A DNA stretch of 64,000 bases from Cellulosimicrobium protaetiae (GTDB lineage: Bacteria > Actinomycetota > Actinomycetes > Actinomycetales > Cellulomonadaceae): NCBI RefSeq assembly GCF_009708005.2, contig NZ_CP052757.1, forward strand, positions 1,922,001 through 1,986,000, given 5' to 3'. The translations under genes were made by a program, and so were the position numbers. A model generated the notes under the pieces. The model was given only the letters and a program-made list of their open reading frames with translations. It was not told the DNA's origin and ran no database searches. Shown here piece by piece: positions 1 through 64,000 of this stretch (positions within the stretch are counted from its first letter, which is position 1; every line of letters begins with the position of its first letter).

Positions 1-852
1 CTGCGCGCCGCCGAGGAGGAGACGCGCGAGCGCCTGCGCCGCGTGCTCGTGCCGCGCGACCCCGACGACGGGCGCGACGTCATCCTCGAGATCAAGGCGG
101 GCGAGGGCGGCGAGGAGTCGGCGCTGTTCGCGGGCGACCTGCTGCGCATGTACCTGCGGTACGCGGAGCGCCGGGGCTGGAAGACCGAGGTCCTCGAGTC
201 GACCGACTCCGACCTCGGCGGCTACAAGGACGTCCAGGTCGCGGTCAAGGCGCGCAGCACACCGTCCGACCCGGCCGACGGCGTCTGGGCGAACCTCAAG
301 TACGAGGGCGGCGTGCACCGCGTCCAGCGCGTCCCCGTGACCGAGTCGCAGGGGCGGATCCACACGTCCGCGGCGGGTGTCCTCGTGTTCCCCGAGGTCG
401 AGGACGCGGGCGAGGTCGAGATCGACCCGAACGACCTGCGCATCGACGTCTACCGCTCGTCGGGACCGGGCGGGCAGTCCGTCAACACGACCGACTCGGC
501 CGTGCGCGTCACGCACCTGCCCACCGGCATCGTCGTGTCGATGCAGAACGAGAAGTCCCAGCTCCAGAACCGCGAGCAGGCGATGCGCGTCCTGCGCGCG
601 CGGCTGCTCGCCGCCCAGCAGGAGGCCGCGGCCGCGGAGGCGGCGGACCTGCGACGCTCCCAGGTCCGCACCGTCGACCGCTCCGAGCGCATCCGCACGT
701 ACAACTTCCCCGAGAACCGGATCGCGGACCACCGCACGGGCTACAAGGCGTACAACCTCGACCAGGTGCTCGACGGCGACCTCGACCCGGTCGTGCGCTC
801 GGCGGTCGAGGCCGACGAGGCGGCCCGGCTCGCCGCCGCGGGCGAGGCCTGA
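1..852 (+). CDS. prfA: Peptide chain release factor 1 (5' partial)
   Basis: Translation termination factor that reads UAA and UAG and triggers peptide release at the ribosome. The reading frame is open from base 1, so the N-terminus lies outside the window. The GGQ motif that enters the peptidyl-transferase centre is at codons 469-477, inside [21 protein letters not shown] tripeptide (codons 334-342), at the position of the RF1 P-A/V-T anticodon motif, favours RF1 over RF2. About 283 residues are present of the usual ~360. The stop is one base before the prmC start, the common prfA-prmC pairing in which PrmC methylates the GGQ glutamine. Identification is secure. Confidence 0.97.
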
Positions 853-853
853 C

Positions 854-1846
854 GTGGGCGACGCGCTCACGGCCGACGGCCTGCGCCGCGCCGTCCGCGC
901 CGCGGAGAGCATCCTCACGGAAGCGGGCGTCGGGTCGGCCCGGCACGACGCCGAGGCCCTCGCCGCCTGGTGCCTGGGCCTCCCGCGCCTCGAGTGGTAC
1001 CGGCTCCCCGCGGGCGACGCGGCGCTCGCGCCCGCGCTGCCGGGCGGGACGACCGACGGCTTCCTCGGGGAGTACGCGGAGGTCGTCGAGCGGCGGCGCA
1101 CGCGCGAGCCGCTCCAGCGCATCGTCGGGCACACGGTGTTCCGGCACGTGACGGTCGAGGTCGTCGACGACGTGTTCGTGCCCCGGCCCGAGACGGAGAC
1201 GGTCGCGCAGGTCGCGATCGACGAGGCCGCTCGCCTGCGCGCGGACCCGGCGCGGGCCGACGACCCGCCCCTCGTCGTGGACCTGTGCTGCGGCTCGGGC
1301 GTCATCGGGATCAGCGTCGACGTCGAGGTCCCCGGCACGCGGGTCGTCGCGGTGGACCTCTCGCCCGAGGCGGTGCGCGCGACGAGCGCGAACGCCGCCC
1401 GCGTGGGGTCGCTCACGCAGCGCACGCTCGTCGGCGACGTGACCGACCCGGCACTGCTCGCCGAGCTCGACGGGACCGTCGACGTCGTCGTGTCCAACCC
1501 GCCCTACATCCCGCCGGACGCCGTCCCCGTCGACCCCGAGGTGCGCGACCACGACCCCGACCTCGCGCTCTACGGGCGCGGGACCGACGGCCTCGAGGTG
1601 CCGCGCGCCGTCGTGCTCGCCGCGGCGCGCCTGCTGCGGCCCGGTGGCCTCTTCGTCATGGAGCACGCGGAGGTGCAGGCCGCGCAGGTGCGCGAGGCCG
1701 CCCGGGCGGCGGGCGCGTTCACCGACGTGCGGACGCTGCCCGACCTCACGGGGCGCGACCGCATGGTCGTCGCCCGGCGTGCCGACGACGGCAGCGTCCC
1801 GGGTGCGCCGGTCCCGGCCCGCGACCGTGGAAGGATGGACCCGTGA
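854..1846 (+). CDS. prmC: Release factor glutamine methyltransferase PrmC (HemK)
   Basis: SAM-dependent N5-glutamine methyltransferase that modifies the GGQ glutamine of release factors. The 330-aa product has a SAM-binding loop near residues 141-151 (VVDLCCGSGVI) and the family's NPPY catalytic motif at residues 215-218. The GTG at 854 was chosen because it directly follows the prfA stop and gives a normal family length. A longer upstream extension in this frame only shadows prfA. The stop overlaps the next gene's start (GTGA at 1843-1846), so translation is probably coupled. Confidence 0.95.
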   Translation: MGDALTADGLRRAVRAAESILTEAGVGSARHDAEALAAWCLGLPRLEWYRLPAGDAALAPALPGGTTDGFLGEYAEVVERRRTREPLQRIVGHTVFRHVTVEVVDDVFVPRPETETVAQVAIDEAARLRADPARADDPPLVVDLCCGSGVIGISVDVEVPGTRVVAVDLSPEAVRATSANAARVGSLTQRTLVGDVTDPALLAELDGTVDVVVSNPPYIPPDAVPVDPEVRDHDPDLALYGRGTDGLEVPRAVVLAAARLLRPGGLFVMEHAEVQAAQVREAARAAGAFTDVRTLPDLTGRDRMVVARRADDGSVPGAPVPARDRGRMDP

Positions 1847-2625
1847 GCTCCGTCCACCCCGTGACCGACCCGAACACCTGGGGCGCCGGCATCGACGAGG
1901 CGGTCAACGCGATCTCCCGCGGTGGCCTCGTCGTGCTGCCCACCGACACCGTCTACGGCATCGGCGCCGACGCCTTCGACGCGGAGGCGGTCTCCGCGCT
2001 CCTCGCCGCCAAGGGCCGGGGCCGGCACATGCCGCCGCCCGTGCTCGTGCCGGACGCCCGCACGCTCGACGGCCTCGCCACCGACGTGCCCGACGCCGCG
2101 CGCCGTCTCGTCGAGGCGTTCTGGCCCGGCGGCTTCACGATCATCCTGCAGGCGCAGCCGTCCCTCGCGTGGGACCTGGGGGAGACGCACGGGACCGTGG
2201 CGCTGCGCATGCCCGACCACCCGGCGGCTCTCGCTCTCCTGCGCCGCACGGGCCCGCTCGCGGTGTCGTCGGCGAACGCGACCGGCCGCCCTGCGGCGCT
2301 CGACGTCGACGACGCGCGGGAGCAGCTCGGCGACGCCGTGACCGTCTACCTCGACGGCGGGACGGTGACCGGGGGAGTGGCGTCGACCATCGTGGACGCG
2401 ACGTCGGGCACGCTGCGCGTCGTGCGCCAGGGCGCGGTCACGCTCGACCGGCTCCGCGAGGTCGCGGACGTCGCCGGCCCGGACGACGCGCCTGCCGACG
2501 CGAGGGCCGATGCGCCCGCGGACGCGGTGGCCGACGCGCCCGGTGCGAGCGAGGACCCGGTCGCCGCGATCGCCGACGCACCGACCACGGACGACGCCGG
2601 GGAGCCGGAGGCGAACCGCGGGTGA
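1843..2625 (+). CDS. L-threonylcarbamoyladenylate synthase (TsaC/Sua5/YrdC family)
   Basis: Makes threonylcarbamoyl-AMP from threonine, bicarbonate and ATP for the t6A modification of ANN-decoding tRNAs. Family features are PTDTVYGIG near residue 34, the KGRGRHMPPPVLV segment that lines the nucleotide site, and the SSANATG and STIVDAT motifs. The first ~205 residues form the YrdC domain. The last ~45 residues are a low-complexity Ala/Asp-rich tail (repeats of ADAPAD type), probably disordered, and there is no full Sua5 C-terminal domain. The GTG start overlaps the prmC stop, and the 3' end overlaps the next gene by another GTGA. Confidence 0.93.
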   Translation: MSSVHPVTDPNTWGAGIDEAVNAISRGGLVVLPTDTVYGIGADAFDAEAVSALLAAKGRGRHMPPPVLVPDARTLDGLATDVPDAARRLVEAFWPGGFTIILQAQPSLAWDLGETHGTVALRMPDHPAALALLRRTGPLAVSSANATGRPAALDVDDAREQLGDAVTVYLDGGTVTGGVASTIVDATSGTLRVVRQGAVTLDRLREVADVAGPDDAPADARADAPADAVADAPGASEDPVAAIADAPTTDDAGEPEANRG

Positions 2626-3887
2626 GGGTCTACCTGCTCGTGATGCTCGTCGCCGCCGTGGTGACGTTCCTCGCGACGCCCTTCGCCCGCTGGGTCGCGC
2701 TGCGCACCGGCGCGATCACCGCGGTGCGCGACCGCGACGTCCACACGATCCCGACCCCCCGGCTCGGTGGGCTGGCGATGCTGCTCGGCCTCGTGGTCGC
2801 GGTGGTCTTCGCGTCCCAGATGCCGTTCCTGGAGGGTGTGTTCGTCGGCGAGGTCTCGGGGCAGCTCGTGGCGGACTCGCGTGCGTGGGGGATCGTCGGT
2901 GCGGCCGCGATCGTCTGCCTGCTCGGGGTCGCGGACGACATCTGGGACCTCGACTGGATGACGAAGCTCGCGGGCCAGGTGCTCGCGGCGGGGTTCATGG
3001 CGAGCCAGGGCGTCGTGCTGTTCACGCTGCCGCTCGGGTTCGGCGACCAGCAGCTCATCTGGTCCTCGCGGCTCCAGCTCGCCGCGACCATCCTCGTGGT
3101 CGTCGTCGCCATGAACGCCGTGAACTTCGTCGACGGGCTGGACGGCCTCGCGGCGGGGCTCGTCGCGATCGGCGGCTCGGCGTTCTTCGTCTACTCCTAC
3201 GTGCTCACGCAGAAGGCGAGCGCCGACGACTACTCGAGCCTCGCCACGCTCGTGATCGCCGCGCTCGTCGGCATCTGCGTGGGGTTCCTCCCGCACAACT
3301 TCCATCCCGCGCGCATCTTCATGGGGGACTCGGGCTCGATGGTCCTCGGCCTCGTGATGTCGGCCGCGGCGATCGTCGTGACGGGCCGGATCGACACGAC
3401 CGCGCTCTCGGGCGCGCAGCAGATCCCCGCGTTCATCCCGATCCTCCTCCCGCTCGCGGTGATCCTTCTGCCGCTGCTCGACATGGGCATGGCGGTCGTG
3501 CGCCGCGTCGCGCGCGGGAAGTCCCCGTTCCACCCGGACCGCATGCACCTGCACCACCGGATGCTCGCGATCGGGCACTCGCACCGGCGCGCCGTGCTCA
3601 TCCTCTACGTCTGGACCGCCGTGTTCGCGTTCGCCGCCGTCGCGCTCGTGCAGTGGCACTGGCACGGTGTCGCCGCGGGCCTCGCGGTCGCCGTCGTGGT
3701 CGCGGCGCTGCTCACGCTCGGCCCGCTGCGGACGCGCGGCCGGTTCCTCGACGACGACGCGGCGACCGCGACGTCGCCCGTGCCCGTCACGACCGTCACG
3801 ACCGTCACCTCCGACGACCGCCCGGGAGAGGCCGTCCCGCCGGCTCCGCCCGCCGTCACGACCCCGCCGAAGGAAGCCCTGAGATGA
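2622..3887 (+). CDS. Undecaprenyl-phosphate glycosyl-1-phosphate transferase (WecA/TagO/Rfe-like, MraY superfamily)
   Basis: Integral membrane enzyme expected to move a sugar-1-phosphate (often GlcNAc-1-P) from a UDP-sugar to undecaprenyl phosphate, the first lipid-linked step of a cell-envelope glycan. The 421-aa product has about ten hydrophobic segments. Superfamily motifs are present: the HTIPTPRLGG loop, NFVDGLDGLAAG with catalytic aspartates, FMGDSGS, and the late HPDRMHLHHRML histidine motif typical of WecA/TagO rather than MraY. A soluble Thr/Pro-rich tail follows. It sits just before the ATP synthase genes, an arrangement common in actinobacteria. The sugar substrate cannot be read from the sequence. 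Confidence 0.92.
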   Translation: MRVYLLVMLVAAVVTFLATPFARWVALRTGAITAVRDRDVHTIPTPRLGGLAMLLGLVVAVVFASQMPFLEGVFVGEVSGQLVADSRAWGIVGAAAIVCLLGVADDIWDLDWMTKLAGQVLAAGFMASQGVVLFTLPLGFGDQQLIWSSRLQLAATILVVVVAMNAVNFVDGLDGLAAGLVAIGGSAFFVYSYVLTQKASADDYSSLATLVIAALVGICVGFLPHNFHPARIFMGDSGSMVLGLVMSAAAIVVTGRIDTTALSGAQQIPAFIPILLPLAVILLPLLDMGMAVVRRVARGKSPFHPDRMHLHHRMLAIGHSHRRAVLILYVWTAVFAFAAVALVQWHWHGVAAGLAVAVVVAALLTLGPLRTRGRFLDDDAATATSPVPVTTVTTVTSDDRPGEAVPPAPPAVTTPPKEALR

Positions 3888-4411
3888 CCACGAGCCAGCC
3901 GGAGCCCGCCCAGCCCGAGCCCGCCCAGCCCGAGCCCGTTCAGCCCGAGCCCGTACGGCCGGACGGCGGGCGGGCCGCCGAGCAGACGGTCGGCCCGCAC
4001 GGGCAGGCCGTGCGCGCGGTGTTCCGGACGGCGCTGCGCGACGTGCTCGTGCTGCTCGGCGCGCTCACCGTCCTCGGGGTCGCGATCGGTGCGCTCGTCG
4101 CCGGGCTGCCCGGCGTCTGGGGCGCGCTCCTGGGCGTCGGCGTCGCGCTGCTCTTCTCGGCGACGACGGTCTGGGCGATGCTGCGCACCGTGGACGCGAG
4201 CCCGTCGACGACCGCCGCGGTCGTCATGGGGAGCTGGCTCGTCAAGATGGTCGTGCTCATCGTGATCCTCGTGGTCCTGCGCGGCATGGACTTCTACGAC
4301 CGCTGGGTCTTCGCCGCCGTCCTGCTCGTCGGCGTCATCGGCTCCGCGGTGCTCGACTACCGGGCCGTGAGCAGGGGCCGCATCCCGTACGTCGAGCCCG
4401 GCGCGCGCTGA
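3884..4411 (+). CDS. AtpI-like membrane protein preceding the ATP synthase operon
   Basis: A 175-aa protein with a Pro/Glu/Gln-rich N-terminal tail (residues ~5-30) and about four transmembrane helices between residues ~47 and 162. Position (directly before atpB) and topology match the poorly conserved actinobacterial ATP synthase subunit I, thought to help c-ring assembly or Mg2+ supply. The start ATG overlaps the preceding stop (ATGA). The tail is encoded by a short tandem repeat. The family call rests mostly on position and membrane profile, so the function is an inference. Confidence 0.78.
   Translation: MTTSQPEPAQPEPAQPEPVQPEPVRPDGGRAAEQTVGPHGQAVRAVFRTALRDVLVLLGALTVLGVAIGALVAGLPGVWGALLGVGVALLFSATTVWAMLRTVDASPSTTAAVVMGSWLVKMVVLIVILVVLRGMDFYDRWVFAAVLLVGVIGSAVLDYRAVSRGRIPYVEPGAR
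3896..3955 (+). repeat. In-frame 15-bp tandem repeat (4 units) in the atpI-like gene
   Basis: Four consecutive 15-bp units encode QPEPA, QPEPA, QPEPV and QPEPV. The units differ only at a few bases. The length is a multiple of three, so unit gain or loss would leave the frame open. Confidence 0.85.
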
Positions 4412-4608
4412 CTATCACGGGGGCGGTGACCGGGGCGAGGGACCAGCGGCCCGGAAGGCATGAGCAAAATGTCACAAGCACCGCCAGATCGGCGAGAGCA
4501 CGCCGATCCATACGTTAGGCTACTGGCGAATCCATGACGGCCAGGTCCGACGGCGTGCCCACCAACGAGTGACGGCTGCCCGGACCGCACGACCATTGGG
4601 AGTCCACC
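4412..4608 (+). promoter_or_regulatory. Intergenic region before atpB, candidate ATP synthase promoter
   Basis: A 197-base gap inside an otherwise tightly packed gene string. It contains TAnnnT-type -10 candidates (TACGTT at 4511 and TAGGCT at 4516) but no convincing -35 box, so the promoter is a weak proposal. A ribosome-binding sequence (GGGAG, 4598-4602) lies at the 3' end. Confidence 0.35.
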
Positions 4609-5424
4609 CTGTCCACGCTTGCGACCCCCGTGCTCCTCGCTGCTTCCGAGAGCGAAGGTGGCTTCCACGCGCCGTCGATCGCCGACTTCTTCCCGCCGGC
4701 CATCCTCTTCGAGGGCACCATCTTCCAGATCGACCGCATCTGGATCATCCGCGTCGTCGCCACGATCGTCCTCCTGGCGATCTTCGTCTTCGCGGCCCGC
4801 CGCGCGCGGCTCGTCCCCGGGCGGCTCCAGAACGCGATCGAGATGCTCATCGACTTCGTGCGTGTGCAGATCGTCGAGGAGATCATGGGGAAGGAGACCG
4901 CGCGGCGGTTCGTCCCGATGATCGCGACGATCTTCTTCGCCGTGCTGGCGTTCAACATCACGAGCGTCATCCCGTTCCTCAACCTGGCCGGGACCTCGCG
5001 CATCGGCCTCCCGATCGTGCTCGCGCTCTGGGTCTTCGTGACCTACTGGGCGGTCGGCATCCGGAAGCACGGCCTCGGCGGCTACCTGAAGAACAACCTC
5101 TTCCCGCCCGGGATCCCGTGGCCGATCTACCTCATCGTGACGCCGATCGAGCTTCTGCAGATCCTCATCATCCGGCCGGCCTCGCTCGCCATCCGACTCG
5201 CGGCGAACATGATCGCGGGCCACATCATGCTCGTGCTCTGCTTCGCGGCGACGCAGTACTTCGTGTTCGAGGCCGTGCCCGCGATGAAGGCCTTCGGCGC
5301 GCTCACCCTCGTCGGCGGTTTCGCGATCACGCTCTTCGAGATCCTGGTCGCCTTCCTGCAGGCCTACATCTTCGCCCTCCTCGCGGCGGTCTACATCAAC
5401 ATGTCGCTCGAGGAGGAGCACTGA
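4609..5424 (+). CDS. atpB: ATP synthase subunit a (Fo)
   Basis: Membrane subunit that forms the proton half-channels against the c-ring. The conserved a-subunit arginine helix is in the RPASLAIRLAANMIAGH segment, and the ending FALLAAVYINMSLEEEH is typical. Start choice is unusual. The only good Shine-Dalgarno sequence (GGGAG at 4598-4602) is 6 bases before an in-frame CTG at 4609, which gives LSTLATPVLL and 271 aa. The alternative GTG at 4630 (264 aa) is 27 bases from that site. I prefer the CTG start, but either leaves the channel domain unchanged. Confidence 0.95.
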   Translation: MSTLATPVLLAASESEGGFHAPSIADFFPPAILFEGTIFQIDRIWIIRVVATIVLLAIFVFAARRARLVPGRLQNAIEMLIDFVRVQIVEEIMGKETARRFVPMIATIFFAVLAFNITSVIPFLNLAGTSRIGLPIVLALWVFVTYWAVGIRKHGLGGYLKNNLFPPGIPWPIYLIVTPIELLQILIIRPASLAIRLAANMIAGHIMLVLCFAATQYFVFEAVPAMKAFGALTLVGGFAITLFEILVAFLQAYIFALLAAVYINMSLEEEH

Positions 5425-6367
<943 letters not shown>

Positions 6368-6368
<1 letters not shown>

Positions 6369-7183
6369 TGCGCGGAACGAGCGGCGAGTCCCTCACGCAG
6401 GCGCGGGACCGGTTCGAGCCGGTCCTGCGCGCGGCCGGCGAGGGCGCGCTGGCGCTGGGCGAGCAGCTCTTCGCGGTCACCGCGGCGTTCGACGAGTCGG
6501 CGCCGCTGCGGCGCTCGCTCGCGGACCCGTCGCGGTCCGGGGCGGACAAGGCGGCCCTCGTGTCCGCGGTCCTCGCGTCGGGCTTCGACGAGCGCGTCGT
6601 GGACCTCGTGTCCGGCCTGGTCCGGTCACGCTGGTCCCGCGATGGCGACCTCGCGGACGCGACCGAGCGCCTGGGACTGGACGCGGTCCTCGCGTCGGCC
6701 GAGGCCCGCGGTGCGCTGGAGAAGGTCGAGGACGAGCTGTTCCGGACCTCGCGCGCGCTCGTCGGGCAGCGCGAGGCGCGGCAGGTCCTCTCCGACGACA
6801 CGACCGACCCCGGGCGTCGTGCCGCGTTCGTGCACGCGCTGCTCGACGGCAAGGTCGACCGCGTCACCGAGGTGCTCGCGGTCCACGCGACGCGTGCGCT
6901 GCGCGGTCGCCGTTTCGTCCCGACGCTGGGGTGGATCGGGGAGGTCGCGGCTGAGCGCCGTCAGCGACTCGTCGCCTCGGTCACGTCGGCCTCGGTGCTG
7001 ACGCAGGCACAGCTCGACCGGCTCGCGGGACTGCTCGAGCGTGCCTACGGGCGCGCCGTGCAGCTCAACGTGACGGTGGACCACGCCGTGCTCGGCGGGC
7101 TCCGCGTGCAGGTGGGTGCCGACGTCGTCGACTCCACCGTGCTGTCCCGGCTCGCGGACGCGCGCCGACGCCTCGTGAGCTGA
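6368..7183 (+). CDS. atpH: ATP synthase subunit delta
   Basis: Joins F1 to the b-subunit stalk. The 271-aa product is longer than the ~180-aa E. coli protein, as is usual in actinobacteria, where an extra N-terminal segment precedes the canonical delta domain. The C-terminal [31 protein letters not shown] is the conserved delta signature. The ATG overlaps the atpF stop (TGATG). A 109-base gap to atpA follows. Confidence 0.95.
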
Positions 7184-7292
7184 CGAGCCGACCCTTCCGA
7201 CCGACGACCGTCCTGCCGGCCACCGGCCGCACAACCGACAAACGTTCGACCGCACCCGAACCACGAGGTGCGGCCACGACAGGAGAAGAGCA

Positions 7293-8924
<1,632 letters not shown>

Positions 8925-8926
8925 CG

Positions 8927-11399
<2,473 letters not shown>

Positions 11400-11410
11400 T
11401 CCGACGCACG

Positions 11411-11442
11411 CGCGGGGCCGGGCCGAGCGGCCCGGCCCCGCG
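11411..11442 (+). terminator. Perfect 14-bp GC hairpin in the atpD-atpC gap
   Basis: Arms 11411-11424 and 11429-11442 (CGCGGGGCCGGGCC and its complement) are separated by a 4-base loop. No T-run follows. It could be a partial terminator or an RNA-processing hairpin that lowers atpC expression relative to atpD. Confidence 0.65.
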
Positions 11443-11532
11443 GGCGTCGCACCCGGACCCGGTCCGCGTCATGCGGGCCGGGCGTCGTCCCGGACACCAC
11501 GCCGGGCATGAACCGCCCATGAAGGAGTTCCC

Positions 11533-11799
11533 GTGGCACAGCTGAACGTCGACCTCGTGGCGGCGGACCGCAAGATCTGGTCGGGCCGCGCGCAGCGGGT
11601 CACGGCCCCTGCGGCGGACGGCGAGATCGGCATCCTCGCGGACCACTCGCCGCTGCTCTCCGTGCTGCGCGAGGGCTCGGTGCGCATCGTCGCCGAGGGC
11701 GAGACCCTCGACGTGCACGTCAGCGGAGGGTTCCTCTCCGTCGACTCCAACCAGGTCACGATCGTCGCGGACTCGGTCGAGTCCGTACCGGCCCGCTGA
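11533..11799 (+). CDS. atpC: ATP synthase subunit epsilon (F1)
   Basis: Regulatory F1 subunit at the foot of the central stalk. The 88-aa form has the N-terminal beta-sandwich (LNVDLVAADRKIWSG, then ADGEIGILADHSPLLSVL) but lacks the C-terminal helical hairpin of longer epsilon subunits, as in many actinobacteria. The GTG start is preceded by AAGGAG five bases upstream. It is separated from atpD by 133 bases that contain a strong hairpin. Confidence 0.96.
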   Translation: MAQLNVDLVAADRKIWSGRAQRVTAPAADGEIGILADHSPLLSVLREGSVRIVAEGETLDVHVSGGFLSVDSNQVTIVADSVESVPAR

Positions 11800-11812
11800 C
11801 CCTCGCACGACC

Positions 11813-12229
11813 ATGACGCCCCTGGCCTGGATCGCGATCGGACTGCTCCTCCTCGTCCTGCTCGCGATCGGGCTGGGGGCGTGGCGTCTCCGGGCGCTCT
11901 CGCACCGCGTCGGCTCGTTCGAGTGCGGCGCGCGACGCGCGGGCACCGCCGGCGCACCCTGGGTCGCGGGCATCGCGCACTACGGCGTCGGTCGCATCGA
12001 CTGGTGGCGGCTCTGGTCGGTGTCGCTGCGACCTGCCCGGACCTGGTCGCGGTACGACCTCGTCATCGCGGGGCGGGAGCCCTTGCCCGGTGACGCGACC
12101 GACACCTACCTCGTCCGCTGCCGCTACCACGGCCAGGACTTCGAGCTCACGATGTCGCGCGCCGCGTACGAGGGGCTCGCCTCCTGGTTGGAGGCGGCAC
12201 CTCCCGGACGGCGCGACGTCGTCGTCTGA
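11813..12229 (+). CDS. DUF2550 membrane-anchored protein
   Basis: A 138-aa protein with one N-terminal membrane helix (residues ~4-24), then a soluble domain with the FECGARR, WWRLWSVSLRP and YLVRCRYHG segments typical of DUF2550. The family is largely restricted to actinobacteria and commonly lies directly after atpC, as here (13 bases downstream). Its biochemical role is unknown. The ATG start has no strong ribosome-binding site and may depend on coupling to atpC. Confidence 0.85.
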   Translation: MTPLAWIAIGLLLLVLLAIGLGAWRLRALSHRVGSFECGARRAGTAGAPWVAGIAHYGVGRIDWWRLWSVSLRPARTWSRYDLVIAGREPLPGDATDTYLVRCRYHGQDFELTMSRAAYEGLASWLEAAPPGRRDVVV

Positions 12230-12292
12230 GGCGTCGCCCGTGGGGCGATGCCCTGACCGGACCGCCCACACCACCCGGAGGACCCCCGCCCC

Positions 12293-12988
12293 ATGCGTCT
12301 CGTCGTCGCCCGCTGCTCCGCCCGCTACACCGGCCGCCTCGCGGCTCACCTGCCGCTCGCGACGCGCGTGCTCATCGTCAAGGCCGACGGGAGCGTGCTC
12401 CTGCACTCCGACGGCGGGTCGTACAAGCCGCTCAACTGGATGAGCCCGCCGTGCTCGCTCGCCGTGCGCGAGCCGTCCGACGAGGCGCGCGAGCGTGGCG
12501 TGACCGAGGTGTGGGCCGTGCAGCACGCGAAGAGCGACGACCGCCTCGAGATCGAGCTGCACGAGGTCCAGCACGACAGCTCGCACGAGCTGGGCGTCGA
12601 CCCGGGCCTCGTCAAGGACGGTGTGGAGGCCCACCTGCAGGAGATGCTCGCCGCGCAGATCGAGCTGCTCGGGTCCGGGCACACGCTCGTGCGCCGTGAG
12701 TACCCGACCGCGATCGGCCCGGTGGACATCCTCGCCAAGGACGCGTCCGGAGCGACGGTCGCGGTCGAGATCAAGCGCCGGGGCGACATCGACGGGGTCG
12801 AGCAGCTCACCCGCTACCTGGACCTGCTCAACCGCGACCCGCTCCTCGCTCCCGTCCGCGGCGTGTTCGCCGCGCAGGAGATCAAGCCGCAGGCGCGCGT
12901 GCTCGCGACGGACCGGGGCATCGGCTGCCTGGTGCTCGACTACGACGCGATGCGCGGCGTCGACGACGTGGACTCCCGCCTCTTCTAA
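12293..12988 (+). CDS. nucS: Endonuclease NucS
   Basis: Mismatch-specific endonuclease that replaces MutS/MutL in most actinobacteria. It cuts both strands at G-T, G-G and T-T mismatches. The 231-aa product has an N-terminal DNA-binding/dimerisation domain and a C-terminal PD-(D/E)XK nuclease with D145, E159 and K161 (VDILAKD...VEIKRRG). It ends in DSRLF, resembling the beta-clamp-binding tail of NucS. The start ATG is 63 bases after the DUF2550 stop. Confidence 0.95.
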
Positions 12989-13156
12989 TCCCGGCCCCCA
13001 CCCCGCCGACCAGGCGGTCATGGCCCGTCCCGACCCCTGGACGCGCCACGACCGCCTGCTCGTCTCGCCAGGACAGCCTGCTCGGCAGCGACCGCCGTCT
13101 CTTGGTGTTCCGCATGGAGCGCCTCTGTCCCCTGTGCTGGCGACGCGCCGTGGTAA

Positions 13157-13176
13157 TTTTTGAACATGTTCAAAAA
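13157..13176. promoter_or_regulatory. 20-bp perfect palindrome, probable TetR operator
   Basis: TTTTTGAACATGTTCAAAAA is a perfect inverted repeat ending 12 bases before the tetR ATG. The AT-rich, exactly symmetric sequence stands out in this GC-rich DNA. This is the usual place for autoregulation of a TetR-yndJ-DUF1990 operon. Confidence 0.8.
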
Positions 13177-13188
13177 CGGCGGCGACGC

Positions 13189-13920
13189 ATGAGCGCGACA
13201 CCGAAGTCCGAGCGGACGCGCGCGCACCTGCGCGACGTGGCGATTCGGATGCTGCGCGACGTCGGGTACGAGCGCACGACGATGCGTGCCGTCGCGGCCG
13301 AGGCCGGCGTGAGCACGGGGAACGCGTACTACCACTTCCCGTCCAAGGACGCGCTCGTCCAGGAGCTCTACCTCGAGGTGCAGCACGAGCACGCCGAGCG
13401 CGCCGCGTCCGTGCTCGCCGCCGAGGGGCCGCTCACCGACCGGCTGCGCGGGGTGTGGGGCGCATCGGTCGACGCGTTCGCGCCGTTCCACGCGTTCGGC
13501 GGCGAGTTCGTGTCGGTCGCGATCCGCCCGGGCTCGGACGCGAGCCCGTTCTCCGCCGCCTCGGCGGCGTCGCGCGACCTCTCGCGCGACCTCTTCGAGC
13601 GGGTCGTCGCCGGGTCGTCGTCGCGGGTCCCCGCCCGGCTGCGTGCCCAGCTCCCGGAGCTGCTGTGGCTCGCCCAGCTCGGCATCACCCTGTTCTGGGT
13701 CCATGACACGTCGCCCGGGTTCGCCCGCACGCGCAGGCTCGTCGACGGGGGCGCAGCGCTCGTCGGCAGCCTCGTCCGGCTGTCCCGGCTCCCCGTCGCG
13801 CGCGGGGTGGTCGACGACGTGCTACGCCTCGTGCGCGCGGTCCACCCGGGTGCGCCCGGGGCGCCGGAGCCGGCCGTCGCGCCCCGCGAGCGCGCCGACG
13901 GGCCGGAGGATCGCGCGTGA
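13189..13920 (+). CDS. TetR/AcrR-family transcriptional regulator
   Basis: A 243-aa regulator. The N-terminal TetR helix-turn-helix spans roughly residues 9-55 (MRAVAAEAGVSTGNAYYHFPSKDALV), and a helical ligand-binding domain follows. The ATG at 13189 was chosen because it gives the normal family N-terminus and places the palindrome upstream of the gene. A longer frame from 13102 would cover that operator. The stop overlaps the start of the yndJ-like gene (GTGA), so it probably controls its own operon. The ligand is unknown. Confidence 0.92.
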   Translation: MSATPKSERTRAHLRDVAIRMLRDVGYERTTMRAVAAEAGVSTGNAYYHFPSKDALVQELYLEVQHEHAERAASVLAAEGPLTDRLRGVWGASVDAFAPFHAFGGEFVSVAIRPGSDASPFSAASAASRDLSRDLFERVVAGSSSRVPARLRAQLPELLWLAQLGITLFWVHDTSPGFARTRRLVDGGAALVGSLVRLSRLPVARGVVDDVLRLVRAVHPGAPGAPEPAVAPRERADGPEDRA

Positions 13921-14969
13921 GCCCGGCCGGCGCGGCGCTCGTCTCGGGGCTGGTGGTCCTCGGCATGGTCGTGGTCCTGCCGCTCGGCCTGCGTCTCCTC
14001 GGGCCCGACGTCGTCCCCGCACCGCGCAGCGCCGCATGGCCCCTCGCAGGGGTCGCCGGAGCGGCGGGCGTCGTCCTCCCGCACGGCACCGCGTCGGTCC
14101 TGCTCGCACTCGTCTTCGCGGCGGCGACCGCCGTGCTGGCCGGTGCCGGCGCGCGGCTCGCGGCGCGCACGCTGCGCGAGGTGCGGGCGAGACGTGCCAC
14201 GCGTGCCGATCGGTCCGCCGTCGCGCGCCTCGCCTCGCGCGCGGCGACCGTGACCGCCCTGGTCATGCCCGCGGTCGGTGCGAGCGCCCTGGTCGCCGAG
14301 CGTGCCGGGTGGGGGCTCCTGGGGTTCTCCGGGACGTATCTCGCGCTCACGGTCCCGCACATGCTCTACGCCGGGTTCGGTGCGGCGCTGATCGCGGGCG
14401 CGGTCGCGCGCCTCGGCACCGACCGGCTCGCGGTCGCCGGGGCGTGGGGCGTGCCGCTCGGGACGGTGCTCGTGCTCGTCGGCTACTTCGTCGGCGACGT
14501 GGCCGAGCTCGTCGGCGCGGGGGTGCTCACGCTCGCCCTGTGGGCGACCGCGGTCGCGACCGTCCGGTCGTTCGCGCGGCCCACCGGCCCCGCGGAGCCG
14601 GGCGGCGCGCAGCCGGATGGCCGTCGACCGGGGGACGACCGCCGGGAGCCGGCCGACCGTCGGCTGCCGGACGGTCGCGGGGACACTGCGGTCGCCCGGG
14701 TGCTGCTCGGCACGGGCGCGACCCTCGTCGGGCCGTCGATGCTGCTCGCTCTCTGGTGGGCCGCGGGCGAGGCGCTCGGGTTCGCGCACCCGAGCCTCGA
14801 CGTGATGGCGGCGACGCACGGCGTCGCGAACGCGCTCGGCTTCGTGCTGTGCACGATCCTCGGGCTGCGGATCCTCGCGCGCGGGCCGTCGGCCTCGGAC
14901 GAGGCGGACGGTGCCGGACGGGGTACGAGTCGTGGGCCCGGGCGGGCCCCGGAGGGGAGCAGGTCATGA
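13917..14969 (+). CDS. YndJ-family multi-pass membrane protein
   Basis: A 350-aa protein with about nine to ten hydrophobic helices. The segment SLDVMAATHGVANALGFVLC matches the conserved histidine-containing signature I associate with YndJ (Bacillus) proteins. The C-terminal ~35 residues are charged and Gly/Arg-rich. No enzymatic role is established for the family. GTGA overlaps tetR at the start and ATGA overlaps the DUF1990 gene at the end, making a three-gene unit. Confidence 0.7.
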   Translation: MSPAGAALVSGLVVLGMVVVLPLGLRLLGPDVVPAPRSAAWPLAGVAGAAGVVLPHGTASVLLALVFAAATAVLAGAGARLAARTLREVRARRATRADRSAVARLASRAATVTALVMPAVGASALVAERAGWGLLGFSGTYLALTVPHMLYAGFGAALIAGAVARLGTDRLAVAGAWGVPLGTVLVLVGYFVGDVAELVGAGVLTLALWATAVATVRSFARPTGPAEPGGAQPDGRRPGDDRREPADRRLPDGRGDTAVARVLLGTGATLVGPSMLLALWWAAGEALGFAHPSLDVMAATHGVANALGFVLCTILGLRILARGPSASDEADGAGRGTSRGPGRAPEGSRS

Positions 14970-15487
14970 CGTTCACGTACCCGGAGGTCGGTGCGACCCG
15001 CACCGACGACCGTCCTGCGGGGTACCGGTACCTGCAGGTGCGCCGCCGGCTCACGGACCGCCCGCACGGTCCGGAGGACCTCGCGTGGCTGGGGGAGCAG
15101 CTGCTCACGTGGCGGGTCCACGCGGCGGCGCGGGTGCGCCTGGACACCGCGGCCCCGGTCGCGGAGCCCGGCGCGCGCGTGACGACCCTGCTCGGCGTCG
15201 GGCGCCTGCGCCTGCACGAGCCGTGCGAGGTCGTGTGGGTCGAGCGGTCCGCGCGCCGGGTCGCGTTCGGGTACGGCACCCTGCCCGGGCACGCGTTCGT
15301 GGGGGAGGAGCGCTTCGCCGTCGAGCGGGACGACGCGGGTGACCTGTGGTGGAGCATCGACGTGTTCAGCAGGCCCGTGCTGTGGTGGGTGCGTCCGTTC
15401 GCGTTCGCGGTGCCGACGTTCCAGCGGCTCTTCGCCCTGCACCTCGGCCGTGGTGCCCGCCGCCTCCTCGCGTCGCGCGAGCGCTGA
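14966..15487 (+). CDS. DUF1990 family protein
   Basis: A 173-aa soluble protein. It begins with the FTYPEVGATR segment and contains CEVVWVE, AFGYGTLPGHAFVGEERF and a C-terminal segment rich in aromatic residues, matching DUF1990 (a START/SRPBCC-like fold). The family often neighbours yndJ. A GGAGGGGAG ribosome-binding site precedes the ATG, which overlaps the yndJ stop. Function is unknown. A role in binding a lipid or other hydrophobic ligand is speculation. Confidence 0.8.
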   Translation: MTFTYPEVGATRTDDRPAGYRYLQVRRRLTDRPHGPEDLAWLGEQLLTWRVHAAARVRLDTAAPVAEPGARVTTLLGVGRLRLHEPCEVVWVERSARRVAFGYGTLPGHAFVGEERFAVERDDAGDLWWSIDVFSRPVLWWVRPFAFAVPTFQRLFALHLGRGARRLLASRER

Positions 15488-15625
15488 GGCGCACGGCTAC
15501 CGCGGGCGGTCCGACGGCGGCCGAGCGCGGTCGTCCCGTGCGCCGCGTCTCGGCTCTCGACCCGCGTGCGTCCACGGCCCGACGGGTTTGCACGCCAGGT
15601 GTACGAAGTGCGGCAGGATGGCTCC

Positions 15626-16906
15626 ATGACCGACGCCGCCAGCAGTCCTCGTCCCGCCCAGCAGCCCGGCACCGAGCGAGTCCTCGTGGGCCGCGTCGTC
15701 ACCCCGACGGGTGTCCTCGACGACGGCGTCGTCGCCGTGGCGGACGGGCGGATCGCGTGGGTCGGCCCCCGGACGGAGGCCGTCGCCGCGGGGTACGCCG
15801 ACCTGCCGTCGGACGGCGCGGCGACGCTGCTCCCGGGCCTCGTCGACGTGCACGACCACGGCGGCGGCGGGTCGAGCTTCCCCGACGCGACGAGCGTCGA
15901 CGAGGCGCGCGTCGCCGCACGCGAGCACCTGCGCCACGGCACGACGAGCCTCGTCGCGTCCCTCGTGACCGCCCCGCGCGACGTGCTGCTGGAGCGCACC
16001 GGCACCCTCGCCGACCTCGCCGACGAGGGGGAGATCGTCGGCATCCACCTCGAGGGGCCGTTCCTCTCCGAGGTCCGGTGCGGCGCGCAGAACCCGCACG
16101 ACATGCTCGAGGGAGACCCGGAGCTCGTCCGTGCGATCGCCGCGGCGGCGCGCGGCTACCTGCGCACGATGACGGTCGCGCCCGAGGTGCCGGGCGTCGT
16201 CGGCGCCGGGGGAGTGATCGAGACCCTCGTCGAGGTCGGGGCGATCCCGTCGATCGGGCACACCGACGCGAGCACCGAGCAGACGGAGGCGGCGATCGCG
16301 TCGGGCGTCGCGGCGCTCGCGGCGGCCGGGCGTCCCGGGGCACGGCTGACCGCCACGCACCTGTTCAACGGCATGCGGCCCCTGCACCACCGCGAGCCGG
16401 GTCCGATCGCGGCGTGCCTCGCCGCTGCTGCCCGCGGCGAGCTGGTCGTCGAGCTCGTGGCCGACGGCACGCACCTCGTGCACGGCACCATCCGCAGCGT
16501 GGCCGAGCTCGTCGGCGCGCACGTCGGCGGGGACGGCGCGGTCGCCGGGCCGGACGCCGTCGCGCTCGTCACCGACGCGATGGCCGCGGCCGGCATGCCC
16601 GACGGCGCGTACGAGCTCGGGCCGATGAGCGTCACGGTCGCGCACGGTGTCGCGCGGCTCACCGAGGGCGGGTCGATCGCGGGCGGCACGTACCACCTGC
16701 TCGACGTCGTCCGCGAGACGGTCGAGGCCGGGGTGCCCCTCGTCGACGCGGTGCGCGCCGCCTCCTGGACCCCGGCCGGCGTGATCGGCCTCGACGACCG
16801 TGGCGGCCTCGTCGCGGGCCGCCGCGCCGACGTCGTCGTCACGGACGCCGACCTGCGCGTGCGCGAGGTCCTGCGTGCGGGCGACCCGGTCGACCTCACG
16901 CTCTGA
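15626..16906 (+). CDS. nagA: N-acetylglucosamine-6-phosphate deacetylase
   Basis: Amidohydrolase that converts GlcNAc-6-P to GlcN-6-P and acetate in amino-sugar recycling and chitin use. Family motifs in order are LLPGLVDVHDHGGGG, the metal-ligand glutamate in HLEGPFLS, histidines in SIGHTDAS and THLFNGM, and the catalytic aspartate in LVTDAMAA. The 426-aa length is slightly above average because of an N-terminal extension. The ATG at 15626 was preferred to the upstream in-frame start at 15566, which has no ribosome-binding site. No nagB or kinase gene adjoins it. Confidence 0.93.
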   Translation: MTDAASSPRPAQQPGTERVLVGRVVTPTGVLDDGVVAVADGRIAWVGPRTEAVAAGYADLPSDGAATLLPGLVDVHDHGGGGSSFPDATSVDEARVAAREHLRHGTTSLVASLVTAPRDVLLERTGTLADLADEGEIVGIHLEGPFLSEVRCGAQNPHDMLEGDPELVRAIAAAARGYLRTMTVAPEVPGVVGAGGVIETLVEVGAIPSIGHTDASTEQTEAAIASGVAALAAAGRPGARLTATHLFNGMRPLHHREPGPIAACLAAAARGELVVELVADGTHLVHGTIRSVAELVGAHVGGDGAVAGPDAVALVTDAMAAAGMPDGAYELGPMSVTVAHGVARLTEGGSIAGGTYHLLDVVRETVEAGVPLVDAVRAASWTPAGVIGLDDRGGLVAGRRADVVVTDADLRVREVLRAGDPVDLTL

Positions 16907-17163
16907 CGCCCCGCGCGCACCCTTCGCGCCGCCGACCGCACCCGCCGAACCCGAGGTCGCTCCTCACCCACCCCGTCCCGTGAGGAGTGATCCCGGGTTC
17001 GGCCGGTTGGGGAGCTCGACGAACCCGGGGTTGCGGGCAGCCTGCGTGCTGAACCTGCCGATGTCTCCGGGTTGGGCGTTCGCGGGCGCGGACGTGGGCC
17101 GCGGCGTCGTCGCAGGTCGGGCCGTGCGCACCGAACCGGAGAGCGTGTTCTTGCTCCGCGGGC

Positions 17164-17193
17164 TTGACTCTCGTCATTTGTTCATCCAATACT
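17164..17193 (+). promoter_or_regulatory. Promoter of the lacI-ABC-GH31 operon
   Basis: TTGACT (17164-17169) and AATACT (17188-17193) are separated by 18 bases. They lie just before two identical operators. The rest of the 374-base gap after nagA (16907-17163) shows no gene and only weak GC-rich inverted repeats. Confidence 0.65.
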
Positions 17194-17201
17194 CGTAACA
17201 G

Positions 17202-17239
17202 CGAAGCGCTTCGACGATGCGTTTCGACGAAGCGCTTCG
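17202..17239. promoter_or_regulatory. Twin LacI-type operators upstream of lacI
   Basis: Two copies of the perfect palindrome CGAAGCGCTTCG, at 17202-17213 and 17228-17239, are 26 bases apart. A half-like GCGTTTCGACG lies between them. They sit downstream of the -10 box and before the lacI ATG, where bound repressor would block transcription. Confidence 0.8.
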
Positions 17240-17280
17240 ACGGCCGAGGCGACGGACCGGACCACAGGGGAGTGGTGACG

Positions 17281-18336
17281 ATGGCGACGATGCAGGACGT
17301 GGCGCGACGCGCGCAGGTCTCGCTGAGCACGGTCTCCTACGCGCTGTCCGGCACCCGGCCGGTCTCCGACGAGACGCGCCGCCGCATCGAGGACGCCATG
17401 GCGGAGCTCGGCTACCAGCCCAACGCGATGGCCCGCGGTCTCGCGTCGCGCCGCAGCCACGTGCTCGCGCTGATCTACCCGGCGATGGAGAAGGGTCTCG
17501 GCGGCACGGTCGCCGAGTTCGTCTCGTCCGCCGCGGAGACCGCGCGCGAGAACGGCTACCACCTCGTGCTGTGGCCCTTCCGCACGACCCAGGCCCCGGA
17601 GGTCCGCGACCTCGTGCGCCAGGGGATGGCGGACGGCGTCCTGCTCATGGAGGTCGCCCTCGACGACGACCGCGTCGACGTCCTCCACGAGGCCGGCGTG
17701 CCGTACACGATGATCGGTCGCACGCGCGACGTGACGGACCGGCCGTCCGTGGACATCGACTTCGAGCGCACGACGGACGACGCGGTCCAGCACCTCGTCG
17801 ACCTCGGGCACCGGCACGTCGCGTTCGTGAACCACTCGCAGGCGACGGCGGACGACGGCTATGCCCCGACGTTCCGGGCCGAGGAGGGCTTCGAGGTGGC
17901 CATGCGCCGCCGCGGGCTCGAACCGGTCTCGCTGCGCGTCGACGAGTCCCCGCGCGCGGGTCGTGACGCCGTCGCGACGCTCCTGGAGCGCGAGCCGCGC
18001 CTGACGGCCTTCGTCACCATGAACGAGATCGCGACGTTCGGCGTCGTCGCCGAGCTGCAGCAGCGCGGCGTCGCGATCCCCACCGACATGTCGATCCTGT
18101 CGATCGTCACGTCGCCCGGCGTCGGGGAGATGAGCAACCCGCCGCTGACCACGATGCACGCGCCCGGGGCCGAGCTCGGCCGCCTGGGCGTGCAGAAGCT
18201 GCTGTCCCTCGTGGACGGCTCCCGTCCGAGCACGCCGAACGTGCTCATCCCGTGCGTCCTCGAACCCGGCAGCAGCGTCGCCCCCGCGGCCGGCCGGTCC
18301 CCGGACGACGACGACCGCGAGCCCGAGGCTCGCTGA
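17281..18336 (+). CDS. LacI-family transcriptional regulator (sugar operon I)
   Basis: A 351-aa regulator with the N-terminal LacI helix-turn-helix and hinge helix (MQDVARRAQVSLSTVSYALSG, then PNAMARGLASRRS) and a periplasmic-binding-protein-like effector domain. A polar Asp/Glu-rich tail ends the protein. The ATG follows GGGGAG. It is the first gene of the operon that encodes the binding protein, two permeases and the GH31 enzyme, and it lies right behind two GAAGCGCTTC operators, so it is probably an autorepressor of that operon. The effector is inferred to be an imported oligosaccharide. Confidence 0.92.
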   Translation: MATMQDVARRAQVSLSTVSYALSGTRPVSDETRRRIEDAMAELGYQPNAMARGLASRRSHVLALIYPAMEKGLGGTVAEFVSSAAETARENGYHLVLWPFRTTQAPEVRDLVRQGMADGVLLMEVALDDDRVDVLHEAGVPYTMIGRTRDVTDRPSVDIDFERTTDDAVQHLVDLGHRHVAFVNHSQATADDGYAPTFRAEEGFEVAMRRRGLEPVSLRVDESPRAGRDAVATLLEREPRLTAFVTMNEIATFGVVAELQQRGVAIPTDMSILSIVTSPGVGEMSNPPLTTMHAPGAELGRLGVQKLLSLVDGSRPSTPNVLIPCVLEPGSSVAPAAGRSPDDDDREPEAR

Positions 18337-18407
18337 ACCGACCGGCCGGGCGACGCCCCGGTCACGCTCCGGCTCCAGCGCCGGAACTCGATGAGGAGGA
18401 CACGCAC

Positions 18408-19709
18408 ATGCTGCGATCCCGGAAGATCTCGCTCGTCGCTGCCGTGGCAGCGCTCCCACTCGCCCTGGCGGCGTGCGGGGGCACCGGCGGCAGTGGCGGG
18501 TCCGACGACCAGACCCTGACGATCTGGCACTACGAGAACGAGGACTCCGCCATGGGCCAGGCGTGGGCCGAGGCGATCAAGATCTTCGAGGAGGAGAACC
18601 CGGACGTCGACGTCGTCGTCGAGAAGCAGACGTTCGAGCAGATCCAGAAGAACGCCAAGATCGTCCTCACCGGCGACGACGTGCCCGACGTCATGGAGTA
18701 CAACAAGGGCAACGCGACGGCCGGCCAGCTCGCGGCGCAGGGCCTGCTGACCCCGCTCACCGACGCGGCGACCGAGCGCGGCTGGGACGAGAAGCTCAGC
18801 GGCTCGCTCCAGACCACCGCGACCTACGACGACCAGGGCCTCATGGGCTCGGGCGAGTGGTACGGCGTCCCGAACTACGGCGAGTTCGTGCAGGTCTACT
18901 ACAACAAGGACATGTTCGCCCAGTACGGGCTCGAGGTGCCGACGACGCTCGAGGAGCTCGAGACCGTCATGCAGGCGTTCAAGGACCAGGGCGTGACCCC
19001 GCTGGCCGAGGCCGGCGCCGAGTACCCGATGGGCCAGCTCTGGTACGAGCTCGTGCTCGCGAACTCCGAGCGCGACTTCGTCGACCAGTACCAGCTCTTC
19101 GACGGTGACCCGGACTTCCACGGCCCCGAGATGACGCAGGCGACCGAGCAGCTCGACTCGTGGATCAAGGACGGCTACGTCGCGTCCGACTCCGCGGCGC
19201 TGACCGCCGAGGACATGGGCGTGTCGTTCATCAACGGCACCTACCCGATGATGGTCTCCGGCTCGTGGTGGTTCGGCCGCATCGTCGAGGAGATGGACGC
19301 CGACTGGGGCCAGTTCAACTTCCCCGGCAACACGCTCCAGGTCGGCTCGTCCGGCAACCTCTGGGTCGTCCCGGCGAACGCGGACTCGCCCGACCTCGCC
19401 GAGGAGTTCATCGACATCACGCTGCGCCCCGAGGTGCAGAACATCCTCGCGGAGAAGGGCGGCCTGCCCGTCGCCGGTGACGCGTCCGTCATCACGGACG
19501 AGCGCACGCAGCAGCTCACCGAGAACTTCCAGGCGATCCTCGACGACGACGGCCTCGCGTTCTACCCCGACTGGCCCGTGCCCGGCTACTACGACGTGAT
19601 CGTCAGCGAGCTCCAGTCGCTCATCAACCAGTCGAAGTCGCCGACCGAGGTGCTCGACGGCCTCGAGTCCGCGTACGTGGACGGCAAGGCGGACCTGCTC
19701 GACAGCTGA
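18408..19709 (+). CDS. ABC sugar-binding lipoprotein (operon I)
   Basis: Extracellular solute-binding protein of the carbohydrate-uptake (CUT1) type. A lipoprotein signal peptide ends at Cys23 (LALAAC), after which a Gly/Ser linker leads into a 433-aa binding-protein fold (LTIWHYENEDS...NPDVDVVVEK, and the late MMVSGSWWFGRI region). The start ATG has a GAGGAGGA ribosome-binding site. It delivers sugar to the two permeases that follow. The GH31 and GH1 enzymes downstream suggest a xylose/glucose-containing oligosaccharide ligand. Confidence 0.93.
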   Translation: MLRSRKISLVAAVAALPLALAACGGTGGSGGSDDQTLTIWHYENEDSAMGQAWAEAIKIFEEENPDVDVVVEKQTFEQIQKNAKIVLTGDDVPDVMEYNKGNATAGQLAAQGLLTPLTDAATERGWDEKLSGSLQTTATYDDQGLMGSGEWYGVPNYGEFVQVYYNKDMFAQYGLEVPTTLEELETVMQAFKDQGVTPLAEAGAEYPMGQLWYELVLANSERDFVDQYQLFDGDPDFHGPEMTQATEQLDSWIKDGYVASDSAALTAEDMGVSFINGTYPMMVSGSWWFGRIVEEMDADWGQFNFPGNTLQVGSSGNLWVVPANADSPDLAEEFIDITLRPEVQNILAEKGGLPVAGDASVITDERTQQLTENFQAILDDDGLAFYPDWPVPGYYDVIVSELQSLINQSKSPTEVLDGLESAYVDGKADLLDS

Positions 19710-19727
19710 GCGGACGCACGCGCCCGG

Positions 19728-19762
19728 CCGGTCGGGGCCGATCCCAGGATCGCCCCGGCCGG
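19728..19762 (+). terminator. Hairpin between the binding-protein gene and its permeases (operon I)
   Basis: Arms 19728-19744 and 19747-19762 pair almost perfectly with one bulged base, and flanking GCCCGG/CCGGGC can extend the stem. No T-run follows. Hairpins in this position commonly protect the binding-protein mRNA so that it is made in excess over the permeases. Confidence 0.6.
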
Positions 19763-19803
19763 CCCGGGCCCCCACCCGAGGACCTCCCGCGAAAGAGACC
19801 GTC

Positions 19804-20793
19804 ATGACCACCCGCACCGACACCGTGCCCGAGGCCGGGCCCGGCCCCGCGCGCGAGGCGTCGCGCGCGACCGCGGCACCCCGCCGCCGTCGCCGGCCCG
19901 CCTGGCTCCCGTACCTGCCCTACCTCCTGCCCGGCGCGGTGGCGTTCGTCGTCGTGATCGGCTACCCGTTCGTGATGAACGTCTACTACAGCCTGTTCAA
20001 GTGGCGCGGCGGCATGGCGCCGATGCGCTGGTACGGGCTGGGCAACTACGCCGACCTCATGAACGACTCGGCGTTCTGGACCTCGTTCCAGAACTCGATC
20101 GCGATGATCCTCGCGATGGTCGTCGCGCCGACCCTCATCGGCCTCGTCCTCGCGGCCGTGCTGTTCGACTACCTCGGCCGCCGGTTCGGCCCGCGCGTCG
20201 CGGCGTTCCTGCGCGCGACGTACTACCTGCCGCAGATCCTGCCCGTCGCCGTCGCCGGCGTGCTGTGGAACTGGATCCTCAACGCCCAGACCGGCGCGCT
20301 CAACGTGATCCTGCGCGGGATCGGCATCGAGAACCCGCCCAACTGGCTCGGTGACACGACGACCGCGCTGCCGAGCGTCATGCTCGTGCTCATCTGGGTG
20401 CAGATCGGCTACCCCGTCGTCATCTTCATGTCCGCGCTCCAGCGCGTGGACCCCGAGCTGTACGAGGCGGCCGAGCTCGACGGCGCGGGCTGGTGGCGCC
20501 GCTTCCGGGCCATCACGATCCCGCAGATCCGCCCGGAGACGTTCGTGGTCACGCTCACGTGCACGGTCGCCGCGCTCAAGGTGTTCGGCCCCATCTACGT
20601 GCTCACGCGCGGCGGGCCCGAGAGCTCGACGCTCGTCCCGAGCTACTACTCGTACCTCAACTTCTTCGACAAGTCGAAGGTCGGCTACGGCGCCGCGGTG
20701 GCGACCGTGCTGACCCTCGTCATCATCGTCGTCGCCGTCGTGATCCTCGCGCTGCAGAGCCGCGCCGAGCGTCGTGAGCAGGAGGGCCGCTGA
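19804..20793 (+). CDS. Sugar ABC transporter permease, MalF type (operon I)
   Basis: A 329-aa inner-membrane permease with six predicted helices. The conserved EAA loop that contacts the ATPase is at LYEAAELDGAGWWRRFRAITIP. A basic Arg-rich N-terminal tail precedes the first helix. It overlaps the second permease by TGATG, so the two are translated together. No ATPase gene follows. Confidence 0.94.
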   Translation: MTTRTDTVPEAGPGPAREASRATAAPRRRRRPAWLPYLPYLLPGAVAFVVVIGYPFVMNVYYSLFKWRGGMAPMRWYGLGNYADLMNDSAFWTSFQNSIAMILAMVVAPTLIGLVLAAVLFDYLGRRFGPRVAAFLRATYYLPQILPVAVAGVLWNWILNAQTGALNVILRGIGIENPPNWLGDTTTALPSVMLVLIWVQIGYPVVIFMSALQRVDPELYEAAELDGAGWWRRFRAITIPQIRPETFVVTLTCTVAALKVFGPIYVLTRGGPESSTLVPSYYSYLNFFDKSKVGYGAAVATVLTLVIIVVAVVILALQSRAERREQEGR

Positions 20794-21722
20794 TGTCCAC
20801 CGTCACCACCACCCCGACCGCGGGCGGCACGCCCGCGGAGCCCGCGCCGTCGTCCGGTTCCCGCCGCCCTCTGCGGGCCACGCGCCAGGACGAGCGCTAC
20901 CGCCGCGGCGTCGGTCGCTGGTTCGTGCTCGCCGCGGCGATCCTCGTCGCCCTGCTCATGCTGTCGCCGTTCGTCATCATGGTGCTCAACGCGTTCAAGT
21001 CGCCGGCCGAGTACTCCCAGGACGGTCCGCTGAGCATCCCGAAGGAGCTCTACCTCGAGGGCGTGCAGAACTTCTGGACGCGGACGAACTTCCCGCAGAA
21101 GCTCTGGAACTCCGTCTTCATCTCGGCACTCGTCGCCGTGTTCGGCACGCTCCTGTCGCTGCTCAGCGCCTACGCGATCGGCGTCGGCCGCATCAAGGGT
21201 CGCCTGTGGATCGTCACGCTCTTCCTCGTGGCCAACATGCTGCCGCAGGAGGCGCTCATCTACCCGCTGTTCGACATGGCGCAGAAGGTGGGCCTGTCGA
21301 ACTCGCAGTGGTCGATCATCATCATCTTCACGGTCATCCAGGCGGCGTTCGGCACGTACCTGCTCGCGTCCGTGCTCGGCACGTTCCCGCCCGCGCTGCT
21401 CGAGGCCGCCCAGCTCGACGGCGCCGGCCGCTGGCGCATCCTGTGGCAGGTCGTGTACCCGATCGTCAAGCCTACGCTCGGCGTCCTCATGATCTTCTTC
21501 TTCATCTGGACGTGGAACGAGTTCTTCATCCCGCTGGTCATGCTGACGACCAACGACACCCAGACGATCCCCATCGCCCTCGCGTCGCTCCAGGGCGACC
21601 GGATGATGGACGCCCCGACGACGAACGCTGGCGCGCTCGTCTCGCTGATCCCCGCGCTGATCTTCTTCCTCATCTTCCAGCGCACGCTCACCCGGGGCGT
21701 CACGGCCGGCGCCGTGAAGTGA
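20793..21722 (+). CDS. Sugar ABC transporter permease, MalG type (operon I)
   Basis: A 309-aa permease with six helices and an EAA loop at LLEAAQLDGAGRWRILWQVVYP. It pairs with the preceding MalF-type subunit, overlapping it by one base. The next gene is the GH31 enzyme, 102 bases downstream, which is expected to act on the imported sugar. Confidence 0.94.
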   Translation: MSTVTTTPTAGGTPAEPAPSSGSRRPLRATRQDERYRRGVGRWFVLAAAILVALLMLSPFVIMVLNAFKSPAEYSQDGPLSIPKELYLEGVQNFWTRTNFPQKLWNSVFISALVAVFGTLLSLLSAYAIGVGRIKGRLWIVTLFLVANMLPQEALIYPLFDMAQKVGLSNSQWSIIIIFTVIQAAFGTYLLASVLGTFPPALLEAAQLDGAGRWRILWQVVYPIVKPTLGVLMIFFFIWTWNEFFIPLVMLTTNDTQTIPIALASLQGDRMMDAPTTNAGALVSLIPALIFFLIFQRTLTRGVTAGAVK

Positions 21723-21824
21723 CGCCTCCCGCGTGACGCCGTGCCGCACACCGTGCCTGCCCCGGGGCAGGCCGCGAGGCGGCCACCGAGACTCCTGAAC
21801 GCACCGACGAAGGAAGCACCACCC

Positions 21825-24122
21825 ATGAAGTTCACCGACGGGTACTGGCAGGTCCGACCGGGGATGCACCCGCTCTACGCGGTCGAGGTCGACGACGTCC
21901 GCGCGGACGAGGCGGCCGGCACGCTCACCGTGTACGCGCCGACGGCGAAGATCCGCGGTCGCGGCGACACGCTCAACCGCCCGATGCTCACGACGACGTA
22001 CTCCTCGCCCGCGCCCGGCGTGATCCGCGTGCGCGTCGAGCACCACCAGGGCGCGGTGCGCCGCGGCCCGGCGTTCCAGGTGACCGGCGAGCCCGGGTTC
22101 CGGCCCGAGGTCGAGGTCCACGACGACGTCGCGGTCCTGCGGTCCAAGGACCTCGCCGTGCGCGTGCACCGGGGCGACCGGTGGCGCGTCGACTTCGAGG
22201 CGGACGGCGAGGTGCTGACGTCCTCGCTGCCCAAGTCGGTCGGGCACGTCACGGCCGACGACGGCCGCGCGTGGACGCACGAGCAGCTCGCGCTCGAGCC
22301 GGGCGAGCTCGTCTACGGGCTGGGGGAGCGGTTCGGCCCGTTCGTCAAGAACGGCCAGGTCGTCGACATCTGGAACGAGGACGGCGGCACGTCGAGCGAG
22401 CAGGCGTACAAGTCCGTCCCGCTCTACCTGACGACCAAGGGCTACGGCGTGTTCGTCGAGCACCCGGAGAAGGTCTCGTTCGAGGTCGCGTCCGAGGTGA
22501 ACACGCGCGTCCAGTTCTCCGTCGAGGGCCAGGCGCTCGAGTACCTGGTCATCCAGGGACCGACGCCCAAGGACGTGCTGCGCCGGTACACCGCGCTGAC
22601 CGGCCGCCCGGCGCGCGTGCCCGCGTGGTCGTTCGGGCTGTGGCTCACGACGTCGTTCACGACGAGCTACGACGAGCAGACGGTGAACGGGTTCATCGAC
22701 GGCATGGCCGAGCGCGACCTGCCGCTGTCGGTGTTCCACTTCGACTGCTTCTGGATGCGCGAGTACCAGTGGGTCGACTTCGAGTGGGACCCGCGCACGT
22801 TCCCCGACCCCGAGGGCATGCTGCGCCGCCTGCACGACCGCGGGCTCAAGGTGTGCCTCTGGATCAACCCGTACGTCGCGCAGCGCTCGCCGCTCTTCGC
22901 GGAGGCCGCGGAGCAGGGCTTCCTCGTCAAGCGCGAGGACGGGTCCGTGTGGCAGTGGGACCTGTGGCAGGCGGGCATGGCGCTGGTGGACTTCACCAAC
23001 CCCGACGCGACCGCGTGGTACGTGGGCAAGCTCGAGGGCCTGCTCGACCAGGGCGTCGACTGCTTCAAGACCGACTTCGGCGAGCGGATCCCGGTCGACG
23101 GCATCGCGTGGCACGACGGCTCGGACCCGCGCAAGATGCACAACTACTACGCCCAGCTCTACAACGAGGCGGTCTTCCGCCTGCTGGAGCGCAAGCGCGG
23201 CGAGGGCGACGCGGTGCTGTTCGCGCGGTCCGCGACGGCAGGCGGCCAGCAGTTCCCCGTGCACTGGGGCGGGGACTGCGACTCGACGTACGCGTCGATG
23301 GCCGAGTCGCTGCGCGGCGGCCTCTCGATGTCGATGTCCGGCTTCGGCTACTGGAGCCACGACATGGGCGGCTTCGAGGGCACGCCCGACCCGGGAGTGT
23401 TCAAGCGCTGGACGGCGTTCGGCCTGCTGTCGTCGCACTCGCGCCTCCACGGCTCGGGCTCGGTCCGTGTGCCGTGGGCGTTCGACGACGAGGCCGTCGA
23501 CGTCACGCGCAAGTTCACGCACCTCAAGCTGTCGCTCATGCCCTACCTCGGCCGCGTGGCCGAGGAGGCGCACACCGACGGCGTGCCGATGATGCGCCCG
23601 CTCGCGCTCGAGCTGCCGCACGACCGTGCGGGGTTCACCGCGGACACGCAGTACCTGCTGGGCGACGCGCTGCTCGTCGCGCCGGTCTTCCGTGCCGACG
23701 GCCGCGTCGAGTACTACGTGCCCGAGGGCACCTGGACGCGCCTCGTCCAACCCGACGACGGCCCCGCCCTGAGCGAGACCGTGACGGGTCCGCGCTGGGT
23801 CACCGAGACCCACGGGTTCAGCTCGCTCCCGGTGCTCGTGCGCCCGGGCACCGTCCTCCCGGTGGGCGCCCGCACCGACCGTCCCGACTACGACTGGGCC
23901 GACGGCGTCACGCTGCACGCGTTCGAGCTGCCCGAGGGGTACGACGAGCTCGTGGTCGTCCCGCCGGCGGACGGCGCGCCGGGGGCGACGTTCCGCGTGC
24001 GCCGGTCGGGCACGACGCTCACGGTCTCGTCCGACGACGCCGTGGCCGCCTGGTCCGTGCGGGCCGGCTCCGCGACGGCGGAGGCCCACGGCGCGACGAG
24101 CGTGACGATCGACCTCGGCTGA
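21825..24122 (+). CDS. GH31 glycosidase, probable alpha-xylosidase (YicI-like)
   Basis: A 765-aa cytoplasmic enzyme with no signal peptide, expected to release alpha-linked xylose from imported oligosaccharides. The nucleophile is Asp417 in KTDFGERIP, and the acid/base candidate is Asp484 in [17 protein letters not shown]. Both segments resemble YicI alpha-xylosidases more than alpha-glucosidases. An N-terminal beta-sandwich precedes the barrel. The ATG follows GAAGGAAG. The neighbouring GH1 beta-glucosidase fits dismantling of xyloglucan fragments such as isoprimeverose. The substrate is an inference. Confidence 0.88.
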
Positions 24123-24130
24123 GGACGTAT

Positions 24131-24178
24131 CCTGGGCGAGCACGCTATGGAAGCGCTCCCATGGCATGCTCGCCCAGG
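24131..24178. promoter_or_regulatory. 48-bp near-perfect palindrome over a CebR-type operator before the GH1 gene
   Basis: Outer arms CCTGGGCGAGCA (24131-24142) and TGCTCGCCCAGG (24167-24178) are exact complements. The centre holds TGGAAGCGCTCCCA (24148-24161), one mismatch pair from the CebR-type TGGGAGCGCTCCCA. Overall 21 of 24 base pairs match. It begins 9 bases after the GH31 stop, so it may act both as an RNA terminator and as a repressor site for the beta-glucosidase gene. Confidence 0.75.
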
Positions 24179-24258
24179 TACTCGTCGCACGCGCCGAGCA
24201 CCCCACCGACCACCCGTCGCGGACCGCGTCGTCCGACGACCGAGCAGCGAGGACCCCC

Positions 24259-25749
24259 GTGACCACCGACACCACCGCCCCCGACACCGTCGACACGCAG
24301 TCCGTGCCCGCGCCGTCGGGTCGCCGGACGTTCCCGACCGACTTCCTCTGGGGCTCGGCCACCGCGGCGTACCAGATCGAGGGCGCCGCCGCCGAGGGCG
24401 GCCGCACGCCGTCCATCTGGGACACGTACTCCCACACGCCGGGCCGCACCCTCAACGGGGACACGGGCGACGTGGCCGACGACCACTACCACCGGTGGCA
24501 GGAGGACGTGCGGCACATCGCCGACCTCGGCCTCGGCGCCTACCGGTTCTCGATCTCCTGGTCGCGCGTCCAGCCCGGCGGCACGGGCCCGCTCAACCCC
24601 GAGGGCGTCGCGTTCTACTCGCGCCTCGTCGACGCGCTGATCGAGAAGGGCGTCAAGCCCGTCGTCACGCTCTACCACTGGGACCTCCCGCAGGAGCTCG
24701 AGGACGCGGGCGGCTGGGCCAACCGAGACACCGCGTACGCGTTCGCCGAGTACGCCCGCCACATGGCGCGTGAGCTCGGCGACCGGATCGACACGTGGAC
24801 GACGCTCAACGAGCCCTGGTGCTCCGCGTACCTCGGCTACGGCTCCGGGGTGCACGCGCCCGGCCGTACCGAGCCCGCCGCGGCGCTCGCGGCTGTGCAC
24901 CACCTCAACCTCGCGCACGGGCTCGCCGTCCAGGCGATCCGCGACGAGCTCGGCGAGGACGCGAAGACGTCCGTCACGCTCAACCTCCACGTCATCCGGC
25001 CCGACGACCCGACGTCCGCGGGCGACCTGGACGCCGTGCGGAAGATCGACGCCCTCGCCAACCGGGCGTTCCTCGCCCCCATGCTCGACGGCGAGTACCC
25101 CGCGGACCTGCTCGCCGACACGGCGCACGTGAGCGACTGGTCGTTCGTGCGCGACGGCGACCTCGACACCGTGCGCCAGCCGCTGTCGATCCTCGGTGTC
25201 AACTACTACTCGACCGTGCGCGTGCGCCACTTCTCCGGCGAGGGCGAGCGCTCGGAGAACGACGGGCACGGCGCGTCGAAGCACAGCCCGTGGATCGGCG
25301 TCGACGACGTCGAGTTCGTCCAGCAGCCCGGCCCGTACACCGCGATGGGCTGGAACATCGAGCCCGCCGGCATGACCGAGCTGCTCGTCTCCGTGGCGAA
25401 GACGTACCCGCACCAGCCGATGATGGTCACCGAGAACGGCGCCGCGTTCGCCGACGAGGTCACGGTCGACGCCGACGGGTCCGCCCGCGTGCACGACGAC
25501 CGCCGCGTCGCGTACCTCCACGACCACGTCGACGCCGTGGGCGCCGCGATCGACGCCGGTGCCGACGTGCGCGGGTACTTCGCGTGGTCCCTGCTCGACA
25601 ACTTCGAGTGGGGCTACGGCTACGAGCGCCGCTTCGGGATCATCCGCGTCGACTACGACACGCTCGAGCGCACGTGGAAGGACTCCGCGCACTGGTACCG
25701 CCGCCTCGCGACCTCGAACGAGCTCCCGACGGTCGACGAGACCGCCTGA
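24259..25749 (+). CDS. GH1 beta-glucosidase
   Basis: Cytoplasmic retaining beta-glucosidase of family GH1, 496 aa. The acid/base is Glu185 in TLNEPW, and the nucleophile is Glu392 in VTENGAAF. The N-terminal [16 protein letters not shown] and late [15 protein letters not shown] are family signatures. The GTG at 24259 was chosen because it leaves a short linker, follows a GCGAGGAC ribosome-binding sequence and places the operator palindrome upstream. An earlier in-frame ATG at 24166 lies inside the palindrome. It probably acts on cello- or xyloglucan oligosaccharides imported by operon I. Confidence 0.94.
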
Positions 25750-25766
25750 GCCGTCCTGCCTCGACA

Positions 25767-25793
25767 GGCCCGCCCGGTACCCCCGGGCGGGCC
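25767..25793 (+). terminator. Terminator hairpin after the GH1 gene
   Basis: Arms GGCCCGCCCGG (25767-25777) and CCGGGCGGGCC (25783-25793) are exact complements with a 5-base loop, followed by TTCGT. It lies 17 bases after the stop. Confidence 0.8.
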
Positions 25794-25899
25794 TTCGTGC
25801 GCTCGTCGGGTGTGCGTCCGCGGGGTGGGGCTCGCGGGGGCTCCGCGGGTGGGGCTCCGTGGGGGCTCCGCCGGTGGAGCTCCGCGGCGTGCGTCCGCG

Positions 25900-26019
25900 G
25901 GTGGGGCTCCGCGGGCGGGGTCGCGGGTCTACCATCCGGCCGCTCGTGCCTCGCGGCCTCCCGCCAGACCCGCCACGACCCGCGACCCCGCCCGCTCCGC
26001 CCCACCCCGCTCGTCCGTC
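25900..26019 (+). repeat. Structured stem-loop element, copy 1
   Basis: A 47-nt core (25930-25976) is closed by a 30-bp outer stem, 25900-25929 with 25977-26006, interrupted only by a 3-base mismatch. Inside the core GGCCGC (25938-25943) pairs with GCGGCC (25953-25958) around a 9-base loop. Copy 2 (29683-29788) has the same core apart from one base, but its outer stem has a different sequence that is again self-complementary. Both copies are followed by CCCCGCTCGTCCGTC (26005-26019 here). A conserved core with a compensated variable stem suggests a structured RNA or a protein-bound hairpin. Confidence 0.85.
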
Positions 26020-26030
26020 GTCTCGCCACG

Positions 26031-26135
26031 CGAGGTAGAACCGTGGTCCGCCGAAGTAGAACGGTGGTCGCGCGAGGTAGAACCGTGGTCCGGCGAAGTA
26101 GAACCGTGGTTGCGCGGGGTAGAACCGTGGTTGGC
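26031..26135 (+). repeat. 21-bp tandem repeat array, locus A (5 units, one orientation)
   Basis: TAGAA boxes start at 26036, 26057, 26078, 26099 and 26120, exactly 21 bases apart. The unit core is GAGGTAGAACCGTGGT, with AA/GG alternation before the box. The array starts 11 bases after the conserved tail of the stem-loop element. It is followed by GGTGCCCGGC...CGTCGGGTG (from ~26140), which looks like a degenerate version of the core found at loci B and C. No inverted array follows, so this may be a half element. Confidence 0.9.
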
Positions 26136-26378
26136 CGAGAGGGTGCCCGGCTCCGCGTCGGGTGCGGCGCTGTTCGTCGTCACGCTCGTCCTCTCGAGGG
26201 CGGGCGTGACGTTCGTCGCAAGGTTCTGCGCGCCGGGCGCGACACGCCGAAGGAACGCGACACGCCGACGAGTTGGGTGTTCGTCGTGTCCGGATTGGGC
26301 CGGTTCGCCGGGCGTCGGCGCGGAGCCGCACGACGGCGGAGGCGGCCTCACGAGGCGGCCTCACCGGGTCTCACAGGG

Positions 26379-26479
26379 TGTGGACCGACGTCGTCCCCAC
26401 CCTGTGGACGATGCCTCGCCGTCCGCGAGAGGACGCCGTTCGTGGTGCCTCCGGGCGGTGGACGACGGGCTGTGGACGA
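26379..26479. promoter_or_regulatory. Three DnaA-box-like sites upstream of nrdHIEF
   Basis: TGTGGACCG (26379-26387), TGTGGACGA (26403-26411) and TGTGGACGA (26471-26479) match TGTGGACAA, the complement of TTGTCCACA, at 7, 8 and 8 of 9 positions. All are in the same orientation within 100 bases. Confidence 0.45.
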
Positions 26480-26556
26480 GTCCTCCGGAAGGGGTGTCAG
26501 AGGGTGGTGGGACCATGGATCCATGGCTCCTAGCACACCCCGATGGGTGAAGTTCG

Positions 26557-26606
26557 ACCACGACATCTAGTGCGGTGGCGCGGTGTCGACCACTAGGTAT
26601 AGTGGT
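26557..26606. promoter_or_regulatory. Paired NrdR-box candidates before nrdH
   Basis: ACCACTAGGTATAGTGGT (26589-26606) is nearly palindromic and close to the NrdR consensus (ACACTATATATAGTGT type). A weaker box with CACGACATCTAGTG (26559-26572) lies about 32 bases away centre to centre. Two boxes about three helical turns apart are the standard NrdR operator, at which the repressor senses dATP/ATP to control ribonucleotide reductase genes. Confidence 0.7.
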
Positions 26607-26740
26607 TGCACACCCAGGGGGCCGGAGGCCTTCTGGCGAATCACACAGACGTAGTTCCACCGGTGTCCTTCGAGGTCAGAGACGTTTCTCCCTCCCCGAG
26701 GACCGTCCCGGGCAGAGCGCGAGAGACGAGGAGTCACCCC

Positions 26741-26986
26741 ATGAGCGTCACGGTCTACAGCAAGCCGGCTTGCGTTCAGTGCGACGCGACGTACCGCGCT
26801 CTCGACAAGAAGGGCGTCGAGTACACCGTCGTGGACATCAGCCAGGACGCCGAGGCGCTCGAGCTCGTCCGCGGGCTCGGCTACCTGCAGGCGCCCGTGG
26901 TGGTCGCCGGGGACGAGCACTGGTCCGGGTTCCGTCCCGACCAGATCAACGCCCTCGCGCAGAAGGTCTCGCCGGTCGTCGCCTGA
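26741..26986 (+). CDS. nrdH: Glutaredoxin-like protein NrdH
   Basis: An 81-aa thioredoxin-fold electron donor for class Ib ribonucleotide reductase. The redox motif is CVQC (Cys11, Cys14), close to the CMQC/CVQC of known NrdH. The late WSGFRPDQI segment is the NrdH signature that sets it apart from glutaredoxins. The ATG follows GACGAGGAG. It is the first gene of the nrdH-nrdI-nrdE-nrdF set. Confidence 0.97.
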   Translation: MSVTVYSKPACVQCDATYRALDKKGVEYTVVDISQDAEALELVRGLGYLQAPVVVAGDEHWSGFRPDQINALAQKVSPVVA

Positions 26987-27065
26987 CCGGCCTCCCGGGG
27001 CGCCGTGAGGCGCCCCGACCACGTACGGAAGCAGGCGGAGCAGGGCAGGACGGAGGTGCGTCCCC

Positions 27066-27497
27066 GTGGGGTCGCTCGTGTACTTCTCCAGCGTCAGCGA
27101 GAACACGCACCGGTTCGTCCAGCGGCTCGACCTGCCGGCCCTCGGCATGGACGTGCAGCGCATCCCGCTGCGTCCGACCGAGGGCTTCCTGCGCGTCGAG
27201 GAGCCGTACGTGCTCATGGTCCCGACCTACGGGGGCGGCAACGAGGGCGGTGCCGTCCCGCGCCAGGTCGTGAAGTTCCTCAACGACGTGCACAACCGGT
27301 CGTTGATCCGCGGCGTCATCGCGGCGGGCAACACCAACTTCGGCGAGGCGTACTGCATCGCCGGTGACATCATCTCCGCGAAGTGCCAGGTGCCCTACCT
27401 GTACGCCTTCGAACTCCTGGGAACAGCCGAGGACGCCGCGCGCGTCCGCGACGGATTGGGACGATTTTGGCAACGACAGTCACGGATTCCGGCGTGA
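27066..27497 (+). CDS. nrdI: Flavodoxin-like NrdI
   Basis: FMN protein that supplies the oxidant for assembling the Mn2-tyrosyl radical cofactor of NrdF. The 143-aa product has [19 protein letters not shown] at the FMN phosphate site, then [16 protein letters not shown] and [13 protein letters not shown], all typical of NrdI. The GTG start lies 10 bases after GGAGGT. The stop overlaps the preferred nrdE start (GTGA, 27494-27497). Confidence 0.96.
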
Positions 27498-29653
27498 GCG
27501 TGGCAGGCGGTGGCACGGTCACCGAGGTGCCGCTGGCGAGCACCCAGCTCGACTTCCACGCGCTCAACGCGATGCTGAACCTCTACGGCCCGAACGGCGA
27601 GATCCAGTTCGACAAGGACCGCGAGGCCGCGCGCGCGTACTTCCTGCAGCACGTCAACCAGAACACGGTGTTCTTCCACGACCTGCAGGAGAAGCTCGAC
27701 TACCTCGTCGAGAACAAGTACTACGACCCGGCCGTGCTGGCGAAGTACGACCGCGCGTTCGTCAAGTCGCTGTTCGAGTTCGCGTACGCCAAGAAGTTCC
27801 GCTTCGAGACGTTCCTCGGCGCGTTCAAGTACTACACGTCGTACACGCTCAAGACGTTCGACGGGAAGCGGTACCTGGAGCGCTTCGAGGACCGCGTGTG
27901 CATGGTCGCGCTCGGCCTCGCGGACGGGAACGAGCAGGCCGCGCTCGACATCGTCGAGGAGGTCATCTCGGGCCGCTTCCAGCCCGCGACCCCGACGTTC
28001 CTCAACGTCGGCAAGGCGCAGCGCGGCGAGCCCGTGTCATGCTTCCTGCTGCGCATCGAGGACAACATGGAGTCCATCGCGCGCGGCATCAACTCCGCGC
28101 TGCAGCTCTCCAAGCGCGGCGGCGGCGTCGCCCTGCTCCTGTCGAACATCCGCGAGCACGGCGCGCCGATCAAGCACATCGAGAACCAGTCGTCGGGCGT
28201 CATCCCCGTGATGAAGCTGCTCGAGGACTCGTTCTCCTACGCGAACCAGCTCGGCGCGCGCCAGGGTGCCGGCGCCGTGTACCTGCACGCGCACCACCCG
28301 GACATCCTGCGGTTCCTCGACACCAAGCGCGAGAACGCGGACGAGAAGATCCGCATCAAGACGCTCTCGCTGGGCGTCGTGATCCCGGACATCACGTTCG
28401 AGCTCGCCAAGAAGAACGAGGACATGTACCTCTTCTCGCCGTACGACGTCGAGCGCGTCTACGGCAAGCCGTTCGCCGACATCTCGGTCACCGAGAAGTA
28501 CGACGAGATGGTCGACGACTCGCGCATCCGCAAGACGAAGATCAAGGCGCGCGACTTCTTCCAGACCATCGCCGAGCTCCAGTTCGAGTCGGGCTACCCG
28601 TACATCATGTTCGAGGACACGGTGAACAAGGCGAACCCGATCAAGGGCCGCATCACCCACTCGAACCTGTGCTCGGAGATCCTGCAGGTCTCGACGCCGT
28701 CGACGTTCAACGAGGACCTCTCGTACGACCACGTCGGCCGCGACATCTCCTGCAACCTCGGCTCGCTGAACATCGCCAAGACGATGGACTCGCCGGACTT
28801 CGCCAAGACGATCGACACCGCGATCCGCGCGCTCACCGCGGTCTCGGACCAGACGAGCATCGAGTCGGTCCCGTCGATCAAGCGGGCGAACGAGGCGGGC
28901 CACGCGATCGGCCTCGGCCAGATGAACCTTCACGGCTACCTCGCGCGCGAGCGGATCCACTACGGGTCCACCGAGGGCGTCGACTTCACGAACATCTACT
29001 TCTACACGGTCGCCTACCACGCGATCGCGGCGTCGAACCGCCTCGCGATCGAGCGCGGGCGCGCGTTCGGCGGCTTCGAGGACTCGAAGTACGCGTCGGG
29101 GGAGTACTTCGACAAGTACACCGACCAGGTGTGGGAGCCCGAGACGGAGCGCGTGCGCCAGCTCTTCGCCGACGCCGGCGTGCACGTGCCGACCCAGGAC
29201 GACTGGAAGGCCCTCAAGGCCTCGGTCATGGAGCACGGGATCTACAACCAGAACCTCCAGGCCGTCCCGCCGACGGGCTCGATCTCCTACATCAACAACT
29301 CGACGTCCTCCATCCACCCGGTGCCGTCGAAGATCGAGATCCGCAAGGAGGGCAAGATCGGGCGCGTCTACTACCCGGCGCCCTACCTGACGAACGACAA
29401 CCTCGAGTACTACGAGGACGCGTACGAGATCGGCTACGAGAAGATCATCGACACGTACGCCGCCGCGACGCAGCACGTCGACCAGGGCCTGAGCCTCACG
29501 CTGTTCTTCAAGGACACGGTCACGACGCGCGACGTCAACCGCGCGCAGATCTACGCGTGGCGCAAGGGCATCAAGACGCTCTACTACATCCGCCTCCGCC
29601 AGATGGCCCTGGAGGGCACGGAGGTCGAGGGCTGCGTCTCGTGCATGCTCTAG
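27494..29653 (+). CDS. nrdE: Class Ib ribonucleotide reductase alpha subunit NrdE
   Basis: Catalytic large subunit that reduces ribonucleoside diphosphates to deoxyribonucleotides. From the GTG at 27494 the product has 719 aa, normal for NrdE, and it lacks the N-terminal ATP-cone found in class Ia. Segments include [30 protein letters not shown] and the C-terminal EGCVSCML with the cysteine pair reduced by NrdH. The frame stays open upstream to 27383 but overlaps nrdI. GTG 27494 is chosen for the GTGA overlap, and a TTG near 27467 is an alternative. Confidence 0.95.
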
Positions 29654-30865
<1,212 letters not shown>

Positions 30866-30889
30866 GCCCCACGCACTCCTGACAGACCT

Positions 30890-30921
30890 CGAACGGCCGT
30901 CCCCCCGGGGGCGGCCGTTCG
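30890..30921. terminator. Bidirectional terminator between nrdF and the convergent phosphoribosyltransferase gene
   Basis: CGAACGGCCG (30890-30899) pairs with CGGCCGTTCG (30912-30921), with an inner C/G run that can extend the stem. It lies between two convergent genes. Confidence 0.85.
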
Positions 30922-30932
30922 TCGTCGGAGCG

Positions 30933-31493
30933 TCAGTCCTTCGGGCGGGGCTGCGCGCCCGCGACGGGCGGGTCGGCCGACCACGGGAACGTGATCCAGA
31001 GGTCGGTGTCCCTCCACGAGTAGTCCGGCTGGATGATCGTGCGGGGCTTGGTGTAGAGCACCGCGGACCGCGCCTCGGCGCCGTGGGTGCTCAGCATCTC
31101 CATGACCAGGGCGAGGGTCCGGCCCGAGTCGGCGACGTCGTCGACCACGAGCACGTGCGCGCCCGGGAGGTCGGACGTGTCCATGAGCGGCGGGAGCACG
31201 CGCGGGTCGGTGAGGGTCTGGCCGATGTCGGTGTAGAACTCGACGTTGAGCGTCCCGACGCCCTTGGTCCCGAGCGCGTACGCGACCGCACCGCCGGGCA
31301 GGAGCCCGCCGCGCGCGACGGCGACGACGACCTCGGGCCGGAACCCGCTCGCGACGACCTGCTCGGCGAGCTCGCGCGCGGCGACGCCGAACGTCTCCCA
31401 CGTGAGCACCTCGCGCTCGGGCGGGACGGCGGGGCCCGGCGCTGCGCCGTCGTCGGGCACGGAGGAGACCGGGGGCGTGGAGGCGTCCGTCAT
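30933..31493 (-). CDS. Phosphoribosyltransferase-family protein
   Basis: A 186-aa type I PRTase fold. The PRPP-binding loop is VLVVDDVADSGRTLALV. An N-terminal Pro/Ala-rich stretch of about 30 residues precedes it, and the late SWRDTDLWITFPWS resembles the hood region of xanthine/hypoxanthine-type enzymes. It is probably a purine-salvage enzyme, but the base specificity cannot be read. The ATG at 31493 was chosen over an upstream in-frame start (31559) that would extend into GC-rich non-conserved sequence. Confidence 0.83.
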   Translation of the reverse strand: MTDASTPPVSSVPDDGAAPGPAVPPEREVLTWETFGVAARELAEQVVASGFRPEVVVAVARGGLLPGGAVAYALGTKGVGTLNVEFYTDIGQTLTDPRVLPPLMDTSDLPGAHVLVVDDVADSGRTLALVMEMLSTHGAEARSAVLYTKPRTIIQPDYSWRDTDLWITFPWSADPPVAGAQPRPKD

Positions 31494-31588
31494 GGATCGA
31501 GCGTACGTCGCGCGACGCTCACCCCTCGCCCGTCCGGGTCCCGAGCTCCCGGGACCCACGGCCCGCGGTCGCGACGCGCACCCGACGC

Positions 31589-31627
31589 GACGAGGGCCGC
31601 ACCCCGTGGGGGTGCGGCCCTCGTCGG
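31589..31627 (-). terminator. Strong terminator hairpin after the FKBP lipoprotein gene
   Basis: Arms 31589-31606 and 31610-31627 are exact 18-bp complements (CGACGAGGGCCGCACCCC and its partner) with a 3-base loop. It lies 12 bases beyond the stop of the minus-strand FKBP gene. Confidence 0.85.
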
Positions 31628-31639
31628 GTCAGGCAGGAC

Positions 31640-32611
31640 TCACTGCGCGTCGAGGATGTCCACGACGAAGACGAGCGGCGAGTCGGCCGGGATCGAGCCG
31701 CTGCCCTGCGCGCCGTAGCCCAGCTCCGAGGGGATGACGAGCAGCACCTGGCTGCCGACGGTCTGCCCGGCGAGGCCCTGCGTCCAGCCCGGGATCACCT
31801 GCTGGAGCGAGAAGCTCGTGGGGGCGCCGCGGTCCCAGGACGAGTCGAAGACCGTGCCGTCGAGCAGCATGCCCGTGTAGTGGGCGGTGACCGTCTGGTC
31901 CTCGGTGACGACGGGGCCGTCGCCCTTGATGAGCGTCTGCGCGACGAGCTCGGCCGGGGCCTCGTAGCCCTCGGGGATCTCGATGGTCGGCTTGCCGGTG
32001 TCGTCGAGCGTCACGGTCGGCAGGCCCTCGGCGGGCGTGACGGCCTCTCCCTCGGCACGCGAGGGGATGGTCTTCACCTCGGTGACCTCGGCGACGGTCA
32101 GGTAGGTGACCGGCTCACCGGTCGTCTGGTCCGTCGTCGGGTTGGCGAACAGGAAGCGGGTACCGACCTTCTTGCCCACGACGACGTCGAGCAGCTGCGG
32201 GAAGAGCGAGTCGTCGATGATCAGCTGCTCGGGCGACTCGGTCTCCCACGTCGAGCCGAGCTTGGAGCCGTCCGCGCCGGAGAACGCCGCGGTGTGCATC
32301 GTGATCTGCTGACCCTTGGCGATCTCCTCGCCCTCGCCGTCGTTCAGCGAGATGGCCGCAGCGCCCGAGACCTCGAACGGCTGCTCGAACTCGAGGCTGG
32401 GCTCGGCACCCGGGTCTCCGGTGACGGTGATGCTCTCGAGCGCCGCGACGTCCTCCGGCGACGACGTCGCGGCGTCGCTCGCGCCGTCGGTCGCGGACGG
32501 GCTCGACGACGTCTCGTCGCCGGAGCCGCCGCCCTCCGAGGCGCAGCCGGAGAGGACGAGGGCGGCGCCCAGGGTGAGCGCGGCGACGCCGCGCAGGGTG
32601 CGGTGCTTCAC
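31640..32611 (-). CDS. FKBP-type peptidyl-prolyl isomerase lipoprotein
   Basis: Surface-anchored proline isomerase, 323 aa from a GTG start with a GAAGGA ribosome-binding sequence. The signal peptide ends at the lipidated Cys23 (LVLSGC), followed by a Ser/Thr/Asp-rich linker. Residues ~75-190 resemble a degenerate FKBP domain (KGQQITMHTAAFSGADG...). The C-terminal ~100 residues are a canonical FKBP domain (VTAHYTGMLLDGTVFDSSWDRG, VIPGWTQGL, LGYGAQGSGSIPADSPLVFVVDIL). It probably folds secreted proteins at the cell surface. Confidence 0.93.
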   Translation of the reverse strand: MKHRTLRGVAALTLGAALVLSGCASEGGGSGDETSSSPSATDGASDAATSSPEDVAALESITVTGDPGAEPSLEFEQPFEVSGAAAISLNDGEGEEIAKGQQITMHTAAFSGADGSKLGSTWETESPEQLIIDDSLFPQLLDVVVGKKVGTRFLFANPTTDQTTGEPVTYLTVAEVTEVKTIPSRAEGEAVTPAEGLPTVTLDDTGKPTIEIPEGYEAPAELVAQTLIKGDGPVVTEDQTVTAHYTGMLLDGTVFDSSWDRGAPTSFSLQQVIPGWTQGLAGQTVGSQVLLVIPSELGYGAQGSGSIPADSPLVFVVDILDAQ

Positions 32612-32835
32612 GAGGGGGGTCCTTCGGTCGGTGGGACGGCGCGGGGGCCGTCGGGTCTGGGCCGCACCCGCACGACGGCGGTCGTCGGCGTCCCGGGGCA
32701 GGGCCGCCTCGCGTCCGAGGGCCGGGTGCAGCACCGGCGCGGACACTCTAGCGGTCTCGTCTGGACTTCCGCTGAGAGCGGCCCGGTCGTCCCGCGCCGC
32801 AGGTCGAGCGCCGACGCGCGGGGGAGAATGGGCGC

Positions 32836-33141
32836 ATGCCGTCCCGTCGACCGTCCCGCAAGCGACCCTGGGGGGCGGAGCCCGCGCCCCTCGACCTGGA
32901 CCGTGCCCTCGGCGGCGCCCGCCGCGAGTCCGGGGCCGACGGCGAGTGGCAGGTCCGCACGGTGCGCGGCGGGTCCAAGACGTACCTGTGCCCGGGCTGC
33001 AACCAGGAGATCCCGCCCGGCACCGGCCACGTCGTGGCGTGGCAGGACGACTCGTTCTTCGGCGCCGAGACGGCGCTCGACCAGCGCCGGCACTGGCACA
33101 CGTCCTGCTGGCAGGCGCGGGGCCGTCGTCGTCCGCGGTAG
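32836..33141 (+). CDS. Small zinc-binding protein, function unknown
   Basis: A 101-aa basic protein. Cys and His residues in CPGCNQEIPPGTGH and in HWHTSC form a likely zinc site. The N-terminal 30 residues are Arg/Pro-rich. I recognise it as a conserved small actinobacterial protein but cannot name a function. It lies 46 bases before an alpha/beta hydrolase gene in the same direction. Confidence 0.75.
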   Translation: MPSRRPSRKRPWGAEPAPLDLDRALGGARRESGADGEWQVRTVRGGSKTYLCPGCNQEIPPGTGHVVAWQDDSFFGAETALDQRRHWHTSCWQARGRRRPR

Positions 33142-33187
33142 CGGCCCGCGGTCGTCGTCGGTGGGAGACGAACTAGGCTCGACCACG

Positions 33188-34045
33188 ATGAGCACCGCAC
33201 CCGAACCCGCGCCCGTCGGAGCCGACGCACCGGCCGAGCCCACCCCGATCAAGTCGCTGACGGTCCTGCCCGCGCGGCGCGAGGACGTCGAGCTGCACAC
33301 CGCCGACGGGCTCACGCTCGTCGGCGAGCTCGCGCTCCCCGCCGACCGCGACCCGGTCGCGACCCTCGTCACGCTCCACCCGCTGCCCACGCACGGCGGC
33401 TACATGGACTCGCACGTCTACCGGAAGGCGGCGTGGCGCCTGCCCGCGCTGGCCGACCTCGCGGTGCTGCGGTTCAACACGCGCGGGACGTCGTCACCGC
33501 GCGGGACGAGCCAGGGGGCGTTCGACGGCGGCGAGGCCGAGCGGTTCGACGTCGCCGCCGCCATCGAGCTCGCCGAGTTCCGCGACCTGCCGCACCGGTG
33601 GCTCGTCGGGTGGTCGTTCGGGACCGAGCTCGCGCTCAAGCACGGTGCGGACCCGGCCGTGGAGGGCGCGATCCTGCTCTCGCCGCCGCTGCACCGCGCG
33701 ACCGACGCCGACCTCGACCGGTGGGACGCCTTCGGCAAGCCGCTCGTCGTGCTCGTCCCCGAGCTCGACGACTACCTGCGTCCCGACGAGGCGCGCCGGC
33801 GCTTCGCGCGCGTGCGCAACGCCGAGGTGATCGGCGTCGACGGCGCCAAGCACCTGTGGGTGGGGGAGTCGTCCGTACGTCGGGTGCTCGACGAGATCGT
33901 CGGTCACGTCCGCCCGGGATTCCCGCTGCCCTTGCCGACCACGTGGTCCGGAGACGGCGCCGCAGCGGGGACCGCGGAGCGGGACACCGCCGACTCCGAC
34001 CAGGCGAGCTACGACGCGAGCCGGTCGGACGGCGTCGACGACTGA
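33188..34045 (+). CDS. Alpha/beta hydrolase
   Basis: A 285-aa protein with an alpha/beta hydrolase core. LVTLHPLPTHGGYMDSHVYRK forms the first strand and oxyanion region, and RFNTRGTSSPRG and LVGWSFGTELALKHG carry the elbow, with Ser in G-W-S-F-G. The late GAKHLWVG supplies the histidine. N- and C-terminal ends are low-complexity. It resembles small hydrolases of the COG2945 type, whose substrates are unknown. Confidence 0.85.
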   Translation: MSTAPEPAPVGADAPAEPTPIKSLTVLPARREDVELHTADGLTLVGELALPADRDPVATLVTLHPLPTHGGYMDSHVYRKAAWRLPALADLAVLRFNTRGTSSPRGTSQGAFDGGEAERFDVAAAIELAEFRDLPHRWLVGWSFGTELALKHGADPAVEGAILLSPPLHRATDADLDRWDAFGKPLVVLVPELDDYLRPDEARRRFARVRNAEVIGVDGAKHLWVGESSVRRVLDEIVGHVRPGFPLPLPTTWSGDGAAAGTAERDTADSDQASYDASRSDGVDD

Positions 34046-34171
34046 CGGCACCGGGCCCGGTCGACGGGCGTACCGCTCCCTCGGCGGGACGCCCGGGAGC
34101 ATGGGAGCGTGAGAGCGAGACCCCGGCCGCGACGCGGACCGACGGCGACACGGGACGACCCGAGGAGGACC

Positions 34172-34960
34172 ATGACGACGGCACCGCTCGAGACCTACAC
34201 GCTGCGCGAGGGGTACGGCACCCCGCTCGTGCTGCTGCACGGCTTCCCGCTGGACCACCGCATGTGGGCCGACGCCGCGGCCGCGCTGCCCGGTGAGCCG
34301 ACCGTCGTCGCGGTCGACCTCCCCGGGCTCGGCGCCAGCCCGCTGCTGGGCGAGCCGGCGTCGATCGAGGCGTCCGCCGACGCCGCCGCGGCCGCGCTCG
34401 CCACCGCGGGGATCACGCGCGCGGTCGTCGCCGGGCTGTCGATGGGTGGCTACGTCGCGCTCGCGCTCGCGGAGCGTCACCCCGACCTCGTCGCCGGCCT
34501 CGGGCTCGTGGACACGAAGTCGACGGCCGACACGGAGGACGCGCGCGCGAACCGCCTGCGCATCGCGGACGAGGCGACCCGGTCGCAGACCGTGGACGCC
34601 GTCCTCGGGATGCCCGGCGTCATGCTCGGTGAGACGAGCAAGGCGGCGCGCAAGCACCTGACCGCGCGGCTCGAGGAGTGGATCCGCGGGCAGCGGCCCG
34701 ACGGCGTCGCCTGGTCCCAGCGGGCGATGGCCTCCCGACCCGACCGCACGCACGTCCTCGAGGGCTTCTCGGGACCCGTCGCCGTGGTCGTGGGGGAGGA
34801 GGACGCGATCACGCCCGTCCCCGAGGCCGAGCACATGGCGGCCGCCGCGCCCTCGGCGCAGCTCGTCCAGGTCCCAGGTGCCGGTCACATGAGCGCGGTC
34901 GAGGAACCTGCGGCGGTCGCGGACGCCCTGGCCGACCTGCTCGCCCGGTCGTCGGTCTGA
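34172..34960 (+). CDS. Alpha/beta hydrolase
   Basis: A 262-aa hydrolase. Motifs are LVLLHGFPLDHRMW (oxyanion region), AGLSMGGYVALALAERHPD with the nucleophilic serine, GEEDAITPVPEAEHM with the acid residue, and GAGHMSAVEEP with the histidine. A GAGGAGGA ribosome-binding site precedes the ATG at 34172. It is most like 3-oxoadipate enol-lactonase or haloperoxidase-type esterases, but no pathway partner lies nearby, so the substrate is unknown. Confidence 0.88.
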   Translation: MTTAPLETYTLREGYGTPLVLLHGFPLDHRMWADAAAALPGEPTVVAVDLPGLGASPLLGEPASIEASADAAAAALATAGITRAVVAGLSMGGYVALALAERHPDLVAGLGLVDTKSTADTEDARANRLRIADEATRSQTVDAVLGMPGVMLGETSKAARKHLTARLEEWIRGQRPDGVAWSQRAMASRPDRTHVLEGFSGPVAVVVGEEDAITPVPEAEHMAAAAPSAQLVQVPGAGHMSAVEEPAAVADALADLLARSSV

Positions 34961-35023
34961 CCTGCCGACCGCTCGCCGGTCTGACCTGTCGCCCGTTCGC
35001 CGGCGCCCCCGTGGACCGCGGGC

Positions 35024-35470
35024 TCAGCGCCCGTCGAGCACGAGCGCGAGCGCGTCGGCGAGGTCGATCGACTCACCGTCCCGGCCGCCCTTGCCCAGCA
35101 CGAGCGGAGGGTCCGAGGGCTGCACCGTGACGCCCCGCAGGCGCCCGAGGACGCTGCCGGGAACACCCAGCACGTAGAACTCGCCGTCCTCGCCGACGGC
35201 GACGCTGCGGTTGCGCCGCAGGTACCAGCCCTTCAGCGGGGTCCGGTAGGTGGCCGTGCCGTCGAACGAGCGCGCCCGCAGAGGCTCGGGGTCGAGGCCC
35301 CGCTCACGGGCGCGGACGACGAACTCGGCGAGGAGCTCGCGCGCGGCGGCGCTCTCCTGCGCCCGTCGGCGGTCGAGCTCGCGCTGCTGGTGCTCCGCGG
35401 CCTCGGTCCGCTGCCGACGCCAGTCGTCGGCAGCGGACCCGGAGCGGCCCGCGGGGTCCGCGGAGGGCAC
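35024..35470 (-). CDS. Conserved actinobacterial protein, function unknown
   Basis: A 148-aa soluble protein. The first ~60 residues are a charged helix rich in Arg, Gln and Glu, and the rest is a compact domain with KGWYLRRNRSVAVGEDGEFYVLGVP. No family name comes to mind. The GTG start is three bases after the stop of the coiled-coil gene upstream on the same strand, so the two are probably co-transcribed and this product may assist the coiled-coil protein. Confidence 0.7.
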   Translation of the reverse strand: MPSADPAGRSGSAADDWRRQRTEAAEHQQRELDRRRAQESAAARELLAEFVVRARERGLDPEPLRARSFDGTATYRTPLKGWYLRRNRSVAVGEDGEFYVLGVPGSVLGRLRGVTVQPSDPPLVLGKGGRDGESIDLADALALVLDGR

Positions 35471-35473
35471 GGG

Positions 35474-36895
35474 TCAGGCCGGCGCGGGGGCGTCGGTCTC
35501 GGAGTCGGCCGCCTTCGCGGGGCGCCGCTTCGCCGGGGCCTCGACCGACCCGACGTGCTGCACGTCCTCGTCCGGGACGACCGGGAACTCCGCCGTCATG
35601 AGCGTGGCCGCACGAGCCTGCTGCGCCGGCGTGCCCGCGGGCACCGCGGCCTTCTTGGCCGGTGCCTTCGCGGACTCGGCCTCGCCGCCGAGGAGCCCGC
35701 GCAGCTCGTCGAGGTAGGTGTTGATCGAGTCGTGCTGACGCGTGAGGTCCTCGAGCTGTCGCTGGGCGACGTTGCGCTGCTGCTCGGCCTCCGCCTTCGC
35801 GTCGCTCACGGTCTGGTCCGCGAACGCGCGGGCCTCCGCGACGATCTGGTCCGCGTTGCGGCGGGCCGTCGACATGAGGTCCTTGACGTACGCGTCCGAC
35901 TCCGCGCGGACCTTCTCGGCCTGCTCGAGCGCGAGCGCGACCCGCTTCTCGGCCTCCGAGGCGTGCTCCTCGGCGGTCGTGACGAGCTTCTCCGTCTCGG
36001 CCTTGGCAGCAGCGTGGCGCTCTGCGTTCTCGCGCTCCGCCGCCTCGCGACGACGCACGACCTCGAGCTCGGCGTCGGCGAGCGCGGTGCGGGCCTTGTC
36101 GCGCAGCTCCTCCATCTCCGACGTCACGGCGTTCGCGGCCTCGGTCGCCTTGCGCTGGGCCTCGTCGACCTGGCGCTGCGCCTCGCGGCGCGCGTTCTCC
36201 AGCAGCTCCGCCGACTCGCGCTCGGCGGACTCGCGCTGGGCGGCGGTCTCCGCCGCGACGCGCGCGCGCAGCTCGGCGGCCTCACGCTCGGTCGTGACGC
36301 GCAGCTCCGTCGTCTCGCGCTCCACCGTCGCGCGCAGCGTGCCGAGCTCACGCTCGAGCGACGCGCGACGCTCGCTCTCCTCGGTCGCGATCACGCTCTG
36401 GATGCGTGCGGCCTCGCGCTCGGCCGATCCGACGAACTCCTCGGCGCGTCGCTGCGCGCTGAGCAGCGTGCCCTCGACCTCCGACGCGCTCGTGGCCCGG
36501 ATCTCCTCGGACTCGAGGCGAGCGCTGTTGAGGAGCTCGGCGACCTCGTTCTCGGCGCGGGACCGCACCTGGCCCGCCGAGAGCTTGGCGCGCGCCATGA
36601 TGTCGGCGGCCTGGACGTTGGCCTGGGAGAGGATGTCGGCGGACTGCTCCTCCGCCGAGCGCATGAGCTGCTCGATGCGGGAACCGAGGCCCGCGTACGA
36701 GGGGCGGTCCGCCTCGCGGAGCTGGCGCTGCGCGTCGGCGAGCTCGCTCGTCAGCTGCATGGCGCGGGCGTCCGAGGCCTCCACGCGCGACCGCGCGTCC
36801 TCGACGGCCTTCTCCAGCTTCGCGAGCTGGGCCTCGACCTGGACGCGGTCGTACCCGCGCATCGTGATGGGGAAGAGCGTGCGCTCGTCGGACAC
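35474..36895 (-). CDS. DivIVA-like long coiled-coil protein
   Basis: A 473-aa protein. The N-terminal ~35 residues (FPITMRGYDRVQVEAQLAKLEKAV) match a DivIVA membrane-curvature domain. About 350 residues of uninterrupted Ala/Glu/Arg-rich coiled coil follow, then a basic and Pro/Ala-rich tail. This architecture resembles actinobacterial polarity or cell-wall scaffold proteins (Wag31, Scy, FilP types). The GTG start follows CGGAGGT eight bases upstream. The precise scaffold role is an inference. Confidence 0.8.
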   Translation of the reverse strand: MSDERTLFPITMRGYDRVQVEAQLAKLEKAVEDARSRVEASDARAMQLTSELADAQRQLREADRPSYAGLGSRIEQLMRSAEEQSADILSQANVQAADIMARAKLSAGQVRSRAENEVAELLNSARLESEEIRATSASEVEGTLLSAQRRAEEFVGSAEREAARIQSVIATEESERRASLERELGTLRATVERETTELRVTTEREAAELRARVAAETAAQRESAERESAELLENARREAQRQVDEAQRKATEAANAVTSEMEELRDKARTALADAELEVVRRREAAERENAERHAAAKAETEKLVTTAEEHASEAEKRVALALEQAEKVRAESDAYVKDLMSTARRNADQIVAEARAFADQTVSDAKAEAEQQRNVAQRQLEDLTRQHDSINTYLDELRGLLGGEAESAKAPAKKAAVPAGTPAQQARAATLMTAEFPVVPDEDVQHVGSVEAPAKRRPAKAADSETDAPAPA

Positions 36896-37269
36896 GTCGA
36901 TGACCTCCGGTGCTGTTCGTCGCGGCCTCCGCCGCCGGGCGGCGTCCCTCCCGAGGAGGGAGGGCGCGGCGGTCGTGCCACGGCCCCGCCGTGCTCCGAC
37001 CAGGATACGGGGATCGGGCTGTCCTGAATACCCGGATTGGAGCAGGTGAGACGATGGTCGCAGTGCTGCACGACGGAGCGTCGCGCGGTCCCGGACGACA
37101 CGGTCCGACGGCCCCGGACGCCGCCATCGCCTGCGTCGGGCGGACGCGGTGGGACCGTTGCGCGGGGGGCGCGTGAACGGTTCGTGAGGATCCGCGGACG
37201 ATCCACCTCGCTCGTTCTACGAGGGCTTTCGCCCCTATTCTGGAACGTCGATCGACGAAGGGAAGCTCG
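36896..37269. promoter_or_regulatory. Divergent intergenic region between the coiled-coil gene and a membrane protein gene
   Basis: A 374-base gap without a gene. For the rightward gene a good -10 (TATTCT, 37236-37241) lies 29 bases before its GTG, with only a weak -35 (CGTTCT region). CCCTCCC/GGGAGGG forms a small inverted repeat near 36945-36964. No repeat-family member is seen. Confidence 0.45.
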
Positions 37270-38457
37270 GTGCTCCAACGAATCATCGCCGCCCTCCTGC
37301 TCGTGGGAGGGCTCGTCGCCGTCGGCCTCGGCGTCGCGTCCGCCACCGTGTGGCGGGAGAGCGACACGGTCGTGGCGACCACGGCGTACACGGGGGACGG
37401 CACGATGCTCGTCACCGCGCCCGGGGTCCTGGACCTCGTGGCCGAGGACGTGACGATCCGTGCCACGGCACCGGGCGAGCAGCAGGTCACGCTCGCGATC
37501 GGCCGCGAGGTCGACGTGACCGGGTGGGTCGGCGAGGACGCGCACGGCGTGGTCACCGGGCTCACCGACTGGGACGAGCTCTCGACGCGGGTGGAGGCAC
37601 CGGCCGCGGAGGAGGCTCCTGCCGAGGGCGAGACCCCTGCTGAGGGCGAGTCGCCCGCGGAAGGGGAGTCGCCGGCCGAGGGCGAGACGCCCGCGGAGGG
37701 TGAGATGCCTGCCGAGGGTGAGACGGCCGAGGAGGAGCCCGTCGTCGGGGTCGACCCGGCCGGGTCGGACATGTGGTTCGAGGAGTCGAGCGGTGCGGGC
37801 TCGGCGAGCCTGCGCTGGTCGGACCAGCCCGGCCGCTGGCAGCTGCTCGTCGCCGGGGTGGGCGAGGGCGCGGTCGCGCCGACGCTCGAGCTCTCGTGGC
37901 CGCGCGAGGTCGAGACCCCCCTCCTGTGGCCCGCCGTGATCGGCGGTGCGGTCCTCATCCTGCTCGGCCTGGGCATCGGCGCTGCCAGCCTGCGGCCCAA
38001 GCGCCGTGGCCCCTCCGGGCGTGCCGGTGCGACCGCAGCCACGCCCGCCGTCGTACCGGCCTCCCCGCCCGCGACGCAGCCGGGTGACGGCGGAGCCGCC
38101 GAGAAGAACGGCGGCGAGGCGCCCACGGACACCGCGCAGGTGCGCATGCTCACGCGCCGTGAGCTGCGCGAGCGGGAGGAGGCCGACCGGCTCGCCGAGC
38201 AGCAGTCGCGCGCGCAGAAGCCACGGCGCGCCTGGCTCACCGGGCAGATCCCGATCGTCGCGCGGGGCGAGCGCAGGCCCAAGACCGCCGCGCAGCCGAC
38301 CGTCGACGCCGCCGACGGGCACCCCACGACGCAGGACAGCGCGACGACGCGGGCCGACGCGTGGCGCCGGGCCTGGGGGTTCACCCCCACCGGCACCGGC
38401 ACCGGAACGGCCGAACCGGAGCGCGACACGGACGAGACGAAGGACAGCACCCGATGA
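37270..38457 (+). CDS. Membrane protein with Glu-rich hexapeptide repeats, function unknown
   Basis: A 395-aa protein. A membrane helix near residues 5-27 is followed by an extracytoplasmic domain, and a second helix lies at about 220-241 (LLWPAVIGGAVLILLGLGIG), after which the ~150-residue basic tail is probably cytoplasmic. Residues ~115-150 are tandem E-x-P-A-E-G repeats. The GTG follows GAAGGGAAG. Its stop overlaps the next lipoprotein gene (ATGA), and a CnoX-like gene follows, so the three may form an envelope-related unit. No family is recognised. Confidence 0.75.
   Translation: MLQRIIAALLLVGGLVAVGLGVASATVWRESDTVVATTAYTGDGTMLVTAPGVLDLVAEDVTIRATAPGEQQVTLAIGREVDVTGWVGEDAHGVVTGLTDWDELSTRVEAPAAEEAPAEGETPAEGESPAEGESPAEGETPAEGEMPAEGETAEEEPVVGVDPAGSDMWFEESSGAGSASLRWSDQPGRWQLLVAGVGEGAVAPTLELSWPREVETPLLWPAVIGGAVLILLGLGIGAASLRPKRRGPSGRAGATAATPAVVPASPPATQPGDGGAAEKNGGEAPTDTAQVRMLTRRELREREEADRLAEQQSRAQKPRRAWLTGQIPIVARGERRPKTAAQPTVDAADGHPTTQDSATTRADAWRRAWGFTPTGTGTGTAEPERDTDETKDSTR
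37612..37719 (+). repeat. In-frame 18-bp minisatellite (6 units)
   Basis: Six units of 18 bases, pattern GAG-nnn-CCn-GCn-GA(G/A)-GGn, encode E-(A/T/S/M)-P-A-E-G repeats. Third positions vary freely while the peptide is kept, which suggests selection on the acidic linker and not a very recent expansion. Confidence 0.88.
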
Positions 38458-39488
38458 CCAGCACCGCCCGCGACACGGCCCGCGCCCGCCGCGCCCGCCG
38501 TCACCTCGGGGTGGCCGGCGGTCTTGTCGGCGTGCTCCTGCTCGGGGCCTGCGCGGTGCCCCTGCCGACGCCGCAGCCCGACCCCACCCAGGACCCGGCG
38601 CCTCCCGTCCTCACCGAGTCCCAGGAGACCGTGGTGCTCGACGCCGTCGCCTCCGCGCTCGCCGCGGCGGGGGAGTCGAACGACCCGGCGCAGCTCGACG
38701 GCCGCGTGACCGGACCCGCGCTCGCGATCCGGACGAGCCAGCTCGCCGTCGCAGCCGCGCGCGGCAACGCCGACCTCGTGACGGAGCTCCCGACGGACGT
38801 GCAGCAGGTCGTCATCCCGACGACCCAGACCTGGCCCCGCACGTCGTACGCCGTGAGCGTGCAGCCCGAGAGCCTGCAGACGCCCCGGCTGTCGGTCCTC
38901 GAGCAGGCCGGCGCGCGCGACGCCTACGAGCTCTGGGCCTGGGTGCGGTTGCTGCCCGGCGTGACCATGCCGAGCTTCGCCGACCCCAGCATCGGGAGCG
39001 AGGCCGTCGCCCCCGACGACTCGGACCTGCTCGTCACCCCGACGGACGCCGTCGCGCAGTACGCCGACGTGCTCAACCTCGGTGGTGGTTCCGGCTTCGC
39101 GGGCGCCTTCGAGGACGACTCGTTCCGGACGCAGCTCGCGGACCGGGCCCAGGCCTGGACGACGGCTCTCGAACCCGCCGCCGGTCAGTACGCGCTCACC
39201 TTCACGCCGAACCCGGACGAGCAGGTGCGCGCCGTGCGCACCGCGGACGGCGGCGCGCTCGTCGTCGGCGCGATGACCTCCCTGGAGTCGATGACGGCGG
39301 AGGAGGGTGCGCAGGTCCCGCCGGACCTCGAGACGATCAAGGCGTTGTACGGGACGACCGCACCGACGAACGTGCTCAAGGTCGGGTACGTCGACGTGGT
39401 CGCCCTCTACGTGCCGCCCGCCGGGTCGGAGGAGAAGATCCGCGTTCTCGGCAACGAGCACGTGGCGACGTCGGTCGCGAACGCCTGA
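38454..39488 (+). CDS. Lipoprotein, function unknown
   Basis: A 344-aa protein with an Arg-rich N-terminus and a lipoprotein signal ending at Cys33 (LLLGAC), followed by a Pro-rich spacer. The mature part is a ~290-residue soluble domain with no motif I recognise. The ATG overlaps the preceding stop. The product should be anchored on the outer face of the membrane, next to the repeat-bearing membrane protein encoded upstream. Confidence 0.8.
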   Translation: MTSTARDTARARRARRHLGVAGGLVGVLLLGACAVPLPTPQPDPTQDPAPPVLTESQETVVLDAVASALAAAGESNDPAQLDGRVTGPALAIRTSQLAVAAARGNADLVTELPTDVQQVVIPTTQTWPRTSYAVSVQPESLQTPRLSVLEQAGARDAYELWAWVRLLPGVTMPSFADPSIGSEAVAPDDSDLLVTPTDAVAQYADVLNLGGGSGFAGAFEDDSFRTQLADRAQAWTTALEPAAGQYALTFTPNPDEQVRAVRTADGGALVVGAMTSLESMTAEEGAQVPPDLETIKALYGTTAPTNVLKVGYVDVVALYVPPAGSEEKIRVLGNEHVATSVANA

Positions 39489-39508
39489 CGCTCCGTAGGA
39501 TTGCGACC

Positions 39509-40459
39509 ATGAGCGAACCCACGCAGCAGCCCGCGTTCGACGTGCGCGGAGCGGTCGACCTGTCCGCGCTGACCAGGCCGCAGTCCCCGCCGCCGGGGGA
39601 GGAGGGCGGTGCGCCCGCCGCGGGCGGGTACGTCGTCGACGTCACGGACGAGACGTTCGGCCAGGTCGTGCAGGACTCGGCCCAGTACCCGGTCGTCGTG
39701 CTGCTCTGGATCCCGACCGACCAGGCGAACGCGCAGCTCGGCACCGACCTGGGCGCGCTCGCGGACGAGTACGCGGGCCGCTTCCTCCTCGCCCGGGTCG
39801 ACGCCCAGGCGTACCCGCAGATCACGGCGGCGTTCCAGGTCCAGGGCGTGCCGACCGTCGTCGCGGTGCTGCAGGGTCAGCCGGTGCCGCTGTTCCAGGG
39901 GGCGGCGCCCGCGGAGCAGATCCGCGCGGTGCTCGAGCAGGTGCTCCAGGCCGCCGAGGCCAACGGCGTGACGGGTCGTGCGCCGTCCCAGGGCGGCGAC
40001 GGCGAGCCGGTGCCCGCCGAGCCCGCCCCGGAGCCCGAGCCCGAGCTCCCGCCGCTGCACCAGGAGGCGTACGACGCGATCGAGCGCGACGACCTCGACG
40101 CCGCCGTCGCGGCTTACGAGAAGGCGATCAAGCAGGACCCGAGGGACGCGCTCGCCGTCGCCGGCCTCGCGCAGGTCCGCCTGCTCCAGCGCACGCGCGA
40201 CGCCGACCTGGGCGCCGTGCGCGACGCCGCGGCGGCCTCGCCGGGCGACGTCGACGCACAGCTCGCGATCGCCGACCTCGACCTGCTCGGCGGCCACGTC
40301 GACGACGCTCTCGGGCGCCTCCTCGACCTCCTGCCCGGAGCCGACGCGGACGGCAAGGAGAAGCTCCGTGTCCGCCTCCTCGACTACTTCGAGGTCGTCG
40401 GCCCCACCGACCCCCGCGTCGGCAAGGCGCGTCAGCGCCTCGCGATCAGCCTCTACTGA
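39509..40459 (+). CDS. CnoX/YbbN-like thioredoxin-TPR protein
   Basis: A 316-aa protein. Residues ~45-150 form a thioredoxin fold in which the usual C-x-x-C site is replaced (WIPTDQAN), so it cannot act as a thiol oxidoreductase there. The cis-proline region VQGVPTVVAVLQGQPV is kept. Residues ~185-316 are TPR-like helices (YDAIERDDLDAAVAAYEKAIKQDPRDALAVAGLAQVRL). This matches the CnoX co-chaperone family that feeds substrates to GroEL/DnaK. The ATG at 39509 has no strong ribosome-binding site. Confidence 0.87.
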   Translation: MSEPTQQPAFDVRGAVDLSALTRPQSPPPGEEGGAPAAGGYVVDVTDETFGQVVQDSAQYPVVVLLWIPTDQANAQLGTDLGALADEYAGRFLLARVDAQAYPQITAAFQVQGVPTVVAVLQGQPVPLFQGAAPAEQIRAVLEQVLQAAEANGVTGRAPSQGGDGEPVPAEPAPEPEPELPPLHQEAYDAIERDDLDAAVAAYEKAIKQDPRDALAVAGLAQVRLLQRTRDADLGAVRDAAAASPGDVDAQLAIADLDLLGGHVDDALGRLLDLLPGADADGKEKLRVRLLDYFEVVGPTDPRVGKARQRLAISLY

Positions 40460-40642
40460 CACTCGCTGCTCTCGCGACCCGGGCGGCGCGGACGGGCTGT
40501 GGTCGGGTCCGCGTGCGGGGTGTCCCCGGTGCTCGGGCTGCCGCGCCGTCACCTCGGCCTTTCGGCCGCGGTCGGTCAGCGCGGCTCGACGCCCTTCGCA
40601 TCCGAGGCCGCCCCGCCCGCTCAGCAGGTCCTGCCACCTCGG
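40460..40642. other. Spacer between the CnoX-like gene and repeat locus B
   Basis: 183 bases with no gene. A small GGCC/GGCC hairpin (around 40556-40567) is the only local structure. A terminator for the CnoX-like gene is not obvious. Confidence 0.5.
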
Positions 40643-40886
40643 CAGTGCCCCAGGTCTGCCGAGGTAGAGCAGTGGTTGCGCGAGGTAGAGCCATGTTCGG
40701 CGGGGCAGAACGGTGATCCTGCCCGACGACGGTCCGGTCGCCAGCGCGCGGCACCACCACCCACCCCGCCCACCCCAGGTGACCAGACCGCCGTCGGGCA
40801 GGAAGCAACCACGGTTCTACTTCAGCCAACCAGGGTTCTATCTCGCGCAACCACGGTTCTACTTCGGCGGACCAGGGTTCTATTTT
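40643..40886. repeat. 21-bp repeat element, locus B: inverted arrays around a conserved core
   Basis: The left array is in forward orientation with boxes at 40665, 40686 and 40706 (one spacing is 20) and a degenerate unit near 40643. The right array is inverted, with TTCTA boxes ending at 40819, 40840, 40861 and 40882, each 21 bases apart. Between them lies an 81-bp core that begins TGCCCGACG (40720-40728) and ends CGTCGGGCA (40792-40800), an exact inverted pair. A transcript could fold the two arrays into a long duplex. The last unit contains the glgB stop codon. Confidence 0.88.
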
Positions 40887-43111
40887 GGCGACGGGACGAG
40901 GTAGAGCGCGCCGAGCGGGGGGAGACGCAGGGCCGCGGAGTGCGCGCGGCCCTTCCACGGGACGGTCTCCGCCTCGACCTCGCCGAGGTTGCCGACGCCG
41001 GACCCGCCGTACACCTCGGCGTCGGTGTTGAGCACCTCGCGCCAGGCGCCGCCCGACGGCAGCGCGACGCGATAGCCCTCGTGCGGCGTGCCGGCGAAGT
41101 TCACGACGACGGCGACCTCGCTGCCGTCGCGCCCGCGACGCACGTAGGCGAGGACGTTGTGGTCGGCGTCGTCGGCGTCGAGCCACTCGAACCCGGCGGG
41201 GTCGTGGTCGAGCTCCCAGAGCGCGGGGGTCGCGCGGTAGAGCGCGTTGAGGTCGCGCACGGCGCGCTGCACGCCCTGCCGGCCGGGGTCGGCCGCGAGG
41301 CCGTCCCAGTCGAGCGACCGGCCCTCGTTCCACTCGGAGTGCTGGCCGATCTCGCTGCCCATGAAGAGGAGCTGCTTGCCGGGGTGGGACCACTGGTAGG
41401 CGAGGAACGCGCGGACGCCGGCGCGCTTCTGCCAGTCGTCGCCGGGCATCTTGCCGTAGAGCGAGCCCTTGCCGTGCACGACCTCGTCGTGACTGATGGG
41501 GAGCACGAACTGCTCGGAGTAGGCGTAGACCATCGAGAAGGTGATCTCGTGGTGGTGGTAGCGCCGGTTGATGGGCTCCTCGGCGACGTAGCGCAGGGAG
41601 TCGTTCATCCAGCCCATGTTCCACTTGAGCCCGAACCCGAGCCCCCCGGCCGACGTCGGACGGGTCACGCCCGGCCAGGCCGTCGACTCCTCGGCGATCA
41701 TCATGACGCCGGGCGTGCGCCGGTAGGCGGTGGCGTTGGCCTCCTGGAGGAACGCGATGGCCTCGAGGTTCTCGCGCCCGCCGTGCACGTTCGGGTGCCA
41801 CTGGCCGGGGCCGCGCGAGTAGTCGAGGTAGAGCATGGAGGCGACGGCGTCGACGCGCAGCGCGTCGACGTGGAACTCCTCGAGCCAGTACGTCGCGTTG
41901 GCGACGAGGAAGTTGCGGACCTCGTTGCGCCCGAAGTCGAAGACGAACGTGCCCCAGTCGGGCTGCTCGCCGCGCAGCGGGTCGGCGTGCTCGTAGCAGG
42001 GCGTGCCGTCGAACCGGGCGAGGGCCCACTCGTCGCGCGGGAAGTGCGCGGGGACCCAGTCGACGACGACGCCGACGCCGGCCGCGTGCAGGCGGTCGAC
42101 GAGGTAGCGGAAGTCGTCGGGGTGGCCGAACCGTGAGGTGGGCGCGTAGTAGCCGGTGACCTGGTAGCCCCACGACCCGCCGAACGGGTGCTCGGCGACG
42201 GGCAGGAGCTCGACGTGCGTGAAGCCCTGCTCGACGACGTACGCGGTGAGCTGCTCGGCCAGGTCGCGGTAGGACAGCCCCTGGCGCCACGAGCCGAGGT
42301 GCACCTCGTAGACGCTGAGGGGCTGCGTGTGCGGGTCGTGGGCGGCGCGCGCGGCGAGCCAGGCGTCGTCGGTCCACGTGAACTGCGACTCGACGACGAT
42401 GCTCGCCGTCGCGGGCGGCACCTCCGCCGCCTTGGCGAGCGGGTCGGCCTTCTGCCGCCACGAGCCGTCGGGGCCGAGGATCTCGTACTTGTACCGCGCG
42501 CCCGCGCCGACGCCGGGGACGAAGAGCTCCCACACGCCGCTGTCGCCGAGCGAGCGCATCGGGTGGGTCGCTCCCCAGCCGTTGAAGTCGCCGATGACGC
42601 GGACCGCGCGCGCGTTGGGTGCCCAGACGGCGAACGCGGTGCCCGTGGTGTCGCCGAGCGCGCTGGGGTAGGTGCGCACGTTCGCGCCGAGCGCGCGCCA
42701 CAGCTCCTCGTGCCGGCCCTCCCGGACGAGATGGAGGTCCACCTCGCCGAGGGTGGGCAGGAAGCGGTAGGGGTCGTCGGCGGTCGTGGCCTCGTGGCCG
42801 TAGCGCGCCCTGACGCGGTAGTCGGGGGCGTGCCGGGTGCCGTCGGCGTCCTGGTGCACCGGGACGACGGCGGCCCACACCCCGTCCTGCTCGTGCGCGG
42901 CAGCGTGCTCGCCGTCGGTCGTGACGACGACGACCTCGTCGGCGAGCGGACGCAGGACCCGGACGACGGCGCGCGCGTCGGCGGCGTCGGGCGCCAGGTG
43001 GGGGCCGAGCACGGCGTGCGGGTCGAACGTGCGGCCCGCCGCCGCGGCGGCGAGCGCGTCCGGCGGCACGACGACGGGGGGCGGGGTGGTGGAGTCGGCT
43101 GGCCCGGTCAT
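40880..43111 (-). CDS. glgB: 1,4-alpha-glucan branching enzyme GlgB (GH13)
   Basis: Makes alpha-1,6 branches in glycogen or alpha-glucan. The 743-aa product has an N-terminal CBM48 region ([24 protein letters not shown]) and the GH13 core, with the nucleophile in [18 protein letters not shown], the acid/base in [13 protein letters not shown] and [11 protein letters not shown]. The ATG at 43111 gives the standard N-terminus. The frame runs further upstream only as a shadow of the mannanase gene. The TAG stop is supplied by the TAG of a 21-bp repeat unit. Maltokinase at 62091 may belong to the same alpha-glucan pathway. Confidence 0.96.
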
Positions 43112-43150
43112 GGGGCAACCTTTCCACGTCGGCTCGCCGCGCACCTGACA

Positions 43151-43198
43151 GGCTCGCCCGGCGATCGCGAGGGGGCGCTCACGACCGCCGGGCGAGCC
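43151..43198 (-). terminator. Terminator hairpin between the GH26-CBM13 gene and glgB
   Basis: GGCTCGCCCGGCG (43151-43163) pairs exactly with CGCCGGGCGAGCC (43186-43198), with a 22-base loop. It lies directly beyond the stop of the mannanase gene on the minus strand. Confidence 0.7.
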
Positions 43199-43209
43199 GG
43201 ACCGGGGAG

Positions 43210-44718
43210 TCAGGACGGCAGTGCCCACCGCTGGTTCGCGGTGCCCGTGCAGTCCCAGACCTGGAGCCGTGTCCCGTTCGCCGACGACTGGCCCGTGACG
43301 TCGAGGCACTTGTTCGCCTGCGGGTTGCGCAGGGACTGCGTCGCGGCCGAGTACACCCACTGCTGCGCGCCCGACCCGTTGCAGTCCCAGATCTGGACGG
43401 GTGTGCCGTTCGCGGTGCCCTGCCCCGCGACGTCGAGGCACTTGTTCGCATTCGGGTTGCGGATCGTGCCGTCGGCGCGTACCTCCCACGTCTGCGCGAC
43501 GCCCGGTGCGCACGTGTAGAGCTGGACGGCGGTCCCGTTCGCGGTCCCGGACGCGGCGACGTCGACGCACCTGGCGGCGAGCCCGACGATCGCGCCGGTC
43601 GCGGGCGTCGGGCCGGGGTTCGGCGTCCCGCCGCCGGAGCCGAGCTGCACCTCGCCCTGGTTGAGCACGCGCGGGTGGAAGTACGCCGCCTGGATCTCGG
43701 CGTTCGAGTTGTTCCCGCGCAGCTGCTCCGACCAGACCATGAAGTAGCTCCAGCGCGGCTGGGCCGTGAGGAGCGCGTCGTTCGGGACCTTCCCCATCTC
43801 GGCGATCGCGATGGGCTTGCTCCCGGCGATGGACTGGATCTGCTGGTAGTCGGACTGGCTGGGGTGGTTCTTGTACCAGACGTCGAGGCTCACGACGTCG
43901 ACGTACGAGCTGCCGGGGTAGTAGCTCGACCAGTTCGCGTTCGGGTTGTCCTGCACGTTCCAGACCCAGATGAGGTTGTCGAGGCCCTGCGAGTCGAAGT
44001 AGTCCTTCATCTGCTGGTAGATCTTCGCGCCACCGTTGACCCCGGCACGGCCGCCCCACCAGTTCCACGTCTCGTTCATCTCGTGGAACGGCCGCCACAG
44101 CACGGGCACGCCCGCGTCCTTGAGCTGGCGCAGGTACGGCACGACCTCGGCCATGCGCGCGCGCCACGTCTGGTTGAGCGCCGTGCCGCCCGTGACGATC
44201 TGCTCGAACTGGCCCTGGGTGATCTGCGTCTTGACGCCGCCCTCGAACTCGCACGTCGACGGCCCCGTAGGGGAGCACGCGTGCCACGTGAGCGCGACGA
44301 GCGAGCCGTTGACCCACTCCGCCTTCGCCTGGTCGACGACGCGCTGCCGGTTCGCCTGGTCCTGACCGCGGAACATCATGTCGCCGCCCCACAGGCCCGG
44401 GTACTGGCCCGTGATGTCGCGGACCTGCTGCGTGTACTGGCCGGGCGCCGAGGCCGGCTCCTTGTTGTGCTGCCCCGAGACGATCGAGGTCCCGGTGATG
44501 GACCGCAGGTAGTCGATCACCGCCTGCTTGTCGCGCGCCGGGAAGGCGTGCGCGGCAGGGGCGGTCGGGACGAGCATTGCCACGAGCAGCGCTGCGAGGC
44601 CCGCGGCGAGCGCCGCGAGAGCGCGTCGCGGGGTGCTCGGGCGGGCGCCCGTCGTCGCGCCGTGTGCCGGCCCGGATTCGTGGTCGGGCCTGCCGTCGGC
44701 TGGGGTGAGGTGTCGCAT
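43210..44718 (-). CDS. Secreted GH26 beta-mannanase with CBM13 (ricin-type) domain
   Basis: Endo-beta-1,4-mannanase secreted to attack mannan. The 502-aa product has a long n-region and signal peptide ending near residue 57 (PTAPAAHA). The GH26 barrel spans ~60-350, with acid/base Glu213 in [13 protein letters not shown] and nucleophile Glu307 in IAEMGK. After a Gly/Pro linker, residues ~376-502 form a CBM13 trefoil with QxW-type repeats AQTW, AQQW and NQRW. The ATG at 44718 follows CGGAGGAC. It is divergent from the GH5 mannanase gene, and their shared 224-base gap holds LacI-type sites. Confidence 0.94.
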
Positions 44719-44942
44719 GCGTCCTCCGCGTCGTTGCGTGAGTGGTGCTTGACGAGCGGCCACGGTAGTACCGCGCGGCGGATTCTGTCCAGCGTTGTCA
44801 TGAACCGCTTAATGTCTTGCTATCACTAGCATCCGCCGTGGGAGCGATGCCAGTATGACAGCGTTGACACGCAACACCCGGGCGATCTACGGTCGCCGTG
44901 CGTCGGGCGCCGACGCGACACACCGACGCGAAGGAGCGGACG
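44719..44942. promoter_or_regulatory. Divergent control region of two mannanase genes
   Basis: TGACAGCGTTGACA (44856-44869) is close to the perfect operator TGTCAACGTTGACA found before the GH26-esterase gene. GTCCAGCGTTGTCA (44788-44801) is a weaker relative on the GH26 side. TGGGAGCGATGCC (from 44839) resembles half of a CebR-type site. Promoter boxes are not clear. The shared motif suggests joint control of all three mannanase genes by one LacI protein. Confidence 0.55.
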
Positions 44943-47900
44943 ATGACCCCACGACGAAAGCGTGCGGCGAGGCCCCGCGCAGGCAGTGCCGATTCCCACC
45001 GAGGCCGACCACCTGCCGAGCACCGACCACCCGCCGGACACCGACCGCGCGCCCTCGCGACCGCGATCGTGCTGGCGCTCGCGGGTACGGTCGTCCCGGT
45101 CGGTGCCGCCGCAGGCAGCGCGGACGGCAGCCCGACCCGCACCGCCGCCGCCCCGACGAAGGAGGTCCCCGCCGTGAGCGCACCCCTCGGCGCGAGCCGC
45201 AACACCTCGTTCGTCGAGCGCGACGGCACACGCCTCGTCCTCGACGGAGAGACGTTCCGTTTCAGCGGGACGAACATCTACTGGCTCGGCCTCGACGAGA
45301 ACGTCCCGCCCGGCGTCGTCGACTACCCGACGTTCTTCCGCATCCGCGACGCGATCGACACGGCGTCGAACCTCGGCGTGACGGTCGTGCGCTCGCACAT
45401 GCTCGCCTCGACCGGCACCGAGCTCGCGATCCTGCCCTCGAAGGAGGCTGGGTACAGCGCCGACGCGTTCGCGAGCATCGACTACGCGGTCGCCTACGCC
45501 GGCTCGAAGGGCATCCGCCTGGTCCTGCCGCTGACCGACGAGTGGGCGTACTACCACGGCGGGCACCGCGACTTCGGAGCCCCGTACGGTCTGTGCGCGC
45601 CGACGACGCCGCTCACGCCGTGCGCGGAGTTCTACTCCGACCCGCGCGTCGTCGCGGACTTCACGGACTACGTGCACCACGTCATGGACCACGTGAACCC
45701 GTACACCGGGCTCGCGCTCAAGGACGACCCGACGGTCCTCGCGTGGGAGCTTGGCAACGAGCTCGAGGGCATGACGCCCCAGTGGATCGAGCACGTCGCC
45801 ACCGAGATCTCCGAGCGCGCGCCGCGCCAGCTCGTCGCGGCGGGCAAGCGGTTCGGCATCGACGACGACACGCTCGCGTCCCCGCTCGTCGACATCGTCG
45901 ACGTGCACTACTACCCGCCGACGGCGAGCGGTGTCCGCGCGGACGCGGCCCGCATCACCGACGCCGGCAAGGTGTACGTCGCCGGCGAGTACGCGTCGAC
46001 CGCCGCGACGCCCGAGCTGCTCGAGCCGCTCGCGGCCGAGCCCGACGTCACGGGCATGATGTTCTGGTCCCTCTTCGGGCACGACGACGCGTCCGGCCTC
46101 GTGCCGCACGACGACGGCTTCACGCTGCACTATCCGGGCACCGACGACCGCATGCGCGGCAACGTCGCGGCGATCCGGGACTTCTCGGCGGCGCTCGCGG
46201 GCGCCCCGGTCCCCGTCGAGGTGGGGCGGCCGCTCGTGACGTCGGTCGGCAGCACCTACGGCTTCCACGAGGTGTCGTGGCGCGGGGCCGCGGGCGCGGC
46301 GACGTACCGGGTCGAGCGCGCGGCGGTGTCCGACGGCGTCCCGACCGGGCCGTTCGAGGTCGTCGCCGAGGGCCTCACGGACACGGGCGAGCCGTACCTC
46401 GACACGTCCGCGGGCGGCGACGCGGCCTACCGTGTCGTCCCGGTCGGAACGGACGGCGTGGACGGCCCGGCCTCGGAGCCGGTCGTCGTGGCCGCGGGAG
46501 AGCAGGTCCTCGTCGACCCGCTCGAGACGCAGCGCCCGCTCGTCGACCACGCCGGGCTGCGCGTCACGCCTGACGGCGACGCCGCGCTCCTCGGCCCGGT
46601 CGGTGACGACCCCGCGCACGCGACGTGGGCGCACGACGGCCTCACGGGCGCGGAGCTGCGCGTGCGGGCGGCGACCGCCGCCGACGTCGCGGCGCTCGTC
46701 GTGGAGACCAGCACCGACGGCGAGACGTGGGCCGCGGCGAGCACCGCCGTCGGGCCGGACGAGGACGGGCGCTTCCGCGTCGCCGTCTCCGCGGCGCAGG
46801 GCGAGCGGTTGCGCGTCACGTGGCCGGCGGGGGCATCGGCACGGCTCGAGCGCGTCACGCTGCGCGGCGCCGCAGACCTGCCCGTCGTCGACGACGCGCT
46901 CGACGACCTGGCGGGCGCGAACATCGAGGGGTCGGTCGGCATCGACACCGGCAACCCGGACCTGTTCGGCGGCGACGCCGGGCGGGCCAAGCGCGACGCG
47001 CCCGGCGCGGCGTCGCTCGCGTGGGAGGCGGACGGCCTCACGCGCCTCGAGGCGACGGGGTGGTACTGGCCCGACGCCGAGCCGGCCCACCTCGCGTTCG
47101 AGGTACGGGTCGACGCCGCGTGGCAGGGCCTCGACGTCACGGTCGCCGGCGCTCCGGGGACCGTGGGCGGAGCGTGGGGTCGCTTCGCGTACACCGCGCC
47201 CCTGCCCGCGGGGACCGACGCGGTGCGCGTCGTCTGGCCCGCCGACGCGACGCCGGAGTGGGCGCAGCAGCTCGGCGACGTGCGCCTGTACGGCACGGGC
47301 GGGGAGCTCGCCGCTCCGGGCGCGTTCGCAGCCCTCGCGCCCGACGACGGTGCGTCCGCCCTGCGCGGCACCCCGACCCTGCGGTGGGATCCGGCCGCCC
47401 AGTCCGCGACCTACCGCGTGACGCTCGCGCGGAGCGACGCGCCCGGCACGCCGCTCGTCTCCGCCGAGGTGCGGGGGACGAGCCTCGCGCCGGCTGTCGA
47501 GCTCGACCCCGCGACGTCGTACACGTGGCACGTCGAGGCCGTGAACGGGGCCGGGAGCACGGGCATGACGGGCGGGCCGCGGACCTTCGCGACCGAGGCG
47601 CTGCCGACCGAGCCGCTCGTCGTCGAGGACTACGAGGGCTTCGCCGACGACGCCGCGCTCACCGCCGCGCACCGCGCGAACACCGGGGGAGATCCGATCA
47701 CCCCGACGCTCGTCCTCGGCGCCGACGGCGGCCAGGCCATGCGCCTCGCGACGACGCTCGCGTCGTCGGGCTACGCGGGCGTGACCCGCACGTTCGACGC
47801 GCCGCAGTCGTGGTGGGGCTACACGGGCCTCGACCTGTGGCTCGACCGCTCCGGCCTCGGCGCGGGGCAGAACGTCACCGTGCAGGTCGTCGCGGGCGGC

Positions 47901-48386
47901 CAGTTCTGGGAGACCGTGCTGCCCGACGTCGGCCCGCAGCCCGCGGGGGTCGTGCACGTACCGTTCTCGGACCTCGCGCTCCCGCCGTGGGCGGGCGGCG
48001 GCGGTCGCCCGGACCTGCAGTCGGTCACGGAGATCTCGTTCTACCTCGGGGGCGGCGGTCCCGCGGTGCTCGTCGTCGACGACGTGCGGACCGCCGCCGC
48101 GGGACCCGGCGTGCCCGTGACCGTCGAGGCGACCTCGCGGTGCCTCGCCGGCAAGGCGTACGTCGCCGTCCGGGCGACGAACGACGGCGACGCGCCCGTC
48201 GTCGTGACGCTCGGCACGCCGTACGGGAGCAAGGCCTTCGCGGCCGTCGCGCCGGGGGCCAACGCGTACCAGTCGTTCGCGGTGCGCGCGACGTCGGTGC
48301 CCGCCGGGTCCGCGGTCGTCACCGTGGGCTCGGGTGACGCTGCGGTCGAGCTCGACGCCCCGTACGCGGCGCTCGCCTGCGGCTGA
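44943..48386 (+). CDS. Secreted multidomain GH5 beta-mannanase
   Basis: A 1147-aa secreted endo-mannanase. A long basic n-region and signal peptide occupy residues ~1-59. The GH5 (mannanase-like) barrel lies at ~85-420, with acid/base Glu273 in AWELGNELEG and nucleophile Glu349 in VAGEYAS. Next come Fn3-like and jelly-roll modules (~425-885), then a carbohydrate-binding module (~892-1055, DYEGFADDAAL...VVDDVRTA) and a terminal ~90-residue domain that recurs in the GH26-esterase protein. The ATG at 44943 follows GAAGGAGC. An upstream ATG at 44898 is an alternative. Confidence 0.92.
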   Translation: MTPRRKRAARPRAGSADSHRGRPPAEHRPPAGHRPRALATAIVLALAGTVVPVGAAAGSADGSPTRTAAAPTKEVPAVSAPLGASRNTSFVERDGTRLVLDGETFRFSGTNIYWLGLDENVPPGVVDYPTFFRIRDAIDTASNLGVTVVRSHMLASTGTELAILPSKEAGYSADAFASIDYAVAYAGSKGIRLVLPLTDEWAYYHGGHRDFGAPYGLCAPTTPLTPCAEFYSDPRVVADFTDYVHHVMDHVNPYTGLALKDDPTVLAWELGNELEGMTPQWIEHVATEISERAPRQLVAAGKRFGIDDDTLASPLVDIVDVHYYPPTASGVRADAARITDAGKVYVAGEYASTAATPELLEPLAAEPDVTGMMFWSLFGHDDASGLVPHDDGFTLHYPGTDDRMRGNVAAIRDFSAALAGAPVPVEVGRPLVTSVGSTYGFHEVSWRGAAGAATYRVERAAVSDGVPTGPFEVVAEGLTDTGEPYLDTSAGGDAAYRVVPVGTDGVDGPASEPVVVAAGEQVLVDPLETQRPLVDHAGLRVTPDGDAALLGPVGDDPAHATWAHDGLTGAELRVRAATAADVAALVVETSTDGETWAAASTAVGPDEDGRFRVAVSAAQGERLRVTWPAGASARLERVTLRGAADLPVVDDALDDLAGANIEGSVGIDTGNPDLFGGDAGRAKRDAPGAASLAWEADGLTRLEATGWYWPDAEPAHLAFEVRVDAAWQGLDVTVAGAPGTVGGAWGRFAYTAPLPAGTDAVRVVWPADATPEWAQQLGDVRLYGTGGELAAPGAFAALAPDDGASALRGTPTLRWDPAAQSATYRVTLARSDAPGTPLVSAEVRGTSLAPAVELDPATSYTWHVEAVNGAGSTGMTGGPRTFATEALPTEPLVVEDYEGFADDAALTAAHRANTGGDPITPTLVLGADGGQAMRLATTLASSGYAGVTRTFDAPQSWWGYTGLDLWLDRSGLGAGQNVTVQVVAGGQFWETVLPDVGPQPAGVVHVPFSDLALPPWAGGGGRPDLQSVTEISFYLGGGGPAVLVVDDVRTAAAGPGVPVTVEATSRCLAGKAYVAVRATNDGDAPVVVTLGTPYGSKAFAAVAPGANAYQSFAVRATSVPAGSAVVTVGSGDAAVELDAPYAALACG

Positions 48387-48409
48387 GCGGTCGGACCGAG
48401 CACCGGCCG

Positions 48410-48452
48410 ACGACGGCCCGCGCGACCCCGGAAGTGCCGCGCGGGCCGTCGT
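48410..48452 (+). terminator. Terminator hairpin after the GH5 mannanase gene
   Basis: ACGACGGCCCGCGCG (48410-48424) pairs exactly with CGCGCGGGCCGTCGT (48438-48452) around a 13-base loop, 24 bases after the stop. Confidence 0.8.
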
Positions 48453-48576
48453 CGTGCCCGCACGTGGTGCTCTGGTCGCGCGGTGACTGGTGCGCGGGGC
48501 GCCCGGGTGCTCGGTGCCTTCGGTGCGAGGCGCTCGGGTGCTCGGCGCCCGCCGTAGGGCGCCTATCCTGTCCGCC

Positions 48577-49200
48577 ATGGCGTGGTCGGTCTGGACGACC
48601 CTGGCGGCCGCCGGGGTGCTCATCTCGCTCACGCCCGGCGCGGGGGCGGTCAACACGATGGCCAACTCGATCGGCGTCGGGTGGGCGCGCTCCATCTGGG
48701 GGATCCTCGGCCAGCAGCTCGCCCTCGTCGCGCACGTGGCGATCGTGGCGGCCGGCGTCGGCGTGCTCGTCGCGGGCTCGCCCGTCCTGTTCGACGTGGT
48801 CAGGTACGGCGGCGCCGCCTACCTCGTCTACCTCGGGATCCGCCAGTGGCGGTCGCGCCCGAGCGACGACGACCGCGACGCCGTCCCGCGCGGGCCGGAG
48901 TCGCGGTGGTCCATGGTCCGGCGCGGGCTCTTCGTCAACCTCACGAACCCGAAGGCCATCGTCTTCTTCCTCGCGTTCATCCCGCAGTTCGTCCGGCCGG
49001 ACCGGCCGCTGCTGCCGCAGTACGTCGTGCTCGGGGTGACGGTCGTCGTGATCGACGTGCTCGTCATGTGGTTCTTCTTCGCGACCGCGGCGACGGGGCT
49101 GCGGCGACTGACCCGCAGCCCGCGCGGGCAGCGCACCGTCAACCGGCTCTTCGGCGGACTCTTCGTCGGGGTCGGAGTCCTGCTCGCCGCCGTCCACTGA
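48577..49200 (+). CDS. LysE/RhtB-family amino-acid exporter
   Basis: A 207-aa membrane protein with about six helices. The N-terminal LISLTPGAGAVNTMANSIGVG and LVYLGIRQWR, and the later FVNLTNPKAIVFFLAFIPQF, are the LysE/RhtB signatures. It is expected to export homoserine, threonine or related amino acids. It sits between mannanase genes without an evident functional link and is convergent with the GH26-esterase gene. Confidence 0.92.
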   Translation: MAWSVWTTLAAAGVLISLTPGAGAVNTMANSIGVGWARSIWGILGQQLALVAHVAIVAAGVGVLVAGSPVLFDVVRYGGAAYLVYLGIRQWRSRPSDDDRDAVPRGPESRWSMVRRGLFVNLTNPKAIVFFLAFIPQFVRPDRPLLPQYVVLGVTVVVIDVLVMWFFFATAATGLRRLTRSPRGQRTVNRLFGGLFVGVGVLLAAVH

Positions 49201-49369
49201 GGACGAGGGAGGTCGGGCTCGACGAGCCGGCACGACGTCGCGGGGGCACGCTGGGTCACTGGAAAGGGGCACTGGGCAGGGTCGCTGGGCAACGTCACCA
49301 GGCGTCAGGGTCACCGGCGGAGTGCCCGACGGTGCGAGGGCCGCGGGTGCGGAGCCTGACGGAACGAGA

Positions 49370-49403
49370 ACGCCCCCGCCGCCCGGGCGGGCGGCGGGGG
49401 CGT
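49370..49403. terminator. Bidirectional terminator between lysE-like and GH26-esterase genes
   Basis: ACGCCCCCGCCGCC (49370-49383) pairs exactly with GGCGGCGGGGGCGT (49390-49403) around a 6-base loop. It is followed by TCGTTCG on the plus strand. The rest of the 238-base gap shows no gene. Confidence 0.85.
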
Positions 49404-49438
49404 CGTTCGTCGGAGACGACGTGCGGGAAGGTCGGACG

Positions 49439-52400
49439 CTACCCGCAGGTCGTGGCGTCGTACGGCGCGTCGAGCGTCGTCGTCGCGCCGTCGCCCGCGG
49501 TGACGGTGACGGTCGCGGTGCCCGCCGGGACCGCCGTCGTGCGTGACGCGAACGACTGGTACGCGCTCGCGCCCGGAGCGACGGCCGCGACGGTCTTGCT
49601 GCCGTACGGCGTGGTGAGGGTGATGCCGACCGGTGCGCCGCCGTCGTTCGTCGCGCGGACCGCGACGTACGCCTTCCCGGCGAGGCAGCGTGCCGAGGCC
49701 TCGACCGAGACCGACGGGCCGCCGTCGCGCGACTGCGCGAAGAGCCAGTCGAGGACGACCGGGTTCGAGTAGGTCGGGATCCACGACGAGTGCGGGTACG
49801 CCAGCCGGTCCGGTGTGCCCGTCGTGCCGGGCGAGTACGCGGTGTGGAGCACCTCGCTACCGCGGGCTCGCGCGTCGTCCCACAGCGACTGTGCTTGCGC
49901 AGCCGCCTTGTCGCGCGGGAGGTTGCCGGCCCACTCGCCACGCGTCACGACGGCGCCCGCGCGCTCGAGACCCTCGAGGGCCGTGAGGGTGAGGCCGTAC
50001 GGCGCCGTCGGGTCGTCGATCGCGTGGTGCACCCAGACCGGCAGGTCGGTGATCTGCGCCGTGAGGTCGGCCGACTCGCCGCCCGCGACGAGCAGCGCTC
50101 CCGCGAACAGGTCGCCGTCCTCGGTGAGCAGCGGCCAGCTCGCGCGCGACCCGCGCGAGAGCCCCGTGAGGTACACGCGGTCGGGGTCGACCGGGTAGCG
50201 GTCGACCAGGTCCTCGACCATCCCGACGAGCGCCTCGCGCCCGGAGGGCGTGAGCCAGTCCTGGTCGGGGGCGCGCTGCGGCGACAGGACGAACGCCGGA
50301 TCGCTCGCCTGGCGCTCGGGCGCGGCGAACGCGACCGAGAGCTGGTTGCCGAGGAGCTGGACGGCGTTGTCGGTGCCGGTCTCGCCCGTGCCGTGGAGCG
50401 TGAGCACGAGCGGGTAGAGCGTGTCGTCGTCGGGCGACTCACGGTACGCGTGCGGCGTGAAGAGCCGGTACCGGAACGCGTCGCCCGGTCCGTCCCACGT
50501 CCCGGCCTCGTACTCGTCGACGACGGGCGTGTCGACCGCCGACGCCCCGACCGGGCCGTCGGACGCGGGCACGGTCGTCCCGCCGACGCTCACGTCGGCG
50601 ACCTGCGTCACCGAGTACGCGGCGGCCAGGTCGTAGGTCTGCGTCGTCCCGGAGTAGAACGTCCCGGCCGCGTTGGCGTCGGACGTGTCGAGCTCGAGGA
50701 CGACCCACTCGCCCGGCGCGGGCTCCTGCCCGGGCGAGCTGGCGCCGTCGGGCCCTGCGGCCGTGAAGGCCCGGACCACGGTGCGCGGGCCGTCCGACGA
50801 CGTTCCCGGCGTCGGGCCGTCGAGGTCCGCCCGGACGGCGAACGCCGCGGGGTCGAGCTCGCCCGCGGGCAGCGGCGCGGAGTAGCGCACCGCGAGCGCG
50901 GCCACCTCGTACCCGTGCGGGTTCACGACGCCGACGACGCGCGCGTCGGTGACCCGGGGCGTCGCGGTGTTGTCGCGCGTCGTGAACCGCGGCAGGCCCG
51001 CGGCACCGATGCTGTGCTCGTAGAACGTCGCCATGGCCTGCGGCGTGTTGTAGTTCCACGTCCGCACGCCCCACGGCATGGTGAGCGACCAGTCGGGCTG
51101 GGCCGCGATCTCGTCCTGCGTCGGGAAGACGAACGCCTCGCCGACGATCATCGGCTTGCCGTCGCGCTGCGCGATGCGCTGCGCCTGCTCGTAGTGCCTC
51201 GGCGCGTAGCCCTCGACGTCGTAGAAGTCGACGGAGAGCACGTCGTAGTAGTCCGCGCCGGGGCTGAAGCTCGACCAGTCGTTGGCGTCGTACTCGGGCA
51301 GCCCGCCCTCGAGGCCCTCGTAGCGGTCGAACTTGGCGTCGCCGTCGGCGAAGCCGTAGTCGTCGGGCAGGTCCTGGACGTTCCAGACCCACACGATGTT
51401 CGACAGGCCCTTCTCCTGCTCGAGGTAGTCGTGGACCATCCGGTACAGCCCGGCGCTGCCGTCGAGCCCGGGCCGCCCTCCCCACCAGAACACGTGCTGG
51501 TTCATCTCGTGGAACGGACGCAGCATGACCGTCACGCCCGCGTCCTCGAGCGGCTGGAGCAGGCGCGCGTACTCGTCCAGGCGCAGCTTCCAGTTCTCGT
51601 TGAGCGGCGTCCCGTCCGTGAGCAGCTCGTCCCACTGGTCCTCGTAGAGGAACGAGTAGATCCGGTTGGGGCTCGGGAGCGTCTCGTGCGCCTGGTCGCC
51701 GCCCCAGTTGCCCTGCACCTCCTGCGCGACGGTGTACTGCGGGGGCGAGACGTGGAACATGATCTGCACGAGGTTGCCCGCGTCCCACTGGCGGCGGACC
51801 TCGTCGATCATGTTCTCGCGGTAGGGGACCGTCTGGCCGGTGAGGAAGTCCGCGCTGTACAGCGCCGGGTAGGCGCCGAACTCGTTCGCGACGCGCTGGT
51901 GCAGCACGTCGTTCGCCGCGGGGTTGGCGTACGACTGGTCGTGGTGCATCGCGGAGAGCATCCCGGTGCCGGTGATCGCGTCGAGGTAGTCGACGACGTC
52001 GACCGGCGCGGGCAGGTCGGTCACCTCGATCTCGAGGTGCGTGTCGACGTCGACGGCGAACGTCGTGCCCGCGCCGCCGTCCTCGGCAGGGACGAAGAGC
52101 CGCACCTGGTGGAGGTCGACGCCGACCGTGCCCTCGGCGCGGAAGTCACCCTTGGGCTCGGGGCGGGTCGCGTCGCGCAGGACCGCCAGGTCGTCGGAGG
52201 TCCACGTCGCCTGGACGACGCGCGTGCCGTCGGGCACGACGGCGTGCTCGGCGAGCAGCGTCAGGAGGTTCCCGGCGCCGTCGGTGCGCAGCTCCGTCGC
52301 GAGGAACGTCACCTCCGGGACCGGCGGTGCGACGTCGAACAGCAGGTCGATCTCGTCGACCACGATGGTGCCTCCCGTCCCCGGCCCGACCTGGTTGACG

Positions 52401-52990
52401 TAGAGCGCGAACGAGGCGATCCCGCTCGTACGCAGGGTGCCGGTGCCGGACTTGGGGCGGAAGTCCTCGACCGGGACGCGCACGCGCTGCGGCGCGGTGG
52501 ACGTCGCGTCGAACCCCGCGACGTCGTTCAGGTGCGCCTCGAACGACGCGCCGTCGGAGAGCTGCAGCAGCACGTCCTGACCGGGCGTGCCGTTCGTGAT
52601 CCACAGCTCGACCGCCCGCAGGCCGGGCCAGTACCCGTCGACCGCGCGCGAGCGACCCGAGTAGCCGTTGGTGAACGCGTAGTCGAACCGCATCGCGGAA
52701 CCGAGGTCCTCGCCCTCGGTACCGAACGGCGAGTCGACGAGCGTCGCCGTGTTCGCGCCACCGTTCGTGTTGCGGGAGTACAGCGACGACAGCGCGGCAT
52801 CGTCCGCGTAGCCGTCGAAGTCGTCGAGGGTCACGACGACGGGCCCGTCATCGGGCGGGTCGGCGGCCGCGGCCTCCGCGGCCGGTCCCGGGGAGGACCA
52901 CGCGGGCGTCGCCGCGAGCGTGAGCGTCGCGAGGAGCGACAGCGCCGCCGCAGCGGCTGTGGCGCACCGACGTGAGCGTCGTCGGGACAT
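49439..52990 (-). CDS. Secreted GH26 mannanase fused to a carbohydrate esterase
   Basis: An 1183-aa secreted protein. The signal peptide covers residues ~1-32, and a carbohydrate-binding module (~52-220) is followed by a ~100-residue linker domain. The GH26 barrel is at ~330-665, with acid/base Glu495 in RPFHEMN and nucleophile Glu618 in IVGEAF. An Ig-like domain (~680-820) and an alpha/beta-hydrolase esterase (~830-1088) follow, the latter with oxyanion HGTGETG, Ser945 in TGLSRGS, Asp in HAIDDPTAP and His1067 in YPHSSW. The last ~90 residues match the GH5 protein's tail. It probably cuts and deacetylates acetylated mannan. The ATG follows GAAGGAG. Confidence 0.9.
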   Translation of the reverse strand: MSRRRSRRCATAAAAALSLLATLTLAATPAWSSPGPAAEAAAADPPDDGPVVVTLDDFDGYADDAALSSLYSRNTNGGANTATLVDSPFGTEGEDLGSAMRFDYAFTNGYSGRSRAVDGYWPGLRAVELWITNGTPGQDVLLQLSDGASFEAHLNDVAGFDATSTAPQRVRVPVEDFRPKSGTGTLRTSGIASFALYVNQVGPGTGGTIVVDEIDLLFDVAPPVPEVTFLATELRTDGAGNLLTLLAEHAVVPDGTRVVQATWTSDDLAVLRDATRPEPKGDFRAEGTVGVDLHQVRLFVPAEDGGAGTTFAVDVDTHLEIEVTDLPAPVDVVDYLDAITGTGMLSAMHHDQSYANPAANDVLHQRVANEFGAYPALYSADFLTGQTVPYRENMIDEVRRQWDAGNLVQIMFHVSPPQYTVAQEVQGNWGGDQAHETLPSPNRIYSFLYEDQWDELLTDGTPLNENWKLRLDEYARLLQPLEDAGVTVMLRPFHEMNQHVFWWGGRPGLDGSAGLYRMVHDYLEQEKGLSNIVWVWNVQDLPDDYGFADGDAKFDRYEGLEGGLPEYDANDWSSFSPGADYYDVLSVDFYDVEGYAPRHYEQAQRIAQRDGKPMIVGEAFVFPTQDEIAAQPDWSLTMPWGVRTWNYNTPQAMATFYEHSIGAAGLPRFTTRDNTATPRVTDARVVGVVNPHGYEVAALAVRYSAPLPAGELDPAAFAVRADLDGPTPGTSSDGPRTVVRAFTAAGPDGASSPGQEPAPGEWVVLELDTSDANAAGTFYSGTTQTYDLAAAYSVTQVADVSVGGTTVPASDGPVGASAVDTPVVDEYEAGTWDGPGDAFRYRLFTPHAYRESPDDDTLYPLVLTLHGTGETGTDNAVQLLGNQLSVAFAAPERQASDPAFVLSPQRAPDQDWLTPSGREALVGMVEDLVDRYPVDPDRVYLTGLSRGSRASWPLLTEDGDLFAGALLVAGGESADLTAQITDLPVWVHHAIDDPTAPYGLTLTALEGLERAGAVVTRGEWAGNLPRDKAAAQAQSLWDDARARGSEVLHTAYSPGTTGTPDRLAYPHSSWIPTYSNPVVLDWLFAQSRDGGPSVSVEASARCLAGKAYVAVRATNDGGAPVGITLTTPYGSKTVAAVAPGASAYQSFASRTTAVPAGTATVTVTAGDGATTTLDAPYDATTCG

Positions 52991-53032
52991 GGAGGACTCC
53001 TTCGTCCGGTGGAAGATGCGCTGACCCAGCGG

Positions 53033-53075
53033 ACGCTAGAGCCTGCTCGAGGCATATGTCAACGTTGACATATGC
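53033..53075 (-). promoter_or_regulatory. Promoter and perfect LacI-type operator of the GH26-esterase gene
   Basis: A perfect 24-bp palindrome at 53052-53075 is centred on TGTCAACGTTGACA. On the minus strand its TTGACA half doubles as a -35 box, 18 bases from TAGCGT (plus coordinates 53033-53038). A bound repressor would cover the -35. The sequence is AT-rich against its surroundings. Confidence 0.85.
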
Positions 53076-53159
53076 TTCACGCCGGATGAGGGATTCGGCA
53101 CGAAATACCGACCGGCATCGTTGATTCATCCCTCCTGTCAACGCCGACAAGCATCGCTG

Positions 53160-53565
53160 CTGCAGTAGAACCCCGGTCGCGCGGAGCAGAACCCTGGTCG
53201 CGCGGAGCAGAACCCTGGTCGCGCGAGGTAGAACCCAGGTCGCGCGAAGTAGAACCGTGGTTGCGCGAGGTAGAACCGTGGTCGCGCGAAGTTGAACGTC
53301 GTCGTGCCCGACGGCGATCGGTCGCCGGCACTCGTGGGGTCGCCGCCCGAGGTGGTCGAGCCAGCGAAGGGCGGATGGTCGGCCAGAGCGGCGAGGCGCT
53401 GGGGCCGACGAAGTCACCCCGACCACCCAGGCGGACCGCGCGCCGTCGGGCACGAAGCGACCAGGGCTCTACCTCGCGCGACCACGGTTCTACCTCGCGC
53501 GACCACGGTTGTACCTCGGCAGACCGGGGTTCTACCTCAGGAGACCGGGGTTCTCCTTCGGCGGA
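53160..53565. repeat. 21-bp repeat element, locus C: 7 forward and 5 inverted units around a core
   Basis: Forward boxes start at 53166, 53187, 53208, 53229, 53250, 53271 and 53292, all exactly 21 bases apart. Inverted boxes end at 53471, 53492, 53513, 53534 and 53555, again 21 apart. The 148-bp core between them starts TGCCCGACG (53305-53313) and ends CGTCGGGCA (53444-53452), as at locus B, and the sequence next to each end is also shared with B. It fills most of the 584-base gap between the GH26-esterase promoter and the lacI stop, ending about 10 bases from that stop codon. Confidence 0.92.
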
Positions 53566-53574
53566 CGCTGGGCG

Positions 53575-54582
53575 TTATCGCGGGGGGCGTTCGCCGGAGC
53601 CGCGGGGGACGAGGTGGGTGGGGATGCGGACGTGGACCGGTGCGCCCTGCGGGTCGGCGAGCCGCTCGAGGACGCGTCGTGCGGCGGCGCGGCCGATCTC
53701 GCGCGTGTCGTAGGCGACCACGCTGAAGCCGAGCGCGTCGGCGAGGTCGAAGTCGTCGAACCCGAGGTACGCCAGGTCGTCCCGGGCGGGGCCGAGCGCG
53801 CGGACGAGCGCCGCGCTCGCGCGGTTGTTCCCGGTGACGATCGCGGTCGGGGGGTCGGGCTGGTCGAAGACGTCCAGCACCGCGGCCTCGGTGCTGCGGC
53901 CGCCGGCGTCGTCGAGTCGTTCCCACGCGGACGTGTCCGTGACGCCGACCTCGCGCAGCGCCTCCCGGTAGCCGGCGAGGCGTTCGGCGTGCGTGTACAG
54001 GTCCGCCGGGCTGCAGACGAACGCGACGCGGCGGTGGCCGATCCGCGTGAGCGCCCGGACCGCCTCCGCGGTGCCCTCCCGGTTGTCGAGGACGACCGAG
54101 TCGGCGAGGAGGTTGTGCGCGGGGCGGTCGATCGTCACGACGGGCGTGCCGAGCCGCCGCTCGCTCTCGAGGTAGGACTGGTCCTGGGCGATCGGGACGA
54201 GGACGAGCGCGCGGACGCGCTGGGCGAGCAACGTCCCGGCGACACGCTCCTCCTCGGCGGGGTCGTCCTCGGTCGCCGTGAGCACCATCGTCAGACCGTG
54301 CTGCGCGAGCTCGCGCTCCATGCCGGCGGCGACCTGGAAGTAGAACGGGTTGGTGAGGTCGCCGAGCACGAACCCGACGGCGGACGAGACCCCGCCGTGG
54401 CGGAGGTCGCGCGCGAGGAGGTTGGGGCGGAAGCTCAGGCGCGCGGCGGCCTCCTCGATGCGGCGCCGGGTGTCGGGGGAGACGTTGGTGCTGCCGTCGT
54501 AGACCCGGGAGACGGTCTTGGCGCTCACCCCGGCGAGCCGCGCGACGTCGGCCAGAGTGGCTCGTTGCTGCGGCTTCTGCAC
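53575..54582 (-). CDS. LacI-family transcriptional regulator (mannan locus, first)
   Basis: A 335-aa regulator with helix-turn-helix and hinge (LADVARLAGVSAKTVSRVYDG, RPNLLARDLRHGG) and a ribose-binding-protein-like effector domain (VGFVLGDLTNPFYFQVAAGMERELAQHG). The GTG start faces the second lacI across a 155-base divergent gap. It lies directly upstream of the GH26-esterase gene on the same strand, so it is the best candidate to bind the TGTCAACGTTGACA operators. That assignment is inferred from position. Confidence 0.92.
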   Translation of the reverse strand: MQKPQQRATLADVARLAGVSAKTVSRVYDGSTNVSPDTRRRIEEAAARLSFRPNLLARDLRHGGVSSAVGFVLGDLTNPFYFQVAAGMERELAQHGLTMVLTATEDDPAEEERVAGTLLAQRVRALVLVPIAQDQSYLESERRLGTPVVTIDRPAHNLLADSVVLDNREGTAEAVRALTRIGHRRVAFVCSPADLYTHAERLAGYREALREVGVTDTSAWERLDDAGGRSTEAAVLDVFDQPDPPTAIVTGNNRASAALVRALGPARDDLAYLGFDDFDLADALGFSVVAYDTREIGRAAARRVLERLADPQGAPVHVRIPTHLVPRGSGERPPR

Positions 54583-54671
54583 GGGCCGACCCTAGCAGCG
54601 GCCAGGTGGTCGAGCGGTCGGGCGCGGCGGCGTCGCCCGGTCGCCACGACGGCCCTCCGGGCCCCCAGCAG

Positions 54672-54700
54672 TTGACAGGTGAAGCGCTTCAGTGCAGCGT
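54672..54700 (+). promoter_or_regulatory. Candidate promoter and operator of the second lacI
   Basis: TTGACA (54672-54677) and CAGCGT (54695-54700) are 17 bases apart, and the palindrome GAAGCGCTTC (54681-54690) sits in the spacer. The -10 is weak. This is the same operator core as at 17202-17239, so regulators of the two sugar loci may recognise similar sites. Confidence 0.6.
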
Positions 54701-54737
54701 GTGGCCGACGACGTCCCGACGACGAGGAGTGCGCACC

Positions 54738-55757
54738 ATGGCCCGGATCACGATCGCGGACATCGCCCGGCGGGCCGGTGTGTCCACGGGTGCCGTGTCG
54801 TACGCGCTGAACAACCGCCCGGGGGTGTCGGCCGAGACGCGCTCGCGCATCCTCGGGGTCGCGGCGGAGCTGGGCTGGGAACCGAGCTCCGCGGCACGCT
54901 CGCTCTCGGGGGCGCGCACGGAGACCGTGGGTCTCGTGCTCGCGCGCGACCCCAGCACGCTCGGTTTCGAGTCGTTCTACATGCAGTTCATCGCAGGGAT
55001 CGAGTCCGAGCTCGCCGCGCGCTCGTACGGGCTGCTCCTCCAGGTGGTCCCGGACCTCGACGCCGAGCTGCGCGCCTACCGCAAGTGGCGCGCGGCGCGT
55101 CGGGTCGACGGCGTCGTGACGGTCGACCTGCGCCTCGACGACCCGCGCGTGGCCTGGCTGTCCGAGCCGGACGCGATCCCCGCCGTCGTGGTGGGCGACC
55201 CGGCGCTCGCGGGCAACCTCACGAACGTCTGGACCGACGACGCCTCGGCGATGCGCGAGTCGGTCCGCTACCTGCACACCGTGGGCCACCGGCGGATCGC
55301 GCGCGTCGCGGGCGTCACGAGCTTCGGCCACACGCACATCCGCGACGAGGCGTTCCGTGCGGAGACCGCTCGGCTCGACGTGCAGGGCCAGATCGCGCGG
55401 ACCGACTACACCGCCGACCAGGGGGCGAGCGCGACGCGCACGCTGCTCACGGGTACCGAGCGGCCGTCGGCGATCATCTACGACAACGACGTCATGGCCC
55501 TCGCGGGCCTCGGGGTGGCGAGCGAGCTGGGCGTCCGCGTCCCCGCGGACCTGTCGATCGTCGCCTGGGACGACTCGCCGCTCTGCCAGGCGACGTACCC
55601 GCGGCTGTCGGCCCTGAGCCACGACGTGACGAGCTTCGGGGCACACGTGGCACGACGGCTGTTCGACCGCATCGACGGCCGGACGGGCGGGAGCTTCCTC
55701 GACTCCACGCCGACGCTCCGTCCGCGGGGGACGACCGCGCGCCACGCCGAGGGCTGA
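54738..55757 (+). CDS. LacI-family transcriptional regulator (mannan locus, second)
   Basis: A 339-aa regulator. DNA-binding residues are in ITIADIARRAGVSTGAVSYALNN and SSAARSLSGART, and the effector domain follows (LVLARDPSTLGFESFYMQFIAGIESEL). The ATG follows GACGAGGAGT. It precedes the binding protein, two permeases and GH2 gene on the same strand, and GAAGCGCTTC lies in its promoter, so it probably autoregulates and controls the importer in response to manno-oligosaccharides (inferred). Confidence 0.92.
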   Translation: MARITIADIARRAGVSTGAVSYALNNRPGVSAETRSRILGVAAELGWEPSSAARSLSGARTETVGLVLARDPSTLGFESFYMQFIAGIESELAARSYGLLLQVVPDLDAELRAYRKWRAARRVDGVVTVDLRLDDPRVAWLSEPDAIPAVVVGDPALAGNLTNVWTDDASAMRESVRYLHTVGHRRIARVAGVTSFGHTHIRDEAFRAETARLDVQGQIARTDYTADQGASATRTLLTGTERPSAIIYDNDVMALAGLGVASELGVRVPADLSIVAWDDSPLCQATYPRLSALSHDVTSFGAHVARRLFDRIDGRTGGSFLDSTPTLRPRGTTARHAEG

Positions 55758-55819
55758 GGCCCTGGTCCGGGGGCGTCGCGCTCCTGCGGGGCCGGCGGCG
55801 GCGCACCGTCCGACGGCCG

Positions 55820-55989
55820 TGATCGAACCGTGATCGATGACCGTTGACTTATGCGAACTTAACCGCTTCACTCATCTTCATCGACGCCGGAGTTCATCAT
55901 CCGGTGCACCAGACGGCCGAACGGCTTAAGCGCTGTATCCGCATCGGGGCGGCGCGCACTGTCAACGACGACGAGAATGAGGGATCGAG
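55820..55989 (+). promoter_or_regulatory. Control region of the mannan ABC importer
   Basis: The 232-base gap after lacI contains a repeated CGTGATCGA (around 55818-55837), TTGACT (55844-55849), AACCGCTTCAC (55861-55871), CTTAAGCGCTG (55925-55935) and ACTGTCAACGACG (~55959-55971, half of the mannan operator). This suggests control by both LacI-type sites. A convincing -10 was not found. Confidence 0.5.
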
Positions 55990-57300
55990 ATGGCGAAGAG
56001 GCACATCCTTGCCACGAGCACGGCCGCGGCCATGGTGCTCGTGCTGGGGGCCTGCTCCGGCGGCTCCAACGGCGGGGGCGACGGAGACGGGGACGGGCCG
56101 TCGGGCACGATCACCGTCCTGACCAACCGCACGGACATCGTGGACACCGTGCTCCAGGACTACGTGACCGAGTTCCAGCAGACCTACCCGGATGTCGACG
56201 TCGAGTTCGAGGCTGTGACCGACTACGAGGGCGACGTCTCGATCCGTCTCAACTCCGGCGACTACGGCGACGTCCTGCTCATCCCGAACACGGTCGACGC
56301 GGACCAGCTCTCGACCTTCTTCGAGCCCTTGGGCTCGGTCGACGAGCTCGGCGACAAGTACCGCTTCATCCACGACAAGGCCTACGACGGCCAGGTCTAC
56401 GGCCTCGCGACGTTCGGGACCGCGATGGGCTACGTGCTCAACAAGCCGGTCTGGGAGGAGGCGGGGATCACCGAGCCGCCCGCGACACCCGAGGAGTTCC
56501 TCGACGCGCTGGAGGCGATCAAGGAGACCTCGCCCGACACCGTCCCGTACTACACGAACTACGCGGACGGCTGGCCGCTCACGCAGTGGCAGTCCAACCA
56601 GGGCTCCATCGACGGTCCGGAGGCCGTGAACCTGCGCACCGAGCAGGACGCGCCGTGGACCGAGGGCGAGGAGCAGTACGCGATCGACTCGCTCCTGTAC
56701 GACGTCGTGGAGGCCGGCCTCTCCGAGCCCGACCCGACCACGACGAACTGGGAGGAGTCCAAGAACCTCGTCGGCACCGGCCAGGTCGCGAGCATGGTGC
56801 TCGGCTCGTGGGCCGTGACGCAGATGCAGGACGCCGCGGAGGCCGCGGGCAACCCCCGCGAGGACATCGGGTTCTGGCCGATGCCGTGGCAGACGGACGG
56901 CGCGTTCCACACCACCGTCGGCGCCGACTACAAGATCGCGATCTCCAAGCACTCGGAGAACAAGGAGGCCGCCGAGGCGTGGCTGTACTGGTTCCTCGAC
57001 GAGTCGGGCTTCGCCGCGAGCCAGGGCGGGCTCGCGCCGCAGGTGGACGGCGAGTCGCCGGAGATCCTCGCCGACTTCGAGACGTTCGGCGTCGAGGAGG
57101 TCGAGATCGCCCCGGCCCCGGAGGGTGAGGAGAACCTCCTGGCCGACATCTACAACACCGCGGAGATCGACCTCAACGGCGACCAGTTCCGACGCCAGTA
57201 CATCGACGTCGCGCGCGGCGCGGCGGACGGCGACAAGGCGTCGTTCTTCGCCGACCTCAACGACCGCTGGGCGACGGCCCGCGCCGAGGTCGTCGGCTGA
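55990..57300 (+). CDS. ABC sugar-binding lipoprotein (mannan locus)
   Basis: A 436-aa CUT1-type extracellular binding protein. The lipidated residue is Cys22 (LVLGAC), followed by a Gly/Asp linker and the binding fold (TITVLTNRTDIVD, FGTAMGYVLNKPVWEEAGI, MVLGSWAVTQM). It heads the ABC-GH2 operon. Neighbouring mannanases and beta-mannosidase indicate manno-oligosaccharides as the ligand, which is an inference. It is not closely similar to the binding protein at 18408 outside the shared fold. Confidence 0.93.
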   Translation: MAKRHILATSTAAAMVLVLGACSGGSNGGGDGDGDGPSGTITVLTNRTDIVDTVLQDYVTEFQQTYPDVDVEFEAVTDYEGDVSIRLNSGDYGDVLLIPNTVDADQLSTFFEPLGSVDELGDKYRFIHDKAYDGQVYGLATFGTAMGYVLNKPVWEEAGITEPPATPEEFLDALEAIKETSPDTVPYYTNYADGWPLTQWQSNQGSIDGPEAVNLRTEQDAPWTEGEEQYAIDSLLYDVVEAGLSEPDPTTTNWEESKNLVGTGQVASMVLGSWAVTQMQDAAEAAGNPREDIGFWPMPWQTDGAFHTTVGADYKIAISKHSENKEAAEAWLYWFLDESGFAASQGGLAPQVDGESPEILADFETFGVEEVEIAPAPEGEENLLADIYNTAEIDLNGDQFRRQYIDVARGAADGDKASFFADLNDRWATARAEVVG

Positions 57301-57308
57301 CGAGGCGA

Positions 57309-57338
57309 GCGGCCGCGTGCCCGACGGTGCGCGGCCGC
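57309..57338 (+). terminator. Hairpin between the binding-protein gene and its permeases (mannan locus)
   Basis: GCGGCCGCG (57309-57317) pairs exactly with CGCGGCCGC (57330-57338) around a 12-base loop, 8 bases after the stop. No T-run follows. It occupies the same position as the hairpin after the other binding-protein gene and may limit read-through or protect the upstream mRNA. Confidence 0.65.
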
Positions 57339-57427
57339 CCCGCCCGGGGCGTGGCCGCCCTCGGCACGAGCCTCGCCGGCCCCGGCGAGCGACGACCCAG
57401 CGAGCACGAACGAAGGAGGCGACTGCG

Positions 57428-58387
57428 ATGGCCGCGGTCACCGGACCAGCCGGTGCGCTCGGAGCGACGCGCCCGGCACGCCTGAGGGGACGACGACGTC
57501 CCGCACCGGGCGGGGGAGCGACCAAGGGCGGGTGGCGGGTCACGCCGTGGCTCTTCCTGCTCGTCCCCGTGGGCATGCTGCTGCTATTCACCTACGTCCC
57601 CGTGGCGAACATGGTGTGGTACAGCTTCACGTCCTGGGACGGGCTCGACCCCGTCAAGGAGCCCGTCGGCTGGAAGAACTACGTCGAGATCTTCACGCGA
57701 CCCGAGATCTTCCGCGTGTTCCTCGTGAGCCTGTACTACCTCGTGGGCGCGGCCGTGCAGCTCGTCCTCGCGCTGTACTTCGCGACGATCCTCAGCTTCA
57801 GCACCCGCTTCCGGAACTGGTTCAAGGGGATCATCTTCTTCCCCTACCTCATCAACGGGGTCGCGATCGGGCTCGTCTTCCTCTACTTCTTCCGGCCCGG
57901 CGGAACCCTCGACGCGTTCCTCGCCGCGTTCGGGTTCACGGGCCCGCCGCTGTGGCTCGGCGACCCGTCGCTCGTCAACGTCTCGCTCGCCGCGACGAGC
58001 GTGTGGCGCTACATGGGCCTGAACTTCGTGCTCTTCCTCGGGGCGATCCAGTCGATCCCGAACGAGCTCTACGAGGCGGCCGACCTCGACGGCGCGAACG
58101 CCTGGCAGAAGTTCCGCTTCATCATCGCCCCCGGGATCCGCCAGATCATCGGGCTGTCGGTGATCCTCGCGGTGTCCGGAGCGCTGTCGGTGTTCGAGAT
58201 GCCCTTCATCATGACGGGCGGCGCGAACGGGTCGGAGACGTTCGTCATCCAGACCGTCAACACGGCCTTCACGTTCTCGAAGGTCGGCCTCGCGTCCGCG
58301 ATGGCCGTCGTCCTGCTCATCATCGTCCTGTTCATCTCCTGGGTGCAGCGACGCATCGTCCCCGACGAGAGAGGTGACCTCGTATGA
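57428..58387 (+). CDS. Sugar ABC transporter permease, MalF type (mannan locus)
   Basis: A 319-aa permease with a ~40-residue basic N-terminal tail and six helices. The EAA loop is LYEAADLDGANAWQKFRFIIAP. The ATG follows GAAGGAGG. It overlaps the second permease by ATGA, so the pair is translationally coupled. Confidence 0.94.
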   Translation: MAAVTGPAGALGATRPARLRGRRRPAPGGGATKGGWRVTPWLFLLVPVGMLLLFTYVPVANMVWYSFTSWDGLDPVKEPVGWKNYVEIFTRPEIFRVFLVSLYYLVGAAVQLVLALYFATILSFSTRFRNWFKGIIFFPYLINGVAIGLVFLYFFRPGGTLDAFLAAFGFTGPPLWLGDPSLVNVSLAATSVWRYMGLNFVLFLGAIQSIPNELYEAADLDGANAWQKFRFIIAPGIRQIIGLSVILAVSGALSVFEMPFIMTGGANGSETFVIQTVNTAFTFSKVGLASAMAVVLLIIVLFISWVQRRIVPDERGDLV

Positions 58388-59388
58388 GCGCCGCACCGCT
58401 GCGCACGTCCGCCGCGCAGGACGACGCCTCCCGGACGGAGGACGCCCCGGCACCCCGGACGGGCCCCGGTCCCCGCGACGTGCCCGCCCGCCCGCTCCCC
58501 GCGCCGTCGGCCACCGACCGGGTCCGGTCCGGCTGGGCACGCTGGACGCGCGGGGCGAGCCCGGTGCTCGGCCCGGTCGGCACGACGCTCAAGTACGTCT
58601 CGCTGGTCGCGGCGTGCCTCGTGGCGGTCGTCCCTCTCGTGACGATCTTCATGGCCTCGTTCAAGACGCAGGCCGAGTTCCGCGAGACCGGCCCGCTGGA
58701 CCCGCCGTCGAGCTGGACCAACCTCGACAACTTCGTCACGGCGTTCACGCGCGGCGGCATGCTCCAGGGCTTCGTCAACACGACGATCATCCTCGTCGTC
58801 GCCCTCACCGGGACGATCATCATCGGCACGATGGCCGCCTACGCGATCGACCGCTTCACGTTCCGCGGCCAGCGGCTCGTCGTCGGGGCGTTCCTGCTCG
58901 CGACCCTCGTGCCCGGCGTCACGACGCAGGTCGCAACCTTCCAGATCGTCAGCGGCCTCGGCCTGTTCAACACGCGCTGGGCCGCGATCGTCCTGTTCAT
59001 GGGCACGGACATCATCTCGATCTACATCTTCCTGCAGTTCATGAAGTCGATCCCGAGGTCGCTCGACGAGGCGGCCATGCTCGACGGCGCCAACCGTCTG
59101 ACGATCTACGCGCGCATCGTCTTCCCGCTGCTCAAGCCCGCGATCGCGACCGTGATCATCATCAAGGGCATCGCGATCTACAACGAGTTCTACCTGCCCT
59201 GGCTCTACATGCCGAAGCGGGACCTCGGCGTCATCTCGACGTCGCTGTTCCGCTTCAAGGGCCCCTTCGGCGCACAGTGGGAGGTGATCTCCGCCGGGAC
59301 CGTGCTCGTCATCGTCCCGACGCTGGTCGCGTTCCTGCTGCTGCAGCGCTACATCTACAACGGACTGACCTCAGGAGCCACCAAGTGA
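58384..59388 (+). CDS. Sugar ABC transporter permease, MalG type (mannan locus)
   Basis: A 334-aa permease with a ~65-residue Pro/Arg/Ala-rich N-terminal tail before the first helix and an EAA loop at LDEAAMLDGANRLTIYARIVFP. It overlaps the preceding permease and the following GH2 gene by four bases each. No ATPase gene is present in the operon. Confidence 0.94.
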   Translation: MSAAPLRTSAAQDDASRTEDAPAPRTGPGPRDVPARPLPAPSATDRVRSGWARWTRGASPVLGPVGTTLKYVSLVAACLVAVVPLVTIFMASFKTQAEFRETGPLDPPSSWTNLDNFVTAFTRGGMLQGFVNTTIILVVALTGTIIIGTMAAYAIDRFTFRGQRLVVGAFLLATLVPGVTTQVATFQIVSGLGLFNTRWAAIVLFMGTDIISIYIFLQFMKSIPRSLDEAAMLDGANRLTIYARIVFPLLKPAIATVIIIKGIAIYNEFYLPWLYMPKRDLGVISTSLFRFKGPFGAQWEVISAGTVLVIVPTLVAFLLLQRYIYNGLTSGATK

Positions 59389-62030
59389 CGAGCACGACCG
59401 CCCCGACGCAGCCCTCTGCGACCGCCACCGCCGCGCCGGCGCCCGGCCTCACGCCACGGGTGCTCGTGCGCCGCGAGCTCCACGAGGGCTGGACCGCACG
59501 CGCCGTCGGCGGCCCGGTGCCCGCGCACGTCGAGGACGTCGCCGTCCCCGCCACGGTGCCCGGGAGCGTCCACACCGACCTGCTCGCCGCCGGGCTCATC
59601 CCCGACCCGTACCTCGACGACCACGAGAACCTCGTCGCCTGGGTCGGCCGGTGCGACTGGGAGTACCGCACGACGTTCGCGTGGTCCGCAGCCGACACCC
59701 CCGGCGCGGACCGCCACGACCTCGCGTTCGACGGGCTCGACACCGTCGCGACCGTCGTGCTCAACGGCACGCGGGTGCTGAGCAGCCGCAACCAGTTCCG
59801 GACGTACCGCGTCGGCGTGGCCGACCTGCTGCGCGAGGGCGAGAACGAGCTCGTCGTGACGTTCGCCTCGCCCGTGCGGTACGCGGACCGCGAGTCCCTC
59901 GCGCTCGGGTACCGGCCTCAGGTGAACAAGCACCCGTACAACGCGATCCGCAAGTCCGCGTGCAGCTTCGGCTGGGACTGGGGGATCGACGCGCCGTCGG
60001 TCGGCTTGTGGAAGCCCGTGCGCCTCGAGTCGTGGTCGACGGCGCGGCTCGCGGCCGTCCGTCCGCTCGTCTCGGTGGACCTGCCCGACGACGCCGCCTC
60101 CCGGGCGGGGCACCTCGCCACGGCGCCGGGTCGACTCGCGGTGCACGTCGACGTCGAGCGCCCGTCGGTGGTCCCGGACGACGGGGCGCTCGCCGTGCGC
60201 GTCGTGCTCCGCGGGCCCTCGGGCGAGCACGACGCCGAGGGGATCGTCTCTGCCGGGGCGACGACCGCCGTCGTGACCGTGGACGTGCCGGACGCCGCGC
60301 TGTGGTGGCCCCGCGGGTACGGCGACCAGCCGCTCCACGACGTCGAGGTGACGCTCTCCGACGGGGACGCCCGGCTCGACGGGTGGTCGGGGCGCACGGG
60401 GTTCCGCGACGCGCGGCTCGACCTCACGCCGGACGAGCACGGGACGTCGTTCACGGTCGTCGTGAACGGGCGCGAGGTCTGGGTCAAGGGCGCGAACTGG
60501 ATCCCCGACGACGTGTTCGTGCACCGCGTGACGCGCGAGCGCTACGCCGCGCGGCTCGACCAGGCCGAGCTCGCGAACATGAACCTGCTGCGCGTGTGGG
60601 GCGGCGGCATCTACGAGGCCGACGACTTCTACGACCTGTGCGACGAGCGCGGCATCCTCACGTGGCAGGACTTCGCGTTCGCGTGCGCCGCGTACTCGGA
60701 GGACGAGCCGCTGCGCTCGGAGGTCGAGGCGGAGGCGCGCGACAACGTCACGCGCCTGGCCCCGCACCCGAGCCTCGTCGTGTGGAACGGGAGCAACGAG
60801 AACATCTGGGGGTTCGGGGCCTGGGGCTGGGACCTGCGGCTCGAGGGCAAGTCGTGGGGCCTCGGGTACTACACGGAGCTGCTGCCCGGCGTGCTCGCCG
60901 AGCTCGACGGGACGCGCCCGTACACGCCGTCGAGCCCGTGGTCCGGGACCCTGGACGTGCACCCCAACGACCCCGACCACGGCTCGATGCACTCGTGGGA
61001 GCTGTGGAACCGGCAGGACTGGCCGCGCTACCGCGACGACGTCCCGCGCTTCATGGCGGAGTTCGGGTGGCAGGGGCCGCCCACGTGGTCGACGCTCACG
61101 CGCGCGATCAGCGACGACCCGCTCACGCCCGAGTCGCCCGGGATGCTCGTGCACCAGAAGGCCGCGCAGGGCAACGACAAGCTCACGGACGGCCTCGTGC
61201 GGCACGTGCCGTTGCCGGACGACATGGACGACTGGCACTGGGCGATGTCGTGGAACCAGGCGGTCGCCGTGCAGGTCGCGGTCGAGCACCTGCGCTCGTG
61301 GGCGCCGCGCACGATGGGCTCGGTCGTGTGGCAGCTCAACGACTGCTGGCCCGTGACCTCGTGGGCGGCGGTCGACGGCGACGGTCGCGCCAAGCCGCTC
61401 CTGCACGCTCTCGCCCACGCGCACGCCGACCGGCTGCTCACGGTCCAGCCCCGGTCCGCCCAGGGCGCGGTCTCGTCGGGTGACTCGACCGACCGGCTCG
61501 TCGTCGTGGTCGCCAACGACACGGACGACGTGTGGTCGGGCGACGTCGTCGTGCGCAGGCTGTCGTTCGAGGGCGTGGAGCTCGGGGCCGCGAAGGTGCC
61601 CGTCGAGCTCGGCGCGCGCGGGACGACGAGCGTGCGTGTGCCGCGCGACGTCGCGACCGCGGGCGACGCGGCGGGCGAGGTGCTCGTCGCGACCCTGGGT
61701 GACGTGCGCGCGCTGTGGTGGTTCGCCGAGCCGCGCGACGCGTCGTTCACCCCGCCGCGCCTCGTCACCGAGGTGCACCGCGACGCAGGTGCCTGGGCGG
61801 TGCGCGTGACGGCCGAGAACATCGTGCGCGACGTCGCGCTGCTCGCCGACAAGGTCCACCCTGACCTGCGCGCGGACGACATGCTCGTCACGCTCCTGCC
61901 CGGCGAGTCCGCGACGTTCCGTGTCTCCGGGCCCGAGGAGGCGCTCGCCGCCGTCGAGCCCGGTGCCCTCGTCGCGCCGCGCGTGCTGCGCTCGACGAAC
62001 CAGCTCGTCACCGGCCGCGGTCGGCGCTGA
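59385..62030 (+). CDS. GH2 beta-mannosidase
   Basis: An 881-aa cytoplasmic enzyme, no signal peptide, that should remove mannose from the non-reducing end of imported manno-oligosaccharides. The N-terminal sugar-binding domain has VPGSVHTDLLAAGLIPDPYLDDHEN and CDWEYRTTF, typical of beta-mannosidases. The acid/base is Glu472 in WNGSNENIWGF, and the nucleophile is Glu559 in FMAEFGWQGPPTW. The GTG start overlaps the permease stop (GTGA) and has CAGGAG upstream. It completes the mannan utilisation operon. Confidence 0.94.
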   Translation: MTSTTAPTQPSATATAAPAPGLTPRVLVRRELHEGWTARAVGGPVPAHVEDVAVPATVPGSVHTDLLAAGLIPDPYLDDHENLVAWVGRCDWEYRTTFAWSAADTPGADRHDLAFDGLDTVATVVLNGTRVLSSRNQFRTYRVGVADLLREGENELVVTFASPVRYADRESLALGYRPQVNKHPYNAIRKSACSFGWDWGIDAPSVGLWKPVRLESWSTARLAAVRPLVSVDLPDDAASRAGHLATAPGRLAVHVDVERPSVVPDDGALAVRVVLRGPSGEHDAEGIVSAGATTAVVTVDVPDAALWWPRGYGDQPLHDVEVTLSDGDARLDGWSGRTGFRDARLDLTPDEHGTSFTVVVNGREVWVKGANWIPDDVFVHRVTRERYAARLDQAELANMNLLRVWGGGIYEADDFYDLCDERGILTWQDFAFACAAYSEDEPLRSEVEAEARDNVTRLAPHPSLVVWNGSNENIWGFGAWGWDLRLEGKSWGLGYYTELLPGVLAELDGTRPYTPSSPWSGTLDVHPNDPDHGSMHSWELWNRQDWPRYRDDVPRFMAEFGWQGPPTWSTLTRAISDDPLTPESPGMLVHQKAAQGNDKLTDGLVRHVPLPDDMDDWHWAMSWNQAVAVQVAVEHLRSWAPRTMGSVVWQLNDCWPVTSWAAVDGDGRAKPLLHALAHAHADRLLTVQPRSAQGAVSSGDSTDRLVVVVANDTDDVWSGDVVVRRLSFEGVELGAAKVPVELGARGTTSVRVPRDVATAGDAAGEVLVATLGDVRALWWFAEPRDASFTPPRLVTEVHRDAGAWAVRVTAENIVRDVALLADKVHPDLRADDMLVTLLPGESATFRVSGPEEALAAVEPGALVAPRVLRSTNQLVTGRGRR

Positions 62031-62040
62031 CCCCGTCCCG

Positions 62041-62077
62041 GAGGGAGGGACCCGCTGACCGACCGGGTTCCTCCCTC
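62041..62077. terminator. Terminator between the GH2 and maltokinase genes
   Basis: Arms 62041-62054 (GAGGGAGGGACCCG) and 62064-62077 pair over 14 positions with one G-T wobble and a 9-base loop. It lies between two convergent genes and can serve both. Confidence 0.8.
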
Positions 62078-62090
62078 TAGGCCTCCTGGG

Positions 62091-63659
62091 TCAGGTGTTC
62101 CCCGCGAGCAGCCGGTCCACCGCGGCGAGGGGGATGGGCTCCCAGTCCGGGCGGTTGCGCGACTCGTACACGACCTCGTAGAGCGCCTTGTCGAGCGTGA
62201 GCGCCCGGACGAGCGCCTCGGACGTCGCGCGGTCGACGCCCGCCGTGTCGGCCCGGTCGTACGCGTCGAGGAACGCGGTGCGTGCCTGGACGGCCCACGC
62301 GGCGTCGCGCGCGCGCCCGACGGCGGCCGCGTAGTCGAACGACCGCACGATCCCGGCGACGTCGCGCAGCGCGAGGTCCGGGCGTGTGCGTTCCGCGACG
62401 GGCCGCAGGGGCTCGCCCTCGAAGTCGAGCACCTTCCAGCCGAACCGGCGTGCGTGCAGCACCTGGCCGAGGTGCAGGTCGCCGTGGACGGTCTGGAGCC
62501 GGGGGAGCGCGTCGGGGACGCGCGTGACGTTCGCGAGCCGCGCGGACGTCCGGTCCCAGAACGCGGCGACGTCCGCCGCGCGCCGTCCGAGCGCGCTGGA
62601 GGACGCGACGGCCTCGTCCGCGCGCCGTCGCAGGTCCGCGACGAGCCAGCGCGCGTCGACGGGCGAGCCGACACCGAACGCGCTGCGGAGCGCGCCGTGC
62701 AGGTCGGCGAGGACGCGTCCCAGGTCGGCCGCGAGGTCGGCGAACGAGGCGTCCTGCCCCGCGTAGGAGCAGGCGAGGTCGAACCCGTCGCGCGCGCCCT
62801 CGACGAACTCGCTGAGGATCGCCAGGTGCGCGGAGCGGGTCGCTGCCGGACCCGCGCCGGTGCCCGACGGCGGCGCCCCGCCCCCCGCGGTCGGCTCTCC
62901 CGGTCGGTGGTCCACGCCCGGGTCGACGGCGGCCGGGTCGTCCGCCGCGTCCCACGTCACCTCGAGCCACGCGAGCGGCCGGGGAACCCCGGCCCAGCCC
63001 TGGGCCGCCAGCGCGCGGGGGATGGTGACGTCGGGGTTGGGTCCGATCGCGATGGCGCGCAGGACCTTGAGCATGCTCCCGCCGGCGACCCGCGGCAGCA
63101 GCACCGAGCTGTTCGACTGCTCGACGCTCAGCGCGCGTCCACCGGTGAGGTCGGTGTCGGCGTCGGGGCCTCCGCCGCGGGGACTCGCCCCGTCCGGTGC
63201 CGTGCCCGGGTTCTCCCACTCCGCCACGGCCAGGAGGGCCGCCCAGCACGCGGGGTGCGCGGCGCCGTCGTGCACGACCCACCCGCCGTCGTCGGCACCG
63301 CCCGGGGCGAGCGTCCCGATCGGCGCCGCGCCGCCCGGCGTCGCGCTGCCTTGGCTCTCGCTGCCCGGCGTCGCGCCGGTCGGCAGCGACACTGGCTCGA
63401 GCACGAGGGGCACCTGCACGACGAGGTCCACGCCGTCGCCGACGAGCCGCAGCAGGTGGAGCTCGACGTGCGTCCCCGGCCACGCGTCGTCGGGCGGTCC
63501 GGGCGTCGCGGCGGACGCCGGGACGTCGAGCGCGAAAGACAGCCACGGCACGTGGCGCACGGCGACTCCCTTGACGGGGTACCACCGCCGCGCGGGCAGC
63601 CAGGCGTCCAGGAGCTCCATGAGCTCCGCCGAGGGCGGGTCCGTCCGCCGTACCGTCAC
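62091..63659 (-). CDS. Maltokinase (Mak/Pep2-like)
   Basis: Phosphorylates maltose to maltose-1-phosphate, the donor for GlgE in the TreS-Mak-GlgE-GlgB alpha-glucan pathway. The 522-aa product has an aminoglycoside-phosphotransferase-like core with VHGDLHLGQVL (catalytic loop) and LDFEGEP (metal binding). The N-terminal cap includes LDAWLPARRWYPVKG. Two low-complexity Gly/Pro/Ala insertions (~residues 95-125 and 255-285) lengthen it relative to typical ~455-aa enzymes. The start is GTG. treS and glgE are not in the window. Confidence 0.87.
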   Translation of the reverse strand: MTVRRTDPPSAELMELLDAWLPARRWYPVKGVAVRHVPWLSFALDVPASAATPGPPDDAWPGTHVELHLLRLVGDGVDLVVQVPLVLEPVSLPTGATPGSESQGSATPGGAAPIGTLAPGGADDGGWVVHDGAAHPACWAALLAVAEWENPGTAPDGASPRGGGPDADTDLTGGRALSVEQSNSSVLLPRVAGGSMLKVLRAIAIGPNPDVTIPRALAAQGWAGVPRPLAWLEVTWDAADDPAAVDPGVDHRPGEPTAGGGAPPSGTGAGPAATRSAHLAILSEFVEGARDGFDLACSYAGQDASFADLAADLGRVLADLHGALRSAFGVGSPVDARWLVADLRRRADEAVASSSALGRRAADVAAFWDRTSARLANVTRVPDALPRLQTVHGDLHLGQVLHARRFGWKVLDFEGEPLRPVAERTRPDLALRDVAGIVRSFDYAAAVGRARDAAWAVQARTAFLDAYDRADTAGVDRATSEALVRALTLDKALYEVVYESRNRPDWEPIPLAAVDRLLAGNT

Positions 63660-63785
63660 ACGTGCCTCCCGGGTCCAGGTCGCCTACATGCCATCACGCG
63701 AGCGCCTCGCCCGCCGCACGAGGCGCTGTGGGTGGCGGCGCGCACACTGTCCGGACACGCCCACGGGCGCTGAGGAGGGATACCG

Positions 63786-63935
63786 ATGGACTGTCCGCAC
63801 CCGGCCGTCACGCTCACGGAGGAGCCGGTGCGACTGAGCCACTGCGTCTCGGTCGTGCACTGGTTCACGTGCGACGCGTGCGGGGAGCGCGCCGCGGTGG
63901 TCACCCGGACGGAGATGTTCCTGGACCGCGGGTGA
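63786..63935 (+). CDS. 49-aa zinc-ribbon-like protein, function unknown
   Basis: A short frame (MDCPHPAVTLTEEPVRL...) with a very strong ribosome-binding site, GAGGAGGGA, a few bases before the ATG. Cys3 and His5, and the pair Cys29-D-A-Cys32 (FTCDACGE), could bind zinc. It is compact and soluble, with no membrane segment. No function can be assigned. The ribosome-binding site and Cys pattern are the reasons to call it a gene. Confidence 0.6.
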   Translation: MDCPHPAVTLTEEPVRLSHCVSVVHWFTCDACGERAAVVTRTEMFLDRG

Positions 63936-63944
63936 GCCGCACGG

Positions 63945-64000
63945 TCAGGCGGGGTCGCTCACCACGAGCCAGTAGAAGTCGCGCGACCCCCACGTCATGA
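63945..64000 (-). CDS. 3' end of an unidentified gene (partial)
   Basis: On the minus strand an open frame enters from beyond the window and ends with WGSRDFYWLVVSDPA and a TGA stop (plus coordinates 63945-63947). Only about 18 codons are visible. It would lie upstream of the maltokinase gene on the same strand. The residues are too few to name a family. Confidence 0.45.
   Translation of the reverse strand, partial: MTWGSRDFYWLVVSDPA

What the first reader, a model, noticed from the sequence alone, without database searches (positions are those of the whole stretch)
25900..26019. Repeated element with a conserved core and a compensated, sequence-variable outer stem
Two copies (25900-26019 and 29683-29788) have cores of 47 nt differing at one base, including an inner hairpin GGCCGC/GCGGCC, plus a shared 15-base tail CCCCGCTCGTCCGTC. 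The outer stems (30 bp with a 3-base mismatch, and 19 bp perfect) have different sequences yet each is self-complementary. Conserved loop, nested helix and covarying stem are the pattern of a structured RNA or of a hairpin recognised by shape. The conserved tail outside the stem argues against a simple insertion into existing terminator loops. I do not recognise the family.
Basis: partly seen in the sequence, partly recalled or inferred. Interest (0 to 1): 0.85.

Follow-up and report, generated by a model that had tools for sequence, protein, structure and literature searches.

The report
Dispersed hairpin repeat at gene ends
A short DNA hairpin with a nearly fixed centre and freely changing but still matching arms is scattered in a dozen to several dozen copies through each Cellulosimicrobium-type genome examined, mostly just behind genes, where it probably helps end or protect their messages.

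Summary
The two window copies belong to a dispersed family: 58 model matches in this genome, 12-72 in each of 17 same-genus genomes (names point to Cellulosimicrobium). Luteimicrobium (13-41) and one unnamed genus (9-10) also carry it; most of the family does not.

Anatomy: variable arm, TCTWCCATCC, variable inner stem with loop TCGTNCCTC, CTCCCGCCAGRCCCRCCACGA, complementary arm. Arms and inner stem covary far above shuffled and slid controls, also among orthologous copies at one locus (3' end of nrdE, four genera).

Copies sit at gene 3' ends, rarely between divergent genes (5 of 292). Sense copies cluster about 41 bp after the stop codon, and all 13 close pairs face each other. In 9 of 14 element-free orthologous sites an unrelated strong hairpin stands there instead. 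Some copies lie in frame in protein linkers.

No Rfam match near the copies, no Y1 transposase in the genus, no phage, plasmid or viral-contig match.

Best reading: a mobile palindromic repeat whose sense copies act as terminator or mRNA 3'-end hairpins, with a core recognised by an unknown factor. Function, mover and RNA-versus-DNA action are inferred. Template-switch copying could make part of the covariation.

The parts
25899..25927 (+). copy 1, left arm: 9 bp, 3-base mismatch (25908-25910), 17 bp
   Evidence: pairing with 25979-26007
25928..25978 (+). copy 1, core: TCTACCATCC (25928-25937), inner stem GGCCGC (25938-25943), loop TCGTGCCTC (25944-25952), GCGGCC (25953-25958), TCCCGCCAGACCCGCCACGA (25959-25978); first TC pairs with last GA
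25979..26007 (+). copy 1, right arm, complementary to the left arm
26005..26019 (+). copy 1, C/T-rich tail CCCCGCTCGTCCGTC
29683..29699 (+). copy 2, left arm, 17 bp, 29 bp behind the nrdE stop codon
29700..29750 (+). copy 2, core; differs from copy 1 at one base
29751..29767 (+). copy 2, right arm
29774..29788 (+). copy 2, tail CCCCGCTCGTCCGTC
27500..29653 (+). nrdE (ribonucleotide reductase large chain), upstream of copy 2; start by home-made gene finder
   Evidence: Pfam PF02867, PF00317, PF08343 on 27383-29653
29885..30865 (+). nrdF (ribonucleotide reductase small chain), downstream of copy 2
   Evidence: Pfam PF00268 on 29687-30865
24166..25749 (+). glycosyl hydrolase family 1 gene, upstream of copy 1
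   Evidence: Pfam PF00232
25766..25794 (+). ordinary 12-bp hairpin behind the GH1 gene; copy 1 lies beyond it

Best explanation
It is a dispersed, mobile palindromic repeat of about 90-110 bp, widespread in one genus and shared with some neighbours, made of a nearly invariant core held in a long hairpin whose arms may have almost any sequence as long as they pair. Most copies lie directly behind genes with a fixed strand towards the gene; there the hairpin most likely ends transcription or blocks 3'-to-5' decay of the upstream message (between nrdE and nrdF, as a leaky terminator or stabiliser inside the operon). The invariant unpaired segments are most likely the recognition site of a factor not yet identified (needed for spreading, or an RNA-binding or RNA-processing protein). 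Shown: anatomy, copy number, covariation, 3'-end and strand bias, vertical persistence at two loci, spread of whole units (shared arms in a burst, opposite orientations in one gene). Inferred: terminator/stabiliser role, the factor, and how the arms stay complementary (selection, template-switch copying of one arm from the other, or both).
For: Copies: 58 in own genome, all 17 genus genomes. Covariation: 24 of 54 own-genome copies chosen for different arms or inner stems (25 of 27 pairs change on both sides, score 0.713 against 0.145 shuffled and at most 0.146 slid); orthologous copies at nrdE, 8 sequences and 13 sequences from four genera (score 0.429 against at most 0.124 slid), and at ilvC, 4 sequences. 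Gene context of 292 copies: divergent (-+) 5; non-burst copies ++ 75, -- 38, +- 76; taking one copy per arm cluster, ++ 27, -- 10, divergent 0 of 72, P = 0.008. Sense copies in ++ context lie a median 41 bp behind the stop, 58 of 75 within 60 bp; antisense copies (--) a median 104 bp, 5 of 38 within 60 bp. 13 of 13 pairs closer than 700 bp point at each other (several are orthologues). 9 of 14 element-free orthologous regions fold into an unrelated strong hairpin, z -2.7 to -7.9. Vertical: nrdE 3' end in five genera counting two diverged hairpins, ilvC 3' end in Cellulosimicrobium and Luteimicrobium. Mobility: 33 of 54 own-genome copies share the GCCGCG-ending arm; ligD linker with sense copies in three loci and antisense in three.
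Against: No transcription data. No T-run typical of intrinsic terminators. 39 of 236 non-burst copies fall inside predicted ORFs, five checked lie in frame between Pfam domains, where termination would be harmful. Antisense copies exist. In 5 of 14 folded element-free regions no strong hairpin was found. A-C mismatches (83) outnumber G-U (34) in the arms on the gene-sense strand, the opposite of what selection on a sense RNA helix predicts, while flanks show more C/T than A/G differences. No mobilising enzyme was found; only the Y1 family was searched. The gene finder was home-made and not benchmarked beyond the window genes.
Confidence: 0.6

Rival explanations
1. A non-autonomous selfish DNA element: the hairpin is the substrate of an unknown single-strand or structure-specific transposase, the 3'-end location reflects tolerance, and termination is a side effect.
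For: Burst with shared arms, copies in both orientations in the ligD linker, in-frame copies in linkers of five checked proteins, pairing kept also inside ORFs (536 of 576 arm cells Watson-Crick).
Against: Element kept at nrdE and ilvC 3' ends over genera; tight spacing to the stop codon only for sense copies; no Y1 transposase in the genus; no copies in phage, plasmid or viral collections.
Confidence: 0.25
2. The covariation is mainly mutational: polymerase template switching inside a long inverted repeat keeps copying one arm onto the other, so arms drift together without selection for pairing; only the core is selected.
For: Compensated changes are almost purely Watson-Crick; such homogenisation of arms is described (PMC8604942, abstract and passages seen); pairing is as good in antisense and in-ORF copies. 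In 37 orthologous comparisons, 56 changed positions: 15 compensated on both sides, 39 one-sided, 2 other (pairs overlap, a few are shifts by an indel).
Against: The inner stem, with a 9-nt loop, covaries as well; the spacer orientation is not scrambled (sense bias), although template switching also inverts spacers; one-sided changes do persist between close relatives.
Confidence: 0.3
3. The outer arms are terminator hairpins that were there before, and a bare core was inserted into their loops.
For: Position of terminators; at ilvC an element-free allele (L412) holds the outer 12 bp of the arms seen in a filled allele (L200), 9 of 14 empty sites hold hairpins.
Against: Burst copies share arms and further flanking sequence; empty and filled sites otherwise have unrelated stems; the two empty ilvC alleles read more simply as deletions between 3-bp repeats (GTC; CGA), as the site is filled also in Luteimicrobium.
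Confidence: 0.07
4. A small regulatory RNA or riboswitch-like element transcribed from the opposite strand.
For: On the minus strand the unpaired segments are purine-rich and the commoner one-sided changes would be G-U pairs.
Against: Dozens of copies behind unrelated genes, antisense to the gene they follow; no Rfam match.
Confidence: 0.08

Closest known systems
REP elements (repetitive extragenic palindromes) with RAYT/TnpA-REP
   Same: Short palindromic repeats in many copies at gene ends, often in facing pairs; a role in termination or mRNA stability has been proposed (PMC3733652, abstract in listing and passages seen).
   Different: REPs are 20-40 bp with a GTAG or CGTC tag and a fairly fixed stem; here 90-110 bp, fixed core, variable arms, and no Y1 transposase in 17 of 17 genus genomes.
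Rickettsia palindromic elements (RPE)
   Same: Palindromic repeats of about 150 bp that insert in frame in coding genes (review PMC10969869, passages seen).
   Different: Most copies here are behind genes, with strand bias; sequence relation to RPEs was not tested.
Prokaryotic MITEs
   Same: Size, hairpin, high copy number, bursts (PMC10969869, passages).
   Different: MITEs keep their terminal inverted repeats; here the terminal arms are the variable part and the interior is fixed.
Intrinsic (Rho-independent) terminators
   Same: Strong GC hairpin shortly behind the stop codon.
   Different: Long conserved core of 43-50 nt inside, no T-run, found inside ORFs too.
Rfam structured RNA families
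   Same: Nested covarying helices around invariant unpaired segments.
   Different: No family matches around either window copy, even at permissive E-value.

Membership tests
REP/RAYT | Y1 transposase (RAYT/TnpA-REP, PF01797) in the genome | tested here: not met
   0 of 17 genus genomes; 2 of 59 genomes in all, both outside the family
REP/RAYT | GTAG/CGTC-type tag at the foot of the palindrome | tested here: not met
   Alignment A1 shows no invariant tetranucleotide at the foot of the outer stem; GTAG occurs only inside the core on the minus strand. The foot of the inner stem was not considered further
MITE | terminal inverted repeats conserved between copies | tested here: not met
   78 arm clusters among 308 copies; a burst cluster of 69 shares arms
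MITE | target-site duplication | tested here: inconclusive
   Burst ends lie in repeated flanks; no fresh clean insertion was found among 57 orthologous comparisons
Rickettsia palindromic element | in-frame insertion in coding genes | tested here: met
   Five of five checked ORFs have Pfam domains on both sides in one frame; 34 other in-ORF copies were not checked
Rickettsia palindromic element | sequence homology with RPE families | not tested
   no RPE sequences were compared
Intrinsic terminator | GC-rich hairpin just behind the stop codon | tested here: met
   58 of 75 sense copies within 60 bp
Intrinsic terminator | run of T directly behind the hairpin | tested here: not met
   T is 15-20% at 20-40 nt past the core against 12-16% further on
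Intrinsic terminator | terminates transcription | not testable with these tools
   needs RNA-seq or reporter
Rfam RNA families | match to a covariance model | tested here: not met
   window 24000-32000, E up to 5: two matches, neither at the copies

The most novel reading that the evidence does not exclude
A 'portable 3'-end element': a cis-acting hairpin that is old at the ends of a few operons such as nrd and ilvC escaped and multiplied as a mobile terminator/stabiliser, re-equipping gene ends genome-wide. A genus-specific factor reads the invariant core, while the arms are continually rewritten by fold-back copying, so that covariation here records a DNA copying process as well as a selected structure.
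Probability: 0.25. Interest if true: 0.85.

Novelty: new variant of a known kind. Interest (0 to 1): 0.62.

Why it matters
If right, it is a repeat family turned inside out compared with usual MITEs: the interior is fixed and the inverted repeats vary but stay paired. It would offer a natural set of hundreds of compensated stems to separate selection on structure from template-switch homogenisation, a warning for covariation-based discovery of structured RNAs, and a case of a mobile element supplying gene ends. In the window it sits between nrdE and nrdF, so it may set the ratio of the two ribonucleotide reductase subunits.

Tried and rejected
Structured RNA of a known family: rejected for lack of any Rfam match. 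REP/RAYT: rejected, no Y1 transposase. Phage or plasmid cargo: no match (viral contigs by one exact pattern, phages and plasmids by blastn of 56 nt at E up to 0.01). Insertion into ready-made terminator loops: tested on element-free sites, not supported. Core inversion at ligD by template switching: considered, since sense and antisense copies share inner stem and proximal arm, but the arms of the antisense copies resemble a copy elsewhere (L036), so independent insertion is as likely. Mismatch repair by NucS as the cause of the A-C excess (passages of PMC8228993): G-G and C-C mismatches are about equal (25 and 24), which it would not predict; left open. An nrd origin as sole home: in the five genomes with exactly one model match, it is behind nrdE in G026 and behind nrdF in G091, but elsewhere in G076, G047 and G054; G076 has a diverged hairpin at nrdE that the model did not list. 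Papers: searches gave no description of this repeat; these cover only open-licence full texts.

Full report
What is there. A search of the own genome with copy 1 gave 42 matches, two of them its own arms on the other strand; a core pattern gave 49 against 0 for the reversed pattern; a covariance model built from 24 own-genome copies (R1; 25 different ones were listed and one with an internal insertion, L040, was left out) gave 58. From fetched loci 54 own-genome copies were read in full.

Anatomy. Outer arms of about 17-30 bp, then TCTACCATCC, an inner stem of about 4-7 bp, loop TCGTNCCTC, then TCCCGCCAGRCCCRCCACGA and the other arm. The first two and last two core bases pair, and the outermost of these pairs varies as well (T-A, C-G and G-C forms). 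In alignment A1 95.9% of cells pair, 25 of 27 pairs change on both sides, and no shuffle of 500 reaches the observed covariation score; sliding the partners gives 0.05-0.15 against 0.713. Predicted folds of four copies on the plus strand and two on the minus strand are far more stable than shuffles, z -6.5 to -9.7; the minimum-energy fold keeps the inner stem as drawn in the plus strand of copy 1 and in L069, but not in the other four cases.

Distribution. With R1, 22 of 59 genomes match: 17 of 17 in the genus (12-72 copies), 3 of 20 others in the family, 2 of 22 others in the order. With more candidates scored one genus genome gave 85. A later search of nine chosen family members gave 9, 10 and 9 copies in genus g44, 13 and 41 in g10, and 1, 1, 2 and 1 in G076, G091, G034 and G026. 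Contig lengths identify G015 with C. marinum, G012 with Cellulosimicrobium sp. Marseille-Q4280, G013 with C. terreum and G091 with S. gelidistatuariae; G025 shares the sequence of L. xylanilyticum; this is inference.

Collected copies. From all loci held at that time 385 unique candidates were extracted; 308 have well-paired arms and fall into 78 arm clusters, the largest (69) being a burst with arm GGTGGGTGGTGGTGCCGCG. Over unique arm pairs 3456 of 3664 cells are Watson-Crick, 34 G-U, 83 A-C, 91 other.

Gene context. A codon-usage gene finder of my own (trained on window genes) was run on 292 copies with at least 500 bp on each side. Non-burst: ++ 75, +- 76, -- 38, -+ 3, inside an ORF 39, incomplete 5; burst: +- 26, -- 13, ++ 10, -+ 2, incomplete 5. 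Plus is the strand used here. Sense copies keep close to the stop codon, antisense copies do not. Thirteen pairs closer than 700 bp all point at each other, as if each gene of a convergent pair had its own; several of these pairs are orthologues of one another. One copy per arm cluster gives ++ 27 against -- 10. Copies from related genomes are not independent, so the P values are guides.

Inside genes. Five in-ORF copies were checked: LigD, a RecB-like RNase H/AAA protein, a biotin carboxylase, a UvrD/PcrA helicase and an HrpA-like helicase all have Pfam domains on both sides in the same frame, with the element in between. In the ligD linker three loci hold a sense copy and three an antisense copy.

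History of the window copy. The nrdE-nrdF gap of 16 genus genomes was located. Six hold the element with three different arm types; eight have none; G012 has a GIY-YIG-like reading frame there instead; G002 has a gap of similar size that was not read. In a family-wide search 56 of 61 genomes matched the nrdE end; 50 of these were fetched and 47 read at the right place. Eleven hold the element or a clearly related hairpin: two of four genus genomes, three of three of g10, one of one of g11, two of three of g19 (a diverged form) and three of three of g44; in the third g19 genome the copy is behind nrdF. Thirteen of these orthologous sequences, without the two diverged g19 forms, covary at 14 of 26 pairs, 0 of 500 shuffles reaching the score. 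The ilvC end (Pfam KARI) tells the same story between Cellulosimicrobium and Luteimicrobium. So arms change with compensation while the element stays in place.

Element-free sites. Twenty own-genome sites were traced in up to three relatives (57 comparisons); 15 hold the element and 42 do not. Of element-free regions at seven non-burst sites, 14 were folded: nine hold a strong unrelated hairpin, five do not. This exchange of one hairpin for another is the best evidence here for a 3'-end function.

How it stays paired. Among 37 orthologous comparisons 56 of 666 positions differ: 15 compensated, 39 one-sided, 2 other. Chance would give hardly any compensated ones, so either selection or copying of one arm from the other is at work. 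Template switching is known to even out inverted-repeat arms and also to invert spacers (PMC8604942, abstract and passages). The lack of G-U pairs and the good pairing inside ORFs speak for a DNA process; the covarying inner stem, the fixed core and the strand bias speak for selection. Both may be true.

Known or not. No Rfam family, not REP (no Y1 enzyme), not a MITE by its arms. The search listings gave no paper on it. The stabilising role of a REP between malE and malF in E. coli, which I take as the model for nrdE-nrdF, is recalled and comes from no call.

Noticed in passing
window 26032-26130, 53246-53500: A 21-bp unit (GAGGTAGAACCSTGGTC...) in short tandem arrays, often two arrays facing each other behind genes; 99 exact 17-mers in the genome against 0 for the reversed control. 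Burst copies of the hairpin element lie beside such arrays.
   Followed up: partly
L410, L417, L428, L435, L247, L363: A second hairpin family, CGARCACGAC...GTCGTGYTCG, with a variable but paired middle, occupying the same 3'-end sites in relatives.
   Followed up: partly
L456 and right flanks of several burst copies: A third hairpin-like repeat, GAGCAGGTGGT...ACCACCTGCTC.
   Followed up: no
L122, L497, L507 (between nrdE and nrdF): A GIY-YIG-like reading frame behind nrdE in G012, G091 and G072; Pfam PF01541 matches the last two only below its cut-off, L122 was judged by eye.
   Followed up: partly
L195:3946-4092: Three tandem 63-bp partial copies of the element next to a run of N in C. marinum contig 7.
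   Followed up: no
arms of all copies: A-C mismatches outnumber G-U 83 to 34 on the gene-sense strand, against the trend of the flanks; unexplained.
   Followed up: partly
window 31581-31631: Sub-threshold Rfam match to a microRNA family is an ordinary 18-bp hairpin between two genes.
   Followed up: no
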